Source of the DNA: Martinezella tropici
GTDB taxonomy: Bacteria > Pseudomonadota > Alphaproteobacteria > Rhizobiales > Rhizobiaceae
NCBI RefSeq assembly: GCF_003287875.1
Contig: NZ_QMKK01000022.1
Location: forward strand, 186,001 to 250,000
Reading direction: 5' to 3'
DNA: 64,000 bases
A model generated the notes under the pieces. It was not told where the DNA came from and made no database searches. It saw nothing but the letters and a program-made list of their open reading frames with translations. The position numbers and the translations under genes are program-made. The number at the start of each line of letters is the position of its first letter. The first letter of the stretch is position 1. Of the stretch, positions 1-64,000 are shown in pieces.

Positions 1-820
1 ACTCGATGCAAGAGAAATGCGCGTCTTCCGGCTTCTCCTCGTCGAGGTTCGCCAGCATGTTTTCCCATTCTAGCACCTGGAAATGGTCGCAATGCGGGCA
101 CGGCACATAGGGATATTCCTGACTACCATCCTCGAAGTTCCGGGTGATCCTGCACCCGGGCATGACGAGTGGGGTCGATATCTTCAGGATCTTGGCGAAT
201 TCGTGAGCACGCGACCGGCTATCGGCCTGCGTCTCCGGATCGCCACCGGCATTGATTTCCCACTTCGACAGGTCGTCTTGAACCTGCCGCTTCATCGTCA
301 CCTGGGAAAGTGACGCCGGCGAATTGGCGCCGGAGATCTGGATCGCGCCTCGGCCGTCGATGCGCTCCTTGTAGAGGACGCTATCGAGACCATCCCGGTT
401 CTTCATCGGGAATAGCTTCGACAATGCCGTCGTGTTGCGCAGCATCGGCGCAAGCTTCATCTTCGACCAGCGCTGGGCGTTATTCTCTGTCGGGTGGACG
501 TAGAGAAAATCGCCTGGGTCCATTTCGATGGACCCACAGGTGAAGATGTTGGCGACGACCGTCTTGCCGATCTGCGCCGAGGCTCGGACCGAAACGATGC
601 GGCAAGGATCATCCGGCGAAAGCGCCCTCAGAACCTCGTCGAAATAAGGGAAGAGATCCCGATTGTAGGGCCCCGGAAACTGGCTCTCTCTCTCCGAGAA
701 AACGATGTTGTCCTCGGCCCAGGCGAGATAGTTGACCTCAGGTGGCGGCTCCAGGATCTCCGCCATGACGTCGTAACTGATACGCCTTGCGTTGGCGGTC
801 TCGACGATGACGGACGTCAT
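1..820 (-). CDS. Phage terminase large subunit, GpA-type (3' part cut by window edge)
   Basis: The frame is open from ATG at 820 to the left edge, giving 273 codons. It should encode the packaging motor and nuclease that cuts concatemers and pumps DNA into proheads. Visible are a Walker-A-like SAQIGKT near residue 83, a DDLSKWE segment followed by GGDPE that matches the Walker B region of GpA proteins, and a Cys pair in the context CPHCDHFQ near residue 252. The start follows the stop of the small terminase gene by one base, so the two are translationally coupled. The GpA type is normally a cos packager. The nuclease domain lies outside the window. Confidence 0.88.
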   Translation of the reverse strand, partial: MTSVIVETANARRISYDVMAEILEPPPEVNYLAWAEDNIVFSERESQFPGPYNRDLFPYFDEVLRALSPDDPCRIVSVRASAQIGKTVVANIFTCGSIEMDPGDFLYVHPTENNAQRWSKMKLAPMLRNTTALSKLFPMKNRDGLDSVLYKERIDGRGAIQISGANSPASLSQVTMKRQVQDDLSKWEINAGGDPETQADSRSRAHEFAKILKISTPLVMPGCRITRNFEDGSQEYPYVPCPHCDHFQVLEWENMLANLDEEKPEDAHFSCIE

Positions 821-821
821 A

Positions 822-1463
822 TCAGTTCAGGCTCTCGATATCGTCCGCCGCTAGCTCGGTTTCTACCGTCTCAGCAAGCTGAACGGCCTGCTTCCGCATA
901 TGTTCGGCCGCTTTCACGCGGACATCGCGAAACTTCCTGCGCAGGAGATGCAGGATATCGCGCTGCGGCAGCTTGTATTCGGCAGACATTTCCGAGGCGA
1001 AATCGGTCAATGCCCCTTCGAATACCTGCAACATCGTCACGGCAATCTTCGCGCGCTCTGCCCGTGACGCTTCCGCCTCAACCAGCTGCCCGCGCTGCTG
1101 CGCTTCCGCGATCGCGCCGTTTCGGTTGATGCGACGGAGTTGCTCAAGCTTGGCCTGCTTGATGTCGCTGTCGATGCTCGGAACCGGCGGCGGCAAGTCG
1201 GTTCCCGATCCGCGCGCCCCTGTCGGCCTTTCGAAGGGAAGATCCGGGTCGAGCCGTGTGTCGATCCCGTTCCCCATGCGCTGCGAAATATCGAGAGCGC
1301 CGCGCAGATCAGCCTTCGCGCGCTCGACATCGATTTTCGCATTGCGGCCGATCCCGACCAAAGCGGCCTGCGTGATCTTGCCCGCCGCGATGTACTGACT
1401 GACACGCCCCGGAGTAACTCCGATGATGGCGGCGAACTCACCTTTCGAAACCGCGCCTTCCAT
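822..1463 (-). CDS. Phage terminase small subunit (Nu1-like)
   Basis: The 213-residue product should recognise the packaging site and load the large terminase. An N-terminal helix-turn-helix of the Nu1 type is visible (residues about 8-30, core GVTPGRVSQYIAAGKI). A Pro-rich linker follows (about 70-95), then a helical, charged C-terminal half suited to oligomerisation and large-subunit contact. It ends one base before the large subunit starts. The ATG at 1463 is taken as start because it begins the HTH domain. Upstream lies a 430-base noncoding region with repeated CTAAA motifs that could be its binding site. Confidence 0.8.
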   Translation of the reverse strand: MEGAVSKGEFAAIIGVTPGRVSQYIAAGKITQAALVGIGRNAKIDVERAKADLRGALDISQRMGNGIDTRLDPDLPFERPTGARGSGTDLPPPVPSIDSDIKQAKLEQLRRINRNGAIAEAQQRGQLVEAEASRAERAKIAVTMLQVFEGALTDFASEMSAEYKLPQRDILHLLRRKFRDVRVKAAEHMRKQAVQLAETVETELAADDIESLN

Positions 1464-1470
1464 CTCGATC

Positions 1471-1527
1471 TTTACCGCGTTCTTTAGCTCTTTAGCCGTT
1501 CTTTAGAAGTTTAGGCTTCGATTTTAG
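1471..1527 (-). repeat. CTAAA iterons just upstream of terS (cosB-like candidate)
   Basis: On the minus strand CTAAA occurs five times (plus-strand TTTAG at 1483, 1491, 1502, 1510 and 1523), with a sixth variant GTAAA at 1471. Two copies sit in the longer repeat CTAAAGAACG. Steps are 12, 8, 11, 8 and 13 bases. In lambda, binding repeats for the small terminase lie between the nicking site and the small terminase gene, the same relative position as here. The role as terminase binding repeats is inferred from position only. Confidence 0.4.
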
Positions 1528-1537
1528 TGTCAGACTG

Positions 1538-1626
1538 GGCACCCCGCGGGGTCCTCCGGGCCCGCAGGCGGGCAAAACGGGGGTACGGTCCCTTGCCCCA
1601 GGGGGTGGGGTGGGGGTCGGCCGGGG
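1538..1626. other. Extremely GC-rich noncoding block (cosN candidate)
   Basis: Noncoding stretch between the NusG-like gene and terS, dominated by G/C runs. It contains the perfect palindrome CCCCGCGGGG at 1542-1551 and further short dyads such as CGGGCCCG. No plausible codon structure is seen on either strand. Given a GpA-type terminase and the adjacent iterons, this is the best place in the window for a cohesive-end nicking site; that is inference. The rest of 1464-1896 holds no gene that I can support. Confidence 0.3.
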
Positions 1627-1647
1627 CGTGAAACATCGTGTTTCACG
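1627..1647. repeat. Perfect 9-bp inverted repeat made of everted parS-like half sites
   Basis: Arms CGTGAAACA (1627-1635) and TGTTTCACG (1639-1647) enclose a 3-base loop. Each arm equals a half of the ParB parS consensus, but the order is everted relative to parS. It is in the noncoding leader between the NusG-like gene and terS, with no T-tract, so it is not a standard terminator. It could be a protein-binding dyad or a DNA/RNA hairpin used by the antiterminator. Confidence 0.5.
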
Positions 1648-1896
1648 GGGCTGGCGCCCTCACCTTTGCGGCCCATGCCCGAGCTGCTGGCAAAGGAAAA
1701 GGCGACCCGAGGGCCGCCTGTCATCTGGAACTTATAGCTATCGCACTGACCCTGACTCGGTCGCCTCATCGGGCGGCATTCAGGGCTGGGGCCGGGTGCA
1801 TGTTCCCTGAGGCGCTTCCGCCTGCTCTGCCCGTCGTCGCTACGATCGGGGATCGGAGGGTTGCGTTATCCGGCTCGTCCAATGTAGAAATGACTC

Positions 1897-2589
1897 TCAC
1901 AGCTTTTTCAGAAATGCAAGAGGCATGCTGTCGATCGGGAACTGACGACCATCCACCGTAATCAGCACGCTCGCCCTCGCCTGGCGTGACCACTTGACCG
2001 ACACCACGACGCACTCAAATCCAGCAAACGGACCTACCTCGATCAACGCCCTATCTCCGTCCGTCATCGTCTTGTCGGTCGCTATTCTCGGAATTTCACA
2101 TTCGACCGTAAGTGCCTTGAATGCTTCAACAATCTCATCTCGGACAACGTGGTAACCGGTGTCACCACCGACAATATCCATGACGGATTTCTGACGCTTC
2201 AGCCCCACGAATGCATCCGCCGATGGAACGCAGCGGACCAAAATATAGGATGCAAACAACGGGGACTCGCCTTCGATTTTCTCCCCGCGCCAGACCCGCA
2301 CCCATTTCTCGCGCGGCGCGCACACCTCAACAGACGCATCGGATAAAACTTTTTCCACAGCGAATTCGCGACCCGTTTCGACCCTTAGGCAATACCAACG
2401 TGCCGCTTTCGGCTTCGATTCGATGATTTTCGTCGATGCAGCATGGAGCTGATTCGCTATGATCCGCTTGTTCCGTGCGACCCGCTCCTGCCGGCCATAG
2501 GCGCGATCACGCTCTTCGCGTGAAAGCTCAGCCTCGATCATCGGCCTGAAATTGATCTTCTTACCGGTGATCCTACGCTGCATGGTCAT
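1897..2589 (-). CDS. Phage NusG-family antitermination factor
   Basis: NusG/RfaH-like protein of about 230 residues. It has an N-terminal basic extension (about 1-60), an NGN domain beginning near WYCLRVETGREFAVEKVL and running through SPLFASYILVRC, and a C-terminal KOW-like segment (GPFAGFECVVVSVKW). NusG paralogues bind the RNA polymerase clamp and suppress pausing or termination. ATG at 2589 is chosen because AAGGAG lies nine bases upstream; ATG 2583 is an alternative. It overlaps the upstream replication gene and lies immediately before a noncoding region followed by the terminase genes, the place occupied by Q in lambda. That suggests control of late transcription (inference). Confidence 0.78.
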   Translation of the reverse strand: MTMQRRITGKKINFRPMIEAELSREERDRAYGRQERVARNKRIIANQLHAASTKIIESKPKAARWYCLRVETGREFAVEKVLSDASVEVCAPREKWVRVWRGEKIEGESPLFASYILVRCVPSADAFVGLKRQKSVMDIVGGDTGYHVVRDEIVEAFKALTVECEIPRIATDKTMTDGDRALIEVGPFAGFECVVVSVKWSRQARASVLITVDGRQFPIDSMPLAFLKKL

Positions 2590-3910
2590 CGCTCCGCTCC
2601 TTGCTGACCGTCTCCTGGACGGCAATTTCGAAATCTGAAAGTTTGTCAGGGCCGCCCTTGGGGAAGAACACGACCTTCATCACGGCGGGCGTCGGCACAA
2701 ACGGCCAACCCTGCTCTTCGTGATATCTACGCCAGCGCTCCCACATGTCGGAGCCAACCGGCACCGCCTCGCATAGATCCTTCACGCGCTCGAAGATCGG
2801 ATCAACGGTGACATAGTTGCGATCCTTGGCGGCAGCATGCAGCCGCATAACTTCGGGAAAGCCTTCATCGACCTTTCGACGCTCCCACTCCCGCGCCTCA
2901 AAGTCATCGGGGAAAAGCAGCTCACCCGCCTGGTCAAGCATGAGCCCGAGTTTCTGCCGATAATTCAGAGCCGAGGTGGAAGACGCTCTGGTATAGACCT
3001 CATAGGAGGCCCGGACCTTTTCCCGGAGATCGTCAGGAAGCTCGAAGTAAACCGGACCTTGAACCAAGGCCCAAGCCCGGGCTGCCGCGAACGCTGGCCC
3101 AAACACCGGCACAGCCACCTTGCCGCCCGAGACCGCCGGCGCGCCGCCGGCCACCGGCCGTACTGCCACCTTGTCGGCCTCGGTCAACATCTCCCAGACC
3201 TTGTCGCGGAAGTAGTTCGCCACAGGCATAGGCCGCGTCACACGATCACGCTTGCACTTCGCCAGGAAAGCATCCCGCCATTCGCAAGCCGCACGCTGAT
3301 CATCCGCGGACAACTGTGCAAACTGCTTGGCGATATGGGCGATCGTCGATGTCGCCCATTTCGGCCACTCGCCTTCCCGGTAGCCATCGCCAGTGCAGAA
3401 TTTTTGAACCCGCTTGGTCAGCTCTGCATTGATGATCGAACCTGAATGATCGCGATCGCGCGCCTCTCTCTCCCTTACGGGTTCATTTACTGGTTCCCTT
3501 ACAGGGTTACTGTCCAGATTCTGGACTCGGCTTTCGCCATTTTCTGGACTCGGCTCGGCGGCATTTTCGGACACGGCGTCATCGCTCCCGTGTCCAGAAT
3601 CTGGACACGGCTTTTCCGGCGTTTTGGCAACAAAATCAGCTTCGAACGGAAACCGGTAGCGCGTACGTTCCTGCCGAAACGATCCTTTCTCACGGCGCTG
3701 TTCCCGCGCAATCAGGCCCCGCGTTTCGAGTTCGTCTAGGTACACATTGAGAGCGGAGCGAGAGACCTCACAATCGGCCGCAAGCGTCTCCTGTGATGGA
3801 AAGCACCCGTTATCAGGATGGAACCGGTCGCACAGCTGCCAAAGCACGACCTTGAGCGCCGGCTTGATGCCCCGCTGTTTGGAAGCCCAGTTGGTCGCGT
3901 CGTGGCTCAA
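2573..3910 (-). CDS. Phage replication-type protein with N-terminal helix-turn-helix
   Basis: The N-terminal region resembles winged-helix domains of phage replication initiators (ALKVVLWQLCDRFHPDNGCF then SQETLAADCEVSRSALNVYL). A Pro/Asp/Glu-rich linker follows (about 110-160), then a long alpha-rich C-terminal half with DUF-like character. A role at the phage origin is inferred from the family look. I choose TTG at 3910, preceded by GGGAGGG at about six bases and starting LSHDATNW, over ATG at 3937, which has no visible ribosome site. The 3' end overlaps the NusG-like gene by 17 bases. No helicase motif is visible, so it would be a loader or initiator. Confidence 0.6.
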   Translation of the reverse strand: MSHDATNWASKQRGIKPALKVVLWQLCDRFHPDNGCFPSQETLAADCEVSRSALNVYLDELETRGLIAREQRREKGSFRQERTRYRFPFEADFVAKTPEKPCPDSGHGSDDAVSENAAEPSPENGESRVQNLDSNPVREPVNEPVREREARDRDHSGSIINAELTKRVQKFCTGDGYREGEWPKWATSTIAHIAKQFAQLSADDQRAACEWRDAFLAKCKRDRVTRPMPVANYFRDKVWEMLTEADKVAVRPVAGGAPAVSGGKVAVPVFGPAFAAARAWALVQGPVYFELPDDLREKVRASYEVYTRASSTSALNYRQKLGLMLDQAGELLFPDDFEAREWERRKVDEGFPEVMRLHAAAKDRNYVTVDPIFERVKDLCEAVPVGSDMWERWRRYHEEQGWPFVPTPAVMKVVFFPKGGPDKLSDFEIAVQETVSKERSDDHAA

Positions 3911-3975
3911 AGCACCCTCCCGGGCGAGGAAGCGCAATCATAAAGTTCTGGCTGACTGCGGCTTGATAGCGAGTG

Positions 3976-3988
3976 TAAGCGTCGCTTA
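3976..3988. promoter_or_regulatory. Palindrome TAAGCG-T-CGCTTA between divergent genes
   Basis: A perfect 6-bp dyad with one central base sits in the 120-bp divergent spacer between the leftward replication gene and the rightward DUF6161-like gene. Its size and place suit an operator controlling one or both promoters. No clear -35/-10 pair could be assigned. Confidence 0.35.
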
Positions 3989-4032
3989 AACAATGAACTG
4001 CATAGTTGCAGAACCCCAAACCGAGGAAGACG

Positions 4033-5298
4033 ATGGATCGCGCGACCTACAATTTTCTGCAGACAATTTTTCAGGCCGATCCGTTGGACACGCCAGACAG
4101 CTCGCCAGAGGCTGAAAAGGATACATGGGTCCAACTGATGGCGGGTGAAATCAACGCATTTAGACAGGAAGGCCCTTATGGGCCGATCATCCCAGTACTC
4201 GAAACGATGATGAGAGATTTTGAGTATCGAACGCTTGCGCCGACCATGGCCGCCGCATTCGAGATGATCCGCCCGATAGACCAGAGAAAGGTGGCAGCCT
4301 TTCTTACCCAACTTCGGGACATGCAGAAGACACCCGATATGTTGTGCGCGATCGCTGCTCAGTGGATGTTTGAATTCCGTTACCTCTTTGCCATGCACAT
4401 GCCGATGAGACCGCAGAACCAAACACTGAAGATCGATCCCTCGATAGAAATGGCAATCGGGGCCGAGATCGCCAGTTACGCGAGCTGGCGCAATCTCGAA
4501 GTAGAACATGAGGAGGGACAGGACCGACTGTCCGACCTCGCCGGCAAATTCGCTGTGCAGTTCAACGAGCAACTCTTGAATGCTGAAAAAACGATCAATC
4601 GCTTCAATGAAAATATCATCCAGCTTCAAGAGCGTGACGCCGAACTCAGGCAGAGAAATGAGGATTTTGATAAAACCTATGCGCAGCAGACGAAAAATAT
4701 CGAAGCAGCGGACATGCTCTTGTCGGCTCTCGAAAAGCGGGTGAGCAATACTGAGGCAAACTATACGACCTTCTCCGCAGCCATTGAGCGGAAATACGCC
4801 ATAAGCGCGACGCGCGACTATTGGAGCAAGCAAGCTAAGAAGACCGGAGAGGCCTTCTGGTACTCTGTTTTCATACTCGCGGTTTTGCTCGTCGCGGTTC
4901 CCATTGCACTCATAAGCCGACACACAGAAGTACTCGGCGCGCTGCAGGACGTCCTGATAACTCCCATCGATAATCTCAAGCCTGATGCCACGCTGGCCCA
5001 AATTTCTCTGGCCAGTATCAATCGATTGATTTTGATTATTCTTCCTGTAGCTCTTCTTATCTGGTTCGTTCGCCTGTTGGTGCGCTTTGCAACTAGATCG
5101 CTTGCTCTCATGGATGACGCGCAACTCCGTCAAGCAATGATGGACACCTTCCTTCGCCTCGACGTCGACAGCAACCTCAGCCAAGACGAACGCAATGTCA
5201 TGCTGAATGCACTGTATCGGCCAGGCCCGGGCCAGTCTCCCGACGTTCCCGATTTTCCGAACGTAATTGAGCTGATCAACAAGATCGGACCAAGGTGA
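4033..5298 (+). CDS. DUF6161-like coiled-coil membrane protein (moron candidate)
   Basis: The 421-residue product starts at ATG 4033, preceded by GAGGAA. An N-terminal soluble part of about 160 residues is followed by a long heptad-rich helix (about 170-260). Two hydrophobic segments come next (about 275-297, core VFILAVLLVAVPIALI, and about 328-350, core LILIILPVALLIWFV), then a cytosolic tail with DTFLRL and ERNVMLNALYRPGPG. The tail and topology resemble DUF6161 proteins, whose function I do not know. It is transcribed against the neighbouring lytic genes and looks less GC-rich and less biased in codon use, as expected for an independently acquired cargo gene. A role in superinfection exclusion or defence is speculation. 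Confidence 0.55.
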   Translation: MDRATYNFLQTIFQADPLDTPDSSPEAEKDTWVQLMAGEINAFRQEGPYGPIIPVLETMMRDFEYRTLAPTMAAAFEMIRPIDQRKVAAFLTQLRDMQKTPDMLCAIAAQWMFEFRYLFAMHMPMRPQNQTLKIDPSIEMAIGAEIASYASWRNLEVEHEEGQDRLSDLAGKFAVQFNEQLLNAEKTINRFNENIIQLQERDAELRQRNEDFDKTYAQQTKNIEAADMLLSALEKRVSNTEANYTTFSAAIERKYAISATRDYWSKQAKKTGEAFWYSVFILAVLLVAVPIALISRHTEVLGALQDVLITPIDNLKPDATLAQISLASINRLILIILPVALLIWFVRLLVRFATRSLALMDDAQLRQAMMDTFLRLDVDSNLSQDERNVMLNALYRPGPGQSPDVPDFPNVIELINKIGPR

Positions 5299-5361
5299 CG
5301 GGTCGCGATCGCCGGAACGAAAGGAGTCGCTTATCGTTTTCCCGGAAGGAGGATAAGCGCC

Positions 5362-5604
5362 ATGCATGTTCACAGCTGGAAACCCGCCGTCGAGATTGAG
5401 ATCGGTCTCGGCAAATACCGCCACATCGCCACTGTCGAGGACGCCGCGCGTCAGCTCTTGGGAGATTGGCCGAGCAGTGGCAAAGCCTTCGTGCGCGCCC
5501 AACAGGCCTGCCTGGACGCGATCGAGGAGAAGGCATCGACCGACAGGGCTCGAAAAGCCTTTATCGACGCCTGCCGTGAAGCCGATATCTTTGTGCGGAA
5601 CTGA
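5362..5604 (+). CDS. DUF982 domain protein
   Basis: The 80-residue protein matches the pattern of the small DUF982 family that is abundant in rhizobia: W-K-P-A-V at the start, a G-x-G-x-x-R turn (GLGKYRHI), a WP motif followed by a small-residue helix, a conserved Cys near residue 50 and AR-x-AF near 63. Function is unknown. A strong ribosome site GGAAGGAGG precedes the ATG. It follows the DUF6161-like gene on the same strand after 63 bases and converges on the C5-methyltransferase with only two bases between stop codons and no visible terminator. Confidence 0.75.
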   Translation: MHVHSWKPAVEIEIGLGKYRHIATVEDAARQLLGDWPSSGKAFVRAQQACLDAIEEKASTDRARKAFIDACREADIFVRN

Positions 5605-5606
5605 AT

Positions 5607-7817
5607 TCACGCTGCCATCCTTTCGACGCGGCAGTGATCCGCGTTGACAGCGACCAGCGCCGCGGCAATTACAGGGGAAACGGAGTTTCCGACGCAGCTG
5701 ACCTGGATCGATTTCGGAAACGAACGCCATTGCGGCACTCCGCCTTCCAACGGCACGACCCAGGCGCCGTCGATCGCATACTGCGGCGGAAATCCCTGCG
5801 CGTTGAACAGCTCGCGCGGCGTCAGCATCCGCATACCGATATCGACAACCACGAAGGTTTCGCCGGCGATCTCAATCGTGACAAACTCCCGATCATCCCA
5901 GAAGCCATGTTCACGAAGGAAATCAGCAACCTGGCGCGCCCGGGCAGCCTGATCTTCCGTGAAAGGAGGCGCGCCGATCGAGGCCTCGACGTGGCCGTGC
6001 CGATCCTTCGTCGTGATTGTCCGACAAGGCTGATCTTCCTCGCCACCATCACCAGTTCCGTAATAGGCTTGGAGGTAGGGTGCGACCAGCAGGGACTTGC
6101 CGCCGCCATCCGCCGTCGTAGTGGCGAGCGGCTTTTCTACGTCATGGCCGGTCGATGTCCCGAACTGACGCGCAATGAACGCTGTTATCGGACTTTGAGT
6201 TGAGCCACGGGCTACTATCGTGGAAAGCGGTTCCCGCGCATCATGCCCCGGCTCAAGATAGTTGTGTTGCGCGAGAAACGCCGTCGCAACGCAGACATCA
6301 GCTTTCGCAGTGATCGTGGCTGTCGGCTCGTCCGCGCCCCTCGGTCTGCTCTGCCCGGCGCGGCCACCGCAGCCGACAAGGGTCGGTACGATGACCGAAT
6401 TCTGATCCTTGCTGCTCGCTGTGATCGTATGGTGCGGCTGCTCGACGCTGCGAATGGAGCCGCCCTGCTGGGCCGCCGTCAGGACCGGCGCGACAATGGT
6501 CAGTCCCGCGCCACCTGCCGTGATCGTATGTGTCGGCTCGTCGGCTCCGTTGAACGGCTTTCCGGAATTGCGCATCGTCATCAGGTGCGGCGCGACGACG
6601 CCAAGCGGTGCAGCACCTCCCGGGCGCTTGATGTACCCATTCGCCGTGATGGTCGATAATGGGTCGCGCAGATCCTGCCCGGTAGCTCCTGTGTTGAAGC
6701 GAATAACGGAAGGGGCGATGATCGCATGACGATTTTCGCAGGTGACCGTCGCAAGCGGATCATCGATTTCGCTCGTGCGCTCACTGCGATTGCCAGAATG
6801 GCTATAATAAGAGGCTAAATGGGGAGAGACCACTCCGAACGACCCTGCCGTCATGATCGTGTTCAGCGGAGCGTCGATATCGTTCACGCCATTGCGCTTG
6901 TAGGCGCTGGTCATATCTGTGCGAACGATGAACGGCCGCTCCGCATCCAGCACATAGCGCTTCATGCCTCGTGCGACGCGGGCCATGGTATTGTCGGCGA
7001 GTGGCCGCACGGCCTTCAGGCCATGCTTGGCCATGATGTCCGCACTCGAATCGAAGATCGAAGGACATGGCAACGACCAGTCGATGATTTCCGCCGCGGT
7101 GCGCCACGGCAGTTTCTTGCCGGCGATGACGTCGGCATCATCTGGCGCGCCATGGGTCGCAGCCGGCCAGACGATCGGCTGACCATCGAAGCGGATGATG
7201 ATGAAGAGCCGCTTGCGGATGGTTGGAGCACCAAAATCGCAGGCCCGCAGTTCGCGGTACTCGATCTTGCCACCCAGACGGCGGATTGCCTTGCACCATT
7301 TACGGAAGGTCTTACCCTTCTGCTCAGGGTCCGGCATCAGCCCGCGCTCGGTCTCGATCAGCGGCCCGTAATCCTTGAACTCCTCGACATTCTCGATGAT
7401 GACGACATCGACCTTGCCGCCGCTCTTCTGAATTCGCTCGATCCAGCCCGGAATGATCCAGCAGAGATCGCGGATATTACGCTCGACCGGCTTGCCGCCC
7501 TTTGCTTTCGAGAAATGCTTGCAATCCGGCGAGAACCAGGCCAGCCCGATATGGCGCCCGCGCATATAGTTCAAGGGATCGACCTTGTAGACGTTTTCCG
7601 AAAGGTGCAGCGTTTGAGGATGGTTCGCAGCGTGCAAGGCCAGCGCCTCGGCATTGTGGTTGATCGCGATATCAGGCGAGCGTCCGAGCGCCATCTCGAT
7701 CCCGGTCGATGCTCCGCCGCCCCCGGCGAAGCTATCGACGATCATCGGCGGCAGATGGCTGTATTTGTTGCGAAGATCGGTCGTGCTCGCGTCGCCGAAA
7801 AGCGTCTCGATATACAT
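5607..7817 (-). CDS. DNA (cytosine-5) methyltransferase with nine tandem P-x-x-T modules
   Basis: The 736-residue enzyme should transfer methyl from SAM to cytosine C5. Motif I is DSFAGGGGASTG (28-39). The catalytic motif is SPDC with Cys99, instead of the usual PPCQ. Motif VI ENV is at 142-144, motif VIII has RKRLF near 201, motif IX RELFNAQGFP and motif X GNSVSP lie near the C terminus. Between VIII and IX nine repeats of 32-42 residues each carry P-x-x-T at 317, 354, 386, 428, 461, 498, 530, 563 and 597, mostly inside [DE]-x-P-x-x-T-I-T-A followed by a V-x-P/A-P strand. This occupies the target-recognition position. ATG 7817 is preferred because the conserved protein starts there; it begins one base after the upstream gene ends. 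Confidence 0.9.
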   Translation of the reverse strand: MYIETLFGDASTTDLRNKYSHLPPMIVDSFAGGGGASTGIEMALGRSPDIAINHNAEALALHAANHPQTLHLSENVYKVDPLNYMRGRHIGLAWFSPDCKHFSKAKGGKPVERNIRDLCWIIPGWIERIQKSGGKVDVVIIENVEEFKDYGPLIETERGLMPDPEQKGKTFRKWCKAIRRLGGKIEYRELRACDFGAPTIRKRLFIIIRFDGQPIVWPAATHGAPDDADVIAGKKLPWRTAAEIIDWSLPCPSIFDSSADIMAKHGLKAVRPLADNTMARVARGMKRYVLDAERPFIVRTDMTSAYKRNGVNDIDAPLNTIMTAGSFGVVSPHLASYYSHSGNRSERTSEIDDPLATVTCENRHAIIAPSVIRFNTGATGQDLRDPLSTITANGYIKRPGGAAPLGVVAPHLMTMRNSGKPFNGADEPTHTITAGGAGLTIVAPVLTAAQQGGSIRSVEQPHHTITASSKDQNSVIVPTLVGCGGRAGQSRPRGADEPTATITAKADVCVATAFLAQHNYLEPGHDAREPLSTIVARGSTQSPITAFIARQFGTSTGHDVEKPLATTTADGGGKSLLVAPYLQAYYGTGDGGEEDQPCRTITTKDRHGHVEASIGAPPFTEDQAARARQVADFLREHGFWDDREFVTIEIAGETFVVVDIGMRMLTPRELFNAQGFPPQYAIDGAWVVPLEGGVPQWRSFPKSIQVSCVGNSVSPVIAAALVAVNADHCRVERMAA

Positions 7818-7818
7818 C

Positions 7819-8109
7819 CTAGGATGCCCCCTCTTGTCTTGCGGAAATCTTGAGATCGGTCTCGGCCATGTGAACGGCCGTTCGAATGGCGATGGCGACA
7901 GAGCCATCTGCCATGCGGGTGCGCATCTGTTCAGCGAGCTTGGCCTCGACATAGGCGACGCCTGCAGGGTGATGGCGCTCCTGCAGGATACGGCGCAGCG
8001 TCATATGCTCGCGATGGAAGACGTAAGGCGGGGCACGCAGCAGCCAGTCGACCCGCTCGGCGTTCGTGGCGCAATCGGCAAGCTCTTCGAGGATCGGCAA
8101 ATCGGTCAT
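7819..8109 (-). CDS. Hypothetical phage protein, 96 aa
   Basis: Charged, mostly helical small protein (MTDLPILEELADC at the start, later VFHREHMTLRRILQERHHPA). No recognised domain. ATG 8109 overlaps the upstream stop by four bases (ATGA), the coupling seen throughout this operon, and the stop lies one base before the methyltransferase start. Unknown function; an accessory role to the methyltransferase is possible but unsupported. Confidence 0.6.
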   Translation of the reverse strand: MTDLPILEELADCATNAERVDWLLRAPPYVFHREHMTLRRILQERHHPAGVAYVEAKLAEQMRTRMADGSVAIAIRTAVHMAETDLKISARQEGAS

Positions 8110-8300
8110 CGGAGCACCACCGCCCACATGAGCCAGACCGCCGCCGAAGCGATGACGGCGCCCGCCAGCAACATGCCGTTGCGAAACGCCGAAAAGGCGC
8201 TTCCGGCCGGCGCCGCATTGGCCACGGCCAAGGCGAGCACCAGCGCGGTAAGCAGCAGCGGCAGCCACCCCATTTCGGTTTCGAGCGAAGCCATGGTCAT
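8106..8300 (-). CDS. Small membrane protein, 64 aa
   Basis: Short protein with two hydrophobic helices (about 11-30, core LPLLLTALVLALAVANAA, and about 43-62, core LLAGAVIASAAVWLMWAVVL) joined by a short polar loop. Both flanking junctions are 4-base ATGA-type overlaps, which supports it being translated. No family recognised; holin-like size and topology are noted, but its place among DNA-modification genes does not suggest lysis. Confidence 0.55.
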   Translation of the reverse strand: MTMASLETEMGWLPLLLTALVLALAVANAAPAGSAFSAFRNGMLLAGAVIASAAVWLMWAVVLR

Positions 8301-8596
8301 GAATGCCGCCCCGTTTCACCGGATGTTTCACGGGTAGCAATTGCTGTAACAGCTTGATTTCGCTTCGGAAGAATGAGGTAATTCATCGGATCGAGACCGG
8401 CGAACCGGCAAAGCAGCAGCACATTGGCAACACTCAGATCATGCTGGCGAATGGCCCTCGACAGCAGTGCGGTATTCAACCCCTCGTATCTGCCCATCGC
8501 GGCGCGATAGGAGAGCCCTTCACGCTTCAGCCAGCCGTCAATCCCAGCGGCGAATGAGGCGCGATCGAAATCCGCGCGGTCGCCATCAGCTCGCAT
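8297..8596 (-). CDS. Small HTH-like phage protein
   Basis: About 99 residues. The segment LSYRAAMGRYEGLNTALLSR followed by AIRQHDLSVANVLLLCRFAG has the helix-turn-helix spacing of Cro/C1-like proteins. ATG 8596 is chosen because GGAGG lies seven bases upstream; it overlaps the preceding gene by 11 bases. The protein is likely a DNA-binding accessory factor; specificity cannot be read from the sequence. Confidence 0.5.
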   Translation of the reverse strand: MRADGDRADFDRASFAAGIDGWLKREGLSYRAAMGRYEGLNTALLSRAIRQHDLSVANVLLLCRFAGLDPMNYLILPKRNQAVTAIATRETSGETGRHS

Positions 8597-8879
8597 CGCG
8601 CACCTCCTGACCGCCATCGTCGGTCAGCAGGATATTGAACTCGGCTGGATCGACCCAAAGCGCCGTCCATATCCGCGCACGCGTGCGGCCGTTCTTCAGC
8701 AATCCCTGCCAAGCATCCCAAAATTCCTGCCTGGAGACATGGCAACACTCGCGCAGCTCGGCGCGCGCAGCCTTCTCTGCCGAACGGCCATGCGATGGAA
8801 ACGAGATGCGCGCCATCATATCGACGCGAAGCCGAAGGAAGCGCTTGAGCATGTCGGGCGAGAAGTCAGGCTGCATCAT
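8586..8879 (-). CDS. Hypothetical phage protein, 97 aa
   Basis: Small basic N-terminal half (DMLKRFLRLRVDMMARISFP) and an acidic C terminus. No domain recognised. It overlaps the helicase-methyltransferase stop by 14 bases and the following HTH-like gene by 11, so it is a genuine member of the leftward operon. Two Cys residues (ECCHVS) are adjacent, not spaced as a zinc knuckle. Confidence 0.5.
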   Translation of the reverse strand: MMQPDFSPDMLKRFLRLRVDMMARISFPSHGRSAEKAARAELRECCHVSRQEFWDAWQGLLKNGRTRARIWTALWVDPAEFNILLTDDGGQEVRDAS

Positions 8880-11490
8880 CCGCCACCTCCAGCCCCATGG
8901 CTGCGAACATGTCAGGCACGGCGATCCTGGCTTCAGCGGCGCGGCAGTAGTGCAGGCCGTCCGGGAAGTATGTTCCGGACAGCTCCGAAGCCTGCCCGCG
9001 GCGGCCCTTCAAGATGGCGCGATACGGCACTGTCATGAGGCCGCCGAAGGGATCGTAGATGATGTCACCTGAGTTCGAATATCGGTCGATCAGCCGATCA
9101 ACGATATCGAACTGAAGGGGGCAGACATGCTTTTCGAGGTTGCGCTGCGACTGTTCTCCATTGAGCGTGCGCATGCGAACGACATCATGCCAGACGGCCG
9201 GGTCGGCAGACGGCGGATCGAGCAACATGAACGTCTTCGGGAGCGCCGAACGCACCGCCAGTTCTTCACCCAGTTCGACATGGCGATCGAAATTGTAAAC
9301 CGCCTTGAAAGCCTCATCGAACAGCTTGCCGATGACATTGGTGCCGAGCTGCTTAATTTCATCCGGCGTCAGCAGTCGGTTCCCGGACGAAATCCAGAAG
9401 GAATGTGCGTCGAGCTGCCATCTGGCGAGGGTATAACCGGAGCCTGGGACATGAGGGCGGCGGTCCCCATCCTTCCACCGCGCCGTTCCACCGTCTTCCG
9501 TAACGACAAGCGGCTTCGGCTGCACCACCGGCACATCGGCATAGCCTTTCGACCGGTCGCTCTGCGGCTTGCGAAACAGCAACACATATTCCGGGCAGCC
9601 CACGCCCATCTTCGTGCTGTCCTTCATCATTTCGGAATATCCGAGACGATAGGTCTGATTGTTCTCACGAACGACGTCGGTGACGATCGTGATCATCCCG
9701 AAATATTGAAAACCATGCTTGCGGTAGTGGAAAATCGCCTCGGCATGGAAAGGCGAGATCGTCGGCACGCCCTCGCCGGTCACGTTGCCGAATAGCACGC
9801 GGTCCTTCACATGGATGCAGGCGAGACGGCCCGGCTGCAGGATGCGCAGCAGTTCCGGCGTCAGGTAATCCATCTGCGCCCAAAAATGATCGTTGTCGTC
9901 GGTATGTCCGAAGTCGTTATAGCTCTCGGTGTATTCGTAATGGTTCGAAAACGGGATCGAGGTGATGATCTCGCCGACAGAGTTGCTGGCAGTCCGGCGC
10001 GCCTCATCGACGCAATCATTATGGGCGATCTTGAAGAACTGCCCCTCTTCGACCCGGCGCGGCACGCCGATGGAGCGGGTCAAAACTTCGTCGACTGGAA
10101 GGCTATCGAGACCATAGCGGCGAATGATCTCCGCCATGCGCTCCATCAGGCGATCGTGCTCGGCCCACTTCGTTTCGAGCGAACGCCTGACTTCGCGCTC
10201 CGCTTCGGAATAGATGATATCGATCCGGCAGGCCCTGCTCTGCCCGAAACGCACGATACGATGCACTGCCTGGATGAAATCATGAAACTTGAAGCCGATC
10301 CCGACGAAGATCTCCCAGGCGCAATGCTTCTGGAAATTGCACCCCGCACCGCTCATCTCGGGCTTGGTGGCCAAATCACGGAATGCGCCGTTCTTGAACC
10401 CGATGGCGTTCTGCTCATTGAGGTTGATATCCTGGCTGCCGTAGATCGAACGCACGCCGGGCACCGCCGCCTCGATGGCGCGCCGCTCATCCTCGAGGTC
10501 ATGCCAGAGAATGCGGTGTGCATCCGGATCCTCAGCGATCAGCTCGACCATCCTAGAAATACGCGCCGCCAGGCTGTCGCGCTTGGCCGCGCTCGCCTGC
10601 GTGACGCCTAGGGCGGCGTTGCGGATCAAAAGGCCCTGACCATCACGGTCGAAACCGGCCGTCGAATGATCGATCGGGACCTCGTGCCAATTCACGGTTA
10701 CCTCGGGAAGGCGGTACCCGTCGTCCGAAAAGCCGAGATCGGAAGGGCTCTGCAAAAAAACTGCCCAGCTATGAACCCAAAGCCAAAACTCCTCTTCCTT
10801 GTGAGGAAAAAGGGTGAGATCACCGGCGCTTTCGGAATTGCGCTGGAAGAAGCGCGTCAGCGCCTGTCCCGTATCCATCACGCCAAGGAAGCCGGCATAG
10901 TGGATCAGCTCCTTAGTCCGGTTCGGAGATGGCGTGGCCGTCGCCACGAACTTGAAACGCACGCCGGCGAAAAGCGGCAGGAACGTCTGAAACGTCTTCG
11001 TGCCATAGCCACGCAAAACAGCCGCCTCATCAAGTGAAACGGCAGTGAAGCTCGATGCGTCGATCTTCGATTCGCGGGCACTCTCATAGTTCGTCAGGTA
11101 GACCAGCGGCCCATCTGTATCTTCACGCTCGGCCGTCTCTTCTATGCCGGCCATCGACTGAATGAACTTCAGCCGCACAGCATGATCGCCGACGAAGCGC
11201 TCGCGCACCTCGTCAAAGAACTCTTGCCGCACGCCAAGCGGCAGGACGATCAGGCAGCGCCCTTTCGTCTCCTTCGCGATCAGCCGCATCAGTTCGATCT
11301 GAATCGAGGTTTTGTGAAGTCCGAAATTCGCGAAGATCGCCCTGCGACCACCCTTCAGCGCCCATCGGACGATAACCTTGCAGTGCGGCGCGAGCGCCGG
11401 ATTGATATCATCAGGCTCAACGGAAATGCCTGTGGCCCCGGCAATCTGCATTTTGCCGCGAAGAAAGCTGTCGTAATCCTGAATCGTCAT
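8866..11490 (-). CDS. Fused SF2-type helicase and DNA methyltransferase
   Basis: The 874-residue protein combines two machines. Residues about 1-480 form an SNF2/SF2-like ATPase: degenerate motif I FGLHKTS (56-62) in place of GLGKT, motif II DEAA (154-157), motif III ATATPS (183-188), and motif VI HRIVRFGQSR in the second RecA lobe. The C-terminal part is a beta-class N6-adenine/N4-cytosine methyltransferase, with catalytic motif TSIPF (instead of TSPPY) ahead of motif I DPFGGL at 813-818, the permuted order. ATGA overlaps link it to the Rieske-motif gene upstream. It could translocate on DNA while methylating, as in some restriction-modification or phage anti-restriction enzymes. No nuclease motif is seen. 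Confidence 0.8.
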   Translation of the reverse strand: MTIQDYDSFLRGKMQIAGATGISVEPDDINPALAPHCKVIVRWALKGGRRAIFANFGLHKTSIQIELMRLIAKETKGRCLIVLPLGVRQEFFDEVRERFVGDHAVRLKFIQSMAGIEETAEREDTDGPLVYLTNYESARESKIDASSFTAVSLDEAAVLRGYGTKTFQTFLPLFAGVRFKFVATATPSPNRTKELIHYAGFLGVMDTGQALTRFFQRNSESAGDLTLFPHKEEEFWLWVHSWAVFLQSPSDLGFSDDGYRLPEVTVNWHEVPIDHSTAGFDRDGQGLLIRNAALGVTQASAAKRDSLAARISRMVELIAEDPDAHRILWHDLEDERRAIEAAVPGVRSIYGSQDINLNEQNAIGFKNGAFRDLATKPEMSGAGCNFQKHCAWEIFVGIGFKFHDFIQAVHRIVRFGQSRACRIDIIYSEAEREVRRSLETKWAEHDRLMERMAEIIRRYGLDSLPVDEVLTRSIGVPRRVEEGQFFKIAHNDCVDEARRTASNSVGEIITSIPFSNHYEYTESYNDFGHTDDNDHFWAQMDYLTPELLRILQPGRLACIHVKDRVLFGNVTGEGVPTISPFHAEAIFHYRKHGFQYFGMITIVTDVVRENNQTYRLGYSEMMKDSTKMGVGCPEYVLLFRKPQSDRSKGYADVPVVQPKPLVVTEDGGTARWKDGDRRPHVPGSGYTLARWQLDAHSFWISSGNRLLTPDEIKQLGTNVIGKLFDEAFKAVYNFDRHVELGEELAVRSALPKTFMLLDPPSADPAVWHDVVRMRTLNGEQSQRNLEKHVCPLQFDIVDRLIDRYSNSGDIIYDPFGGLMTVPYRAILKGRRGQASELSGTYFPDGLHYCRAAEARIAVPDMFAAMGLEVADDAA

Positions 11491-12047
11491 GCGGCAATCC
11501 CTTCAAGCGGCGGCAGCACGACGCCGGTATCGGCATCGATGCGCAGCATGTGCAATGGGCAGGTGATGACGCCGGCGACCGGCGCGTGATCGGCGAGTGG
11601 AACAGCGCGGTGCGGGCAGACCCAGCCGCGCCCGTCATGCTTCGCCTGCTTGCCGGTCCATTCGGCAAAGTGGCACTGCCAATTGCCGTTGAGCTGAACG
11701 AGCTCAAAGATGTCCTGCAGCCATGGATTTGCCGGGCGCAGGCATTTGCGCCGACGCCAGACCGGCCTGGGCAAGCCAGCGGAATTAATCCTTTTATTCG
11801 TCGTGATCGGCGCAGCGGCGACAAAGCGCCAGAAATTATAGTCATCGTCCCGGCGACGAGCGGCGATGAAGCGCGGATCCGGATGATAGTGCTGCTCTTC
11901 GAAACGCAGGCAATGCGCATCGCTATGCTTCGGCCCGATGACAGGCCAAGGCTGGACGCGCCCATACCATTCAGCCTCGACCGTGGGCACAAGGTAGAAT
12001 TTGCCGATTTCGACCGGAGCGGCCAACTGATCGAGGCGTGGCGTCAT
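11487..12047 (-). CDS. Phage protein with a complete Rieske-type [2Fe-2S] motif
   Basis: The 186-residue protein has near its C terminus C144-x-H146-x16-C163-x2-H166, in the context WVCPHRAVPL then TCPLHMLRID and ADTG, which matches the two-loop Rieske cluster ligands and the strand after the second loop. Residues 1-110 match no oxygenase catalytic domain I know. Rieske domains carry electrons to oxygenases or reductases. Four-base overlaps tie it to the helicase-methyltransferase downstream and the ParB/MT-A70 gene upstream, so a redox step in DNA modification is a possible role (inference). Four ligands by chance at exact spacing is unlikely. Confidence 0.6.
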   Translation of the reverse strand: MTPRLDQLAAPVEIGKFYLVPTVEAEWYGRVQPWPVIGPKHSDAHCLRFEEQHYHPDPRFIAARRRDDDYNFWRFVAAAPITTNKRINSAGLPRPVWRRRKCLRPANPWLQDIFELVQLNGNWQCHFAEWTGKQAKHDGRGWVCPHRAVPLADHAPVAGVITCPLHMLRIDADTGVVLPPLEGIAA

Positions 12048-13234
12048 GCCGCCTCACCTTCCGGCCGCCCGGCCTGATTTCCCCAGAAATCCCACTGTCC
12101 GGCAAGGCGAATGTCACCCTCGGCAAGGCTCTCCCTGCGCTGGAACATCTCCAGCTTTGGCATATCGGGATAGAGCCGGTCGATCTGCTCTGCGAACCAC
12201 GCCGGCTTTTGCGAATGACGGCCAACCGGATGATCCGTGCATTTTATCGGCTGCGTACCCTGCAATGGCGCCGGAAAGTCACCGCGTGTGCCGATGAGCA
12301 GCAGCTCGCAATTGTCAAAGCTCCAGTAACCCGTACCGGTCTGTTCGCCGGGATAGATCTTCTTCCATGCCCAGAAGGATTTGAAGACGAACCCCCAGCT
12401 CTGCATGATCCGAATCCCGTTGCCGAGATCTGTCACCCAAAGGAAGAGTGCGGAGATCGAGGCGGCCGGGCAGCCCAGAGCCAGAATGTCGTCGAGCGAC
12501 ATTGTCGGATAATGATTGTCGGCGCTCTTCTCGCCGCCCGTGATCGCGGAATAGGTTTCGAACCGGTGTGGCGGATCGGCATAGATGACCGGATACGCCT
12601 TGCCACCGTTGGCGCCCGCGAGCCGCCACCAAGGCGATGCATCCTGCCGCGCGGCGATCTGCGTCGCGAGATCGGAGCGGACGGCATGGCGCTCGCGCTG
12701 CTCGCTGGCGCGAATTTCCTTGCTGACCCGCTTCAGCTCCGGAATGTTTGCCTTTTCCGGCATGAACATGGTGCGGATCGGCTTGCGGCGTTCGCGACCG
12801 TCCGCCCCGACTGTCTTTTCCAACTGGGGAATTTCCCCAGTTGCCGCCATGCGATCTCGCGCCGAGGAAACCGTCTTGTGATCCACCTTCAGCCGCTCGG
12901 CGATGGCGCGCGACGACAATGATGGCGTTTCGCGAAGCTGGGATTCGATCAGGTCGCGCTTCTGGGCGCTGGAAAGGTGACGGCGAGCAAGGTTGAGGGA
13001 GCGCGCATGCGCCCGCTTCTCGTCTTCGGAAAGACCCTTGCGCACGAAGCGAGGCCAATCGACGAGACCAAGGCTTTCGCAGATGGCGACGCGGTTATGG
13101 CCGTCGAGGATATTGCCGTGCTCGTCATACTCGACAGGAACGAGCACGCCGTTCTTGACGATATCGGCTTCCAGCGCCGCATAATCTTCCGGAGAAAGCG
13201 GCGGCATCACCTGATAGAGAGATTGTACGCTCAC
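12044..13234 (-). CDS. ParB-like/MT-A70 adenine methyltransferase fusion
   Basis: 396 residues from GTG 13234, chosen because GGGAGG lies six bases upstream and the GTGA overlaps the upstream stop by four bases. Residues 10-60 form a ParB/Srx-like N-terminal domain with GHNRVAI (45-51), and about 95-130 a helix-turn-helix (SSRAIAERLKVDHKTVSSAR). Residues 213-390 are an MT-A70 family N6-adenine methyltransferase with motif IV DPPH at 220-223 (usually DPPW). ParB-like domains in phage methyltransferases probably help DNA binding or use a nucleotide. There is no parA partner, so partition is unlikely. Confidence 0.82.
   Translation of the reverse strand: MSVQSLYQVMPPLSPEDYAALEADIVKNGVLVPVEYDEHGNILDGHNRVAICESLGLVDWPRFVRKGLSEDEKRAHARSLNLARRHLSSAQKRDLIESQLRETPSLSSRAIAERLKVDHKTVSSARDRMAATGEIPQLEKTVGADGRERRKPIRTMFMPEKANIPELKRVSKEIRASEQRERHAVRSDLATQIAARQDASPWWRLAGANGGKAYPVIYADPPHRFETYSAITGGEKSADNHYPTMSLDDILALGCPAASISALFLWVTDLGNGIRIMQSWGFVFKSFWAWKKIYPGEQTGTGYWSFDNCELLLIGTRGDFPAPLQGTQPIKCTDHPVGRHSQKPAWFAEQIDRLYPDMPKLEMFQRRESLAEGDIRLAGQWDFWGNQAGRPEGEAA
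12821..12843. repeat. 23-bp perfect palindrome inside the ParB/MT-A70 gene
   Basis: Arms CAACTGGGGAA and TTCCCCAGTTG flank a single central T, a perfect 11-bp dyad. It encodes the linker around TGEIPQLEK between HTH and methyltransferase, so coding constraint alone does not explain the symmetry. Its GGGGAA/TTCCCC core resembles the TTTCCC/GGGAAA operators at 15848-15892 in everted order. Confidence 0.5.
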
Positions 13235-14199
13235 GCCTCGCCTCCCGGCCGCTTGAACGGCACAACTGCCTCGCCATGCACTACAGGCGCCGGCTCCGCA
13301 GGGTAATCCTTCAAGCTCTTGTGAAGCGGCCAAGGGAATTTCACCGTGGCGAGATCCTTCGCGCCGAGGCTCCATAGACGCGGCTTGCCAGCGTCCGGAT
13401 GCGGCTGTACGGACGACAGAACACGACTGATCACCGCCGCCCGGTTCATTTCCCAACCGGCCTTCGGACCGACGACGATCTGTCGCTTGATGTGCTCGGC
13501 GAACTGCCGCATCAAAGCCGGAGTTGCGCCCTCCATCGAAACGGCCAGCGCCGTCAACGCCGATTCGGGCATCACGAAGGGCGCGAAATAACGCGCCAGA
13601 ATATGGCGACGTTCGGCCTCTCCCGGCAGCTCGATGCTGATCTGGATTTCGAATCTGCGCCAGACGGCTTCGTCGATCCGATCGGCGAAGTTTGTCGCCG
13701 CGACCATGAAGCCATTGTAGCGGTCAAGATGCGCTAGCAGCGTGTTGATCGTGAGATTGTGATCCTGCTCGACCGTCTGGTTATGGCCGCTGTTCATACG
13801 CTTGGCGGCAAAGCTGTCGAACTCGTCGAAGAACAGGAACACCGGCTCCGAGCGCCGCTTGAGCACATCGAAAAGCTTGCCGATCAAACCGGCGCTGTCG
13901 GACATGTATTTCGATTGCAGCCGCTCGGGGCGGATCAGTAGCATAGGCAGCCCCAGCCGCCCGGCCAGGTGGTGCGCAAGCGTCGTCTTGCCGGTACCTG
14001 GTACGCCCGAAAACAGGGCGCGCTTGCGCGGCTGCAGCTTGACCGCCTCAAGCTCATCCTTCGCCCAGATTTCGGTCAGCCATTCGAGGAGTGCCGCGCG
14101 GAGTGGCCGCGAGAGGATCGGTTCCTCTGCTTCGGACGGCTCTAGCACATCGCCGAATTGCTGCAGACTGTCGATCTGGACTGGGAAAAGCTCGCCCAT
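13231..14199 (-). CDS. AAA+ ATPase
   Basis: 322 residues with Walker A GVPGTGKTT (about 66-74), Walker B FLFFDEFD (about 121-128), a sensor-1-type Asn in AATNFADRID, and a WRRFEIQI arginine-finger region. It is the single-domain classical type, close to FtsH/spastin-like remodellers. ATG 14199 overlaps the upstream stop (TGATG). Immediately downstream is the ParB/MT-A70 gene with a 4-base overlap. In phages such ATPases act as helicase loaders or protein remodellers; which applies here cannot be read. Confidence 0.82.
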   Translation of the reverse strand: MGELFPVQIDSLQQFGDVLEPSEAEEPILSRPLRAALLEWLTEIWAKDELEAVKLQPRKRALFSGVPGTGKTTLAHHLAGRLGLPMLLIRPERLQSKYMSDSAGLIGKLFDVLKRRSEPVFLFFDEFDSFAAKRMNSGHNQTVEQDHNLTINTLLAHLDRYNGFMVAATNFADRIDEAVWRRFEIQISIELPGEAERRHILARYFAPFVMPESALTALAVSMEGATPALMRQFAEHIKRQIVVGPKAGWEMNRAAVISRVLSSVQPHPDAGKPRLWSLGAKDLATVKFPWPLHKSLKDYPAEPAPVVHGEAVVPFKRPGGEA

Positions 14200-14873
14200 C
14201 AAGTTTCGGGCCCCATGCCATCGGAACCGGATGCCTCGCGCCAGCCCGCATCGAATTTCGGACGCCGCTTGTCATCCCAGGCGAATGGATTGGAGGTGAT
14301 CGGCTCGTTTGCGTGATAAGCAGCCTGGCCGAGTTCGAACGCGCCAGCCTCGTCGACATCAGGCACCTCGCGAGGCGGACGCGCTGCCGGCGTGGGCCGG
14401 GGGGCAACCACGGGCGCGGGAGCATCCTCGATATCCTCGGCATGCGCCTTGCCCTTGGCATCACGCCAAAGGCGAACGGGCTGCTTACCGACCTTGACGA
14501 TGATCTCACCTTCCATCGGCACCAGCTGCAGGAAGGCGTCGATCACCTGCTCGCGCGCGGCGAGGTCGACATTCATCATGCCAACAGCGCGGAAGAGCGG
14601 CGCTTCGGTCGTCATGCCTAGGGCATTGAGATACATGTCCAGCTCGGCTTCCAGCTCTTCCAGGTCTGCAGGCTTGGCCGCACGACGCTTGATGACGAGA
14701 CGGACGATCTTGGGTGAGAACCCAGCCGCCTTCATCTCGGCCATGACGGCCTTTTCATCTTCGGTGATTTGCTTCTTCTCTTCTGCGAGCCGCTCCAATC
14801 GCTCGATGAAGCCCTGCAGCATTTTACCCGAAACCGTATTGCGCCCGGTGGCGCGCCCTTCGCCCTTCGCCAT
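14199..14873 (-). CDS. GapR-like (DUF2312) / ribosome-modulation-factor-like fusion
   Basis: 224 residues. Residues about 15-90 match the GapR/DUF2312 pattern (FIERLERLAEEKKQITEDEK, KAAGFSPKIVRLVIKRR, then LDMYLNALGM). GapR binds overtwisted AT-rich DNA ahead of forks in alphaproteobacteria. A middle part (90-130) and a Pro-rich linker (about 150-170) lead to a C-terminal segment (GQAAYHANEPITSNPFAWD then a GWREA) with the spacing of RMF-like motifs (G-x-x-A, NP, R..GW..A). The two modules are normally separate proteins. Three bases separate it from the upstream gene. The GapR part is strong; the RMF-like call is weaker. Confidence 0.68.
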   Translation of the reverse strand: MAKGEGRATGRNTVSGKMLQGFIERLERLAEEKKQITEDEKAVMAEMKAAGFSPKIVRLVIKRRAAKPADLEELEAELDMYLNALGMTTEAPLFRAVGMMNVDLAAREQVIDAFLQLVPMEGEIIVKVGKQPVRLWRDAKGKAHAEDIEDAPAPVVAPRPTPAARPPREVPDVDEAGAFELGQAAYHANEPITSNPFAWDDKRRPKFDAGWREASGSDGMGPET

Positions 14874-14876
14874 GGC

Positions 14877-15314
14877 TTACTTCCCCTGTAGCTTTTCAAG
14901 TTGACGTTCGCGGCTCACTTGCTCGCGCGCCTTCTGGATGTCCTTCCAGTTCGCGACCCAGTCGGGCAGCGTCACGAGCAACGCGCCTTCGGCCGTTTGC
15001 CGACGCTCTGGATTGTCGGTGGAGAGTGCGATCTGCGGCGTCCACTCGGTCACCGGAAGGCGAAAGACACAGGTATATTTCAGGCGCGTCGGCTTGAAAT
15101 GACCGTTTTCGGCCGGGCGGATCAGCAGCTTGCCCTTGTCAGGCCCCTCGCCGATCAGAATGTCGAAGGACTCGTGATCGCCGTACTGAAGGTGAAACAT
15201 TGCCGCAGGCATGCTGATCTGCAGGCTGAAAGGGTGTGCACCACGCTGCACGGTCGCGATGCGAAAGGCACCCTTGCTCGCCTTCGGAGGAGGAACGATA
15301 AGCTGGAAGGCCAT
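14877..15314 (-). CDS. Conserved-type hypothetical phage protein, 145 aa
   Basis: Beta-rich protein (GAFRIATVQRGAHPFSLQIS, then GDHESFDILIGEGPDKGKLL) with a basic C-terminal helix. No family recognised. Three-base gaps on both sides place it second in the leftward operon, after the operator-controlled leader gene, in the position where early phages often keep single-strand-binding or recombination accessory proteins; nothing in the sequence proves that. Confidence 0.55.
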   Translation of the reverse strand: MAFQLIVPPPKASKGAFRIATVQRGAHPFSLQISMPAAMFHLQYGDHESFDILIGEGPDKGKLLIRPAENGHFKPTRLKYTCVFRLPVTEWTPQIALSTDNPERRQTAEGALLVTLPDWVANWKDIQKAREQVSRERQLEKLQGK

Positions 15315-15317
15315 AGC

Positions 15318-15824
15318 TCACTCCTCCCCGACGACACGCAACGGCGCGATGGAGGCGCTGCCGGCTGCAACGACCGAGGCATGCGCGACGATCAGGTCGT
15401 TCGCCTTTTCGATGATGCGCTCAAGATCGCGGATCGCCTGCTTCGACTCGTTGCTGGTCAGCTTGAGATCGGCGAAGGCCGTTGCGGTATTGCCCTGATA
15501 TTCGGCCGTGCGCCGATTGAGCTCCGCATTTTCGCGCATCAGGCATTGTCCATCGACGGTACGCTCGCGCGGGTCGGACAGCTTGCAGCCGTGAAGTTCG
15601 GCCTGTGCCCTAGTCACGGCGAAGTCGCCGCATTCCGCCTCCAGGCGGATGACCGCAGGCACCGGCAACAGTTCGGTATCGGCGTCGCTATGGCAGCGGC
15701 CGATCTGGCTCTTCGAAAGCGACGTGATCCGGGCGCTTTCCTCGATCCCGCCATTTTTCTTGATCAACAGGCGGTTGGCCGCCTTGATCCGGTGAAACCA
15801 TGCATCCGTCAACATGTCCTGCAT
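15318..15824 (-). CDS. First gene of leftward operon, probable HTH regulator
   Basis: 168 residues from ATG 15824, preceded by GGAGAG at six bases. The N terminus (DAWFHRIKAANRLLIKKNGG, then IEESARITSLSKSQIGRCHS) looks like a CII-type helix-turn-helix. The C-terminal half is helical with Asn/Glu-rich register, suggesting a coiled-coil multimer. Two tandem TTTCCC-N5-GGGAAA palindromes lie 24 and 52 bases upstream of its start, so it may autoregulate the operon (inference). Confidence 0.5.
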   Translation of the reverse strand: MQDMLTDAWFHRIKAANRLLIKKNGGIEESARITSLSKSQIGRCHSDADTELLPVPAVIRLEAECGDFAVTRAQAELHGCKLSDPRERTVDGQCLMRENAELNRRTAEYQGNTATAFADLKLTSNESKQAIRDLERIIEKANDLIVAHASVVAAGSASIAPLRVVGEE

Positions 15825-15847
15825 GCCGCTCTCCAGACAAAAAGACA

Positions 15848-15892
15848 TTTCCCAAGCTGGGAAATCAGCGAGGTTTTTCCCGTAGTGGGAAA
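15848..15892. promoter_or_regulatory. Two tandem operator palindromes TTTCCC-N5-GGGAAA
   Basis: Site A spans 15848-15864 (spacer AAGCT, with extra outer A/T and inner A/T pairing) and site B spans 15876-15892 (spacer GTAGT). Centres are 28 bp apart. Both are 17 bp long and lie directly upstream of the first gene of the leftward operon. They differ from the GCGG-N8-CCGC operators of the immunity region, so a second regulator is implied. Confidence 0.6.
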
Positions 15893-15973
15893 GGATCAGA
15901 AGTGAGAATGTGCAGCCGTCAGCAGGTCACGGAGGACCACATGAACGGGGCATCCATTTCAAAACAGGCAAAC

Positions 15974-16051
15974 TGGTTGCAGGGGCTGGATTCGAACCAG
16001 CGATCTTGTGGGTATGAACCACATGGGATGACCAGGCTTCCCTACCCTGCT
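15974..16051 (-). tRNA. Phage tRNA with CAT anticodon, initiator-like
   Basis: A complete 78-nt cloverleaf with encoded CCA. Acceptor 5' AGCAGGG pairs 3' CCCTGCA except for an A1:A72 mismatch. The D stem is GGGA/TCCC with loop AGCCTGGTCA. The anticodon stem is TGTGG/CCACA with loop TTCATAC (anticodon CAT). The T arm is GCTGG-TTCGAAT-CCAGC and the discriminator is A. A 1:72 mismatch, purine11:pyrimidine24 and the AGCCTGGT D-loop are features of bacterial initiator tRNA, but the three G:C pairs of the initiator anticodon stem are incomplete (TGG/CCA). Elongator Met or lysidine-modified Ile2 remain possible. Confidence 0.8.
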
Positions 16052-16219
16052 GAAAAGAAAGCGCGCCGGACATCGAAGGTCCGCCAGCCCGGCGCGAGTC
16101 GGCGCAGTCAGTTGGTGAACTGCGCGAGGGAACGATGCCGCGCCGGAAAAAGGCCGAAACCGGCGCGGCAGATCGGCGGTTCTGGATGCGGCAGAAACCA
16201 CCAATGGAAAGGTTCGGGA

Positions 16220-16498
16220 TCATTCGGCGGCCTCCCGCATCGCGGAAGGACGCGGAACGTCGTCCGGCCAGCCAACACCATCAGGCCAATTCTTCGAGAA
16301 CCATGTCATTGCCTTTTCAAAGGTGCCGGTGTTCAGGTCACCGCCTTCGGCAATATCGTCGAGCTTCGAACCGCGATTGAGCACGATCGTTGACACGCGC
16401 TTGCGACCAATTCCGGCCGCTTCCGCGTAACGATCAGCAACAACAATGATCTGTTCTCGAAGCATCATGCCGATAGGAATGCGGTCAAATAGCCGCAT
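16220..16498 (-). CDS. Cro-position small regulator
   Basis: 92 residues, divergent from the C1 repressor, sharing a 56-bp spacer with it. The region LREQIIVVADRYAEAAGIGR then KRVSTIVLNRG has helix-turn-helix character of the kind used by small phage regulators. One GCGG-N8-CCGC palindrome (16481-16496) overlaps its first codons, so expression would be directly blocked by repressor. Position and size match Cro; DNA binding is not proven. ATG 16468 is an alternative start. The 168 bases downstream hold GC-rich dyads but no gene before the tRNA. Confidence 0.6.
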   Translation of the reverse strand: MRLFDRIPIGMMLREQIIVVADRYAEAAGIGRKRVSTIVLNRGSKLDDIAEGGDLNTGTFEKAMTWFSKNWPDGVGWPDDVPRPSAMREAAE

Positions 16499-16552
16499 CT
16501 GTCAAGGACAAATAACCGCTTTCAATAATTTTCAATGCGGACGATAATCCGC
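16481..16552. promoter_or_regulatory. Left immunity operators (GCGG-N8-CCGC)
   Basis: Three sites with an identical frame: 16481-16496 (spacer TCAAATAG), 16504-16519 (degenerate left arm AAGG, spacer ACAAATAA) and 16537-16552 (spacer ACGATAAT). The last ends two bases before the repressor ATG. They cover the divergent promoter region between the Cro-position gene and C1 and share their spacers' A/T pattern with the right operators. Confidence 0.7.
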
Positions 16553-16554
16553 AC

Positions 16555-17241
16555 ATGGTGAAAACAGTGGTTCAGAGACTAAAAGAAATCATTGAGCGGC
16601 AAGGGCTTAACGAAGAGACCGCATCTTTGAGATGCGGCTTGGAGAGAAGCTATTTCCGAAAGCTCTTCGAACGACCGGACGCCAGCCCGCGTGGAGAAAC
16701 CATGCGAAAGATCTCGAAGGGACTCGGTGTCTCGATCGAGGAAATCATGGGAGAAGAACCATCTCCAATGCCCGCACCTGTCAAAAATGATGTAAAGCGC
16801 GCAAATGCAACCTTGCCTGCCTTTGCCCATTTGGACAAAGATGTACCGGTCAGAGGAACGGCTGCAGGCTCTCATCTGCGCGGAGCATTCCAGCTGACAA
16901 GTGATCCGGTTGACTATGTGAGGCGCCCCGCAAGCCTTATGAGCGCGCGAAATGTCTATTCCCTCTATGTGGAAGGCTCGTCGATGGAGCCGCAATATTG
17001 GCCGGGCGATCTCATTTACGTCCATCCGGACAAGCCGCCCCGCCCTGGTGACGCCGTCATCGTCCAGTACAGAAACAGCGACGACGAAGACATCGAGGCT
17101 ACGATTGGCCTCTACATCAGGCTGACCGCCGAGCGGCTGGTGATCCAGAAGCACAATCCACCTGGGGAAAGGAATATCGTGCGCGACGCGATTGTTTCCA
17201 TCCATAAGGTTCTCACCAACAACGAGATCTACGGCGTCTAG
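16555..17241 (+). CDS. C1-type repressor, LexA-like S24 fold
   Basis: 228 residues. The N-terminal HTH (about 5-65, ERQGLNEETASLRCGLERSY) binds operators. The C-terminal S24 dimerisation/peptidase domain is about 95-228. The cleavage-type Ala-Gly is at 104-105 (GTAAGS) and the catalytic Ser143 in GSSMEP is present. The lysine expected in the strand near ATIGLYIRLTAERLVIQKHN appears to be Gly185, so self-cleavage may be impaired; alignment is by eye. The gene is flanked by three operator-like sites on the left and two on the right, and ends before a clear terminator. It should hold both early operons silent. Confidence 0.85.
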   Translation: MVKTVVQRLKEIIERQGLNEETASLRCGLERSYFRKLFERPDASPRGETMRKISKGLGVSIEEIMGEEPSPMPAPVKNDVKRANATLPAFAHLDKDVPVRGTAAGSHLRGAFQLTSDPVDYVRRPASLMSARNVYSLYVEGSSMEPQYWPGDLIYVHPDKPPRPGDAVIVQYRNSDDEDIEATIGLYIRLTAERLVIQKHNPPGERNIVRDAIVSIHKVLTNNEIYGV

Positions 17242-17272
17242 CGCCACCACACCTCATCTTGACGGATCTTAC

Positions 17273-17303
17273 GCCCGGACGCGCCCGCGTTCCGGGCATT
17301 TTT
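17273..17303 (+). terminator. Rho-independent terminator of the repressor gene
   Basis: Arms GCCCGGA (17273-17279) and TCCGGGC (17291-17297), with inner CGCG/CGCG pairing, are followed by ATTTTT. It lies 31 bases after the repressor stop and separates that transcript from the right early promoter. Confidence 0.8.
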
Positions 17304-17358
17304 GATTCGCTCTAGCCGACTGTTTTCCGCGTGCATTTTCATGCGGTTACTCCACGAT

Positions 17359-17411
17359 GCGGACAAATGACCGCTTATCCTGTTGACAGCGGTCATTTAT
17401 CCGCATTATTG
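17359..17411 (+). promoter_or_regulatory. Right early promoter with two overlapping operators
   Basis: TTGACA at 17383-17388 is a consensus -35; the -10 would fall in the ATTATT around 17405-17410. Operator 4 (17359-17374, spacer ACAAATGA) lies just upstream and operator 5 (17389-17404, spacer TCATTTAT) occupies the whole -35/-10 spacer, a classic repression layout. A further half site CCGC is at 17413-17416. It drives the rightward early operon. Confidence 0.7.
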
Positions 17412-17454
17412 TCCGCACATCCGGGCACCCCTCCCAGACCGGAGCGCAGAAGGC

Positions 17455-17483
17455 GGCCGCCACGGTTCCTCCCCGTGGCGGCC
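17455..17483 (+). repeat. Strong leader hairpin
   Basis: Arms GGCCGCCACGG (17455-17465) and CCGTGGCGGCC (17473-17483) are perfectly complementary over 11 bp around the loop TTCCTCC. It lies in the 5' leader of the right early transcript, 30 bases before the first gene, with no T-tract. The pyrimidine loop is complementary to the Shine-Dalgarno core in GGAGG sites. Confidence 0.55.
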
Positions 17484-17512
17484 ACAACAACCGAAGGCTG
17501 AAAGGAGCCGCT

Positions 17513-17701
17513 ATGAAAACGAAAATCGTAAGCGCTGAAGACAAGCGGGACATCAAGCTCGCGATCGACAAGACACTCGAATTTGGCTCGATGAGCGACG
17601 AACAGATCCTCGACCTCGGCATCTCGCCGGAAAGCCTTGCCCGCAATCGCAATGCCATCGCAGCCGGTATCCGAGCGAGCGGCATCCAGTTCGCGGCCTA
17701 G
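17513..17701 (+). CDS. Small early protein, 62 aa
   Basis: First gene of the rightward early operon, with AAGGAG before its ATG. Mostly helical, charged (KTKIVSAEDKRDIKLAIDKT), with a short SPESLARNRNAIAAGIRASG helix that could be a minimal DNA-binding unit. Unrecognised family. Confidence 0.55.
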   Translation: MKTKIVSAEDKRDIKLAIDKTLEFGSMSDEQILDLGISPESLARNRNAIAAGIRASGIQFAA

Positions 17702-17775
17702 TCATCTGCTTTGATCTCCGCCCGGAGTACGGGCGGCTTCCAAAGCAGATGTTCAACACAGCACAGGGGAATACC

Positions 17776-18198
17776 ATGACGAAGCGTCTCACCGAGACGA
17801 CGGCGCAGATGGATTGCGCCATCGGTTCCAGAATTCGAGCCATCCGGGTCATTCGCAGCATGAGCCAGACGGAGCTGGCCGAGGTGCTCGGGATCACGTT
17901 CCAACAGATCCAGAAATATGAGAAGGGCACGAACCGCGTTGCCGCTTCCACGCTGATTATCATCTGCCAGGCTTTGCGGGTTTCTCCGCTTGAGATCCTC
18001 GGCCTCGAAGGCGGCGGTCTCGGCAATTCGGCCCTCGCGGATATGGCTCTACGCTGTCGAGATCTGGAAGCTCGTATCGCCCGCGCCAAGCGCATGCTTG
18101 GCGGCCACGATGACGAGGCTGACGCTTCCACGACGATCGACCTTGTCTTCGACAGTAGCGGCCCGCACGCCTGCGCGCCCGCATCGCCGCCCAACTGA
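17776..18198 (+). CDS. XRE-family transcriptional regulator
   Basis: 140 residues from ATG 17776 (AGGGGA upstream). The HTH_3 domain is about 17-72: IGSRIRAIRVIRSMSQTELA, then EVLGITFQQIQKYEKGTNRV and ASTLIIICQALRVSPLEILG. The IQKYEKG motif is that of the rhizobial XRE group. The tail is helical (LEARIARAKRML) and then disordered. It is in the early operon and may tune immunity or late expression. Confidence 0.85.
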   Translation: MTKRLTETTAQMDCAIGSRIRAIRVIRSMSQTELAEVLGITFQQIQKYEKGTNRVAASTLIIICQALRVSPLEILGLEGGGLGNSALADMALRCRDLEARIARAKRMLGGHDDEADASTTIDLVFDSSGPHACAPASPPN

Positions 18199-18247
18199 TC
18201 GGCTTCAGGCAGCCCAGCTTTCTCGACCTGCAACCGAGGCTATCGCA

Positions 18248-18439
18248 ATGATGCACCGTACGCACAGTTCGCATCCGCATCTCAACCATTTCACGCCATT
18301 CCTCCCCTCCGGCTCGATGGCGGCACTCCGGGACCGGGACTTGCTGCACATGTCCGTGGACAGGCAGCGCCGCTTCGAATTGGCCCTTCTTGCCGTAATT
18401 GCCGTTTCACTCGGTGCTGCCATCGCGTGGATGCTCTGA
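18248..18439 (+). CDS. Small membrane protein, 63 aa
   Basis: Short product with a His-rich N terminus (MMHRTHSSHPHLNHF) and one C-terminal transmembrane helix (FELALLAVIAVSLGAAIAWM). GAGG lies eight bases upstream of ATG 18248. The gene is followed after two bases by another membrane-protein gene. Function unknown. Confidence 0.5.
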   Translation: MMHRTHSSHPHLNHFTPFLPSGSMAALRDRDLLHMSVDRQRRFELALLAVIAVSLGAAIAWML

Positions 18440-18441
18440 CC

Positions 18442-18717
18442 ATGGCGGCTCTCTTCAGTTTCACCGTCATTGTCTTCCTCGCCTGCGTCGCGATCTTTTA
18501 CGCGACCATCGTCGGCTATCAGCGACAGGAAGAGCGTCAACGCCGCCTGTTCGACGCGACGATTGAATTCGCCCGTCAGCTCGGCGTTTACGAGTGCCGC
18601 GATTTCCTCGCCGTCGCCCAGACGGGCGACCAGGCGGAACTGGAGCGCCGCTGGCCGACATGGCCGGAATTCCGCGACGCCGGCCTGCGTGGCGATTATG
18701 CATGGGGGATTGCCTGA
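18442..18717 (+). CDS. Membrane-anchored small protein
   Basis: 91 residues from ATG 18442, or 96 from 18427 overlapping the previous stop. An N-terminal transmembrane helix (ALFSFTVIVFLACVAIFYAT) is followed by a cytosolic helical domain with many Arg/Glu. The stop overlaps the next start (TGATG). Unrecognised family. Confidence 0.55.
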   Translation: MAALFSFTVIVFLACVAIFYATIVGYQRQEERQRRLFDATIEFARQLGVYECRDFLAVAQTGDQAELERRWPTWPEFRDAGLRGDYAWGIA

Positions 18718-19073
18718 TGGGCGAAATCCTCACCTTCACGCCAGCCCGAAGCGCGCCCCGCCTTACGATCGTGACGGACAACGATACACCCCGCGCCACC
18801 CAGGCGGAAACCGAGCGCTGGCTTGCGCGCCAGATGTCGGAAGCCATGTCATCGCTGGCGATCGCCGGCGCCGATATCGCCGAGGCGCAGAAGCTGTTTC
18901 TCCAGCAGGGCACCGAACCGAAGACGATGATCTCGGCCGACACGATCGAAAGCATCGTGCTGGCGCTTGTCCCAACCATCCATCTCTGCGGCATGACAAA
19001 TCGCGATCGCGCGCTCTACGCCGCGCTCCTCCATTGGCTGCACGGCTACCAGGGAGGTGATCGTGCCGGCTGA
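18717..19073 (+). CDS. Hypothetical phage protein, 118 aa
   Basis: Start ATG 18717 shares bases with the preceding TGA. A short disordered N terminus (EILTFTPARSAPRLTIVTDN) precedes a helical domain (ETERWLARQMSEAMSSLAIA). No family recognised. It overlaps the next small gene by 11 bases. Confidence 0.5.
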   Translation: MGEILTFTPARSAPRLTIVTDNDTPRATQAETERWLARQMSEAMSSLAIAGADIAEAQKLFLQQGTEPKTMISADTIESIVLALVPTIHLCGMTNRDRALYAALLHWLHGYQGGDRAG

Positions 19074-19215
19074 CAAGCTCCTCCTGTTCCGTGTCCATTT
19101 CGAAGACGGCGAGAAGCTCGACGTCCGGGCAAAGGACGCCGCCACCGCCGCCAAGGCCGCGCTTGCCAGGCACGACGGCATCATCAGGAAAACCAAGATC
19201 GTGAGGGAAAAATAA
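19063..19215 (+). CDS. Tiny protein, 50 aa, GTG start
   Basis: GTG 19063 is preceded by GGGAGGTGATC and the frame runs to TAA 19213-19215, which shares its last base with the next ATG (TAATG). The product begins MPADKLLLFRVHFEDGEKLD and then has a helix rich in Ala and Lys (AKDAATAAKAALARHDG). Perfect coupling on both sides and a strong ribosome site support it despite its size. The family resembles small beta-alpha peptides in rhizobial prophages; function unknown. Confidence 0.6.
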   Translation: MPADKLLLFRVHFEDGEKLDVRAKDAATAAKAALARHDGIIRKTKIVREK

Positions 19216-19802
19216 TGGAGGCGGTATCGATTTCTGACATCACACTTTGGAAACCCGAAGCGAACGTCATCCTGCACCAGGCCCTCGGCAAGCTCGCCGA
19301 GGAAACCGGCGAACTGCAGCAGATCGTCGCCCGGTGCCTTATCCAGGGCATATCGGCCTCAGATCCGAAAACCGGTCAGATCAATCATGAGCGCCTCCAG
19401 GAAGAGATATCCGATGTCGTGGCGGCGATACGCTGGCTTCGAAGCATCGGCTTCCTTCGGGTCGACAGTCCTCGTGAAGATCGCAAGCTCGCAGGCTTCC
19501 GACGATGGGAACGCATGCTCGAGGCAGATCTCTCCATCGCTGCCGGCGCAATTCGCAACCGCATCTTTGCATTGATCGAGGCCAGGACGAGGATCGAGCG
19601 CAAAACCCTTGAGGCTCAGCTCGATGATCCCATGATCGAGATGGGCTTTAGCGAGGATCATAAGATCGATCTGTCGGCCGACATCTGGGTGTCGATGCAG
19701 GTGCCGATCAATATCGCAATCGACCTCAAGGAAGACGCGACGATCGAAGATCTCATTCATGAGGTCGAGAGACGCGTCCGCAAGCTGGCGGAGGCTATCT
19801 GA
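19215..19802 (+). CDS. MazG-like NTP pyrophosphohydrolase domain protein
   Basis: 195 residues. The N-terminal part carries the all-alpha NTP-PPase metal-binding pattern: E29-E30-x2-E33 (KLAEETGELQQIV) and, about 30 residues later, E63-E64-x2-D67 (LQEEISDVVAAIRWL). Such enzymes hydrolyse (d)NTPs or alarmones to monophosphates. The C-terminal 100 residues are alpha/beta without a recognised domain, so this is longer than a minimal MazG. It overlaps neighbours by one base at each end. Confidence 0.68.
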   Translation: MEAVSISDITLWKPEANVILHQALGKLAEETGELQQIVARCLIQGISASDPKTGQINHERLQEEISDVVAAIRWLRSIGFLRVDSPREDRKLAGFRRWERMLEADLSIAAGAIRNRIFALIEARTRIERKTLEAQLDDPMIEMGFSEDHKIDLSADIWVSMQVPINIAIDLKEDATIEDLIHEVERRVRKLAEAI

Positions 19803-20086
19803 TGTCTGATGGAAGCATGCGGCTCAGCGACCTTGAGGCACAATGCCTGACGGCGTGGCAGGGGATGAATCCGGATTTCGGATATCTTTCCTTCAGCGTC
19901 ATCGAAAGCCGCTCCAGCCTTCCATCTCACCAAATCCGCCGCGTCACGCGCGCTCTTGCTCGCAAGGGTCTCGTTGCCTACGCCCGCGGCCTTTTTACCG
20001 ACATGGGCGAACCGGCGGGCGCGGGATACGGCCTTACGGCATCAGGCCAGCAACATCTTTCGAAACTGGAGAAGGCCAATGGCTGA
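19802..20086 (+). CDS. Small winged-helix-like protein
   Basis: 94 residues. LSDLEAQCLTAWQGMNPDFG, then PSHQIRRVTRALARKGLVAY and a wing-like GEPAGAGYGLTASGQQHLSK have the order of a MarR-type winged helix. TGATG coupling to the MazG-like gene. A local regulator or DNA-binding accessory is plausible. Confidence 0.55.
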   Translation: MSDGSMRLSDLEAQCLTAWQGMNPDFGYLSFSVIESRSSLPSHQIRRVTRALARKGLVAYARGLFTDMGEPAGAGYGLTASGQQHLSKLEKANG

Positions 20087-20429
20087 TACCAAAAAGATCT
20101 CCCTCCCCGCCGTTCTATTCAGCAAGGAATCCGCCATGGACATCGCGCTCGCATGGCGCGAGGTCGAGGTCGCGGAGGAGCTGCTAAAGAAGATCACCGA
20201 TGAAATCGATCGCGGCCGCGCACCGGATGCACGTGATGCCTTTGGCCGGCTGCAAAACGGCCTGCAGCTCGGCGTTCCCTCAGGTGAAAACGGGCACCGC
20301 CTTTTCAACGTTCCCTGGTCGCTCTGCCGCCCGATCATCGAAGCACACATCGCCATGCACCGCGCAAAGATCGCGGCCCTGACCGAAAAGGCAAGGATCG
20401 AGCTGGCAGGAGGCTCCGTCGATGACTGA
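20079..20429 (+). CDS. Hypothetical phage protein, 116 aa
   Basis: Start ATG 20079, overlapping the previous gene by eight bases. Helical protein (AMDIALAWREVEVAEELLKK ITDEIDRG) ending in a coiled segment (HIAMHRAKIAALTEKARIEL). It resembles small rhizobial phage proteins of unknown role. It overlaps the DUF5131 gene by eight bases. Confidence 0.5.
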   Translation: MADTKKISLPAVLFSKESAMDIALAWREVEVAEELLKKITDEIDRGRAPDARDAFGRLQNGLQLGVPSGENGHRLFNVPWSLCRPIIEAHIAMHRAKIAALTEKARIELAGGSVDD

Positions 20430-21771
20430 CGCGCCCGCGTCCCCTTACCAGCAATTCGTCGCCGAGCTTGCCAAGCTCGATGTCAAGCTCCCGGTCAACG
20501 TCACTAGCGAAGTCGGCGTCATAGCCGATGCTGACGGTCGCGGCATCATCACAATCGACGTGAACGGAGAAATGGCGGACGAGGTTGTCGAACAGATTGC
20601 CTTCTGGGTCGTGCTGGCGATCAACACCTGCGGCGGAAGGCTCAGCGAGGGCAAGTCGATGGCTGATCACACCAAGATCGAGTGGACCGACGCCACCTGG
20701 AACATTGTCACCGGTTGCCAGATCGTCTCGCCCGGCTGCACCAATTGCTATGCTATGCGCCTGGCCGGCACGCGCCTTCGCAATATCCCGAGCCGCTTCG
20801 GCCTGACCACGGACACCAAGGCCGGCCCAGTTTGGACTGGCGACATCCGCTTCAATCGCGAATGGCTCGACCAGCCGCTGCGCTGGAAGGCGCCACGCAT
20901 GATCTTCGTCGCAGCCCACGGCGATCTCTTTGCCGATGGCGTGACCAAAGAGCAGCTCGACCAGATCTTCGCGGTCATGGCGCTCAGCTCCCAGCATATA
21001 TTCCAGGTACTGACGAAGCGGCCGGAGCGGATGCGCGATTATCTCCTCGAAATGGAGCGTTGCTTCAAACGCGACGAGCGTGAGTTTTCGAGGCGCTGGG
21101 GCACCGCTGCGGCGGAGGTAACGAATTCGCCATGCGCCGCCGGCGCGATCGAGGATATCGAATTCCCGCTCTTGAACGTTTGGTTCGGGATCTCCGCGGA
21201 AGATCAGCGTCGCGCGGACGAGCGCATCCCATTTCTGTGCGATACACCGGCCGCTATCAGATGGATCAGCGCCGAGCCGCTTCTGGGCGATATCCGCTTT
21301 TCCGGTCTCTCGGCCGATCGAAAATATAAGTGGGACTGGCTGACCGGCGAAACAGCCGTCATGCATCCAGACGGCCCTTCTTTTGATTGTGGGCCAAAGA
21401 TCGATTGGGTCGTCGCCGGCGGCGAGAGCGGCCCGAACGCAAGGCCGATGCATCCGGACTGGGCGAGATCCCTTCGCGACCAATGCGCCACAGCCGGCGT
21501 GCCCTTCCTCTTCAAGCAGTGGGGAAACTGGCAGATCGCCAGCGAAGGCAAGGGGCATCTCGATCACAACATGGCCCGCAACGATGCCTTCTGGGTCGAT
21601 ATCGACGGCACACGCCACAAGCCCAGCTCGACGGGCCTGACGAAGCCTTGCGCCATGCATCGCGTCTCGAAGTCTGTCGCCGGCCGCCTACTCGACGGCG
21701 TCGAGCACAACGCTTTCCCTCCCCTCCCACCACATTTCAAGGAGCATGACCATGACCAGAAAGCTACCTGA
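20422..21771 (+). CDS. Gp37/Gp68 (DUF5131) three-Cys protein with extra N-terminal domain
   Basis: 449 residues. From residue 80 the protein matches DUF5131: TKIEWTDATWNIVTGCQIVS, then PGCTNCYAMR, giving C-x6-C-x2-C, a radical-SAM-like three-cysteine arrangement, followed by GDLFADGV, FQVLTKRPERM, WISAEPLLGDI, DWVVAGGESGPNARP and the C-terminal FLFKQWGNW. Substrate is not established. Residues 1-79 are an extra alpha/beta domain not usual in the family; an internal ATG at 20659, after GAGGGCAAG, could also start the canonical protein. So this is either a fusion or a gene with two starts. Confidence 0.82.
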   Translation: MTDAPASPYQQFVAELAKLDVKLPVNVTSEVGVIADADGRGIITIDVNGEMADEVVEQIAFWVVLAINTCGGRLSEGKSMADHTKIEWTDATWNIVTGCQIVSPGCTNCYAMRLAGTRLRNIPSRFGLTTDTKAGPVWTGDIRFNREWLDQPLRWKAPRMIFVAAHGDLFADGVTKEQLDQIFAVMALSSQHIFQVLTKRPERMRDYLLEMERCFKRDEREFSRRWGTAAAEVTNSPCAAGAIEDIEFPLLNVWFGISAEDQRRADERIPFLCDTPAAIRWISAEPLLGDIRFSGLSADRKYKWDWLTGETAVMHPDGPSFDCGPKIDWVVAGGESGPNARPMHPDWARSLRDQCATAGVPFLFKQWGNWQIASEGKGHLDHNMARNDAFWVDIDGTRHKPSSTGLTKPCAMHRVSKSVAGRLLDGVEHNAFPPLPPHFKEHDHDQKAT

Positions 21772-22093
21772 TATCCGCGTCATCAAAGAGCATATCGATA
21801 ACGGGTTAAGCCGGGTCGAGATCGCCACGATCTACGGCTGCCATCCGGACTCGCTCTACCATGTCTTGCGCAAGGCGGGCCTGTTCATCGCCAAGAAGGG
21901 CAAGCCCGATCCCGGCCCGCGCCCGGCATACCAGCTGCCCCATCTGCGCAAGGAAGTCGAGATCAAGTCCGACCGGATCGTCTTTACCCGCGAGGTCACC
22001 GCCGGCTCCTACGGCGGCATGATGTTCCAGCGCATCTCGGTGCCGCGCATCACCTCGCATATCGCCGCCCTGCAGGACGCCGGCCGATGCTGA
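21746..22093 (+). CDS. Small HTH protein
   Basis: 115 residues with an RsaL/resolvase-like helix-turn-helix (IKEHIDNGLSRVEIATIYGC then HPDSLYHVLRKAG) and a C-terminal beta part. AAGGAG precedes ATG 21746/21752; it starts inside the DUF5131 gene. A regulator or DNA-binding accessory. Confidence 0.6.
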   Translation: MTMTRKLPDIRVIKEHIDNGLSRVEIATIYGCHPDSLYHVLRKAGLFIAKKGKPDPGPRPAYQLPHLRKEVEIKSDRIVFTREVTAGSYGGMMFQRISVPRITSHIAALQDAGRC

Positions 22094-22305
22094 AATACGA
22101 CCGCGGCGCGGGCCTTGCCAAAATCCACTGCGACAGCTGCCCGGCCTCCATGGAGAGCGTCGGCGGATATGTTGAGCGCGTCGCCGTGGCTCGCGCCGTG
22201 GAACTCGCCAAGCTTGCCCGCTGGTCGATCGAGAAACACGCCGGCACATGGCAGCACTTCTGCCCAAACTGCCGCCCTACACGAAAACGAGGATCCTTGC
22301 TGTGA
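22087..22305 (+). CDS. Small zinc-ribbon-like protein
   Basis: 72 residues with C-x2-C (HCDSCPAS) near residue 15 and C-x2-C (HFCPNCRP) near residue 60, enclosing a helix. The two Cys pairs suit one structural zinc. It overlaps both neighbours (7 and 4 bases). Confidence 0.6.
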   Translation: MLKYDRGAGLAKIHCDSCPASMESVGGYVERVAVARAVELAKLARWSIEKHAGTWQHFCPNCRPTRKRGSLL

Positions 22306-22688
22306 AACTCATCCGGACAATCGCACCGCTAGCCGTCATCTGCGCAACCTTGCTGTCTTCCTGCAATGATGCGGACGTGGCGTCTCACAATCTCTCGAAG
22401 GCAGCCGACAACTTCCAAGTCAATCGCCGCATCGTCGTCATCAATGGGATAACCGACAATTACCTGTTGTCGGTCGAAGGTCTTTGCTCACTCGGAAATG
22501 CCGATAAGGATCGCGAGATTTCGATCACCTGCAAAACAGGCCCTGACGCGTACAAGAAATTCTTCGCCGGCCTTTCCGATAACGTCACATACGTTGTCGA
22601 GCAGCTAGAGCCCATGCCTGTCAGCGTTTACCGCTACAAGGTGATCTTCAAGCCTTCCGTCATCATTCCCGACATAGATTTGAAGTGA
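22302..22688 (+). CDS. Prophage lipoprotein
   Basis: 128 residues from GTG 22302, overlapping the previous stop (GTGA). A lipoprotein signal ends in LLSSC with Cys about residue 19 as lipidation site. The mature part is beta-rich (RRIVVINGITDNYLLSVEGL) with two more Cys that could pair. Exported lipoproteins in prophages often change the host surface (superinfection exclusion is one possibility). Confidence 0.65.
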   Translation: MKLIRTIAPLAVICATLLSSCNDADVASHNLSKAADNFQVNRRIVVINGITDNYLLSVEGLCSLGNADKDREISITCKTGPDAYKKFFAGLSDNVTYVVEQLEPMPVSVYRYKVIFKPSVIIPDIDLK

Positions 22689-22698
22689 GGGCGCAACC

Positions 22699-22800
22699 AT
22701 GATCACCAACAACAAAATCCAATCTGCGAAGGTGATTGCTGAACATATCTCTAAGGCCATGGAAGGCGCTTATGGCGACGACTGGACTGTAGAGCGCTAA
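22699..22800 (+). CDS. Putative 33-aa peptide
   Basis: ATG 22699 to TAA 22798-22800 encodes an amphipathic helix (NKIQSAKVIAEHISKAMEG) ending DDWTVER. It fills the gap between the lipoprotein and the next gene in an otherwise gapless operon. The ribosome site is weak (GTGAGGG). Could be spurious. Confidence 0.35.
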   Translation: MITNNKIQSAKVIAEHISKAMEGAYGDDWTVER

Positions 22801-22804
22801 AGCC

Positions 22805-23266
22805 ATGAGGAGCTCGTCGAGCGAAAGCCGGCCGGGCAATATGCGCGGCCTCAAACCAAGCATCATCCAATATTCGACGGAACTCCCGAACCTCGACGAT
22901 TGCCTTGTCGAGCGACCGAAGCCGTTCCGCCTAGTCATCTGGGAACCGATACTGACTAGGGCACCAGGACCATCTCGCGCCCAGCCCTATTGCTGCTACA
23001 TTAAGACGATCATCTTCTATCACCGCCCCTACATCGTGAGGCCGTTCAAGACCTTCTGGCGCGACCATAGCGGAAAGCTTCACGCGTCGTCATCCGGCTA
23101 TGAACAATGGGATCAAGTCGAAACGCGCCTCACCTGTGACGATGTCATCATCTTCGAGCACGAACGCTTCTCAGTCGGCTTAGGCGAAGTCGTGTGGGTG
23201 AACGCGCCGGCTGAGCCGCGGCGCTGGTATATGCGACGAGACGCACGCCGCGTGGAGAAGCGCTGA
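22805..23266 (+). CDS. Hypothetical phage protein, 153 aa
   Basis: Basic protein with a C-terminal half rich in aromatic and charged residues (KTFWRDHSGKLHASSSGYEQ). No family recognised. Its stop overlaps the next ATG by one base. Less GC-biased codon use at the start suggests the true start could be ATG 22841. Confidence 0.45.
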   Translation: MRSSSSESRPGNMRGLKPSIIQYSTELPNLDDCLVERPKPFRLVIWEPILTRAPGPSRAQPYCCYIKTIIFYHRPYIVRPFKTFWRDHSGKLHASSSGYEQWDQVETRLTCDDVIIFEHERFSVGLGEVVWVNAPAEPRRWYMRRDARRVEKR

Positions 23267-23793
23267 TGGCGACGGCCGAGGAAATCCAACGCCTGGGGCG
23301 CATCCGTCATGAGCTTGGTGCGATCGGTCCCGATCTGATCATTCAGGCCGATGGAAAGGATCTGCACCTTTGCTCCACCGACCCAATGGACGGCGGGATC
23401 GCGCCGATCGCCATCCTGCTACCTGGCATCGATATCAGCCTGCAAAACTTTCTGGTCCAGGCCGTCGCCCATCAGCGCTTCCTGCTCGCGCTGCTCGACC
23501 GCTGCGCCAGGGCGCGAAAAGAACTCGTAAATCAGTTGCAGCAAATAGAAGAAAGCCGCAAGCCGCCGAATTATGCCACCGAATGCGCGATCAAGTGCCA
23601 GAAAGACCAGGCGTTCCGCCGCTTCCTGATCGAATGCCACGACATGCCGGAGGCCGTCGATACCGAGCGCGTCAAAGTCAAGGTGCGCAAGATCCTCGCC
23701 ATCGAATCCATGACTGAACTAAACGACGATCCGGCCGCGGCAGCTCGTTGGAACAATCTCAAGAAAGATTTCTATCGCTGGAGACGCAGATGA
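23266..23793 (+). CDS. Hypothetical phage protein, 175 aa
   Basis: Mostly helical. An N-terminal segment (EEIQRLGRIRHELGAIGPDL) precedes a coiled helix (ARKELVNQLQQIEESRKPP), and two Cys (TECAIKCQKD) lie mid-protein. It ends with a very basic helix (NNLKKDFYRWRRR), suggesting nucleic-acid contact. No family recognised. Confidence 0.5.
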   Translation: MATAEEIQRLGRIRHELGAIGPDLIIQADGKDLHLCSTDPMDGGIAPIAILLPGIDISLQNFLVQAVAHQRFLLALLDRCARARKELVNQLQQIEESRKPPNYATECAIKCQKDQAFRRFLIECHDMPEAVDTERVKVKVRKILAIESMTELNDDPAAAARWNNLKKDFYRWRRR

Positions 23794-23823
23794 TCGACGA
23801 ACCCTTCGCACGCGAGGCTCAAC

Positions 23824-24006
23824 ATGGGACGTAGAGCGATTCCAGTCACGCAGGACGCAATTCAGCGAGCGATCAAGGCAGTCGTGAAGGCCGGCATCGA
23901 GGTGAAAACTATCAGGGTCGAGCCGAACGGTGCGGTCGTGATCAATGGCGACGCGAATGCGTTCTCGCAAAAAGAGCTTGACGAAAGCGCCGAAGGATAT
24001 CTCTGA
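23824..24006 (+). CDS. Small protein preceding the integrase, 60 aa
   Basis: A short alpha/beta protein (VTQDAIQRAIKAVVKAGIEV then KTIRVEPNGAVVINGD) of the kind found directly upstream of rhizobial prophage integrases. Its stop overlaps the integrase start by one base. An excisionase-like or integrase-partner role is suggested by position only. Confidence 0.6.
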   Translation: MGRRAIPVTQDAIQRAIKAVVKAGIEVKTIRVEPNGAVVINGDANAFSQKELDESAEGYL

Positions 24007-25094
24007 TGGCGGACATGCCCCGCAAACCATATCCTTATACCCTGAAGGAGATCGACCAGAACGGAAACGTTCGCTGGTATTTTCGCATCGGGAAAGGCAA
24101 GCGAACGCGATTGCCTGGGCAGTGGGGTTCTCCAGAATTCAACGCAGCCTATCGAAAATGCATGGGGCAAGCGGAAGCGACGCCTGCGCCGAGCCGGCAC
24201 ACGCTGCAATGGCTGTCAGACAAGTATCAGGACAGTGCGGCATTCAAAGGCCTCGCACCTTCAACACAAGCAGTCCGCCGTAACGTCTTGAAATCGATTT
24301 GCAAAACCGGTGGAAAGATGATCGCATCGCGTATCGGACGCAAAGAGATTGCTGCCGGCCGCGATCGTCGAGCAGACACGCCCTTCGCCGCGATAACCTA
24401 CATGAAAGTGATGGGCTATCTCTTTGAATGGGCTGTCGATGCCGGGTATCTCAAGGAAAATCCGGTGATTGGCGTCAAAAAGCCAAAGGTCGCCACGGAT
24501 GGTTTCAAGCCATGGGAACCTGACGACGTCGCTAAATTCTATGAGACGCATAAGGATGGAACGCAGGCGCGCCTCGCCATGGACCTCCTGTTGTTTACCG
24601 GCTTGCGGCGCTCGGATATCTTCAAGATCGGCCCCCAGCATGTGCGCGACGGAATCATCGAGTTTCGCGCCGCCAAGAACAGCGAGCCGCTATTCATCCC
24701 GATACATCCCGCTTTGCAAAAGATCCTCGATCAGGTGAAGACCAAACATTTGGCCTACCTGGTGACACCAGTTCATAAGCGACCTTTCAAGAGCGCGGCA
24801 TCTTTCGGCAATTGGTTTGGGGATGTTTGCCGGGATGCTCACGTGGACGGACGAGCGCACGGGCTACGCAAAGCGCTTGCTCAGATCATGGCAGAAAGCG
24901 GCAATAGCAATGCAGAGCTTAAGGCGCGCTTCGGCTGGAGAAGTGACGCAATGGCCAATCTTTATACGAAAAAAGCAGACAAGCGTCGCCTTGCGATTTC
25001 GGGCGCAGCGAAACTGAACGAGAACATCCTAACCCCTCATTCTCAATCCAATGAGGGGTTCGCGCAAAATAAAGATGCAAAATCAAATAGTTAA
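24006..25094 (+). CDS. Tyrosine-recombinase phage integrase
   Basis: 362 residues. An N-terminal arm-binding region (about 10-70), a core-binding SAM-like domain (about 60-150) and a catalytic domain. Catalytic residues seen: Arg in LLFTGLRRSDIFKI, the H-x-L-R box as HGLRKALAQIM, a Trp in the second His position (FGWRSDAMANLYT), and the nucleophile Tyr in LYT. It abuts tRNA-Arg(TCT) by eight bases, marking the right end of the prophage. The last 25 residues are an Asn/Ser-rich tail that contains a DNA hairpin. Confidence 0.92.
   Translation: MADMPRKPYPYTLKEIDQNGNVRWYFRIGKGKRTRLPGQWGSPEFNAAYRKCMGQAEATPAPSRHTLQWLSDKYQDSAAFKGLAPSTQAVRRNVLKSICKTGGKMIASRIGRKEIAAGRDRRADTPFAAITYMKVMGYLFEWAVDAGYLKENPVIGVKKPKVATDGFKPWEPDDVAKFYETHKDGTQARLAMDLLLFTGLRRSDIFKIGPQHVRDGIIEFRAAKNSEPLFIPIHPALQKILDQVKTKHLAYLVTPVHKRPFKSAASFGNWFGDVCRDAHVDGRAHGLRKALAQIMAESGNSNAELKARFGWRSDAMANLYTKKADKRRLAISGAAKLNENILTPHSQSNEGFAQNKDAKSNS
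25031..25060. repeat. 11-bp perfect inverted repeat in the integrase 3' end
   Basis: Arms AACCCCTCATT (25031-25041) and AATGAGGGGTT (25050-25060) enclose an 8-base loop. It is within the last codons of the integrase and about 45 bp from the tRNA attachment site. Without a T-tract it may be an arm-type integrase site, an attP structure or a transcript-end hairpin. Confidence 0.5.
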
Positions 25095-25102
25095 AAAGTA
25101 GA

Positions 25103-25179
25103 TGGCGACCCCTGCAGGATTCGAACCTGCGACCACATGCTTAGAAGGCAAGTGCTCTATCCAGCTGAGCTAAGGGGCC
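25103..25179 (-). tRNA. tRNA-Arg(TCT), prophage attachment site
   Basis: A 77-nt cloverleaf with encoded CCA: acceptor GGCCCCT/AGGGGTC, anticodon loop CTTCTAA (anticodon TCT), T arm GCAGG-TTCGAAT-CCTGC. Its 3' end faces the integrase, the usual arrangement for phage insertion into a tRNA 3' part that is restored by phage DNA. Confidence 0.95.
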
Positions 25180-25268
25180 GTAAGGCCTGGCCGCACCTTG
25201 TGCGGCGGGCAACACATGCCTGAAACCGCCGTCAAACTCAATGGTCGACGTTCAATAAGTGCTTGGCT

Positions 25269-25574
25269 TCAGTGAGTCCAGGGCTGGATACGATTGAAGC
25301 GGAAGTTGTCGGAATAGGACACGGTCTGCCGGATCGGATCCTTCGGCGGGATGACGCGGTAGTCGATGCCGTTACGCTTGGCGTAGTCTTCCGCCTGCTC
25401 CTGCGTCTCGAATGTCAGCCTGAGCTGCTGGCGCGTATCGCCCGATGACGTATAGCCCATGATCGGATCGATCTTTCGTGGAGTTTCCTGATCGAATTCC
25501 AGAACCCATAGATGAGTCTTGGCCTTGCCGGACTGCATGGCGGTCTTTGCGGGACGATAAATCTTGGCAGGCAT
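25269..25574 (-). CDS. ETC complex I subunit (NDUFS4-like)
   Basis: 101 residues of the NDUFS4/AQDQ family: AKIYRPAKTAMQSGKAKTHL, the motif PIMGYTSSGDT, an ETQEQAEDYAKRNG helix and the C-terminal RQTVSYSDNFRFNRIQPW. In alphaproteobacteria and mitochondria it is an accessory subunit of NADH:ubiquinone oxidoreductase, near the FMN site. It lies just outside the prophage, between tRNA-Arg and tRNA-Pro. Confidence 0.92.
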   Translation of the reverse strand: MPAKIYRPAKTAMQSGKAKTHLWVLEFDQETPRKIDPIMGYTSSGDTRQQLRLTFETQEQAEDYAKRNGIDYRVIPPKDPIRQTVSYSDNFRFNRIQPWTH

Positions 25575-25754
25575 TGCTGCAGCGCCTCCGAATCAAGCGG
25601 GAACGATCCGCTTACTTTGCTTCTCTTGCCTCGACGCGATCCTTTGCAGGCCGCGCGAACACGACTTTTGCTTAGCCGCGAATCCCTTTGTTTTCAAGCA
25701 AAAAGGCAGCCGCTACCAGGACGAATTCAACGACATCGATGGGGGGATTTTAAA

Positions 25755-25831
<77 letters not shown>

Positions 25832-25980
25832 AACCATCAGCACGATTTGCTCACAGGCAATCGCGATCTGATTTCTGTACCGCCGGATACCCGTTTGCGG
25901 AACGAGTGGGGAGATACACGGTTCACCTCTCCGCTGCAACAGGTAAAATCACGCTGGGCAGACTCTTCCCCGACGAAAAG

Positions 25981-26493
25981 CTACTTGCCGAGCTTTGCCG
26001 AGATCGTGGGGCTCGTCGCCTTGTCTCCGACGGCAAGGCCAAGCTTCCTGACGATCCCGCCATTCAGTTCGATCACATAGGCGACCGGTCCGCCGGGATT
26101 GATGATCGATTCGGAATAGGGCACGGCATTTTCCTGGATATGGGTAATGATGCCGCTCTGGTCCAGAAAGAGCATGTCGAGCGACAGCTCGGTGTTCTTC
26201 ATCCACATCATCACCGGCCGCACTGTGCCGAAATCAAACAGCATGCCATGGTCGGCCGGCATCTTGTCGCGATACATCAGACCATATTCAAGCTGTGCCG
26301 GCGTCAGCGCCAGCTCCACGGTGAATTTATGGGTTTGCCCCTTGGCCGATACGATCGTCAGCGGCTCCGAGTCGAAAGCCATCAGCTGCTGGCTTGCAGT
26401 TTGTGCCGCGAAGGACAACGGGCCTATGGCCACAACGAGAAAAAGCGCCAAGATGGCGCTTTTCAGAACTCCAAAAAACATATCTCTATTCAT
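25981..26493 (-). CDS. DUF192 family exported protein
   Basis: 170 residues from ATG 26493. An N-terminal signal helix (VLKSAILALFLVVAIGPLSF) precedes a single DUF192 domain with the family pattern: LTPAQLEYGLMYRDKMPADH, GMLFDFG, MWMKNTELSLDMLFLD and YVIELNGGI. Function unknown; probably periplasmic. It ends close to the cold-shock gene (one base between that stop and this start), so the two may be cotranscribed. Confidence 0.88.
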   Translation of the reverse strand: MNRDMFFGVLKSAILALFLVVAIGPLSFAAQTASQQLMAFDSEPLTIVSAKGQTHKFTVELALTPAQLEYGLMYRDKMPADHGMLFDFGTVRPVMMWMKNTELSLDMLFLDQSGIITHIQENAVPYSESIINPGGPVAYVIELNGGIVRKLGLAVGDKATSPTISAKLGK

Positions 26494-26494
26494 A

Positions 26495-27073
26495 TCAGTG
26501 CGGCCGCGTGACCGGGCTCGGCGCATCCGGATGGATTTCCGCCGCCATCAGACCCTTTTCACCCGGCCCGAAGCGAACAAGCACCACCTGCCCCGGCCGC
26601 AGCTCGGCCAGACCGAAGCGACGCAGCGTTTCCATGTGCACGAAAATATCCTCTGTGCCTTCGCCGCGCGTCAGGAAGCCGAAGCCCTTGGTGCGGTTGA
26701 ACCACTTGACCAGCGCGCGCTCCAGACCGCTTGTCGCCGTCACCTGCACATGCGTGCGCACGGGCGGCATCTGCGAGGGATGTACGGCGGTCGACTGATC
26801 CATGGAGAGGATCTTGAAGGCCTGATAGCCACGCTCCCGGCGCTGGATCAGCGCAACGATGCGGGTTCCTTCGAGAATCGTCTGATAACCGTCCCGGCGC
26901 AGACACGTGACATGCAGCAATACGTCCTGCATGCCATTGTCGGGCACGATGAAACCGAATCCCTTGGCGACATCGAACCACTTCACGACGCCTGAGATTT
27001 CGATGAGCTCGACGGTATCGCCCGACATCTCCTCGAAGTCGACAACTCCCTTCGATGAAATTCTGTCACCCAT
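26495..27073 (-). CDS. Double cold-shock-domain protein
   Basis: 192 residues from ATG 27073 with two CspA-type domains. Each has RNP1: [13 protein letters not shown] then DVLLHV (about 28-60), and [13 protein letters not shown] then DIFVHME (about 122-150). A linker of about 40 residues separates them. Such tandem proteins are typical of alphaproteobacteria and bind RNA or single-stranded DNA, melting structures at low temperature or in stationary phase. Confidence 0.92.
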
Positions 27074-27270
27074 CCTAGCCAGCCCTCGATTACGCGTCAC
27101 ACTGTTACGGTTAACTGATTCCCTGATATCAAGATTAACATCTTGGTAACGGAAAAGCGCAAGTCCTAGTTTTCGTTTATTCCCACCCTAAGATTATTGC
27201 TCCAAGACTTGCGCGAAGCTGGTGCCCCGGTCAAAGATCCGACCAGCTCGACATTAAGAGAGGAAATAGA

Positions 27271-27711
27271 ATGCGTTATCTCCATACGATGGTCCGCGTC
27301 ACCGATCTCGACGCTTCGTTGCATTTTTATAGCACCCTGTTCGGGCTTACCGAAACCCGCCGCTACGAAAACGAGAAAGGCCGCTATACGCTCGTTTTCC
27401 TTGCAGCCGACGAGGACGCCGAATCATCCCGCAGCAACGGCGCCCCCAGCCTGGAACTGACCTATAACTGGGACCCGGAAGAATATAGCGGAGGACGCAA
27501 TTTCGGCCACCTCGCCTATGAGGTCGACGATATCTATGCGACCTGCCAGAAGCTGATGGACAACGGCATCATCATCAATCGCCCGCCGCGCGACGGTCAC
27601 ATGGCCTTCGTACGTTCTCCAGACGGCATCTCCATCGAGATCCTGCAGAGAGGCGCCAACCTTCCGTCTGCCGAGCCCTGGGCCTCGATGCCCAATACCG
27701 GCTCCTGGTAG
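27271..27711 (+). CDS. gloA: Lactoylglutathione lyase (glyoxalase I)
   Basis: 146 residues of the GloA type: [50 protein letters not shown], and [14 protein letters not shown]. It isomerises the hemithioacetal of methylglyoxal and glutathione to S-lactoylglutathione. The conserved metal ligands (His5, Glu in LELTYN, His in GHLAYEV, Glu in IEILQ) are all present. Confidence 0.94.
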
Positions 27712-27916
27712 GAGCCAAGCTTTCGCGAGGCTTACGGCACGCGCGGAGCCATCCGTTTCGCGCTTGCCGCCCATGCCCATCCTCCGGCATGCTTGGACGA
27801 CTCGAAGCATCATGCATCGGATATCGCACGGCCATCGTTCCCAGTCGGCGCATGCGATATCATCGTCCCCTCGCAGGAGGGCCGTTCCGATGCAAACCTT
27901 TTGCGGGGAACGTCCC

Positions 27917-28702
27917 ATGTGCGATCAACAGATTTTATACGGCGGGAAGAAGCTCGCAAGCACTATTGCCGTCATCGCTTCATTTGTGATGATCGCCGGC
28001 TGCGCGACCACGGCCAAGAAGCCGACGGAGACATCGGACGCAGCACCTGCCGCGCAGCCGACGGCAGCCGAACAGCTCGCGGCCGACATGAACAGCAGAG
28101 CCGACGCCAGCCGCAGCAAAGCCGATGGCACCTACCGGGATCCGCTGGTGCACAGCGTCAACGGCACGCGCCAGCAGATCGTCGCCCAGCAGAATCAGGC
28201 GCTCTACCCTGCCCCGACGGCAGCCCCCGCTGAAGGACAGACCGGCATTGCCGGCCTCGTCACGCAGCCGACTGGCGTCAATGCCAACAGAAGCAGCATC
28301 TTTTCAGCCCCACCGCCGATCGCCGTCAACCTGGACGGGACGCTGGCCAAGACCCAGCCTAACGGCGGCCAGGCCATCACGCCGATGATGCGCAGTGTCT
28401 ACAGCACGCCGCCGACAATGCAGACCATGGCACCGCAGGCGATGGATGCCGCAGGGAACGGCCGCACCTCGGCCGATATGCTGCCGCCACCCGTCATCCG
28501 CAATGCAACCTCGCCGGCTGCGGGTTCGCCGCAGCCGATTGCCCGGGTGACGGCGTCGGGAGCTGCGGCAACGCCGAACCCGAACGTCCACGAATTGAAC
28601 GGCAGACAGGCGGCCGCGCTGGCGCAGTTCATCGCATCGAAAAACCAGCCCCAGAACGGCAAGCTGCTGGTGCAACCGGTGCAGGGCGCGAGCGGCCAGT
28701 AA
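27917..28702 (+). CDS. Lipoprotein, Pro/Ala-rich
   Basis: 261 residues from ATG 27917 (GGGGAACG upstream). The lipoprotein signal (KLASTIAVIASFVMIAGC) has Cys at about residue 28. The mature protein is low-complexity, rich in Ala, Pro, Gln and Thr, probably an extended surface or periplasmic spacer. No domain recognised. Confidence 0.7.
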   Translation: MCDQQILYGGKKLASTIAVIASFVMIAGCATTAKKPTETSDAAPAAQPTAAEQLAADMNSRADASRSKADGTYRDPLVHSVNGTRQQIVAQQNQALYPAPTAAPAEGQTGIAGLVTQPTGVNANRSSIFSAPPPIAVNLDGTLAKTQPNGGQAITPMMRSVYSTPPTMQTMAPQAMDAAGNGRTSADMLPPPVIRNATSPAAGSPQPIARVTASGAAATPNPNVHELNGRQAAALAQFIASKNQPQNGKLLVQPVQGASGQ

Positions 28703-28825
28703 AGAGCCCGCGTTTCCAGGGAATCTCCGATACCGCCGGCAAGAGCCTGTTAAGTCTCACTTATTCATGGCCGGTGGCAGTTTCACCCATCTGTCATTTT
28801 TTCCACAAAAAAGCAAAATTGCCGC

Positions 28826-28854
28826 TTGCGGGAATGAAATCACCCCGCTATAAG
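28826..28854 (+). promoter_or_regulatory. Promoter of first tRNA-Glu
   Basis: TTGCGG at 28826-28831 and TATAAG at 28849-28854 with a 17-bp spacer. The same pair precedes the third tRNA-Glu copy. Confidence 0.75.
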
Positions 28855-28875
28855 CGCGCCACACAACAGCTGAAC

Positions 28876-28950
28876 GCGCCCTTCGTCTATCGGTTAGGAC
28901 GACAGATTTTCATTCTGTAAAGAGGGGTTCGACTCCCCTAGGGCGTGCCA
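28876..28950 (+). tRNA. tRNA-Glu(TTC), copy 1
   Basis: A 75-nt cloverleaf with CCA: acceptor GCGCCCT/AGGGCGT with a G:T pair at 1:72, anticodon loop TTTTCAT (anticodon TTC), T arm GGGG-TTCGACT-CCCC. Nearly identical to the two following copies. Confidence 0.95.
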
Positions 28951-28989
28951 CTGTTGTTTTCCCCCGTCATGAATTCATTGACCTACCGC

Positions 28990-29018
28990 TTGCGGACGCA
29001 ATGGGCTATTCTTATCTG
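28990..29018 (+). promoter_or_regulatory. Promoter of second tRNA-Glu
   Basis: TTGCGG (28990-28995), 17-bp spacer, TATCTG (29013-29018). Weaker -10 than in the other two copies. Confidence 0.6.
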
Positions 29019-29031
29019 GGCCATGCAGCAC

Positions 29032-29106
29032 GCGCCCTTCGTCTATCGGTTAGGACGACAGATTCTCATTCTGTAAAGAGGGGTTCGACTCCCCTAGGGC
29101 GTGCCA
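29032..29106 (+). tRNA. tRNA-Glu(CTC), copy 2
   Basis: Same 75-nt sequence as copy 1 except that the anticodon loop is TTCTCAT, giving CTC. A single T-to-C change at the wobble base separates it from the TTC copies on both sides. Confidence 0.95.
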
Positions 29107-29202
29107 ATCGCGTGGCTCGACGTTTTCCACAAGCACCTCGAAAATCTTCGCTTAGTCATCGATTTTTCTGGGGTTTTTCTGCGATTTTTCTCGTTTTTCC
29201 GC

Positions 29203-29231
29203 TTGCGGGAATGAAAGGTGCTGACTATAAG
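29203..29231 (+). promoter_or_regulatory. Promoter of third tRNA-Glu
   Basis: TTGCGG (29203-29208), 17-bp spacer, TATAAG (29226-29231), a copy of the first promoter and its flanks. Confidence 0.75.
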
Positions 29232-29244
29232 GGCGCCACAGCAC

Positions 29245-29319
29245 GCGCCCTTCGTCTATCGGTTAGGACGACAGATTTTCATTCTGTAAAGAGGGGTTCG
29301 ACTCCCCTAGGGCGTGCCA
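29245..29319 (+). tRNA. tRNA-Glu(TTC), copy 3
   Basis: Identical in the readable cloverleaf to copy 1, anticodon TTC, CCA encoded. The spacing and promoters show duplication of a promoter-tRNA unit. Confidence 0.95.
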
Positions 29320-29393
29320 CTGTTTTTCCCCTTAAATTGATGTTTTTACTTGCTAAACGCTGCTATGCAGCCACGTATCCGGCGTGATCTGCG

Positions 29394-31199
29394 TTACGGA
29401 GCTTTCGCCGCGTCCGTAACGCGCAGCTGCACCCGGCGGCTGCCCTGCCAGTGATCGGCGCCGAGCGTGCCGGCGACGTGGATCTGCGCGCCGCGCGACG
29501 ACATCAGCAGATCGCCCAAAGGCGTCTCCGCCGCCCGGAAGGCGATGCCATCAACCCGACCGCCATCCTGCGCCTCCAGCGTGATCTTGATATGCGACTG
29601 GCCGACAAGGCGGGAATCGCGCAGCCTGTGGCTCGGTAGCGCGAAGACGGGCTGCGGATGGCCCGAACCATAGGGACCGGCGGCCTCCAGCCTGTCGATG
29701 AGCTCGACGGTTGCGCCGCTTGCGCCGAGCGCGCCGTCGATCTTCAGCGTTTCATTGGCAACCAGCCCAGCCACCTGCTTCTCCGCCTTCTCCGTGAAGA
29801 AGGCGCGCAGCTTTCCGAGATTGCTCCGCTCCACCGTCAGGCCGGCGGCCATGGCATGGCCGCCGCCCTTGACCAGCAACCCGGCATCGACGGCTGCACG
29901 CACCATGCGGCCCATGTCGAAGCCGTTGATGGAGCGGCCGGAGCCTGTACCCTTGCCCATCGGATCGAAGGCGATGGCGAAGGCCGGCCGGCGGAATTTG
30001 TCCTTGAGGCGCGATGCAATAAGGCCGACGATCCCCGGATGCCAGTTCTCGCGCGCCGTGACGATGACGGAGGCACCGTCGCCATTGCCGTACTCAGCCA
30101 GGGCCTCGGCCTCCGCCTCCTGCAGCATGGCGGCCTCCATGGCCTGCCGCTCGCGATTGAGCTCGTCCAGCTTCGCGGCGATCGTGTCGGCTTCGCCACC
30201 ATCGGCTAGCGTCAGCAGGCGTGCGCCAAGAGCTGCATCGCCGATGCGGCCGCCGGCATTGATGCGCGGACCGATCAGGAAACCGAAATGATAGGGCGTG
30301 ACGGGGCCATTGAGACCGGCCTTGCGAAAGAGCGCTGCAAGCCCGAGATTGCCCTGATGACGGGCGGCAATCAGGCCCTTGACGACATAGGCCCGATTGA
30401 GACCTTTCAGCGGCACGACATCGCAAACGGTCGCGAGCGCCACGATATCGAGCCAGGCAAGCAGGTCGATGGATCGCACGCGGGAATCGCCGGCCTCGCG
30501 CAGCAGCCGCAAGGCCGCGACCAGAACCATGAAGACGACGCCGGCGGCACAGAGATGCCCCTGCCCCGACAGATCATCCTCTCGGTTCGGATTGACCAGG
30601 GCGTGGCAAGGCGGCAGCTCGTGCGCCACCTGATGGTGATCGATGACGACGACATCGATACCGCGTGCCTTCGCCACCTCAAGCGATTCGAAGCTGGTCG
30701 AGCCGCAATCGACGGTCACGATCAATGTCGCGCCATTGTCGATGAGCTGGCCGATGGCGGTGGGATTGGGGCCGTAACCCTCGAAGATGCGATCGGGAAT
30801 GTAGATGCTGGCGAGAACGCCGAAATGTGTCAGGAAGCGATAGAGGAGCGCCGAGGAGGCCGCACCGTCGACATCGTAGTCGCCGAAGATCGCGACCGTC
30901 TCGCCCTTCCTGATGGCGTGCAGGAGACGCTGTGCGGCCTTTTCGCAATCGGTCAGCAGATGCGGGTCCGGCATAAGGCCGCGGATGGTCGGGTCGAGAA
31001 AGGCCATGGCTTCGTCCTGGCCGACGCCACGCCCGGCAAGAACGCGGGCAATCAGCTCCGGCAAGCCGTGTGTCTGCGCGATGGCCAGCGCCCTGTTCTG
31101 GCCGGCCTGATCGAGCCTGGAAACCCAGCGATTGCCTGATACCGAGCGCTCGACACCCAGAAATGCCCGCTGAACTGGATCGACCGGTTGCTCCACCAT
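29394..31199 (-). CDS. recJ: Single-stranded-DNA-specific exonuclease RecJ
   Basis: 601 residues. DHH-phosphoesterase motifs: FGDYDVDGAASSALLYRF (about 99-116), VTVDCGS, VVIDHHQ (about 181-187), then the DHHA1/OB part with RINAGGRIGDAALGARLLT and GSGRSINGFDMG. RecJ degrades 5' ends of single strands in recombination, mismatch and base-excision repair. It ends opposite the tRNA-Glu cluster and lies downstream of hom on the same strand. Confidence 0.95.
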   Translation of the reverse strand: MVEQPVDPVQRAFLGVERSVSGNRWVSRLDQAGQNRALAIAQTHGLPELIARVLAGRGVGQDEAMAFLDPTIRGLMPDPHLLTDCEKAAQRLLHAIRKGETVAIFGDYDVDGAASSALLYRFLTHFGVLASIYIPDRIFEGYGPNPTAIGQLIDNGATLIVTVDCGSTSFESLEVAKARGIDVVVIDHHQVAHELPPCHALVNPNREDDLSGQGHLCAAGVVFMVLVAALRLLREAGDSRVRSIDLLAWLDIVALATVCDVVPLKGLNRAYVVKGLIAARHQGNLGLAALFRKAGLNGPVTPYHFGFLIGPRINAGGRIGDAALGARLLTLADGGEADTIAAKLDELNRERQAMEAAMLQEAEAEALAEYGNGDGASVIVTARENWHPGIVGLIASRLKDKFRRPAFAIAFDPMGKGTGSGRSINGFDMGRMVRAAVDAGLLVKGGGHAMAAGLTVERSNLGKLRAFFTEKAEKQVAGLVANETLKIDGALGASGATVELIDRLEAAGPYGSGHPQPVFALPSHRLRDSRLVGQSHIKITLEAQDGGRVDGIAFRAAETPLGDLLMSSRGAQIHVAGTLGADHWQGSRRVQLRVTDAAKAP

Positions 31200-31253
31200 C
31201 TCTCTCGGAATTTGAGAGCGGCGTCCCTTTGAGGCACGCCGCCGCTGCTCAGA

Positions 31254-32573
31254 TTATTCTTTCGGCCGCTCGATGCGGATGACCTGCGGCTCGCCGACGA
31301 GATAGCCCTCGTTCTTGATCGAGGCAACCGCCTTGCGCACGGAATCCTCCGTCGTCGCATGGGTGACGAGGATGATCGTCTGGTGATCGGACGGCGCCAG
31401 ATGCTGCGTCGAGCGCTGGACGATCGATTCCAGCGAAATATGGTTTTCCGCCATGCGGGTCGCCACACTTGCAAAAACGCCGGTGCGGTCGAGTACGGTG
31501 AGGCGAATGAAATAACCGCCCTCATGGCTCTGCATCTGCGCCTTACGGTAGGGCTCCAGCGCCTTGGCCGGATGACCGAGCACCGGCACGCGCTGCTCGC
31601 CCGGGCGGCTCTTGGCGATATCGGCGATATCGCCGAGGACGGACGAGGCCGTCGCATTGCCGCCGGCGCCGGGGCCGACCATCAGCAATTCGCCGAGAAT
31701 ATCGGATTCGATCGCGACGGCATTGGTGACGCCATCAACCTGGGCGATGACCGAATCGAGCGGCACCATGGTCGGATGCACGCGCTGCTCGATACCGCTC
31801 TCGGTGCGCTGGGCAACACCGAGCAGCTTGATGCGATAGCCAAGATCGGCGGCGGCGCGGATATCCTCGATGGAGACGTTGGTGATGCCTTCAAGATAGA
31901 TGTCGTCGGCCGCGATGCGATTGCCGAAGGCAAGCGTCGTCAGGATGGCGAGCTTGTGAGCCGTATCGTTGCCCTCGATATCGAAAGCCGGATCGGCTTC
32001 GGCATAGCCGAGACGCTGTGCTTCCTTCAGGCAATCGGCAAAGGACAGGCCCTCCTTCTCCATCCGGGTCAGGATGTAGTTGCAGGTGCCGTTCATGATG
32101 CCGTAGATGCGGGAAATCGTATTGCCGGTCAGCGATTCGCGCAGGGCCTTGATGACCGGAATGCCACCGGCAACGGCTGCTTCGAAATTCAGCAGCACAC
32201 CCTTTTCTTCAGCGATCTGCGCGAGCTCGACACCGTGATAGGCGAGCAGCGCCTTGTTGGCGGTTACGACATGCAGACCGCGGGCAAGAGCCGCACGCAC
32301 CGCCGCATTGGCAGCACCCTCGGAGCCGCCGATCAGCTCGACGAAGACGTCGATATCGGCCTTCTGCGCGAGATCGACAGGACCGCCGAACCATTCGATG
32401 CCTGCCAGATCGATGCCGCGATCCCGCATGCGATCGCGCGCCGTGACGGCGACGATCTTGACGGGACGACCGCAGGTAACGGCAAGCTCGTTAGCGCGGC
32501 TCTGGATGATGCGGACGAGCGAGGCACCAACCGTGCCCAAGCCCGCAATGCCGATTTTGAGGGCATCTGCCAT
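31254..32573 (-). CDS. hom: Homoserine dehydrogenase with ACT domain
   Basis: 439 residues. The NAD(P)-binding motif is GLGTVG (12-17), with the catalytic region around NGTCNYILTRM and EADPAFDIEGNDTAHKLAIL. A C-terminal ACT domain (about 350-430: RLTVLDRTGVFASVATRMAE) binds the feedback regulator, usually threonine. It reduces aspartate semialdehyde to homoserine for threonine and methionine. The preceding gene is an aminotransferase on the same strand, 57 bases upstream, so they may share a transcript. Confidence 0.96.
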   Translation of the reverse strand: MADALKIGIAGLGTVGASLVRIIQSRANELAVTCGRPVKIVAVTARDRMRDRGIDLAGIEWFGGPVDLAQKADIDVFVELIGGSEGAANAAVRAALARGLHVVTANKALLAYHGVELAQIAEEKGVLLNFEAAVAGGIPVIKALRESLTGNTISRIYGIMNGTCNYILTRMEKEGLSFADCLKEAQRLGYAEADPAFDIEGNDTAHKLAILTTLAFGNRIAADDIYLEGITNVSIEDIRAAADLGYRIKLLGVAQRTESGIEQRVHPTMVPLDSVIAQVDGVTNAVAIESDILGELLMVGPGAGGNATASSVLGDIADIAKSRPGEQRVPVLGHPAKALEPYRKAQMQSHEGGYFIRLTVLDRTGVFASVATRMAENHISLESIVQRSTQHLAPSDHQTIILVTHATTEDSVRKAVASIKNEGYLVGEPQVIRIERPKE

Positions 32574-32630
32574 GGAAAATTCCTGATCAGTATTGGGAAC
32601 GGCAGCCGCGGGAACGGCTGCTGCGCGATA

Positions 32631-33863
32631 TTATGAACGGTGGGCGTTCAGCGAAATAACATTATGCATCGTCTCATCCACGGAGGAGAGGAAACGCTTC
32701 AGATTGCGTGCAGCCTGCCGGATGCGGTGTTCGTTTTCAACAAGCGCGATGCGGACATAATCATCGCCCTGCTCGCCGAAGCCGATGCCGGGAGCGACCG
32801 CGATGTCCGCCTTCTCGACCAGAAGCTTGGAGAACTCAAGCGAGCCGAGATGACGGAACTTTTCCGGGATCTTCGCCCAGGCAAACATGGTCGCAGCCGG
32901 CGGCGGCACGTCGAAGCCGGCCTTGCCGAAGCTGTCGACCAGGACGTCGCGGCGGCGCTTGTAGATGTTGCGCACTTCCGCGATATCGGAACCGTCGCCG
33001 TTCAGGGCGTGGGTCGCCGCCACCTGGATCGGCGTGAACGCGCCGTAATCGAGGTAGGACTTCACGCGCGTCAGCGCCGCAATCAGCCGCTCGTTGCCGA
33101 CGGCAAAGCCCATGCGCCAGCCGGGCATGGAGAAGGTCTTCGACATCGAGGTGAATTCGACCGTCACGTCGATGGCGCCCGGAACTTCCAGCACCGACGG
33201 CGGCGGCGCGTCGTCGAAGTAGATTTCCGAATAGGCCAGATCCGAAAGCACGATGATGTCGTGCTTCTTCGCGAAAGCGACGACTTCCTTATAGAAATCC
33301 AGCGTCGCGACATAGGCCGTCGGGTTGGACGGATAGTTCAGGATGAGCGCCAGCGGCTTCGGGATCGAGTGGCGCACGGCCCGTTCCAGCGGCGGGAAGA
33401 AGCTGTCATCCGGCTCGACCGGGATCGAGCGGATGACGCCGCCTGCCATCAGGAAGCCGAAGGCATGGATCGGATAGGTCGGGTTCGGGCAAAGGATTAC
33501 GTCGCCCGGCGCCGTGATCGCCTGCGCCATATTGGCAAAGCCTTCCTTCGAGCCGAGGGTGGCGACCACCTGCGTATCCGGATTGAGCTTCACGCCGAAG
33601 CGACGGGCATAATAGGCGGCCTGCGCACGACGAAGGCCTGGAATGCCCTTGGAGGAGGAATAGCGATGCGTGCGCGGATCCTGGACCACTTCGCACAGCT
33701 TGTCGACGATCGCCTTGGGAGTCGGAAGATCTGGATTGCCCATGCCGAGATCGATAATGTCCGCCCCGCCCGCTCGCGCGCTCGCTTTCAAACGATTGAC
33801 CTGTTCGAAAACGTAGGGCGGCAAACGCCGGACTTTATGAAACTCTTCCATTTCTTTCCCCAT
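32631..33863 (-). CDS. Class I/II aminotransferase, AlaC-like
   Basis: 410 residues (406 from the alternative ATG at 33851). A PLP fold-type I enzyme: IIDLGMGNPDLPTP, LGSKEGFANMAQAI, NYPSNPTAYVA, a Schiff-base Lys in SMSKTFSMPGWRMG and VRIALVENEHRIRQA. The closest familiar type is the glutamate-pyruvate aminotransferase AlaC; LL-diaminopimelate aminotransferase is the other candidate. Immediately upstream of hom, consistent with amino-acid metabolism. Confidence 0.85.
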   Translation of the reverse strand: MGKEMEEFHKVRRLPPYVFEQVNRLKASARAGGADIIDLGMGNPDLPTPKAIVDKLCEVVQDPRTHRYSSSKGIPGLRRAQAAYYARRFGVKLNPDTQVVATLGSKEGFANMAQAITAPGDVILCPNPTYPIHAFGFLMAGGVIRSIPVEPDDSFFPPLERAVRHSIPKPLALILNYPSNPTAYVATLDFYKEVVAFAKKHDIIVLSDLAYSEIYFDDAPPPSVLEVPGAIDVTVEFTSMSKTFSMPGWRMGFAVGNERLIAALTRVKSYLDYGAFTPIQVAATHALNGDGSDIAEVRNIYKRRRDVLVDSFGKAGFDVPPPAATMFAWAKIPEKFRHLGSLEFSKLLVEKADIAVAPGIGFGEQGDDYVRIALVENEHRIRQAARNLKRFLSSVDETMHNVISLNAHRS

Positions 33864-34073
33864 GGGACAGCGGCCCTCAAAACCGCGCTGAAGTTCGTCG
33901 ATTTCCCGGCCAGCCGCGATACGAACTTGGGACTCGCGGCGCCGTAGTCATGCTATCTCGAAAGATAAGGTGAATCTTGGGCGGCTATGCACGCAAAGTG
34001 CAATTCGCCGGTCAGATACATCCAATTTCGGCCTATACGAACGCTTTGCGTCCAAATCGCCTGAAACGCAAGG

Positions 34074-34526
34074 CTAATTCTGCGTTGGGGCGGGCTGGGC
34101 GCCGCCCTCTTTCTGGATCTCCTGCAGCGTATCCTGGCCATGTTCGGCGGCAAGCTTACGCATCTCGGCAACGCGCTTCTGGTACTCGGCCTCCGATATG
34201 GTGCCGGCCTTGCGCTGGGCACCGAGCGCCGTCAACTGCTTGACCATGTCACCGGCCTGCTGATCGTTGATCTGCACGTTTGCAGCCGTCGGCGGCGCGT
34301 TGAAGGAAGGATAGCCATCCTTGTAATATTGCTGCGTGCTGGTTTCCACGATCGGCGTGCCCTTGGCGGGTTTTACGATCACCGCCTGAGGCGGCTGCTT
34401 GCGCTTGGCGTAGGCCGCCTTTTCTTCGGGCGTCGAGCAGCCCGCCAGCGTCAATGCGAGAATCCCGCACATTGCACCGCAGAGTACGGAATACCGGTTC
34501 AGTCTTGCCACCATGCCGCCGCCCAT
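34074..34526 (-). CDS. Small lipoprotein
   Basis: 150 residues from ATG 34526 (GGAAG seven bases before). The lipobox is LTLAGC with Cys at about residue 30. The mature protein is mainly helical and charged; its C-terminal part (QLTALGAQRKAGTISEAEYQ then KRVAEMRKLA) looks like a SHOCT-type short helix pair. It diverges from phaC over a 160-bp spacer. Function unknown. Confidence 0.75.
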   Translation of the reverse strand: MGGGMVARLNRYSVLCGAMCGILALTLAGCSTPEEKAAYAKRKQPPQAVIVKPAKGTPIVETSTQQYYKDGYPSFNAPPTAANVQINDQQAGDMVKQLTALGAQRKAGTISEAEYQKRVAEMRKLAAEHGQDTLQEIQKEGGAQPAPTQN

Positions 34527-34686
34527 AATTGTCTTCCTGCGCTATTCCTTGCTGTGGGTTGCGACTGTTAAATTTGTCGCAGCAGCAAAGCAAGAGCAGG
34601 GTTGCGTTTCATTCGACTTGTATTCCTTTTCCCGCAAGATGTACAAATGGAAAACAAGACACGAGCTGCCGCCGGGAGGATGATGC

Positions 34687-36534
34687 GTGACCGACAGCAA
34701 GCGGGACAATAATGAAGGCAACGGCGGCTTTCCCGGCTTCGATCCAAAGTCAGTCGAGCCTTACATCGTCAGGGATCCCGAAGCGATGGCCGTCAACTTT
34801 GCCCGCGCGTTGGAAAATCTCGGCAAGGCAGCCTCGGCCTGGCTTGCACCGCGCGAACGCGGCGAGAAGGTCGACACGGTTGCCGATCCCTTCACCGACA
34901 TGGTCAAGACGCTGTCCAAGGTCGGCGAATACTGGCTTTCCGATCCTCGCCGGACACTGGAGGCGCAGACTCACCTGCTTTCCGGCTATTTCGGCCTGTG
35001 GACGAAAACCATGCAGCGCCTCAGCGGCGATTCGTCCGCCGAGGCCGAAGCCGAACCGGTCAAGGACAAGCGCTTCGCCGATGAGGACTGGCAGAAGAAC
35101 CCCTTCTTCGATTTCCTGAAGCAGACCTATCTTCTGACGTCGGACTGGGCGGAAAAGCTGGTCGGCGAAGCGGAAGGGCTGGACGAGCATACGCGTCACA
35201 AGGCGGCGTTCTACACGAAACAGATCACCGCCGCCTTCTCCCCGACCAATTTCGTCGCGACCAACCCGCAGGTCTACCGCGAAACCATCGCCTCCAACGC
35301 CGAGAACCTGGTGCGCGGCATGAAGATGCTGGCGGAGGATATCAGCCTCGGCCATGGCGAGCTGCGCCTGCGTCAAACCGACATGACGAAATTCGCCGTC
35401 GGCCGCGACATGGCGCTGACACCAGGCAAGGTGATCGCACAAAGCGATGTCTGCCAGGTGATCCAATATGAGCCGGCGACGGACAAGGTGCTGAAGCGGC
35501 CGCTGCTGATCTGCCCGCCCTGGATCAACAAATTCTACATTCTCGATCTCAACCCTCAGAAATCCTTCATCAAATGGTGTCTAGAGCAGGGTCACACCGT
35601 CTTCGTCATTTCCTGGGTGAACCCCGACCATCGTCATGCGGCGAAGGACTGGACCTCCTATGCCCGCGAAGGCATCGATTTCGCACTCGAAACGATCGAA
35701 AAGGCGACAGGCGAGCAGGAGGTCAATGCCGTAGGCTATTGCGTCGGCGGCACGCTGCTGGCCGCCACCCTCGCCCTCCATGCCAAGGAAAAGAACAAGC
35801 GCATCCGAACGGTAACCTTCCTGACGACGCAGGTCGATTTCACCTTCGCCGGTGACCTGAAGGTTTTCGTCGACGAAGAGCAGATTGCAGCACTCGAAGA
35901 ACAGATGAACGTGCTCGGCTATCTCGAAGGCTCGAAGATGGCGACGGCCTTCAACATGCTGCGCGCCTCCGAACTGATCTGGCCCTATTTCGTCAACAAT
36001 TACCTGAAGGGTCAGGAGCCCCTGCCCTTCGACCTCCTGTTCTGGAACGCCGATTCCACGCGCATGGCAGCGGCCAACCATTCCTTCTACCTGCGCAACT
36101 GCTACCTCAACAATGCGCTGAGCCAGGGCAAAATGGTGCTCGACGGCAAGACGCTGTCGCTGAAGGATGTGCGCATCCCGGTCTATAATCTGGCGACGCG
36201 CGAGGATCATATCGCGCCGGCCAAGTCGGTCTTCGTCGGCAGCCAATATTTCGGCGGTCCGGTGGAATTTGTGGTGACCGGCTCCGGTCACATTGCCGGC
36301 GTCGTCAATCCGCCAGACAAGCATAAATACCAGTTCTGGACGGGTGGCCCGACCGGCGGCGACTATGAGGAATGGCTCGCCGGGGCAAAGGAGACGCCTG
36401 GCTCCTGGTGGCCGCATTGGCACGCCTGGATTCTCTCGCAGGATCATCGCATGACGGCGGCACGCCAACCCGGCGGCAAGGCACTCAATGCGCTGGAAGA
36501 GGCGCCCGGCAGCTTCGTCATGGAACGGGCATAG
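34687..36534 (+). CDS. phaC: Class I polyhydroxyalkanoate synthase
   Basis: 615 residues from GTG 34687 with GGAGG seven bases before. The lipase-like box GYCVGGT holds the nucleophile Cys, and the Asp/His partners lie in [10 protein letters not shown] and [12 protein letters not shown]. It polymerises (R)-3-hydroxybutyryl-CoA on carbon-storage granules. Length and motifs fit class I. Alone here; phaA/phaB are not in the window. Confidence 0.95.
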
Positions 36535-36548
36535 ACGATCGCCACGCC

Positions 36549-37295
36549 ATGCTTTTCCCCTCGCCTCTCATCTCTGCCCGCCTGATCGCGCGCTACAAGC
36601 GCTTCCTCTTCGACGCGGAGCTGGAAGACGGAACCTTCATCACCGGTTCCTGCCCGAATACCGGCTCGATGCTCGGGCTGACAGCGCCGGGCTCGCGCAT
36701 CTGGCTATCCGAGCACGAAGGAGCAAAGCGAAAATACCGCCATGTCTTCGAACTGATCGAGGCGGACGGCACGACCGTCGGCGTCAATACAGCCATGCCG
36801 AACCGGATCGCGGCGGAAGCGATTGCGCTTGGACAGGTTTCCGATCTCGGAGACTATACGGCGGTCAAGCGCGAACAGAATTACGGCCGCAATTCCCGCG
36901 TCGACCTGCTCTTGACCGACCCTTTGCGGACAACCACCTATGTCGAGGTGAAGAACGTCCATTTCATGCGACAGCCGGGCCTTGCGGAATTTCCCGATAC
37001 GGCGACGGCCCGCGGCGCCAAGCATCTCGAAGAACTCGGCGATATGGCAGAGGCCGGTTACCGCGCCGTCATGCTGTTCGTGATCCAGCGGCATGATTGC
37101 GATCGCTTCCGAATTTGCGGCGATCTCGATCCGGTCTATGCCAGGGCCTATGAGCGGGCTTTGGCGCGCGGCGTCGAAGTCTATGCGCTGAAATGCAGGG
37201 TCTCGCCGACGGAAATCGCGCCTGCCGGGTTGATCCCGATAGACGAACCCGGCATAGCTGCATTAGAACAGTTTAAGATCTCTACCGAAGGCTAG
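36549..37295 (+). CDS. sfsA: SfsA family DNA-binding/nuclease-like protein
   Basis: 248 residues from ATG 36549: [49 protein letters not shown], and [16 protein letters not shown]. The pattern E-x-K within the VEVKNV strand resembles PD-(D/E)XK folds. Named for sugar fermentation stimulation; the biochemical role is unclear. Starts 14 bases after phaC and is followed after two bases by map. Confidence 0.92.
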
Positions 37296-37297
37296 TC

Positions 37298-38134
37298 ATG
37301 GTGAATTACATCGAAGCGGCAACGGCGCCGGCGAAGAATACGGGCGCTATCCGCATTTACGGGCAGGATGCCTTTGCCGGAATGCGCAAGGCATGCCAAT
37401 TGACCGCCCGTTGCCTCGATGAACTCGCAGCAATCGTCAAGCCCGGCGTGGCGACCGACGTCATCGACCGCTTCGTTTTTGAATTCGGCATGGATCATGG
37501 CGCCTATCCGGCGACGCTGAACTATCGCGGCTACATGAAATCGTCCTGCACATCGATCAACCATGTCGTCTGCCACGGCATTCCCAACGACAAGCCGCTG
37601 CGCGAGGGCGATATCGTCAATATCGACGTGACCTATGTGCTGGATGGCTGGCACGGCGATTCCAGCCGCATGTATCCGGTCGGCGAAATCAAGCGGTCGG
37701 CCGAGCGGCTGCTCGAAGTTACCTATGAATCCTTGATGCGCGGCATTGCCGCCGTTCGCCCCGGTGCCCGCACCGGCGCCATCGGCGAAGCGATCCAGAC
37801 CTATGCCGAGGGTGAGCGCTGCTCGGTCGTGCGCGACTTCTGCGGCCACGGCGTCGGCAGCCTCTTCCATGACTCGCCGAATATCCTGCATTACGGCAGG
37901 GTCAATGACGGTCCGGAGCTGCGCGAGGGCATGATCTTCACCATCGAGCCAATGATCAATCTCGGCAAGCCGCATGTGAAAGTGCTCGGCGACGGCTGGA
38001 CGGCCGTTACCCGCGACCGTTCGCTCTCGGCACAATATGAACATACGGTCGGCGTCACTGCGACGGGCTGCGAAATCTTCACCCTGTCGCCCGGCGGTCT
38101 CGACCGTCCCGGTCTACCGCCACTGCAGGGATAA
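37298..38134 (+). CDS. map: Methionine aminopeptidase, type I
   Basis: 278 residues. Removes the initiator Met from nascent proteins with two metal ions held by Asp in VNIDVTYVLDGWHGDSSRM, His in GHGVGSLFHDSPN, Glu in TIEPMINLG and Glu in YEHTVGVT. Between sfsA and radC with two- and three-base gaps, so probably one transcript. Confidence 0.95.
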   Translation: MVNYIEAATAPAKNTGAIRIYGQDAFAGMRKACQLTARCLDELAAIVKPGVATDVIDRFVFEFGMDHGAYPATLNYRGYMKSSCTSINHVVCHGIPNDKPLREGDIVNIDVTYVLDGWHGDSSRMYPVGEIKRSAERLLEVTYESLMRGIAAVRPGARTGAIGEAIQTYAEGERCSVVRDFCGHGVGSLFHDSPNILHYGRVNDGPELREGMIFTIEPMINLGKPHVKVLGDGWTAVTRDRSLSAQYEHTVGVTATGCEIFTLSPGGLDRPGLPPLQG

Positions 38135-38137
38135 TCT

Positions 38138-38995
38138 ATGGCGAAACGTCCCGCTTCTTCCAATGGACATGGCGACATGCCCCTCGACAGAAGCGGGGAG
38201 ACGGAGGCTTCGGAAGAGGCCCCGCTTCTGGACGAACGGCTATTCTTTGCACCACAAGGCGCCAAGCCCGCCTCGCAGTCTGCCAAATCCGCTCCTGCAG
38301 CAAAACCCACCCCGATAAACGCCGAAGCCCATTATCATGGGCACCGCGAGCGGTTGCGCAATCGCTATCGCGGCGGCGGCGACGCGGCGCTGGCCGATTA
38401 TGAAATCCTCGAGCTGCTGCTCTTCCGGCTGATCCCGCGTCGCGATACGAAGCCGATCGCCAAGGCGCTGCTAGCCCGCTTCGGCTCGCTCGGCGGCGTG
38501 TTCGGTGCTCCGGTCAGTCTGTTGACCGAGGTCGGCGGCGTCGGCGATGCGGTCGCGCTCGACCTGAAGCTGGTGGCGAGCGTCTCGCAGCGCATGCTGA
38601 AAAGCGAGCTAACGGGCAAGCCGGTGCTCTCTTCCTGGAAAGCCCTCATCGACTATTGTCATGCCGCCATGGCGCATGAAGCGCGCGAGCAGTTTCGCTT
38701 GCTGTTTCTCGACAAGCGCAATGCCTTGATTGCAGATGAAGTCCAAGGTTTCGGTACTGTCGATCATACGCCCGTCTATCCGCGTGAAGTCGTCAAACGC
38801 GCGCTGGAACTCTCCGCTTCGGCCGTGATTCTCGTCCACAATCATCCCTCAGGCGACCCGACACCGTCGCGCGCCGATATCGACATGACCAAGACGATTA
38901 TCGACACTGCCAAACCATTAGGCATTACCGTTCACGACCATGTTATCATTGGCAAGAACGGTCATGTCAGCTTCAGAGCACTGCATTTGATCTGA
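38138..38995 (+). CDS. radC: RadC (JAB-domain) protein
   Basis: 285 residues. A disordered N terminus of about 60 residues, then HhH-like helices ([20 protein letters not shown]) and a C-terminal JAB/MPN domain with the metal site [14 protein letters not shown] preceded by a conserved Glu region ([14 protein letters not shown] follows). Historically annotated as a DNA repair protein; the true role is not settled. Follows map by three bases. The 260-bp gap to the next gene holds only AT-rich, promoter-like sequence. Confidence 0.93.
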
Positions 38996-39256
38996 AGTTG
39001 CCGCAGACGCGTTAATTTAACTAGTCAAAACTATATCTCATCACATTGATATAATATCATTTTATAGAATTAAAACGTATTCCCATCCCTCGAAAAACCG
39101 AGAATCGTTCATAACGATCTCCATTTTGGTTTTTCAGTTCAGCGTCAGGATGATCTGGCAGAAGGATCGCCGCATTCCAGTCGGCGAATCCGCTGGCGGA
39201 AGTCGTTGTTTTGATTTGGCCAATCTGCTTGCGCGTTTGGCCCGCACGGAGATCGC

Positions 39257-39853
39257 ATGCCGAAGACATCGCCGATGCTTTCCCATCGCCTCCTTCGTGT
39301 TGGCCGCGGCGCGCTTGTCGCCTTGGGAGCCTTCACGGCGGTGGCAGTCGGTTTCTACGCTCATATGCTCTGGACGACGAACTTTCACCCGGTCATCGCC
39401 GGCGAACTCTATCGCTCCTCTCAGCCGTCGGCCGCCACGATTGCGGAACTTCAAAAGCAATATGGCATCAAGACCATTATCAACCTGCGCGGCGACAACA
39501 GCGGTCATGACTGGTATGACAAGGAAGTCGCCGAGGCCAAGCAGCTCAACATCAACCACATCGATTTCCACATGTCGTCCGCTCATGAGCTGACGCAGCA
39601 GCAAGCCGCACAGCTTATCGAAATCATGCGGGACGCGCCGAAACCACTTCTCATTCATTGCCAGGCGGGAGCGGACCGCACAGGGCTTGCTTCGGCGCTC
39701 TATCTCGCCGCCATTGCCAAGACGAATGAGTCGACGGCAGAAAACCAGATGTCGATCTTCTATGGCCATCTTTCATTTTCCTTTACCCGCGCCTACGCCA
39801 TGGATCGGACATTTGAGAAGCTGGAACCCTGGCTCGGCTTTTCCGCATCCTGA
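39257..39853 (+). CDS. Membrane-anchored dual-specificity/tyrosine phosphatase
   Basis: 198 residues. An N-terminal transmembrane helix (about 15-35) precedes a cysteine-phosphatase domain with the signature HCQAGADRTG (C-x5-R) at about 133-142. A WYDKEVAEAKQ segment supplies the general-acid region. It is a typical small exported or inner-membrane phosphatase acting on lipids or proteins at the membrane face. GGAG precedes the ATG by six bases. Confidence 0.85.
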   Translation: MPKTSPMLSHRLLRVGRGALVALGAFTAVAVGFYAHMLWTTNFHPVIAGELYRSSQPSAATIAELQKQYGIKTIINLRGDNSGHDWYDKEVAEAKQLNINHIDFHMSSAHELTQQQAAQLIEIMRDAPKPLLIHCQAGADRTGLASALYLAAIAKTNESTAENQMSIFYGHLSFSFTRAYAMDRTFEKLEPWLGFSAS

Positions 39854-39962
39854 GTATGGGCTCTTCCCGTTAGATAATCTGTAACATTGAGCAGCTACCG
39901 GTTGACGGAGTGCATGTTGCGTTGCGACATTGATTCCCTATCCAGTCATCCGAGGCTTCCCG

Positions 39963-41369
39963 ATGGACCAATTCGATCTCCTAGTCGTGGGTAGCGGCCC
40001 TGCAGGCCGCAGAGGCGCTATCCAGGCCGCCAAACTCGGCAAGAGGGTGCTCGTCATCGAGCAAGGCAAACGCGTCGGCGGCGTCTCGGTCCACACCGGC
40101 ACCATTCCCTCCAAGACGCTGCGCGAAACCGCGCTCAACCTTTCCGGCTGGCGCGAGCGCGGCTTCTATGGCCGGGCCTACCGCGTCAAGCAGGAGATCA
40201 GCGCGGAGGACCTGCGCCGCCGCCTGCTGATCACGCTCGACCACGAAGTCGAGGTGCTCGAGCATCAGTTCGCCCGCAATCGCGTGCAGCATATGCGCGG
40301 CAAGGCAAGCTTCATCGATCCGCAGACCATGCAGGTCGTCAAGGACGACGGCGAAGTCATCAATGTCACAGCGACAAGCATTCTGCTCGCTGTCGGCACC
40401 AAACCGTTCCGTCCGGATTACATGCCCTTCGACGGCAAGATCGTCTTGGACAGCGACGAGCTGCTCGATATCGAGGAATTGCCACGATCGATGGTCGTCA
40501 TCGGCGCCGGCGTCATCGGCATCGAATATGCGACGATTTTCAGCGCACTCGACACGCAGGTGACGCTGATCGATCCGAAATCGACCATGCTCGATTTCAT
40601 CGACAAGGAAATCGTCGAGGATTTCACCTACCAGCTGCGCGATCGCAACATGAAGCTGCTGCTCGGCCAGAAGGCTGAGAAAGTCGAGCGCCTGCCGAGC
40701 GGCAAGGTGGAGCTGACGCTCGACAACGGCCGCCGCATCACCACCGACATGGTGCTGTTTGCCGCCGGCCGCATGGGCGCGACCGATACCCTTAATCTCC
40801 CTGCTGCCGGCCTCGAAGCCGACGCGCGCGGCCGCCTGAGCGTCAATCCGGAGACCTTTGCCACGAAAGTCCCGCATATCTTTGCCGCCGGCGATGTCGT
40901 CGGCTTCCCGAGCCTCGCCTCCACCTCGATGGAACAGGGCCGCATCGCCGCCCGCGTTGCCGTCGGCGCCATCGCCAAGGAACCGCCGAAATACTTCCCT
41001 TACGGCATCTATGCCGTGCCTGAGATTTCCACCTGCGGCCTCTCGGAGGAAGAGGTCAAGGAGCGGCACATCCCCTATGAATGTGGCATCGCGCGCTTCC
41101 GCGAGACCTCGCGCGGTCATATCATGGGCCTCGACACAGGCCTCTTGAAGATGATCTTCTCGCTGAAGACCCGCCGTCTCCTCGGCGTCCACATCGTCGG
41201 CGAAGGCGCGACCGAGCTCGTGCATATCGGCCAGGCCGTGCTGAACCTCAAGGGCACCGTCGAATATTTCGTCGAGAACACGTTCAACTATCCGACGCTC
41301 GCCGAAGCCTACAAGATCGCCGGCCTCGACGCCTGGAACCGCATGGGCGATATCAAGTCGGAGATTTGA
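39963..41369 (+). CDS. sthA: Soluble pyridine nucleotide transhydrogenase SthA
   Basis: 468 residues from ATG 39963. FAD motif GSGPAGRRG, the substrate loop GGVSVHTGTIPSKTLRE lacking the redox Cys pair of other disulfide reductases, an NAD Rossmann motif VIGAGVIGIEYA, and the C-terminal dimerisation domain with NTFNYPTLAEAY. It moves electrons between NADPH and NAD+. Absence of the CxxxxC pair argues against lipoamide dehydrogenase or glutathione reductase. Confidence 0.93.
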   Translation: MDQFDLLVVGSGPAGRRGAIQAAKLGKRVLVIEQGKRVGGVSVHTGTIPSKTLRETALNLSGWRERGFYGRAYRVKQEISAEDLRRRLLITLDHEVEVLEHQFARNRVQHMRGKASFIDPQTMQVVKDDGEVINVTATSILLAVGTKPFRPDYMPFDGKIVLDSDELLDIEELPRSMVVIGAGVIGIEYATIFSALDTQVTLIDPKSTMLDFIDKEIVEDFTYQLRDRNMKLLLGQKAEKVERLPSGKVELTLDNGRRITTDMVLFAAGRMGATDTLNLPAAGLEADARGRLSVNPETFATKVPHIFAAGDVVGFPSLASTSMEQGRIAARVAVGAIAKEPPKYFPYGIYAVPEISTCGLSEEEVKERHIPYECGIARFRETSRGHIMGLDTGLLKMIFSLKTRRLLGVHIVGEGATELVHIGQAVLNLKGTVEYFVENTFNYPTLAEAYKIAGLDAWNRMGDIKSEI

Positions 41370-41399
41370 GGCGGATTGTGATTTGAAGGGTTTATGGGA

Positions 41400-41535
41400 C
41401 CATCCTCATCCTTCGAGGCTCCATTCTTCGGCTTTCGCTCCTCAGGATGAGAGGATGGGGCAAGGATCATGCGCAAAGGATGAGCCCTTATGGTGAAGAG
41501 GCCTGCAGGGCCATCTCGAACCACGAAGGCGGGTG
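41400..41535. repeat. Rhizobial intergenic palindromic repeat (RIME-like)
   Basis: CTCATCCT (41405-41412) is repeated in inverted form as AGGATGAG (41444-41451), with GAGGCTCCATTCTTCGGC and similar flanks between. A second half includes GGCCTGCAGGGCC, a perfect palindrome, followed by ATCTCGAACCACGA. The layout resembles dispersed intergenic mosaic elements of rhizobia. Noncoding. Confidence 0.6.
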
Positions 41536-41584
41536 ATAACTCACTCCTGCCCTCCGCCAGAGCCCGGAGGTTTACCCACGATAC

Positions 41585-41620
41585 AAAAAGCCCCGCCGCG
41601 AACGGCAGGGCCTAATTTTT
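41585..41620. terminator. Bidirectional terminator between sthA and tig
   Basis: A-tract 41585-41589, arms GCCC-c-GCCG (41590-41598) and CGGC-a-GGGC (41603-41611) around the loop CGAA, then CTAATTTTT. Serves tig on the minus strand and possibly sthA on the plus strand. Confidence 0.85.
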
Positions 41621-41638
41621 GTTCGGAAGAAAGACCGA

Positions 41639-43126
41639 TTATTCGGCGCTGTCTTCAGCAGCCTTCTTCTTCGGAGCGGCCTTCTTCTTCGGGGCAGCAG
41701 CCTCTTCGCCTTCAGCGGCAGCTTCAGTCGCCTCGGCCTTGGCAGCCTTCTTCTTCGGAGCAGCCTTCTTGGCGGCCGGCTTATCTTCAGCTTCGTCGTC
41801 GGCCAGCAGCGCTTCCTTGGAGACGGTCTTGTCCGTGACGTTGACCTCGGTCAGCAGGTGGTCGATGACCTTCTCTTCGAAGATCGGCGCGCGCAGGTTG
41901 GCGGAAGCGCCGGGCGTGTTGCGGAAGAATTCCAGGATTTCCTTTTCCTGGCCCGGGAACTGCTGGAGCTGTGCGTAAAGCGCGCGCTGCAGTTCGTCTT
42001 CGCTGACTTCGACGCCGGCCTTCTCGCCGATTTCGGAGAGAACGAGGCCGAGGCGAACGCGGCGCTCGGCGAGCTTGCGGTATTCTTCGCGAGCCTTCTC
42101 TTCGGTGGTGTCTTCGTCTTCGAAGGTCTTGCCGGATTCGCTGAGATCGGTTTCGATCTGGCGCCAGATGCTGGCGAATTCAGCGTCGACGAGCTTCTGC
42201 GGGGTGTCGAACTGGTACATTTCGTCCAGCTGGTCGAGGATCTGGCGCTTGACCTTCTGGCGGGTCACCGAGCCGTACTGGCTTTCGATCTGGCCACGAA
42301 CGATTTCCTTCAGGCGGTCAGCCGATTCCAGGCCGAGCTTGGAGGCGAGTTCGTCGTTGATTTCGATTTCGCCGGGAGCTGCAACTTCCTTGACGTTGAT
42401 GTCGAAGGTGGCTTCCTTGCCGGCGAGGTTCTTGGCCGGATAGTCGGCCGGGAAGGTTACGGTGATAACCTTCTCATCGCCAGCCTTGACGCCGACGAGC
42501 TGTTCTTCGAAGCCCGGGATGAAGCGGTTGGAGCCGAGGACGAGCTGCGAATCTTCATCCTTGCCGCCGTCGAAGGCAACGCCGTCGACCTTGCCGAGAT
42601 AGTCGATGGTGACGCGGTCGCCATTGGCGGCCTTGCCCTTCTTGGTCTCGTAGCTGCGGGCGCTTTCGGCGATCTTGAGGATCTGCTCGGTCACTTCGTC
42701 TTCGCTGATTTCAGCGACTTCGCGGGTCACCTTGATGCCGTTGACCGGCTTCAGTTCGATCGCAGGGATCACTTCGTAGGAGAGCGTGAATTCGAAATCG
42801 GCCTGAGCGGAGAGGATCTTTTCTGCCTCGTCCTTGTCTTCGGTCATGGCGACTTCCGGCTGGGTTGCCGACTTTTCGCCGCGCTCGGTCAGGATCGCCG
42901 GCGGCTGGTCGCGAACGATTTCGTTCACCAGATCGGCCATGATCGACTTGCCGTAGACCTTCTTCAGGTGCGAGACCGGCACCTTGCCCGGACGGAAGCC
43001 ATTGATGCGGACCTTGTCCTTGACCTCGGCCAGGCGCTCGTTCATGCGCACTTCCATGTCCTTGGCCGGGATGACCACCTTGATTTCGCGCTTCAGCCCT
43101 TCAGCGAGCGTTTCGATAACCTGCAT
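41639..43126 (-). CDS. tig: Trigger factor
   Basis: 495 residues from ATG 43126 with AAGG upstream. The ribosome-binding signature is GFRPGKVP in [20 protein letters not shown] (about 42-61), followed by a PPIase FKBP-like domain (about 160-245) and a helical chaperone cage. The last 60 residues are a Lys/Ala/Pro/Glu low-complexity tail with repeated APKKKAA. It holds nascent chains at the exit tunnel. Confidence 0.96.
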
Positions 43127-43405
43127 TGTCCTACCTTCATTCATGGCGGCCGTGCCCAGCCTGCCGTTCGTTTCGATGAGCACGACGCCGGAAAATCCCG
43201 AGCGTGGCTTGGATGCAATTCCCTTTCATCTTGCCAGAGCGCCGCGCCTTCAAATGAACGCGCAAAAGGCAGCTCTATCCCGTCACGAGCCAAAACATCT
43301 TATCCCCTTTCCTCATCGAAAGCGGGATGCTTTGGGCAAGATGCGCGTCCTGCGGCATATCGGAAGACAGGCTTCGCGAGCCTCCCCCCGTCCACAAGAC
43401 AGTGT

Positions 43406-43490
<85 letters not shown>

Positions 43491-43634
43491 GTTCCCAAAA
43501 CCGCATGGCGATGCCTGCCCATGGGGGCTTCCGGAGCGCGGCGTCTCTATATCACCCGTTTCAAACCACGCAAAGGAAAAATGACGGTTCCGCGACGAGG
43601 CCGAAAGCTTATCGGCATCTTGCGGCAGATATCG

Positions 43635-44249
43635 TCAGTAAAGCGGCTCCTCGTAGACGGATTTGCCGTCAAGAAGCAGGCTTCTGATATGGGCAACGCC
43701 ATCGGAAGACACGCGCGCCGCGATGGCGACCCGATTGTCATTGCGAGCGCTCTCGATATCGTGCCCCTGCCCCTCGGGCACATAGTAGCGCTCGATGCCA
43801 TAGGTGACCCCGATCACCGCCTGCGAGGGGTCGGTCGCATCGCCATGGAAAACATAATCGACGGGCAGGCTTTTGAGCACGACCGTATCGGGTTTCGCAT
43901 CGAGTGCTCCGAAGGATGATTCGACGATACCCCAGTAACCGTCGTCCTGCTTCTTCAGGCGAACGGACAATATAGCGGCGTTTCGGCTCATTTTCGGTGG
44001 TCCTTCGACCATCGTCGAAAACGGAACCCGTGAGATGTCGTAGTTCAAGGTCACGTAATCGCCGCGCAGAAGATCGCGCGGATCGACCGGCGCCGTCTTC
44101 AAGAGAATCTCGACACCGCTCCGCAGGCCCCAGGCCCGCTCGCCGACCATATAGCCCAGCACGGCGGTCTGCAGAGCCGCAACGACGATAGCGGCAATCC
44201 ACAGGCGGCGGGAGCCAATGGTCGGGCTCTTCTCGGCAATATCGGTCAT
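43635..44249 (-). CDS. GDYXXLXY domain membrane protein
   Basis: 204 residues. One N-terminal transmembrane helix (RLWIAAIVVAALQTAVLGYM) is followed by an extracytoplasmic domain with the signature GDYVTLNY (about 64-71) and a later VDYVFHGD. The family is known for pairing with DUF2157 proteins; the biochemical role is unknown. Start overlaps the DUF2157 stop by four bases (ATGA). Confidence 0.9.
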   Translation of the reverse strand: MTDIAEKSPTIGSRRLWIAAIVVAALQTAVLGYMVGERAWGLRSGVEILLKTAPVDPRDLLRGDYVTLNYDISRVPFSTMVEGPPKMSRNAAILSVRLKKQDDGYWGIVESSFGALDAKPDTVVLKSLPVDYVFHGDATDPSQAVIGVTYGIERYYVPEGQGHDIESARNDNRVAIAARVSSDGVAHIRSLLLDGKSVYEEPLY

Positions 44250-45385
44250 GCCCGCGTCCTCTGCCTGCCATTATCGGAAAAACGCCGTTCCAGCTGGATG
44301 ACCAGCCAGGCGGCAATGGCCACGAATATACCAGCCGCAAGGAAGAAGCCGGCTGTACCGATGATGGAGCCGATCGTCTCGCCGGCAAGATAGAGGATCT
44401 CGCAGGCAAAGACGAAATAGGCGAGATAGCGCACCGCACCATTGTCACGGCCGGCAAGGGCGATGGCGATCACCGAACTCGCCAGCGTCGCCGCGGCGAC
44501 GAAGACGAGCGGCAGCTTGTCTTCCACCCAGACGTTGTTTTCGAAGGATCCAGTGCCGATCTCGGCATGGACGAGGAAGAAGCCGATCGAGGCGATCAGA
44601 AAAGTATAGAAGGCCGGGGCCGCTCCAGCCGACCGCACAAGCGACATCAGCGGCGAAGCGGGAATGCTGACGAGAAGAAAGGCCGCCATCCCGAGCCCGG
44701 CAAAGAGGATCGCCGTGTTCAGGCTCTCATGCCGGGCGAAAAGCCAGGTGAACCATCCCACCAGCATGAGGTAGGCGAGATGCCGCGCACCCGGTGCGTC
44801 GACATAGCGAACGAGCGCAATCAGGATGACGCCCATCAGAGGCGGCATCCAAGGCATGATGCCATGCCACTGATCGAAATGATCCCATAGATAGACGCCG
44901 CAGAATGCCCAAGCGAGAAAACCGGCCAGCACGACTTGCGCGCTTAAACGAAACAGCGCCGCCACGATGCAGGCCGCAGCAAACCAGACGAGCATCATCG
45001 TCAGTTCGTCACCGGACAGATTGTACATCTGGCCGACAAGCGCCATGGCGCCGCCAAAACTCAGCGTCCCCAGGATCAAAAGTCCCGATGCGACAATCGA
45101 ACGACCAAGAGTAAGGAGATGCGCCGCGCCGAGATAGAAAGCCCATATCATCGCGACGAGCCCTACGAGGCGCGAGATCCTCGGAATCGCCTCCCAATTG
45201 GCGGAAATGAAAAGCAGTATCGCCAGGCCAAGAAGCACCGCGGCGATGATTGCCAGCACCCGCCCCGCACTGAAGCTCGTTTGGCGACCGTCATATTCAC
45301 GCAGCACCGCCTCTGCAGCACCTGCATCGACAAGACCTTTTTCGATCCAGATTTTCAGATCCCGTTCCAGCCTGCCCCTGTACAT
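44246..45385 (-). CDS. DUF2157 polytopic membrane protein
   Basis: 379 residues. N-terminal cytosolic DUF2157 segment (LKIWIEKGLVDAGAAEAVLR) and about ten transmembrane helices starting at VLAIIAAVLLGLAILLFISA with NWEAIPRISRL between the first two. Function unknown. Overlapping stop/start with the GDYXXLXY gene shows a two-gene operon. Confidence 0.88.
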   Translation of the reverse strand: MYRGRLERDLKIWIEKGLVDAGAAEAVLREYDGRQTSFSAGRVLAIIAAVLLGLAILLFISANWEAIPRISRLVGLVAMIWAFYLGAAHLLTLGRSIVASGLLILGTLSFGGAMALVGQMYNLSGDELTMMLVWFAAACIVAALFRLSAQVVLAGFLAWAFCGVYLWDHFDQWHGIMPWMPPLMGVILIALVRYVDAPGARHLAYLMLVGWFTWLFARHESLNTAILFAGLGMAAFLLVSIPASPLMSLVRSAGAAPAFYTFLIASIGFFLVHAEIGTGSFENNVWVEDKLPLVFVAAATLASSVIAIALAGRDNGAVRYLAYFVFACEILYLAGETIGSIIGTAGFFLAAGIFVAIAAWLVIQLERRFSDNGRQRTRA

Positions 45386-45690
45386 CCCGGCTCCCTAGCT
45401 GCGACTCCCCTTGCATAGGAGAAATACCACAATTCAGCCATCTATGCCGCCGGCGCCTTCCGCACAAATATGTCCCACATTAATACAGAATTAAGCGCTG
45501 ACCTTGCATGATATGGCCTGGTATTCAGATACCGGCACGAGACATGCGCATTCGGCATACCTCCTATGAAATTATTGCGCTGCACAAAATTAAAAAGTCA
45601 TACTATTTGTAGAACGCCGAAACACGGAGATGGCGCGCCGGGCCAATTCTGGTCGGAAAAGCCTGGGATTTACGTCCCGACACGGAATTC
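45386..45690. other. Intergenic region upstream of the small RNA
   Basis: No coding frame supported. AT-rich in the centre. TTGCGC at 45575-45580 and CATACT at 45599-45604 with 18-bp spacing are a possible sigma-70 promoter for the CCTCCTCCC-loop RNA that follows. Confidence 0.4.
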
Positions 45691-45809
45691 GGAGCCGCAC
45701 ACTCCTCCTCCCAGTGCGCTCCGATAGATTGACGACACTCCTCCTCCCAGTCGTCAATCACCTCAAATGACGCCCACCGCATCCTCCTCCCGCGGTGGGC
45801 GTTATTTTT
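45691..45809 (+). ncRNA. Three-hairpin anti-Shine-Dalgarno small RNA (cuckoo/CcsR type)
   Basis: Three stem-loops in a row each show CCTCCTCCC in the loop. Hairpin 1 (45691-45722): GGAG-C-CGCAC with GTGCGCTCC, one bulged C. Hairpin 2 (45727-45759): perfect 10-bp stem GATTGACGAC/GTCGTCAATC. Hairpin 3 (45770-45802): perfect 11-bp stem ACGCCCACCGC/GCGGTGGGCGT followed by TATTTTTC, which also serves as terminator. The spacer CACCTCAAAT occurs after hairpins 2 and 3. The loop is complementary to ribosome-binding sites; in Rhodobacter and rhizobia such RNAs respond to stress and lie next to DUF1127 genes, as here. Confidence 0.85.
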
Positions 45810-46224
45810 CTCACCTCAAATCGGCTCATATGCATCTGGTGCCGGAAGAACTGGCAAATGCCGGAACCTGACGTGGAAACAGTCGAGTGACGATTCGCGG
45901 GCGAAAGACAGCTCATGCAGCCCTCCCGATACGGCATGGCTGGCCAAAACATGGCCGAATGCGGGCAACAAATGGAAGCGCCAGCGAAAGCCGGGCGTTC
46001 CCTTGAAGCGAGCCTCTGAAGTAGTTCTTCATTCGGCCGCGATATGCACATAAAGCAGCCGCCATCTTAGGCAGATCGCCCACAAGGCTTGCATGTTATG
46101 CATAGGTGACATGAAGCATTCGCTCTTTTAGTTTTCGCGGCGCAGCATATATTTAAATCCATTAGATCGACGACGGAACCAATCGCGGAACCGCTCGATC
46201 ACAGATCCTCGAAAGGGACTTAAA
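45810..46224. other. Intergenic region between small RNA and DUF1127 gene
   Basis: 415 bases with no supported gene on either strand. Codon-like structure is absent, and a promoter for the DUF1127 gene must lie in its right part; no convincing -35/-10 pair was assigned. Confidence 0.4.
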
Positions 46225-46371
46225 ATGAACCTGACCCGCTCTTTCAACAACTGGCGCAAGTATCGTCAGACCGTCAACGAACTCGGCCGCATGAGCGCTC
46301 GTGAACTGCACGACCTCGGCATCGACCGCGCCGACATCCATCGCGTTGCCCGCGAAGCCACCGGCCGTTAA
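46225..46371 (+). CDS. DUF1127 small protein 1
   Basis: 48 residues: a basic N-terminal helix (NLTRSFNNWRKYRQTVNELG) followed by the DUF1127 core MSARELHDLGIDRADIHRVA. Arg-rich small proteins of this family bind RNA or regulate RNA turnover in alphaproteobacteria and are linked to CCUCCUCCC-motif RNAs. AAAGGGACT lies before the ATG. Confidence 0.92.
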   Translation: MNLTRSFNNWRKYRQTVNELGRMSARELHDLGIDRADIHRVAREATGR

Positions 46372-46409
46372 TCGCCGGATAGGCTTCGCCCAACAGCGAA
46401 AGCCTTCTC

Positions 46410-46448
46410 AACGCCCGTTGCGGACCTCCGCGGCGGGCGTTCTTTTTT
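46410..46448 (+). terminator. Terminator after DUF1127 gene 1
   Basis: Arms AACGCCCG (46410-46417) and CGGGCGTT (46434-46441) with inner GCGG/CCGC pairing, followed by CTTTTTT. Confidence 0.85.
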
Positions 46449-46675
46449 GCCCATCGACTGAGCAAGCGCAGCATAGCCGATCCGCCCCGAGCTATTCCTT
46501 ATCTGCAAAGCACCCAAATTTTGAGCATCGACTGCTTTTTGGGCGTCATATTGCACAAATGCATAGCAGACGCCTTTTCTTTGCACTGCACAACCGACCT
46601 CCTCGCGCCTATATAGAGTGCAAGCGCTGAGACGGTAATCGTACCGCTCGCAACCAAGATACCGAGGATAAGATC

Positions 46676-46819
46676 ATGAACCCGATTCGCATTGCAAAGA
46701 ACTGGATCAGCTACCGCCGTACCCTGAACGAACTTGGCAACCTCTCCAGCCAGACCCTTTCGGACATCGGCGTCAGCCGCTACGAGATCCGCAACATCGC
46801 TGCACGTTCCTTCCGTTAA
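46676..46819 (+). CDS. DUF1127 small protein 2
   Basis: 47 residues, a paralogue of the previous gene (NPIRIAKNWISYRRTLNELG then NLSSQTLSDIGVSRYEIRNI). GAGGATAAG precedes the ATG. A separate terminator shows that it is its own transcription unit. The N-terminal helix is less basic and the last residues differ. Confidence 0.92.
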   Translation: MNPIRIAKNWISYRRTLNELGNLSSQTLSDIGVSRYEIRNIAARSFR

Positions 46820-46846
46820 TCGTTAGGAATTGTAGACTGCTTCAAG

Positions 46847-46870
46847 ACGGCGCCTTTCGGCGCCGTTTTT
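46847..46870 (+). terminator. Terminator after DUF1127 gene 2
   Basis: Perfect arms ACGGCGCC (46847-46854) and GGCGCCGT (46859-46866) around TTTC, followed by TTTTT. Confidence 0.9.
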
Positions 46871-47100
46871 GATTCCGGCGACTAAGCGCCGTTCGATTCA
46901 ATCAACTCGTAGAGCTTCAGTGATCAGCAGCGAGCCGCTCCCCACTGGCGCCGGATATCAATGCCACCAGCCATAGAGCACCGCAGCAACTTATGCGCCA
47001 CAAGCGGACATCGCCGCTGCCGCCGTCACGCGCGATTTGGGAACGGAACCGCGTCTTTTCTCATTTACAGGTGGAGAGCTTTTGGCAGAGAGGCGTAAGA

Positions 47101-47457
47101 ATGCAGATCCAAGGAATTTACGCCGCGCTCGCGATGGCAAGCATGGATAGGGCAGAGACGTTCTATACCCAACTTTTCGACCGGGGGCCTGACGATCGCC
47201 CCATGGATGGGTTGATCCAATGGCGCGATGTCGCAGGCGCGAACATTCAAATCTTCCATGACAAGGAGAATGCGGGGTTCGGCAGACTAACCATTGTCGT
47301 GCCGAAAATGGATCAGGCCCGCAAATCGCTCGAAGACTTTGGCATGAAGCTCACAGGTGAATCGGAAGGCGACTACGGAAAGATCGCCCAGCTTGCGGAT
47401 CCTGACGGAAATCGCATCACTCTTGCAGAGCCGCCCTCGAGGCCTTTCGATACGTAG
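47101..47457 (+). CDS. VOC (glyoxalase-fold) protein
   Basis: 118 residues from ATG 47101 (GAGAGGCG upstream). Single VOC domain: MASMDRAETFYTQLFDRGPD, GANIQIFHDKENAGFGRLTI, and IAQLADPDGNRITLAEPP. Not close to GloA; the substrate is unknown. Isolated between DUF1127 genes and trmFO. Confidence 0.85.
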   Translation: MQIQGIYAALAMASMDRAETFYTQLFDRGPDDRPMDGLIQWRDVAGANIQIFHDKENAGFGRLTIVVPKMDQARKSLEDFGMKLTGESEGDYGKIAQLADPDGNRITLAEPPSRPFDT

Positions 47458-47570
47458 TGCCTCTCGGCAGGACCCGAGATTAAATTGCCGTAAGACCGCG
47501 GCGCAGTTTTGCGCGGCATGCTTTAGCAAAGCGATTGGATCGCCGCCCCGCTCGTGATAATGACGCGCGC

Positions 47571-49007
47571 ATGACACAGACCAATCCCCACTCCCCCATC
47601 AACGTCATCGGCGGCGGGCTTGCCGGCTCGGAAGCCGCATGGCAGATCGCCAGCGCCGGCGTACCCGTCATCCTGCATGAGATGCGCGGCGTACGCGGCA
47701 CGGAAGCGCACAAGACCGACGATCTTGCCGAGTTGGTGTGTTCCAACTCGTTCCGCTCCGACGATGCCACCAGCAATGCCGTCGGCGTCATCCATGCGGA
47801 AATGCGCATGGCGGGCTCTCTCATCATGGCATGTGCGGACAAGCACCAGGTGCCGGCCGGCGGTGCGCTTGCTGTCGACCGCGATGGCTTTTCAGCAGCG
47901 GTAACGCAGGCGATCGCAAATCATCCGCTGATCACCGTCGTCCGCGAGGAAATCCAGGGCCTGCCTCCGAGGGAATGGGACCAGGCGATCATCGCCACGG
48001 GCCCGCTGACGGCGCCCGGCCTTGCGAACGCCATCCAGGCCGAAACCGGTGCCGATGCGCTCGCCTTCTTCGACGCCATCGCACCGATCGTCTATCGCGA
48101 CAGCATCAATATGGACATCTGCTGGTATCAGTCGCGCTACGACAAGGTCGGCCCCGGTGGCACCGGCAAGGATTATATCAACTGCCCGATGGACGAAGCC
48201 CAGTACAATGCCTTCGTCGATGCCCTGATCGCCGGCGATGCCGTCGGTTTCAAGGAATGGGAAGGCACGCCCTATTTCGACGGCTGCCTGCCGATCGAGG
48301 TCATGGCGGAGCGCGGGCGCGAGACGCTGCGCCACGGACCGATGAAGCCGATGGGGCTCACCAATGCCCATAATCCCACCGTCAAGGCCTATGCCGTCGT
48401 GCAACTACGTCAGGACAATGCGCTCGGCACGCTCTACAACATGGTCGGCTTCCAGACGAAGTTGAGATACGGCGCGCAGGCAGAGATCTTCCGGCTGATC
48501 CCCGGCCTTGAGAATGCAGAATTCGCGCGCCTCGGCGGTCTGCACCGCAATACCTACATCAACTCGCCGACCCTGCTCGATCGCTCCCTGGTCTTGAAGT
48601 CGCGCCCGGGCTTGCGCTTTGCCGGTCAGATCACCGGCTGTGAAGGCTATGTCGAAAGCGCTAGCATCGGCCTGCTCGCCGGCCGCTTCGCCGCTGCCGA
48701 GCGCAAGGGCGAAGCACCCTCGCTGCCGCCGTCCACCACGGCGCTGGGCTCACTGCTGAACCACATCACCGGCGGCCATATCGTTTCGGACGAGGAGCCG
48801 GGCAAGCGCTCCTTTCAGCCGATGAACATCAATTTCGGGCTCTTCCCGGAGCTGGAACCCGGATCGATCGTCAAGCCGGAAGGCGTCAAGCGCTTCCGCG
48901 GCAAGGACAAAACCATCATGAAGCGCCAGCTTATCGCCAAGCGTGCGCTTGCCGACTGCGCGAAATGGCTCGGCGTGCAGGCGCCGGTTCTCGCGGAGAG
49001 CGCCTGA
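47571..49007 (+). CDS. trmFO: Methylenetetrahydrofolate-tRNA-(uracil-54 C5)-methyltransferase
   Basis: 478 residues from ATG 47571. FAD motif [12 protein letters not shown] at the N terminus, the family strings [13 protein letters not shown] and [20 protein letters not shown], and the catalytic-type Cys in [19 protein letters not shown]. It makes ribothymidine-54 using CH2-THF and FADH2. Confidence 0.95.
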
Positions 49008-49040
49008 CCATCTGAGCTCGAGGCCGAGCTTTCAGGATTT

Positions 49041-49502
49041 TCAAGCCTTAGCCGGCGACGCCTGATCCTGCAGCTTGGCGTCCTCACCGGCAACATAGTT
49101 GCCAAGCAGCCAGAGCGACACTTCCGCGGCTTCGGCAGGCGTCTTGAATTCGAACGTGCCGTTGTGGTGGGGCGCATCCAGAAAATCGACGGTCAAGCCG
49201 CGACCGGTTGCCGAGATCTTGGCATGCGCCCGACCGGGCTCGATCAAATGGACGCTGAAGTGATTGCGCACATTGCGCATAAAGCCCGCTTTGTCGTCAT
49301 GCAGCCGTACGAAAACCGCCTGTCCGTCGGCCGTCGTCTGCAACTGGCGGATCGCCTCGGTTGGAAAGGCGCGGCCGAACTCCAGAATGGCGAGGCCGGT
49401 ATCGTGCAGGCCGTCTTCCTTGTTTTGCGATGCCATACGCGTCGCGTAATAGGCAATGAAGATGACGATCGCGAACAATATGCACCAGACGATAATACCC
49501 AT
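49041..49502 (-). CDS. Membrane-anchored hypothetical protein
   Basis: 153 residues. N-terminal transmembrane helix (IIVWCILFAIVIFIAYYATR), then a soluble domain with LHDTGLAILEFGRAFPTEAI and a beta-rich middle (VHLIEPGRAHAKISATGRGL). Looks conserved in rhizobia; no function recognised. Convergent with trmFO after 34 bases. Confidence 0.7.
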   Translation of the reverse strand: MGIIVWCILFAIVIFIAYYATRMASQNKEDGLHDTGLAILEFGRAFPTEAIRQLQTTADGQAVFVRLHDDKAGFMRNVRNHFSVHLIEPGRAHAKISATGRGLTVDFLDAPHHNGTFEFKTPAEAAEVSLWLLGNYVAGEDAKLQDQASPAKA

Positions 49503-49579
49503 GGCAGCTCCCCCGGAAATGCAAATTCAAGTGCCGGCACTCTCCATACAGGCCGAGACTTGCGCCAGCTTGTCGTATT

Positions 49580-50440
49580 TTAGATTTTCTTTGTAATCGA
49601 CGCCATCGCCATGCGCAGCTGCCGGCGCCATTGCGGCAATGCGAGGGATCGATCGAAGAGACCAGCGCCGAGCTTCTGGGCCTGCTTCAAGACCGGCTCG
49701 GCCAGCGTGACGGGCAGAAAGGCCGGGAATACCGCCTGCGATATGGCCCCTGCCGCCCTCGCCTTGGCGAGGTGCTCGCGGCCCAGGCCGGCAAATGCTT
49801 CGATGGCCGCTGAAATGCGCTGATTATCCTCGCCGGCAAGGAAGGAATCGCGGTCGAGACCCGTTGCCGTTAAAATCTCAAGCGGCAGGTAAAGCTGGCC
49901 GCGATGGCGATGGAGGGGCATCAACAGCAGCAGTCCGGCAACCGCCTGTGCGACACCGGCGTGGCCTGCGGCATCCGCAGAACGCTTCGCCTCATCGGCG
50001 GACAAGACCAGACTAGCCAGCTGGATCAGGGCCGAAGCCGTCTCGCCGGCATAGCCTTCGAGGCTGCTGCGGCTCTCCATGGGGTCATCGTAGAGATCGA
50101 AGATGCGCGCGTCGATCATGTCGATCAGCGTCTGGCGCGGCAAACGGTATTCTTCGATCGCGGTCAGAAGCTCGGACGCCAGCGGATTGGCCTCGCTCGA
50201 GCCATGGGCCTGCCCTTCAAGAAGATCGCGCCAGTATTGCATACGCACTTCACCGGGCAGCGGCTCATGCACAAGATCGCGCACGCGCGCCAGCTCGGCA
50301 TTGAAGGCATAGAGCGCGGCAAGTGCCGGGCGCTTCTCTTCCGGCGCCAGCAGGCAGGCAAGATAACGATCGCGATCGGTGTCGCGAAGCGTTGCGAGGC
50401 AGATGTCCCGGTTGCTACGGGGCGCAGCTGTTATCGTCAT
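49580..50440 (-). CDS. Squalene/phytoene-synthase-fold protein, NDUFAF6-like
   Basis: 286 residues with the trans-isoprenyl synthase fold (ALAALYAFNAELARVRDLVH, VRMQYWRDLLEG, and a helical bundle). The two Asp-rich DxxxD substrate motifs are not clear, as in the mitochondrial complex I assembly factor NDUFAF6. So either a nonenzymatic assembly factor or a synthase. It ends 15 bases before the Mth938-like gene starts its partner on the same strand. Confidence 0.78.
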   Translation of the reverse strand: MTITAAPRSNRDICLATLRDTDRDRYLACLLAPEEKRPALAALYAFNAELARVRDLVHEPLPGEVRMQYWRDLLEGQAHGSSEANPLASELLTAIEEYRLPRQTLIDMIDARIFDLYDDPMESRSSLEGYAGETASALIQLASLVLSADEAKRSADAAGHAGVAQAVAGLLLLMPLHRHRGQLYLPLEILTATGLDRDSFLAGEDNQRISAAIEAFAGLGREHLAKARAAGAISQAVFPAFLPVTLAEPVLKQAQKLGAGLFDRSLALPQWRRQLRMAMASITKKI

Positions 50441-50455
50441 ACGTGGATCCGAACG

Positions 50456-50842
50456 TCAGACGGCGATCAGCGCCGCAGCCACGGCACGCGATTCGGACAG
50501 CATGATGTTGAATGTGCGCACCGCCGCTCCCGTGCTCATCGGGTCGGACGAAATCTGCTTTCCACGCAGGACAGCCTTCAGCTCGGCGGGAAGCGGTCGC
50601 AGCTCCATGCCGGTGCCGACGAGCAGCACTTCGATCTCGGCAGCCTCATCGAGAACCTTCTGGAAGCGATCCGGCGTCAGCGCATCGCCCTGCAGCATGT
50701 CCCATCCGTAGATGCCCGAGGGCAGGCACAGCAGCGAGCCGCGATGCGACATGTCGGCGAAGCGGAAGCCGCCATTGCCGTAAGCGTCGATCGGTGCGCG
50801 CCCCGGGAAATGCGCGTTACGGATTTCTATTCCTTTAGCCAC
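50456..50842 (-). CDS. Mth938-like domain protein, NDUFAF3-like
   Basis: 128 residues from GTG 50842, four bases after the secDF stop. Mth938 domain: IDAYGNGGFRFADMSHRGSL, LLCLPSGIYGWD, LLVGTGMELRPLPAELKAVL, and a C-terminal helix with RTFNIMLSESRAVAAALI. NDUFAF3 is the mitochondrial complex I assembly factor of this fold. Placed between secDF and the NDUFAF6-like gene. Confidence 0.85.
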   Translation of the reverse strand: MAKGIEIRNAHFPGRAPIDAYGNGGFRFADMSHRGSLLCLPSGIYGWDMLQGDALTPDRFQKVLDEAAEIEVLLVGTGMELRPLPAELKAVLRGKQISSDPMSTGAAVRTFNIMLSESRAVAAALIAV

Positions 50843-50846
50843 TGTA

Positions 50847-53390
50847 TCACACCGCTGGTTTGCCTGACTGGATGTTGCCGGCCGCGGGTCCATTGCTCTC
50901 GCCGCCGGTCTGGAACTTGTCCGGACGCAGCTTGAACAGGATCAGCACGGGCGCCGCAATATAAATCGACGAGAAAGTGCCGACAGCGACGCCGAAAAGC
51001 AGGACGAAGGTGAAAGCACGGATCACTTCGCCGCCGAAGATGTAGAGAGCGAAGAGCGCCAGAAGCGTCGTCGCCGATGTCAGAATGGTACGAGATAGTG
51101 TCTGATTGATGGAGGCGTCGATCAGAATCGGCAGCGGCATCTGGGAATAGCGCTTCAGATTTTCACGCATGCGGTCGTAGACGACAACCGTGTCGTTCAG
51201 CGAGTAGCCGACGATGGTCAAAATCGCGGCAATACCGGTCATGTTGAATTCCATGCCCGTCAGCACGAAGAGGCCGAGCGTCAGAATGACGTCGTGCAGC
51301 GTCGCAATGATCGCGCCGACCGCAAACTGCCATTCGAAACGCAGCCAAATGTAGACGAGAATTGCAACGAGAGCCGCCAGTACGGCAAGGGAGGCCGTTG
51401 TCGTGATTTCACCCGATACGGCGGGACCGACGACCTCTACGCGTGAGAAATTATAGTCCTTGCCCAATTCGTCCCGCACGAGGGATACGGCGGATTGTTC
51501 GGCATTTTCACCGCCCTCCTGTGCATGGACGCGAATCACGGCGCCGAGGCGATCGGCAAGCCGCTCGACGCGCACATCGCCCGGAACAACGGCCTCAAGG
51601 CGCGATTGAATATCCACCGCATCGGCAACACCCTGTTTGGCGCGGACCTCGATGATCGATCCGCCGGCGAAATCGATGCCGAGATGCATGCCGACCGTCG
51701 CGAAGGCGACAAGTGTGATGACCGACAGAGCCGCCGATACCGTGAAAGTGTAACGGCGGATGCCCATGAACCGGATGTTGGCGTTGTCGAAAACGCCGCT
51801 TCGCACGCCGACCAGCAACGTGCGCGGCTTGCGGCGCGATATCCACATATTCACCAGCGACCGCGTAACGAAGCAGGAGGTGAAGAAGGTGGTGAAGACG
51901 CCGACCATGAGAGTGGCGGCAAAGCCGCGAACCGCGCCGGTGCTTGCATAGAAGAGAATGGCTGCGACGATGAGCACGGTCAGATTGGCGTCGGCCACGG
52001 TCGCGGCTGCCCGGTTGAAACCGTGGCGCAGTGCATCGACGAGAAGATGAGTTTTCTTTTCCTCTTCACGCACGCGCTCATAGATCAGTACCAGCGCATC
52101 GAGGCCGATACCGATGATCAAGACGATCGCAGCCACGCCCGGCAGCGTCAGCGTGATGCCGAGCACACCCATGAGCGCTGCCACCATGATCATGTTGATG
52201 ATGAGCGAGATGGTCGCGATGATGCCGAGCAGGCGATAGAAGCCGATCATCAAGGCGGCCACGAAGACTGCGGCGGCGATGCAGGCAATCAGGCCGTAAC
52301 GCGCCGTTTCGCCGCCGAGGCCCGGCTGAATGGTCCGTTCCTCGACCGTCGTCAGCGTTGCCGGCAGCGGTCCGCTCTTGATCATGACGGCCAGGTCCTG
52401 CGCACCCTGGACCGTGAAGTCTCCGGGAACGTCGATCTCGCCTGTTGCGATGACGGTCTTCAGGGATGCAGCGGAGATGACCTGATCGTCAAGCACGACG
52501 ACGATGATCCTGCCGAGATTGCTGGCCGTCGATTGTGCAAAGCGGTGGGTGGCCTCCGGCGTCAGCTTGACGGAAACCGTTCCTTCGCCGGTCTGGTCGT
52601 TGGTAACGGAGACCGCGTCGGAAAAATCGACGTTCGAGAGCAGAGGCTGTCTTTGTACGAGATAGCCGACCGGGGGATCATCTTCGGAAAACAGCACGTC
52701 GGACCCGGCCGGCGGCTGTTTGTCCATGGCGTCCTGGACCGACATCGACTGATCGATCAGGCGGAAGCTAAGCTTGGCGGGCTGGCCGAGAAGGTTCTTC
52801 AGCCGCTGCGCATCGGCGAGATCGGGCACCTGAACGATGATACGATCGGATCCCTGCCGGCGGATCAGCGGCTCTCCCACGCCGAGCTGGGCGATGCGGG
52901 CGTGGATGACCTTGATCGCGCGTGCGATCGCCGCTGACACATGGCTATTGATGTCGGCATCGGTGATATCGAGCGTCAGCGCACCGTTATCCCCCTGGGA
53001 CAGAACCACGGACGGTTTGTCCGGTTCGGCAGTCAACGGTCGCAACGCCGTCAAAGCAGCCTGAACCTGCGCCGGATCGTTAATGCGAAGCTGGATCTTG
53101 CGGCCAGTGCCTGTCAAGCCCGAATAAGCGACATTGACGGTGCGCAAGCGCGTCGAGATATCGCTGACTATACTTTCCAGACGATCCTTTTCGACGTCAC
53201 CCCGTTCGATCTTCAGCAGCAGATGTGATCCACCGCGCAGATCGAGACCTAGCTCGATCTTTCGATGCGCCCACCATGCCGGGAGGGATGAAAGCGCGCG
53301 CTCACCGAATAAATTGGGAGCGGCCAGAAGCACGCTCAAGAGAACGACGAACCAGATCAGGGCGGTCTTCCACCAGGAGACGTGCAGCAT
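50847..53390 (-). CDS. secDF: Fused protein translocase subunit SecD-SecF
   Basis: 847 residues in one chain. The SecD half starts with a transmembrane helix and LGLDLRGGSHLLLKIE and includes a large periplasmic domain. The SecF half has GIDFAGGSIIEVR and a second set of six helices (ILTIVGYSLNDTVVVYDRMR). It uses the proton gradient to pull translocated proteins to the periplasm. SecD and SecF are separate in many bacteria. yajC follows upstream on the same strand. Confidence 0.96.
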   Translation of the reverse strand: MLHVSWWKTALIWFVVLLSVLLAAPNLFGERALSSLPAWWAHRKIELGLDLRGGSHLLLKIERGDVEKDRLESIVSDISTRLRTVNVAYSGLTGTGRKIQLRINDPAQVQAALTALRPLTAEPDKPSVVLSQGDNGALTLDITDADINSHVSAAIARAIKVIHARIAQLGVGEPLIRRQGSDRIIVQVPDLADAQRLKNLLGQPAKLSFRLIDQSMSVQDAMDKQPPAGSDVLFSEDDPPVGYLVQRQPLLSNVDFSDAVSVTNDQTGEGTVSVKLTPEATHRFAQSTASNLGRIIVVVLDDQVISAASLKTVIATGEIDVPGDFTVQGAQDLAVMIKSGPLPATLTTVEERTIQPGLGGETARYGLIACIAAAVFVAALMIGFYRLLGIIATISLIINMIMVAALMGVLGITLTLPGVAAIVLIIGIGLDALVLIYERVREEEKKTHLLVDALRHGFNRAAATVADANLTVLIVAAILFYASTGAVRGFAATLMVGVFTTFFTSCFVTRSLVNMWISRRKPRTLLVGVRSGVFDNANIRFMGIRRYTFTVSAALSVITLVAFATVGMHLGIDFAGGSIIEVRAKQGVADAVDIQSRLEAVVPGDVRVERLADRLGAVIRVHAQEGGENAEQSAVSLVRDELGKDYNFSRVEVVGPAVSGEITTTASLAVLAALVAILVYIWLRFEWQFAVGAIIATLHDVILTLGLFVLTGMEFNMTGIAAILTIVGYSLNDTVVVYDRMRENLKRYSQMPLPILIDASINQTLSRTILTSATTLLALFALYIFGGEVIRAFTFVLLFGVAVGTFSSIYIAAPVLILFKLRPDKFQTGGESNGPAAGNIQSGKPAV

Positions 53391-53547
53391 CGCTCTCTCG
53401 ACTTAGGGCTTCCCTACCGCGCCCCATCTTCAAAAGAAAATGAACGGGCGCAGTAACATATTGAAATTGTGCACAATCCCTCAGGAAAGTCGATCCCGAA
53501 TTTCGAGGATCCTGAGCGGCGACGGGCGCTGCTCTCAGCCCAAGGCT

Positions 53548-53895
53548 TTAAGCGGCGTCTGCCTTGACCGGCTCACCCTTGACGCGAACTTCCGAAATGG
53601 CGCTGCGGACGACGCGGATGCGCACGCCTTCGGCGATCTCGACTTCCAGTTCCTTTTCGTCGATGACCTTGGTGACCTTGCCGACGATGCCGCTGGTGAC
53701 GATCTGATCGCCGCGACGGATGTTCTTCAGGATCTCGTCACGCTTCTTCGCCTGAGCACGCTGCGGACGAATAAGAAGGAAATACCAAACGACCATCAGC
53801 GGCACAAACAGGATGATCATTTCAAAGCCGGAACCGCCGAAGGCACTCGCGGCCGAATCTGTCGCGCTCTGCGCATATGCGTTGGTGATAAACAT
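53548..53895 (-). CDS. yajC: Preprotein translocase subunit YajC
   Basis: 115 residues from ATG 53895 (AAGGGAG before it). One transmembrane helix (MIILFVPLMVVWYFLLIRPQ) followed by the typical RAQAKKRDEILKNIRRGDQI and a beta C-terminal domain. Forms the accessory complex with SecDF, which is next on this strand. Confidence 0.95.
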   Translation of the reverse strand: MFITNAYAQSATDSAASAFGGSGFEMIILFVPLMVVWYFLLIRPQRAQAKKRDEILKNIRRGDQIVTSGIVGKVTKVIDEKELEVEIAEGVRIRVVRSAISEVRVKGEPVKADAA

Positions 53896-54099
53896 CGAGA
53901 ACTCCCTTGAACTCCGAGCGGGAACAGGCCCCGCGTCAGGTGGCCGGAATATAGTTACGCGCATGACGAATGCAACAAAAACAGCCGTCAACCGTACCGT
54001 TTTCCCGGTCTGTTAGCCTTTCAGCCCCCAAAGGAGCATGATACCCGGCAAGACAGCGCGCATTTTACGACTTTCTTGTTCAATATTCAGGAGGAAATG

Positions 54100-54972
54100 G
54101 TGACTGAAGACCAAAATGCCCTGATCCTTGCCGAAGTCCGCCGCCTTGCCGATGCGCTTGAACGCCTTGCCGGGCCGGCTCCGGCCATCAATGACTGGAA
54201 CGCCGCCGATTGTTTCGTCTGGGCCCCCGCCCGGCTTCATCTGCAGCCGGTGCCACGACCGAACCGTGTGGCGCTGACCCTCATTCGAGGCGTCGATCAT
54301 GTGCGCGACATTCTGCATGAAAACACGCTTCGCTTTGCCGAAGGTTTCGCCGCCAACAACGTCCTGCTCTGGGGCGCGCGCGGTATGGGCAAATCGTCTC
54401 TCGTCAAGGCCGTGCATGAAGACGTACGTCGGACGACCGGCGTTTCGCTGAAATTGATCGAAGTCCATCGCGAAGACATTTCCTCGCTGCCGGTGCTGCT
54501 CGATATCCTGAAAGCCGTTCCGCACCGCATCATCATCTTCTGTGATGACCTCTCCTTCGATCACGACGATACGGCCTATAAGTCGCTGAAGGCGGCGCTG
54601 GATGGCGGCGTCGAGGGCCGGCCGGACAATGTGCTGTTCTATGCGACCTCCAATCGGCGCCACCTGCTGCCGCGTCATATGATGGAGAACGAACAGTCGA
54701 CAGCCATCAATCCTTCGGAAGCCGTGGAAGAGAAGGTTTCGCTCTCCGACCGATTCGGCCTTTGGCTCGGCTTCCACAAATGCAGCCAGGAAGATTATCT
54801 GCAGATGATCGATGCCTATGCTGATCACTTCAAGCTAGAGCTCGATCGTGCACAAATGCATCACGAAGCACTCGAATGGGCAACGACCCGTGGCGCCCGC
54901 TCCGGTCGTGTCGCCTGGCAATATATCCAGGATCTCGCCGGACGGCAGCGCATCGTGCTGGAACGGGATTGA
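54100..54972 (+). CDS. DUF815-type AAA ATPase
   Basis: 290 residues from GTG 54100, chosen because AGGAGG is five bases upstream; ATG 54097 is the alternative. Walker A LLWGARGMGKSSL (about 100-112), Walker B IIIFCDDLSF (about 150-159), then SLKAALDGGVEGRPDNVLFY and DRFGLWLGF. The family is widespread and poorly characterised. Confidence 0.9.
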   Translation: MTEDQNALILAEVRRLADALERLAGPAPAINDWNAADCFVWAPARLHLQPVPRPNRVALTLIRGVDHVRDILHENTLRFAEGFAANNVLLWGARGMGKSSLVKAVHEDVRRTTGVSLKLIEVHREDISSLPVLLDILKAVPHRIIIFCDDLSFDHDDTAYKSLKAALDGGVEGRPDNVLFYATSNRRHLLPRHMMENEQSTAINPSEAVEEKVSLSDRFGLWLGFHKCSQEDYLQMIDAYADHFKLELDRAQMHHEALEWATTRGARSGRVAWQYIQDLAGRQRIVLERD

Positions 54973-54999
54973 TCTTCGACCAATCAGGCCCTGAACGAC

Positions 55000-55027
55000 A
55001 AAAAGCCCGGCACTGACCGGGCTTTTT
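55000..55027. terminator. Bidirectional terminator
   Basis: AAAAA, arms GCCCGG (55005-55010) and CCGGGC (55017-55022), loop CACTGA, then TTTTT. Lies between convergent genes for the DUF815 ATPase and the LytM lipoprotein. Confidence 0.92.
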
Positions 55028-55050
55028 GCAGAGTCCTTGAGACGCACTAC

Positions 55051-56754
55051 CTATTCAAGGAACGTCATTGGGTTGACCGGAGCCGAATTCTTGCGGACTT
55101 CGAAGTGCAGCTGCGGCTGGCTGACATTGCCGCTCATACCGGACGTTGCCAGCGTCTGGCCGCGCTGAACCTTCTGGCCGCGGGTTACGTTGAGCGCATC
55201 GGCATGGCCGTAGACCGTAACGGTGCCGTCGTCGTGACGGACGAGAACCGTGTTGCCGAGCTCCTTCAAGCCGTTGCCGGCATAGATAACGACACCGTTT
55301 TCAGCAGCCTTGACCGGCGTGCCCTCGGGAACGGAGATGTCGATACCATCGTTGCGGCTGCCGTTGACGTTGGAGCCATAGCCGGCAACCACGGCACCGC
55401 GAACCGGCCAGCGGTACTTGCCGATGCCGGTTGCTTCCGGCGCATCGGCCTGCGCATCCGATTTCGCGGCATCGTTGATGGACTGGCTCGGAGAAGCGGA
55501 GGCAACTTCCTTCGGCTTGGCAGATGCATCGCTTGTGGTATCCGCATGAGCGACAACCTTCGGAGCCTGCTTTGCGATCGGTTCGGCGGCCGCCTGCTTC
55601 GGCTCTGCGACCGGCGTAGCGGTGGGCTTGGCCGAAACCTTCTGCGGCTCGATGGAAGCGGTCTTGACCGGGTCCGCAGCGGCAACGGCGCCGTGCGGCA
55701 ATGCCAGCGCCTGGCCGATGCGGATGCCGTCGCCGGCCTGCATGTTATTCGCACGCTTTAGTTCGGCGACGGTAACCCCGCTCTCCTTGGCGATGCGAGC
55801 AAGCGAATCGCCCGGCTTGACGACGTAAGTGCCGGCGCCCTTCGGGATCGGCCCCTTGCCATTGCCGGCTGCAAGCTTGTTGGGATCGGCGAGACCCGCC
55901 TGGGATTTGCCGCGCATCTGGTTGCCGGAAGGCAGCGCGAGGGCTTCCTGCTGCGGCGCCTTGACCGGGGCCGGCATCTTGCCGCCCTTGGAAAGGTCCG
56001 TTGCTTCAGACGCCATCTTCGCTGGACTTGAGGCACCGGCGCCATTCATCGTCGGGATGATGATCTGCTGACCCGGCTGAGCACCGGCGCCGTTACGCAG
56101 GCCGTTGGCGCGCAGGATTTCCTTTTCCGGAACGCCGTAGCGGCGCGACAGAAGCGCGATGTTTTCGCCCTGGCGCAGCGTTACGCTCGGCGCGTTGACC
56201 GTGGTCCAGCCGGGAGACATCTCAGGTGCTGCCGCCGCCTTGATCGTGCCGGTCGACATCGCATCGGGTGCGAGAGCCGGCGCCGCGCGAGAGCCGTTAT
56301 TGCTGCGCGATGCCGGGAACGGCTGAGCAAGCGCCTCGGTTTCGGTGCGCGAACCACCGCGGGGACGAGCGGCACTGGCGGAAGCGCTGGGAGGAGCAAG
56401 TTCGGTGCGCTGAATTGCGACAGGTGCAGTTGATGCACGAGCGCTGGAGTAGGACGGGTTATAGCGAGCCGGCGAATTCGGATAGGGTTGCGACACCGGT
56501 GCACTCTGCTGCGAATAATCCTGCTGACCATAACCGCCGGCTTGCGCGACATCGGCGCGCGGCACCGGATCGCCATTCGGACCATTCAAGCCGCGCCGGT
56601 TGATCGAACCGGTCGTCACATTGTCCGTCTTGTTGAAGAGCCCGCTGAACCGGGTCGTGTCTGAGCTACAAGCCGTCGCGGTGCTCGCCAGAAGAATGGC
56701 CACCAGGACTTTCCCTGCCGATTTACCGAAATTCGAAGAAAGACTGAAACCCAT
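55051..56754 (-). CDS. LysM/LytM lipoprotein, NlpD-like, degenerate peptidase site
   Basis: 567 residues from ATG 56754. Lipobox ASTATAC with Cys at about 29, a low-complexity linker, two LysM repeats (LRQGENIALLSRRYGVPEKE and VKPGDSLARIAKESGVTVAE), and a C-terminal M23 domain. The zinc site is incomplete: the first H-x-G-x-D is NDGID, and H-x-H is QLHFEV. E. coli NlpD is also degenerate and activates an amidase instead of cutting peptidoglycan. So an amidase activator in cell separation is likely. Confidence 0.88.
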   Translation of the reverse strand: MGFSLSSNFGKSAGKVLVAILLASTATACSSDTTRFSGLFNKTDNVTTGSINRRGLNGPNGDPVPRADVAQAGGYGQQDYSQQSAPVSQPYPNSPARYNPSYSSARASTAPVAIQRTELAPPSASASAARPRGGSRTETEALAQPFPASRSNNGSRAAPALAPDAMSTGTIKAAAAPEMSPGWTTVNAPSVTLRQGENIALLSRRYGVPEKEILRANGLRNGAGAQPGQQIIIPTMNGAGASSPAKMASEATDLSKGGKMPAPVKAPQQEALALPSGNQMRGKSQAGLADPNKLAAGNGKGPIPKGAGTYVVKPGDSLARIAKESGVTVAELKRANNMQAGDGIRIGQALALPHGAVAAADPVKTASIEPQKVSAKPTATPVAEPKQAAAEPIAKQAPKVVAHADTTSDASAKPKEVASASPSQSINDAAKSDAQADAPEATGIGKYRWPVRGAVVAGYGSNVNGSRNDGIDISVPEGTPVKAAENGVVIYAGNGLKELGNTVLVRHDDGTVTVYGHADALNVTRGQKVQRGQTLATSGMSGNVSQPQLHFEVRKNSAPVNPMTFLE

Positions 56755-56923
56755 GACTCGACCCACTTGAGACGCAACCGATTATGGGTCGATTAAAGCG
56801 CGTTAATCTTACCATGCGGTTAAAGCACTGGTGCGGCATGTGTTTTTTTGAGGAATTGCTAACCATAGAAGATGAAACGGCGCCGAGACGCCATGTTTCA
56901 CAGGCATTATCCCGAATTGAGCC

Positions 56924-57577
56924 TCAAAGATAAGAGGCGAGCATCGGCACGATCGGCTGATAGGGAACATCGAACAGCTCTTCACGCTCGAAGCGGCTGC
57001 CCGTCTTTGTCAGCCGCACCAAACGGCAGACATCGTCCGATACCATCAGCGGCGCGATCATCGATCCACCCGATACCAGCTGCTCGGCATAAAAGCGCGG
57101 CATGGTCGGAAATGCGGCGGTGACCAGAATGCGGTCGAAGGTGCCCTCGCCCGGCAGGCCGGCGCTGCCATCTGCCTGGCGGATGACGACATTGCGCAGC
57201 CCGAGCGTATCCATGCGCTGCTGCGCCGAGGTGGTCAGCGTCTTGTAGCGGTCGATCGTCAGGACACGCTCGACGATTCGCCCCATGACCGCAGCGGTGA
57301 AACCGCTCCCCGTCCCGATTTCGAGAACACGGTGTCCCGGCTTGATCTTCAGACTGTGAAGAATGCGCACGACCAGATCGATGCCCTCCATGAAGGAACC
57401 GCAATCGATCGGGATCGTGCGGCTGGAATAGGCATCATCGGTAAATTGCGGCGGCACGAAAGGCAGGCGCGGCGTCTGCTCGACCGCCGTCATCAGATCG
57501 ATATCCAATATGCCTTCCGCCCGCAGCCGCAGAACCACGGCCGCAAAGCCTTCCTTTTCCACCAAACGAGGTGTCAA
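56924..57577 (-). CDS. pcm: Protein-L-isoaspartate O-methyltransferase
   Basis: 217 residues from TTG 57577, with GGAG seven bases upstream and the surE stop two codons before. SAM motif VLEIGTGSGFTAAVM, post-I VLTIDRY, and FDRILVTAAFPTMP. Repairs isoaspartyl residues. Downstream of surE as in many proteobacteria. An ATG start is absent near the N terminus. Confidence 0.93.
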   Translation of the reverse strand: MTPRLVEKEGFAAVVLRLRAEGILDIDLMTAVEQTPRLPFVPPQFTDDAYSSRTIPIDCGSFMEGIDLVVRILHSLKIKPGHRVLEIGTGSGFTAAVMGRIVERVLTIDRYKTLTTSAQQRMDTLGLRNVVIRQADGSAGLPGEGTFDRILVTAAFPTMPRFYAEQLVSGGSMIAPLMVSDDVCRLVRLTKTGSRFEREELFDVPYQPIVPMLASYL

Positions 57578-57581
57578 TCCG

Positions 57582-58346
57582 CTACTCCATACCGAGCGCC
57601 CGCGCCACGCGGTCCTGCGCCGAATAATCCGTCAGATCGAGTTTCAAAGGCGTTACCGAAATACGATTTTGTTTCAACGCCTGAATATCGGTTCCCGGAC
57701 GGAAGATACCACTGCGTTCGCCGAAGCGAAGCCAATAATAAGGGAAGCCGCGACCGTCAGCCCGCTCCTCCACCTGCACGTTGAAAGCGAGATTGCCCTG
57801 CGCCGTCACTTCCGTCCCATCGACCTCGCCGGGACGACAATTCGGAAAATTGAGATTGAGGAAGGTACCATCGGGCAGGTCGACATCCATGAGCTTGCCG
57901 AGCAGGGCCGGTGCATGCGCCTCGGCCACGTCCCAGGGCACGACGCGCGCGCCGTTTTCATAGAGATAGGCCTGGCTCAGCGCAAAGGAGCGCACACCTT
58001 GCAGCGTACCTTCGATCGCGCCGGCTATGGTTCCGGAATAGGTCACATCGTCGGCGACATTCGAGCCGGAATTGACGCCCGAAAGCACCAGATCCGGCTT
58101 GCCGTCCATAACCTGGCGGATGGCCATGATGACGCAATCGGTCGGCGTTCCCCGGAGCGCAAAGTGCTTGTCGGAAACCTTGCGCATGCGCAGCGGCTCG
58201 GGAAGGCTCAGCGAATGTGCGAGACCGCTCTGATCCGTCTCGGGCGCGACAACCCAGACATCATCAGACAAGGTGCGGGCGATACGCTCCAACGCAGCCA
58301 ATCCTTCGGCATGAATGCCGTCATCGTTGGTCAGAAGAATACGCAT
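57582..58346 (-). CDS. surE: 5'/3'-nucleotidase SurE
   Basis: 254 residues. The metal motif [12 protein letters not shown] is at the N terminus, with [20 protein letters not shown] and the C-terminal dimer arm. Nucleoside monophosphate phosphatase of stationary phase. Between serS and pcm, 15 bases after serS. Confidence 0.95.
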
Positions 58347-58361
58347 CGCCCCACCGCTCGA

Positions 58362-59645
58362 TTATGCTGCTTTTTCGATCCTCTTCACACCACCCATATA
58401 TGGCAGCAGTGCGTCCGGAACAGTGACGGAACCATCGGCATTGAGATAATTCTCGAGAACGGCAATCAGACACCGGCCGACTGCCGTGCCGGAGCCGTTC
58501 AGCGTGTGAACGAACTTGGTGTTCTTGTCGTCCTTGCCGCGATAGCGTGCATTCATGCGCCGCGCCTGGAAATCGCCGCAGACCGAGCAGGACGAAATCT
58601 CGCGATAGGTATCCTGCCCCGGCAGCCAGACTTCGAGGTCATAAGTCTTGCGCGCGCCGAAGCCCATGTCGCCGGTGGAGAGCGTCATGACGCGATAATG
58701 CAGGCCGAGGCGCTTCAGCACTTCTTCCGCGCAGGCCGTCATCCGTTCGTGTTCGGCAATGGAGCTTTCGGCATCGGTGATGGACACCAGCTCGCACTTC
58801 CAGAACTGATGCTGGCGCAGCATGCCGCGCGTATCGCGACCAGCGGAGCCTGCTTCCGAACGGAAGGACGGCGTGAGTGCGGTGAAGCGCAGCGGCAGCT
58901 TCTCCTGATCGAGAATTTCGCCAGAAACGAGATTGGTCAGCGATACCTCAGCCGTCGGTATCAGCCAGCGGCCGTCCGTGGTCTTGAAGGAATCCTCTGC
59001 GAATTTCGGCAGCTGACCTGTTCCGAACATTGCCTCGTCACGCACCATCAGCGGCGCACTGACTTCGGTATAGCCGTGCTCGCTGGTATGCAGATCGAGC
59101 ATGAACTGGCCAAGCGCCCGTTCCAGGCGTGCGAGCTGCGAGGTCAGCACCGTGAAGCGCGAACCGGAAAGCTTGGCGGCACGCTCGAAATCCATGTAGC
59201 CCAGCGTTTCGCCAATATCGAAATGCTCTTTCGGCTCATGGTTCCAGGTCGGCTTGGCGCCCCAGACGCGCTTGACGACGTTGTCGTGTTCATCCTTGCC
59301 GACGGGTACGTCCTCGAGCGGGATGTTCGGGATGCGCGACAGCGCGTCGTTGAGCTCCGCCGTCAGCGCGCGCTCTTCCTCTTCCGCAGCCGGGAGCGTG
59401 GTCTTGATGTCAGCGACTTCGGCCTTCAGCTTCTCGGCAAGCTCGCTGTTCTTCTGCGCCATAGCCGCGCCGATTTCCTTGGAGGCGGCGTTACGGCGGG
59501 ACTGCATATCCTGGACGGACTGAATGACGGAGCGGCGCTTCTCGTCGAGCGCAATGAGGCTTTGCGACAGAGGCTCCGCACCGCGCTTTGCAAGCGCCGC
59601 ATCGAAAGCCTCGGCATTCTCACGAATCCATCTGATATCAAGCAT
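58362..59645 (-). CDS. serS: Seryl-tRNA synthetase
   Basis: 427 residues from ATG 59645. N-terminal antiparallel coiled-coil arm (about 25-110, [20 protein letters not shown]). Class II motif 2 in [20 protein letters not shown], the loop [14 protein letters not shown] and motif 3 in [17 protein letters not shown]. Charges tRNA-Ser. Confidence 0.97.
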
Positions 59646-59745
59646 CTTCGTTCCAGGTCGTTTGACATGAGTACAGCTCCGACCGAGGTCTCGGTCGGAG
59701 GTCGAAACGGCAAATACCTGGGAAACGAAGCGGAGGCTTCCTCGC

Positions 59746-60573
59746 CTAGACGTTATCCGTCTTGGTGATCTCGGAAGTCCCGCCAGTCTCTTCAAGCGCT
59801 TGCCGGGTACGCTGGCGTTCCACGAGTCGCGCCGCGTAGATGGAAATCTCGTAGAGAAGGATCGTCGGCAGTGCAAGGCCGATCTGGGACATCGGATCCG
59901 GCGGCGTCAGCACAGCGGCAACGATGAAAGCGAAAACGATCGCGAATTTGCGCTTTTCCGCCAGCCAAGTCGACGTCAGCAGGCCGACGCGCGCAAGCAG
60001 CGTCGTGATGACTGGAAGCTGGAAGACGAGGCCGAAGGAAAAGACCAGCGTCATGATGAGGCTCAGATATTCCGAGACCTTCGGCAACAGCGCGATGCCG
60101 ACCTGACCATCGGCTGGCGCCTGCTGCATCTTCAGGAAGAACCACATGACCATGGGCGTGAAGAAGAAGTAGACGAGCGCGGCACCCATCAGGAACAGGA
60201 TCGGCGACGCGATCAGGAATGGCAAGAAGGCGGAACGCTCGTTCTTATAGAGACCCGGCGCCACGAACTTGTAGATCTGCGCGGCAATGATCGGAAATGA
60301 AATCACCAGGGCGCCGAACATGGCGACCTTCACCTGCGTGAAGAAGAATTCCTGCGGGGCCGTGTAGATCAGCTCGGCCTTGGAGAGGTCGAGATGCGCC
60401 CATTCGACCGCCCATTTATAGGGATAGACCAGATAGTTGAAGAGATGCTTTGCCACGGCAAAGCATCCGATGAAGGCAATGAAGAAGGCTACGATCGACC
60501 AGATGAGCCGCGTGCGCAATTCCATAAGGTGTTCGATAAGCGGCTGCGGCTTATCATCGATATCACCCGTCAT
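59746..60573 (-). CDS. tatC: Sec-independent translocase TatC
   Basis: 275 residues with six transmembrane helices. N-terminal signature [20 protein letters not shown], periplasmic loop with [20 protein letters not shown], and [20 protein letters not shown]. Signal-peptide receptor of the Tat system. Overlaps tatB by four bases. Confidence 0.97.
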
Positions 60574-61280
60574 GCCTGGTCCTTCTTCTTGGGCGTTTTA
60601 GGCGTCGCCTTGCTGGCGGTAGCGGTCGGGCGCTTCCTGGGAGCTGGAGACGCCTTCTCTGCGGCAGCGGCGGTCGCGACTTTGCTTGCGGCTCGTTTCG
60701 GCTTTTCCGTTACGACGGGCGTCTGGACGGCGGCGGCCGCAACATCGTCGACCTTGGCGACCGGCTTCGGGCGCGGCTTGCGCACGGCCTTCGGCTTTTC
60801 GACGGCTGCACTTGCCACCGCTTCGCTCGCGGCAGCGGATGGCTGGGCAGCGGGCGCGACAAGCGGGGCAGGATCGCTCCGGGCCGATGTGGCCGAGAGC
60901 GCCTCCGGCAAGCCGGACGAAACGCCCGGAACCGGCTCGGATGGCAAGGGCGTTGCAGCGGGTGCAACCTTGTCAGTGCTGGTCGCGCGCTGCAGATCGG
61001 CCTTTATCTCATTGCCCATCTCGCGCAGCGGGTTCATGGCTTCCCGCAACGAGTTGACCGGATTGAGCTTCTGCGCATCGGCGATCGTCTGGCGCACGTC
61101 GTCCAGCTCCGCTTCGCGCATGGCCTCGTCAAACTGGGCGCGGAATTCGCCAGCAACCTTCCTCGCCCGGGCCGTCATCTTTCCTATTGTCCGTAAGGTC
61201 GCCGGCAATTCCTTGGGGCCGATCACCACCAAGGCCACGACGGCAATAATCACGAGCTCGGACCAGCCTATATCGAACAT
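60570..61280 (-). CDS. tatB: Tat translocase subunit TatB
   Basis: 236 residues. N-terminal helix [20 protein letters not shown] with GPKELP and an amphipathic helix. A Pro/Ala/Lys-rich disordered tail follows from about residue 100, as is usual in alphaproteobacteria. Works with TatC in substrate recognition. Confidence 0.95.
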
Positions 61281-61335
61281 GCAAAGGCTCCTGGGCCAAC
61301 GGCAAGCCTCTCAGCTTGGCGCCCGCCCGACATGA

Positions 61336-61551
61336 TTACTTCGTTTCGTCAGCCTTATGCTCGACAGTGCGGGACGTCGTCTGCGTCGACGTCTCCTCGT
61401 CGTCGTTCATGCCCTTCTTGAAGCTTTTGATGCCCTTGGCGACATCACCCATCAGCTCCGGGATCTTTCCACGGCCGAACAACAAAAGCGCGATGGCCAG
61501 GACGATGAGCCAGTGCCATATGCTTAGAGAACCCATTACTTTAACTCCCAA
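61336..61551 (-). CDS. tatA: Tat translocase subunit TatA
   Basis: 71 residues. [20 protein letters not shown] followed by [20 protein letters not shown] and a Glu-rich tail. Forms the pore oligomer. First gene of tatA-tatB-tatC on the minus strand, 55 bp from tatB. The 230-bp gap to scpB has no gene. Confidence 0.96.
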
Positions 61552-61781
61552 TTACAGTGTCTTTCCGATGTAAGACGTTTGCGGATGTTTTTCAAACACC
61601 AAAATTTACTGCATCCACGCATATCGGGATGATGAACGCCCATGCGGGTGATCAAGCGTCTCCAAGCCGAGAGGATGATTTGTATATTTGCATCCGCTGA
61701 TGGCGAAAGAGAGACTTTGCCGGTGGTTTCATGAAAATTTATGGAGAGCGCAGCAACCCGTTCCAACGGTCACCAAATGGC

Positions 61782-62498
61782 TCAATCGCTGGAATTTGCG
61801 CCAGTCGGCGGCAGGATGCCAAGCTCTTCCAGATCCATCTGGGTAATCGGATCCTCGTCTTCAGTCAGCTCGTCGTTCATCAAGGGCGACGGGATGTTGA
61901 AATTGGCGGGAATCCGGCCGGATAGTAGCCCTGCCCCCTTCAACTCTTCGAGACCAGGCAGGTCGCGCAGCTCTTCGAGGCCGAAGTGATCGAGGAAATC
62001 GCGCGTCGTGCCAAGCGTGACCGGCCGCCCCGGCGTGCGGCGGCGGCCGCGAAAGCGAACCCAGCCGGACTCCATCAGCACGTCAAGTGTGCCCTTGGAG
62101 GTCTGCACGCCTCTGATATCTTCGATCTCCGCACGCGTCACCGGCTGGTGATAGGCAATGATGGCCAGCACTTCGAGCGCGGCGCGGGACAATTTTCGCA
62201 CCTCGCTCTCGTCGCGCCGGATCACGAAGGAGAGATCCGCGGCGGTGCGGAAGGCCCAGGCTCCATCCACCTGCACGAGATTGACGCCGCGCGAGGCATA
62301 ATCGGCCTTGAGCTTCTGCATGACGGCGGCAATATCGACGCCGCGCGCCACGCGCTCGGCGATGAAGGCTTCGGAAACCGGTTGCGCCGAGGCGAAAACC
62401 AGCGCTTCGGCGATCCGCTCGGCCTCGCTCAACCGGCGCTCGTCGATCTCAAGCGTTTCCGCCTCCGCTTCCATATGCTCGTCGTTCGGCTCGTTCAC
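61782..62498 (-). CDS. scpB: Segregation and condensation protein B
   Basis: 238 residues from GTG 62498 (GGGGACAGG upstream). Winged-helix pair: RIAEALVFASAQPVSEAFIA and LSRAALEVLAIIAYHQPVTR with the core EIEDIRGVQTSKGTLDVLME. Forms the kleisin-regulator pair with ScpA for SMC. The stop of scpA is 13 bases upstream. Confidence 0.94.
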   Translation of the reverse strand: MNEPNDEHMEAEAETLEIDERRLSEAERIAEALVFASAQPVSEAFIAERVARGVDIAAVMQKLKADYASRGVNLVQVDGAWAFRTAADLSFVIRRDESEVRKLSRAALEVLAIIAYHQPVTRAEIEDIRGVQTSKGTLDVLMESGWVRFRGRRRTPGRPVTLGTTRDFLDHFGLEELRDLPGLEELKGAGLLSGRIPANFNIPSPLMNDELTEDEDPITQMDLEELGILPPTGANSSD

Positions 62499-62511
62499 GC
62501 CTGTCCCCGCC

Positions 62512-63348
62512 CTATTCCGCTGCTTCCAGCGACGAATGCTTCGGCCCCCGCCGCATATAGAGCGGCTGAAACGCGCCTTCCTGGCGAATTTCCAGCTGAC
62601 CCTCGCGCACCAGTTCGAGCGAAGCCGCAAATGCGCTGGCGATGGCCGTTACGCGATCGCTGGCAGTCGTCATATAGCTCAGCAGGTAATGTTCCAATGC
62701 TGTCCAATCGGTGATCTCGCCGATCATACGATCGAGAATGACACGGGCATCGGCGAGCGACCAGACACGGCGCTTCTCGATCGTCACCTGCGTCACCGCT
62801 TGGCGTTGACGCAGGCTGGCATAGGCCGTCAGAAGATCATAGAGGCTGGCATCGAAAGCGGATTGGCGTCGATCGGGAATATGTTCCGGTGCGCCGCGCG
62901 CAAAGATATCCCGGCCGAGACGATTGCGATTGACGAGGTCGGTGGCCGCATCGCGCATGGCTTCCAGGCGCTTCAAGCGGAAGGCGAGCGTCGCCGCCAT
63001 CTCCTCGCCGGTCGGGCCGTCTTCCTTGCTCTGCTGCGGGATCAGCAGCTTGGATTTCAGATAGGCGAGCCATGCGGCCATGACGAGATAATCGGCCGCG
63101 AGTTCGATTCGAATGCGCCGGGCGCTTTCGATGAACTGAAGATATTGCTCGGCAAGCGCCAGAACGGAGATGCGCGACAGATCGACCTTCTGGGTGCGCG
63201 CCAGATGCAGCAGCAGATCGAGCGGTCCTTCGAAGCCGGCAAGATCGACGACAAGCGACGGCTCGTGCGAGCCGCGCTGCGCCTCGCCCTCCTGCCAGAG
63301 CTTGTCCATCGGCGTTGCCGCCTGCTGAAGCTTGTCCGTGCTGCCGCT
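62512..63348 (-). CDS. scpA: Segregation and condensation protein A
   Basis: 278 residues from GTG 63348, upstream of which GACGGGTGACA is the best ribosome site; an in-frame upstream extension is open but lacks family similarity. N-terminal VVDLAGFEGPLDLLLHLART and the middle AADYLVMAAWLAYLKSKLLI are typical kleisin features. Bridges SMC heads with ScpB. Confidence 0.93.
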   Translation of the reverse strand, partial: SGSTDKLQQAATPMDKLWQEGEAQRGSHEPSLVVDLAGFEGPLDLLLHLARTQKVDLSRISVLALAEQYLQFIESARRIRIELAADYLVMAAWLAYLKSKLLIPQQSKEDGPTGEEMAATLAFRLKRLEAMRDAATDLVNRNRLGRDIFARGAPEHIPDRRQSAFDASLYDLLTAYASLRQRQAVTQVTIEKRRVWSLADARVILDRMIGEITDWTALEHYLLSYMTTASDRVTAIASAFAASLELVREGQLEIRQEGAFQPLYMRRGPKHSSLEAAE

Positions 63349-63382
63349 CACTCTGTCACCCGTCCGTTCCTCGAAGTCCGGT

Positions 63383-64000
63383 TTACGCCACTGCGACCAT
63401 CGCGTCGAATTCCGCCCGAATCGAGGCTTCATCGGCGCCATCATTTTTGCCGAATGCCGCTTCGACCGCCTTGGCCCTTGTCAGCGACGCACCCGCCAAA
63501 GCGGGAACATTGCGAACGACCTGCTGCATTTCGTCCATGACGCCATTGCAATGCAGCACGATATCGCATCCGCCCGCAATAATATTTGCTGTACGTTCGC
63601 CGATCGTGCCCTTCAGCGCATTCATCGAGGTATCGTCCGACAGGAGCAGCCCCTGGAAACCGATATGCCCGCGAATGATCTCCTCATTCACCTTGCGCGA
63701 CGTCGTGGCCGGGTTTTCCGGATCGATATCGGTGAAGACAACGTGGCATGTCATTGCCATCAACTCGTCCTTGAGAGCCACGAAGGGCGCGAAATCATGC
63801 GCCTCCAGCTCCGCACGCGGCACCGAGACGACGGGCAGTTCGTGATGCGAATCGGCAAAGCCGCGGCCGTGGCCGGGCATGTGCTTCATCACGGGCAGTA
63901 CGCCACCGGCTTTCAGACCTTCCGCCGCAGCACGCCCCATCTCCGTCACCGTCACCGGATCGGAGCCATAGGCGCGATTGCCGATGACATTGCTCGATCC
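63383..64000 (-). CDS. nagZ: Beta-N-acetylhexosaminidase NagZ (5' part beyond window)
   Basis: 205 codons visible, open to the right edge. The family 3 catalytic motif KHMPGHGRGFADSHHELP holds the acid/base His, and SDDTSMNAL holds the nucleophile Asp. Cleaves GlcNAc from anhydroMurNAc peptides in cell-wall recycling. Stops 34 bases before the scpA start, so the genes are likely one transcript. Confidence 0.93.
   Translation of the reverse strand, partial: GSSNVIGNRAYGSDPVTVTEMGRAAAEGLKAGGVLPVMKHMPGHGRGFADSHHELPVVSVPRAELEAHDFAPFVALKDELMAMTCHVVFTDIDPENPATTSRKVNEEIIRGHIGFQGLLLSDDTSMNALKGTIGERTANIIAGGCDIVLHCNGVMDEMQQVVRNVPALAGASLTRAKAVEAAFGKNDGADEASIRAEFDAMVAVA

Follow-up and report, generated by a model that had tools for sequence, protein, structure and literature searches.

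The window (the whole 64-kb stretch of DNA that was analysed) carries on its plus strand, at 45684..45807, a small RNA that is a member of the already modelled and published ar14 (αr14) family, which any Rfam scan can find. The Rfam ar14 covariance model (RF02344) matches this core over all of its 123 positions (1-123) with 113.9 bits, the cut-off being 58.8. We consider it very probable that this is a trans-acting anti-Shine-Dalgarno (anti-SD) sRNA with its own promoter and terminator, that it is a counterpart at the nfeR1 locus of S. meliloti and that the neighbouring, box-bearing DUF1127-1 gene is co-regulated with it. This reading draws directly on sequence, structure, covariation, family score, synteny and boxes, and extends by inference to a start site, expression, silencing and LsrB binding.

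The family, its loops, its mechanism and its association with DUF1127 are already in print (PMC3927594, PMC10746234, PMC7143759, PMC10253847), and the window RNA is ordinary for its family. What is added here is the six-copy count, the genus-wide layout, covariation, synteny with nfeR1, a predicted leader and the distribution of a composite box, the useful part being the link to DUF1127 control. Anti-SD RNAs and DUF1127 proteins are neighbours in many alphaproteobacteria, for a reason that is not settled, and reports on DUF1127 proteins describe RNA binding in Rhodobacter and protein binding in Agrobacterium and Salmonella. That ar14 RNAs and the DUF1127 genes beside them share an LsrB/VtlR-type box would be a directly testable reason for this pairing, and the nfeR1 locus matters for nodulation. 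In the literature on NfeR1 and sRNAs, LsrB/VtlR and DUF1127 (subscription papers apart), we found no paper naming NfeR1 together with DUF1127.

Three anti-SD hairpins of the ar14 family

The first-pass annotation had drawn three consecutive stem-loops with anti-SD loops at 45691-45809, and both the fold and the motif count bear out their coordinates, loops and stems. All three lie on the plus strand: (i) hairpin 1 (45689..45724), with CCTCCTCCC in its loop at 45704-45712 and a stem of 11 pairs between 45689-45700 and 45714-45724, in which one base is bulged, (ii) hairpin 2 (45727..45759), with CCTCCTCCC in its loop at 45740-45748 and a perfect stem of 10 pairs (45727-45736 with 45750-45759) and (iii) hairpin 3 with its U-run (45765..45809), which has the third anti-SD loop at 45783-45791 and a stem that folds into 16 pairs, including one G-U (45765-45780 with 45792-45807). 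The U-run directly follows the last stem and ends at 45809, and hairpin 3 probably doubles as an intrinsic terminator. CCTCCTCCC is unpaired in each of the three loops, so the RNA has the three hairpins with unpaired CCUCCUCCC by which ar14 RNAs are recognised.

Exactly three copies of CCTCCTCCC occur in the 64-kb window, all on the plus strand within 45704-45791, where 0.49 would be expected in the whole window; three copies were reached in one of 100 whole-window shuffles, even with no clustering demanded. The segment 45681-45829 folds at -59.9 kcal/mol (z -9.5), a stability equalled by none of 200 shuffles. A chance repeat as the origin of the three loops is ruled out by the motif count, the fold z and the covariation described below. 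As for the placement among CcsR/cuckoo RNAs that had been suggested from the letters, the general kind (an anti-SD RNA beside DUF1127) was right, but membership of CcsR1 is rejected (RF02791, 28.3 bits against a cut-off of 65.3) and ar14 takes its place. A thermodynamic matcher for the cuckoo RNA family was reportedly devised by Reinkensmeier and Giegerich in 2015.

Conservation at the orthologous locus

Of 24 same-genus relatives, 23 have the same order RNA, DUF1127, DUF1127, and these 23 and the window make up an ortholog set of 24 rows (G003 is the relative outside it). Among the 23, two have a copy that misses the ar14 cut-off (52.0 and 50.2 bits) and has the nonamer in a single loop. Across the set, CCTCCTCCC fills three loops in 10 rows, two in 12 and one in 2, the third loop reading CCTCCCC in the 12 rows with two nonamer loops. 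The view that the loop is what is conserved therefore holds within limits, in full for the 10 rows that keep all three and in part for the 14 others.

The stems vary in sequence and keep their pairing, with compensatory changes. Standard pairs fill 97.7% of the 696 cells, and both sides have changed at 10 of the 29 stem pairs, neither value being reached by any of 500 shuffles. The covariation score is 0.266; shuffles average 0.132, and sliding the structure (the consensus of the same 24 rows) along the alignment brings the score down to 0.026-0.074 and the paired share to 25-51%. The number of further pair types shows no excess (19 versus a shuffled mean of 19.2, with 350 of the 500 shuffles reaching 19). 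Covariation across rhizobial genomes had been proposed as a check, with loss of the loops and of compensatory stem changes in relatives as what would speak against a regulatory RNA: the loops are partly lost, and the compensatory changes are present nonetheless.

A place probably shared with nfeR1

In S. meliloti Ak57 (CP090106), the gene order is tig, tRNA, ar14a, ar14b, DUF1127, DUF1127, trmFO, with which the window locus is syntenic (tig on one side; DUF1127, DUF1127 and trmFO on the other). Ahead of ar14b, a TGCA-N6-GCAT starts 71 nt, and a TGC-N11-GCA spans 115 to 99 nt, before the core; for the NfeR1 promoter, an LsrB motif (TGCA-N6-GCAT, about -72 to -57) and an NtrC motif (TGC-N11-GCA, -116 to -101) are reported (PMC10746234). 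In Ak57, ar14b and the LysR gene that follows trxB are about 31 kb apart, close to the distance between NfeR1 and AbcR1 in Rm1021 that follows from the coordinate table of PMC7143759. Because promoter motifs and LysR-gene distance agree, we take ar14b of Ak57 to be nfeR1, and we infer that the window locus occupies the same chromosomal place. The Ak57 sequence itself (CP090106; our L165 and L166) is named pSymB and holds tig, trmFO, secDF, trxB and the LysR gene, and may be the chromosome under a wrong name. The gap between the end of tig and the first RNA measures about 730 nt in Ak57 and holds no GDYXXLXY or DUF2157 gene; in the window, two minus-strand genes of these kinds (GDYXXLXY and DUF2157, 43635-45385) lie between tig and the RNA.

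By its promoter, the window RNA seems most like ar14a, the tandem neighbour of nfeR1, with which it shares a layout of palindrome, then TTGCRCTGCACAAA, then -10; by position, the predicted start would lie about 70 nt before the core in the window RNA and about 90 nt before it in ar14a. Orthology with nfeR1 proper ranks behind the tandem neighbour on promoter layout, core identities to the window RNA (0.80 for copy a, 0.78 for copy b) being undecisive alone. Of the promoter motifs of NfeR1 proper, the window copy has TGCG-N6-GCAT instead of the LsrB motif TGCA-N6-GCAT, and the NtrC motif TGC-N11-GCA was not found in the 260 nt scanned before it. NfeR1-like promoters are found in the same genome at two other copies (L003 and L001), whose cores the box precedes by about 66 nt.

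Predicted promoter and leader of the window RNA

A predicted sigma-70-type promoter, CTGCAC-N17-CTATTT, lies on the plus strand at 45580..45608, in an alignment block that 22 rows of 24 keep and that has diverged in the other two, G022 and G015; its counterpart in copy a of S. meliloti Ak57 is CTGCAC-N17-CTATAT. It would place the transcription start near 45614. Upstream of it, at 45545..45558 (plus strand) and about -69 from that start, is a TGCG-N6-GCAT palindrome, which is like the LsrB motif TGCA-N6-GCAT and is without the TG of the full VtlR box. At the aligned site, TGCR-N6-NCAT is found in 21 of the 24 orthologous rows (missing in G007, G017 and G023) and the strict TGCR-N6-GCAT in 14. 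An NtrC-type TGC-N11-GCA was not found in the 260 nt scanned upstream of the RNA.

Judging from the conserved promoter, the RNA would begin with a 5' leader of some 70 nt (45614..45683, plus strand), with small stem-loops that lack the anti-SD motif. Almost all of the 24 sequences allow these stems to be drawn, the consensus fold supports six leader pairs only, and the fold z averages -0.75 over the 24 sequences (-0.1 for the window itself), which hints faintly at a structured leader.

The DUF1127 genes and their linkage to ar14 RNAs

The two short genes that had been called DUF1127 beside the RNA are indeed such, according to PF06568 (cut-off 23.3): DUF1127-1 (46225..46371, plus strand, 48 aa) scores 61.0 bits and DUF1127-2 (46676..46819, plus strand, 47 aa) 46.9 bits. 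Rhizobium miluonense has an identical DUF1127-1 protein. In the window, the DUF1127-1 gene lies 417 nt from the RNA on the same strand, RNA first. The feature by which a CIN1 locus is recognised, a short DUF1127 gene next to an anti-SD hairpin RNA, is thus present at the window locus. Read-through from the RNA into DUF1127-1 is disfavoured, since a terminator-like hairpin stands between them, and the poor conservation of the spacer up to the DUF1127 promoter (in the 18 of 24 rows compared) also counts against it.

The 3' UTR of DUF1127-1 (46367..46445, plus strand) has a hairpin followed by a terminator. In the window, this hairpin is without a TCCTCCC loop and gives an ar14 match of 20.7 bits, below the cut-off; among the 23 rows counted for DUF1127-1 (G017 left out), the TCCTCCC loop is present in 13 and the motif is missing in the other 10, the window included. 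One suggested reading is that the window hairpin is a lost or replaced anti-SD hairpin, and the 3' UTR hairpin hints at a common origin with the ccaF1-CcsR layout. Upstream of DUF1127-2, a motif scan shows TGCACAAATGCATAGCA at 46552..46568 (plus strand), which resembles the TTGCRCTGCACAAA element of the window RNA promoter; a TGCACA-N3-GCAT core precedes DUF1127-2 in 13 of 13 relatives whose gene start was found by pattern, and also in S. meliloti.

The genome from which the window comes (6.95 Mb, 61 contigs) has six ar14 copies over the cut-off and nine DUF1127 matches. In the 25 same-genus genomes (this one included), 48 out of 127 ar14 copies have a listed DUF1127 gene no more than 1.5 kb away, in all 48 cases on the same strand. 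The 127 copies are the same-genus matches over the cut-off (two in G039 and all weaker ones excluded) and the list of DUF1127 genes comprises 87 same-genus rows with E no worse than 1e-10 (other families and anything weaker excluded), so that adjacency may be undercounted; we estimate that, with some eight DUF1127 genes in 7 Mb, a copy would have one beside it by chance in well under 1% of cases. DUF1127 comes first at 26 of the 127 copies (its match 213-272 nt before the RNA) and the RNA first at 22 (DUF1127 392-472 nt downstream). The RNA-first order, rightly described as opposite to that in Rhodobacter, is therefore not odd in the genus but one of two recurrent Rhizobium arrangements.

A wider view comes from 80 named loci around the closest relatives of DUF1127-1, the best 80 of at least 318, which are related sequences rather than independent ones. 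At least two anti-SD hairpins stand upstream of the gene in 40 of these loci and only downstream in 20, one stands on each side in 3, and the other 17 show at most one, which is then downstream, as counted by a purpose-made hairpin counter that misses some first hairpins. A Rfam scan of 20 of the 80 found an ar14 match over the cut-off in 13, and none in L126, L131 and L139 (Sinorhizobium, Ensifer). Some copies have features of their own. In the same genome as the window, copy L006 (contig C26) has an extra CCTCCTCCC starting 17 nt before the ar14 core, which suggests a fourth hairpin, and an Rfam Atu_At1 RNA nearby. In other families of the order, DUF1127 genes and ar14-like hairpins alternate at L077 (G031), DUF1127 first and with ar14 matches below the cut-off, and one DUF1127 gene is followed by two ar14 RNAs at L079 (G039).

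LsrB/VtlR-type boxes

A motif scan places a composite LsrB/VtlR-type box, TGCA-N6-GCAT-N3-TG-N3-T, before DUF1127-1 at 46090..46112 (plus strand). The general pattern, TGCR-N6-GCAT-N3-TG-N3-T, is our own merger of two published motifs; it precedes DUF1127-1 in all 23 orthologous rows that were scanned (G017 not among them) and in 65 of the 80 named loci (again related sequences, the best 80 of at least 318). In the 6.95-Mb genome, it has 13 matches versus one for a reversed control pattern, of which four stand before ar14 copies and two before DUF1127 genes immediately beside ar14 copies. Another match, at 18242-18264 (minus strand), is inside overlapping ORFs of the window and is probably due to chance. 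In a 2.4-kb stretch of S. meliloti, the composite box occurs on the plus strand only before ar14b and DUF1127-1.

Five of the six ar14 copies (all but the window copy) have the shorter box GCAT-N3-TG-N3-T in their upstream 200 nt, compared with 2.3% of random 200-nt stretches from the window. Of the nine DUF1127 genes, two have it in the 250 nt before them, and both stand immediately beside ar14 copies. It was not found in the 250 nt before DUF1127-2 or the 200 nt scanned upstream of the window RNA, which carries only the palindromic part of the composite box. Elsewhere in the genome, a LysR gene comes after trxB, and downstream of it lie two ar15 RNAs, both preceded at 61 nt by the shorter box. 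This gene order points to lsrB/vtlR; no NCBIfam model scored above its cut-off for the LysR protein (among the best 25 of 55 shown).

For Brucella abortus the VtlR box GCAT-N3-TG-N3-T is reported to be confirmed. For Agrobacterium it has been proposed, and VtlR is said there to activate directly both abcR1 and atu1667, the latter being the orthologue of two Brucella small proteins (PMC7486931). In Brucella melitensis, VtlR is reported to control AbcR2 and three DUF1127 proteins (PMC12595884). VtlR/LsrB regulons are said to differ among species (PMC7486931), and the sources conflict for S. meliloti: PMC7486931 reports no LsrB effect on AbcR RNAs, whereas PMC10746234 cites an LsrB site at AbcR1.

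The shared box pattern makes it probable that the RNA and DUF1127-1 are co-regulated rather than co-transcribed. A broader proposal, to which we give slightly less than even credence, is that LsrB/VtlR drives a distributed module in Rhizobium, made of five of the six ar14 RNAs, both AbcR RNAs and the ar14-adjacent DUF1127 genes, all co-expressed from separate promoters and not from one transcript of the ccaF1-CcsR type. The window RNA and DUF1127-2, which are without the full box, would join such a module only weakly or via another factor.

Proposed action

The promoter at 45580-45608 would yield a transcript that starts near 45614, ends at the U-run near 45809 and is perhaps trimmed to the 123-nt core. 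Its three hairpins would present three equivalent CCUCCUCCC seeds in single-stranded form, each of which, like the anti-SD end of 16S rRNA, could pair with purine-rich ribosome-binding sites in mRNAs and thereby block translation of the targets. The adjacent DUF1127 gene would be expressed from its own promoter, with an LsrB/VtlR-type box like that of other ar14 copies, and would thus be co-regulated with the ar14 set without read-through from the window RNA.

That the window RNA acts as NfeR1 does, in trans and, as expected of an ar14 RNA, independently of Hfq, is argued by analogy. NfeR1, the founding ar14 RNA, is reported to pair through three redundant CCUCCUCCC seeds with translation start regions, to silence ntrBC and two transporter mRNAs and to be induced in glutamate minimal medium, by salt shock and in symbiosis (PMC10746234). 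The role of stress regulator that the first-pass annotation had given the window RNA would likewise come from this sibling copy, not from the window copy. The ORF directly upstream of ntrC, which we take to be ntrB, has AGGAGG, complementary to CCUCCU, 4 nt before its likely start; this is compatible with ntrB as a target but unspecific, as it is an ordinary strong ribosome-binding site.

Three other readings compete with this trans-acting anti-SD sRNA. The most serious, although unlikely in our view, is that the window copy is a little-used or silent paralogue and that NfeR1-like copies elsewhere in the genome do the work. It gains from the northern blots reported for S. meliloti, in which only one of six copies was reliably detected (PMC7143759), so that the copy resembling the window RNA may be silent there; from the lack, at the window copy, of the VtlR box found before the five others; and from the third loop being changed in 12 of 24 rows, with a single full nonamer in two more. 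The promoter block, kept in 22 of 24 rows, and the compensating stems argue instead for use under some condition.

Rather improbable is a protein sponge, in which the three loops would titrate an RNA-binding protein, perhaps DUF1127, instead of or besides mRNAs. The recurrent linkage to DUF1127 genes and the repeated, identical loops would suit it, as would the report that CcaF1, a DUF1127 protein of Rhodobacter, binds RNA and helps to mature CcsR RNAs (PMC10253847), but the three seeds of NfeR1 are reported to be redundant in silencing target mRNAs (PMC10746234), the DUF1127 proteins of Agrobacterium to act on PhoR by protein contact and Salmonella YjiS (also DUF1127) to show no RNA binding (PMC12501420). 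We reject, as having next to no likelihood, a short coding gene in which the ORF at 45630-45770 (46 aa), running through the RNA, would be the real product: a GGAG does stand directly before its ATG, but the orthologous leaders have gaps that are not multiples of three, the ATG is replaced by GTG, GTA or other triplets in some aligned rows and the stems of the overlapping hairpins covary as RNA.

Comparison with known systems

The closest relative is ar14/NfeR1/Smr14C2/SmelC397 of S. meliloti, which likewise has three hairpins with CCUCCUCCC loops and variable stems in a 123-nt core, several copies per genome and the neighbourhood tig / DUF1127, DUF1127, trmFO; unlike NfeR1, the window copy has neither the NtrC-type TGC-N11-GCA nor the full LsrB/VtlR box. 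SmelA075 and SmelA099, from the 2011 rhizobial RNA family models, are similar in having three or four CCUCCUCCC hairpins (PMC3927594), their four-hairpin form being closer to copies L005 and L006 of the same genome, with an extra CTCCTCCC before the core, than to the window copy. The CcsR1 system of Rhodobacter sphaeroides (the ccaF1-CcsR1-4 operon) also sets anti-SD hairpins beside a short DUF1127 gene on the same strand, but there DUF1127 is reported to come first and to be co-transcribed from an RpoHI/RpoHII promoter (PMC10253847), whereas in the window the RNA comes first and has a terminator-like hairpin of its own. Finally, the LsrB/VtlR regulon comprises AbcR1, VrsA and Atu1667 in Agrobacterium, and AbcR2 and three DUF1127 proteins in Brucella; the window RNA differs from its promoters in having the palindromic part only, and the likeness lies in the putative box that precedes DUF1127-1 and five of the six ar14 copies.
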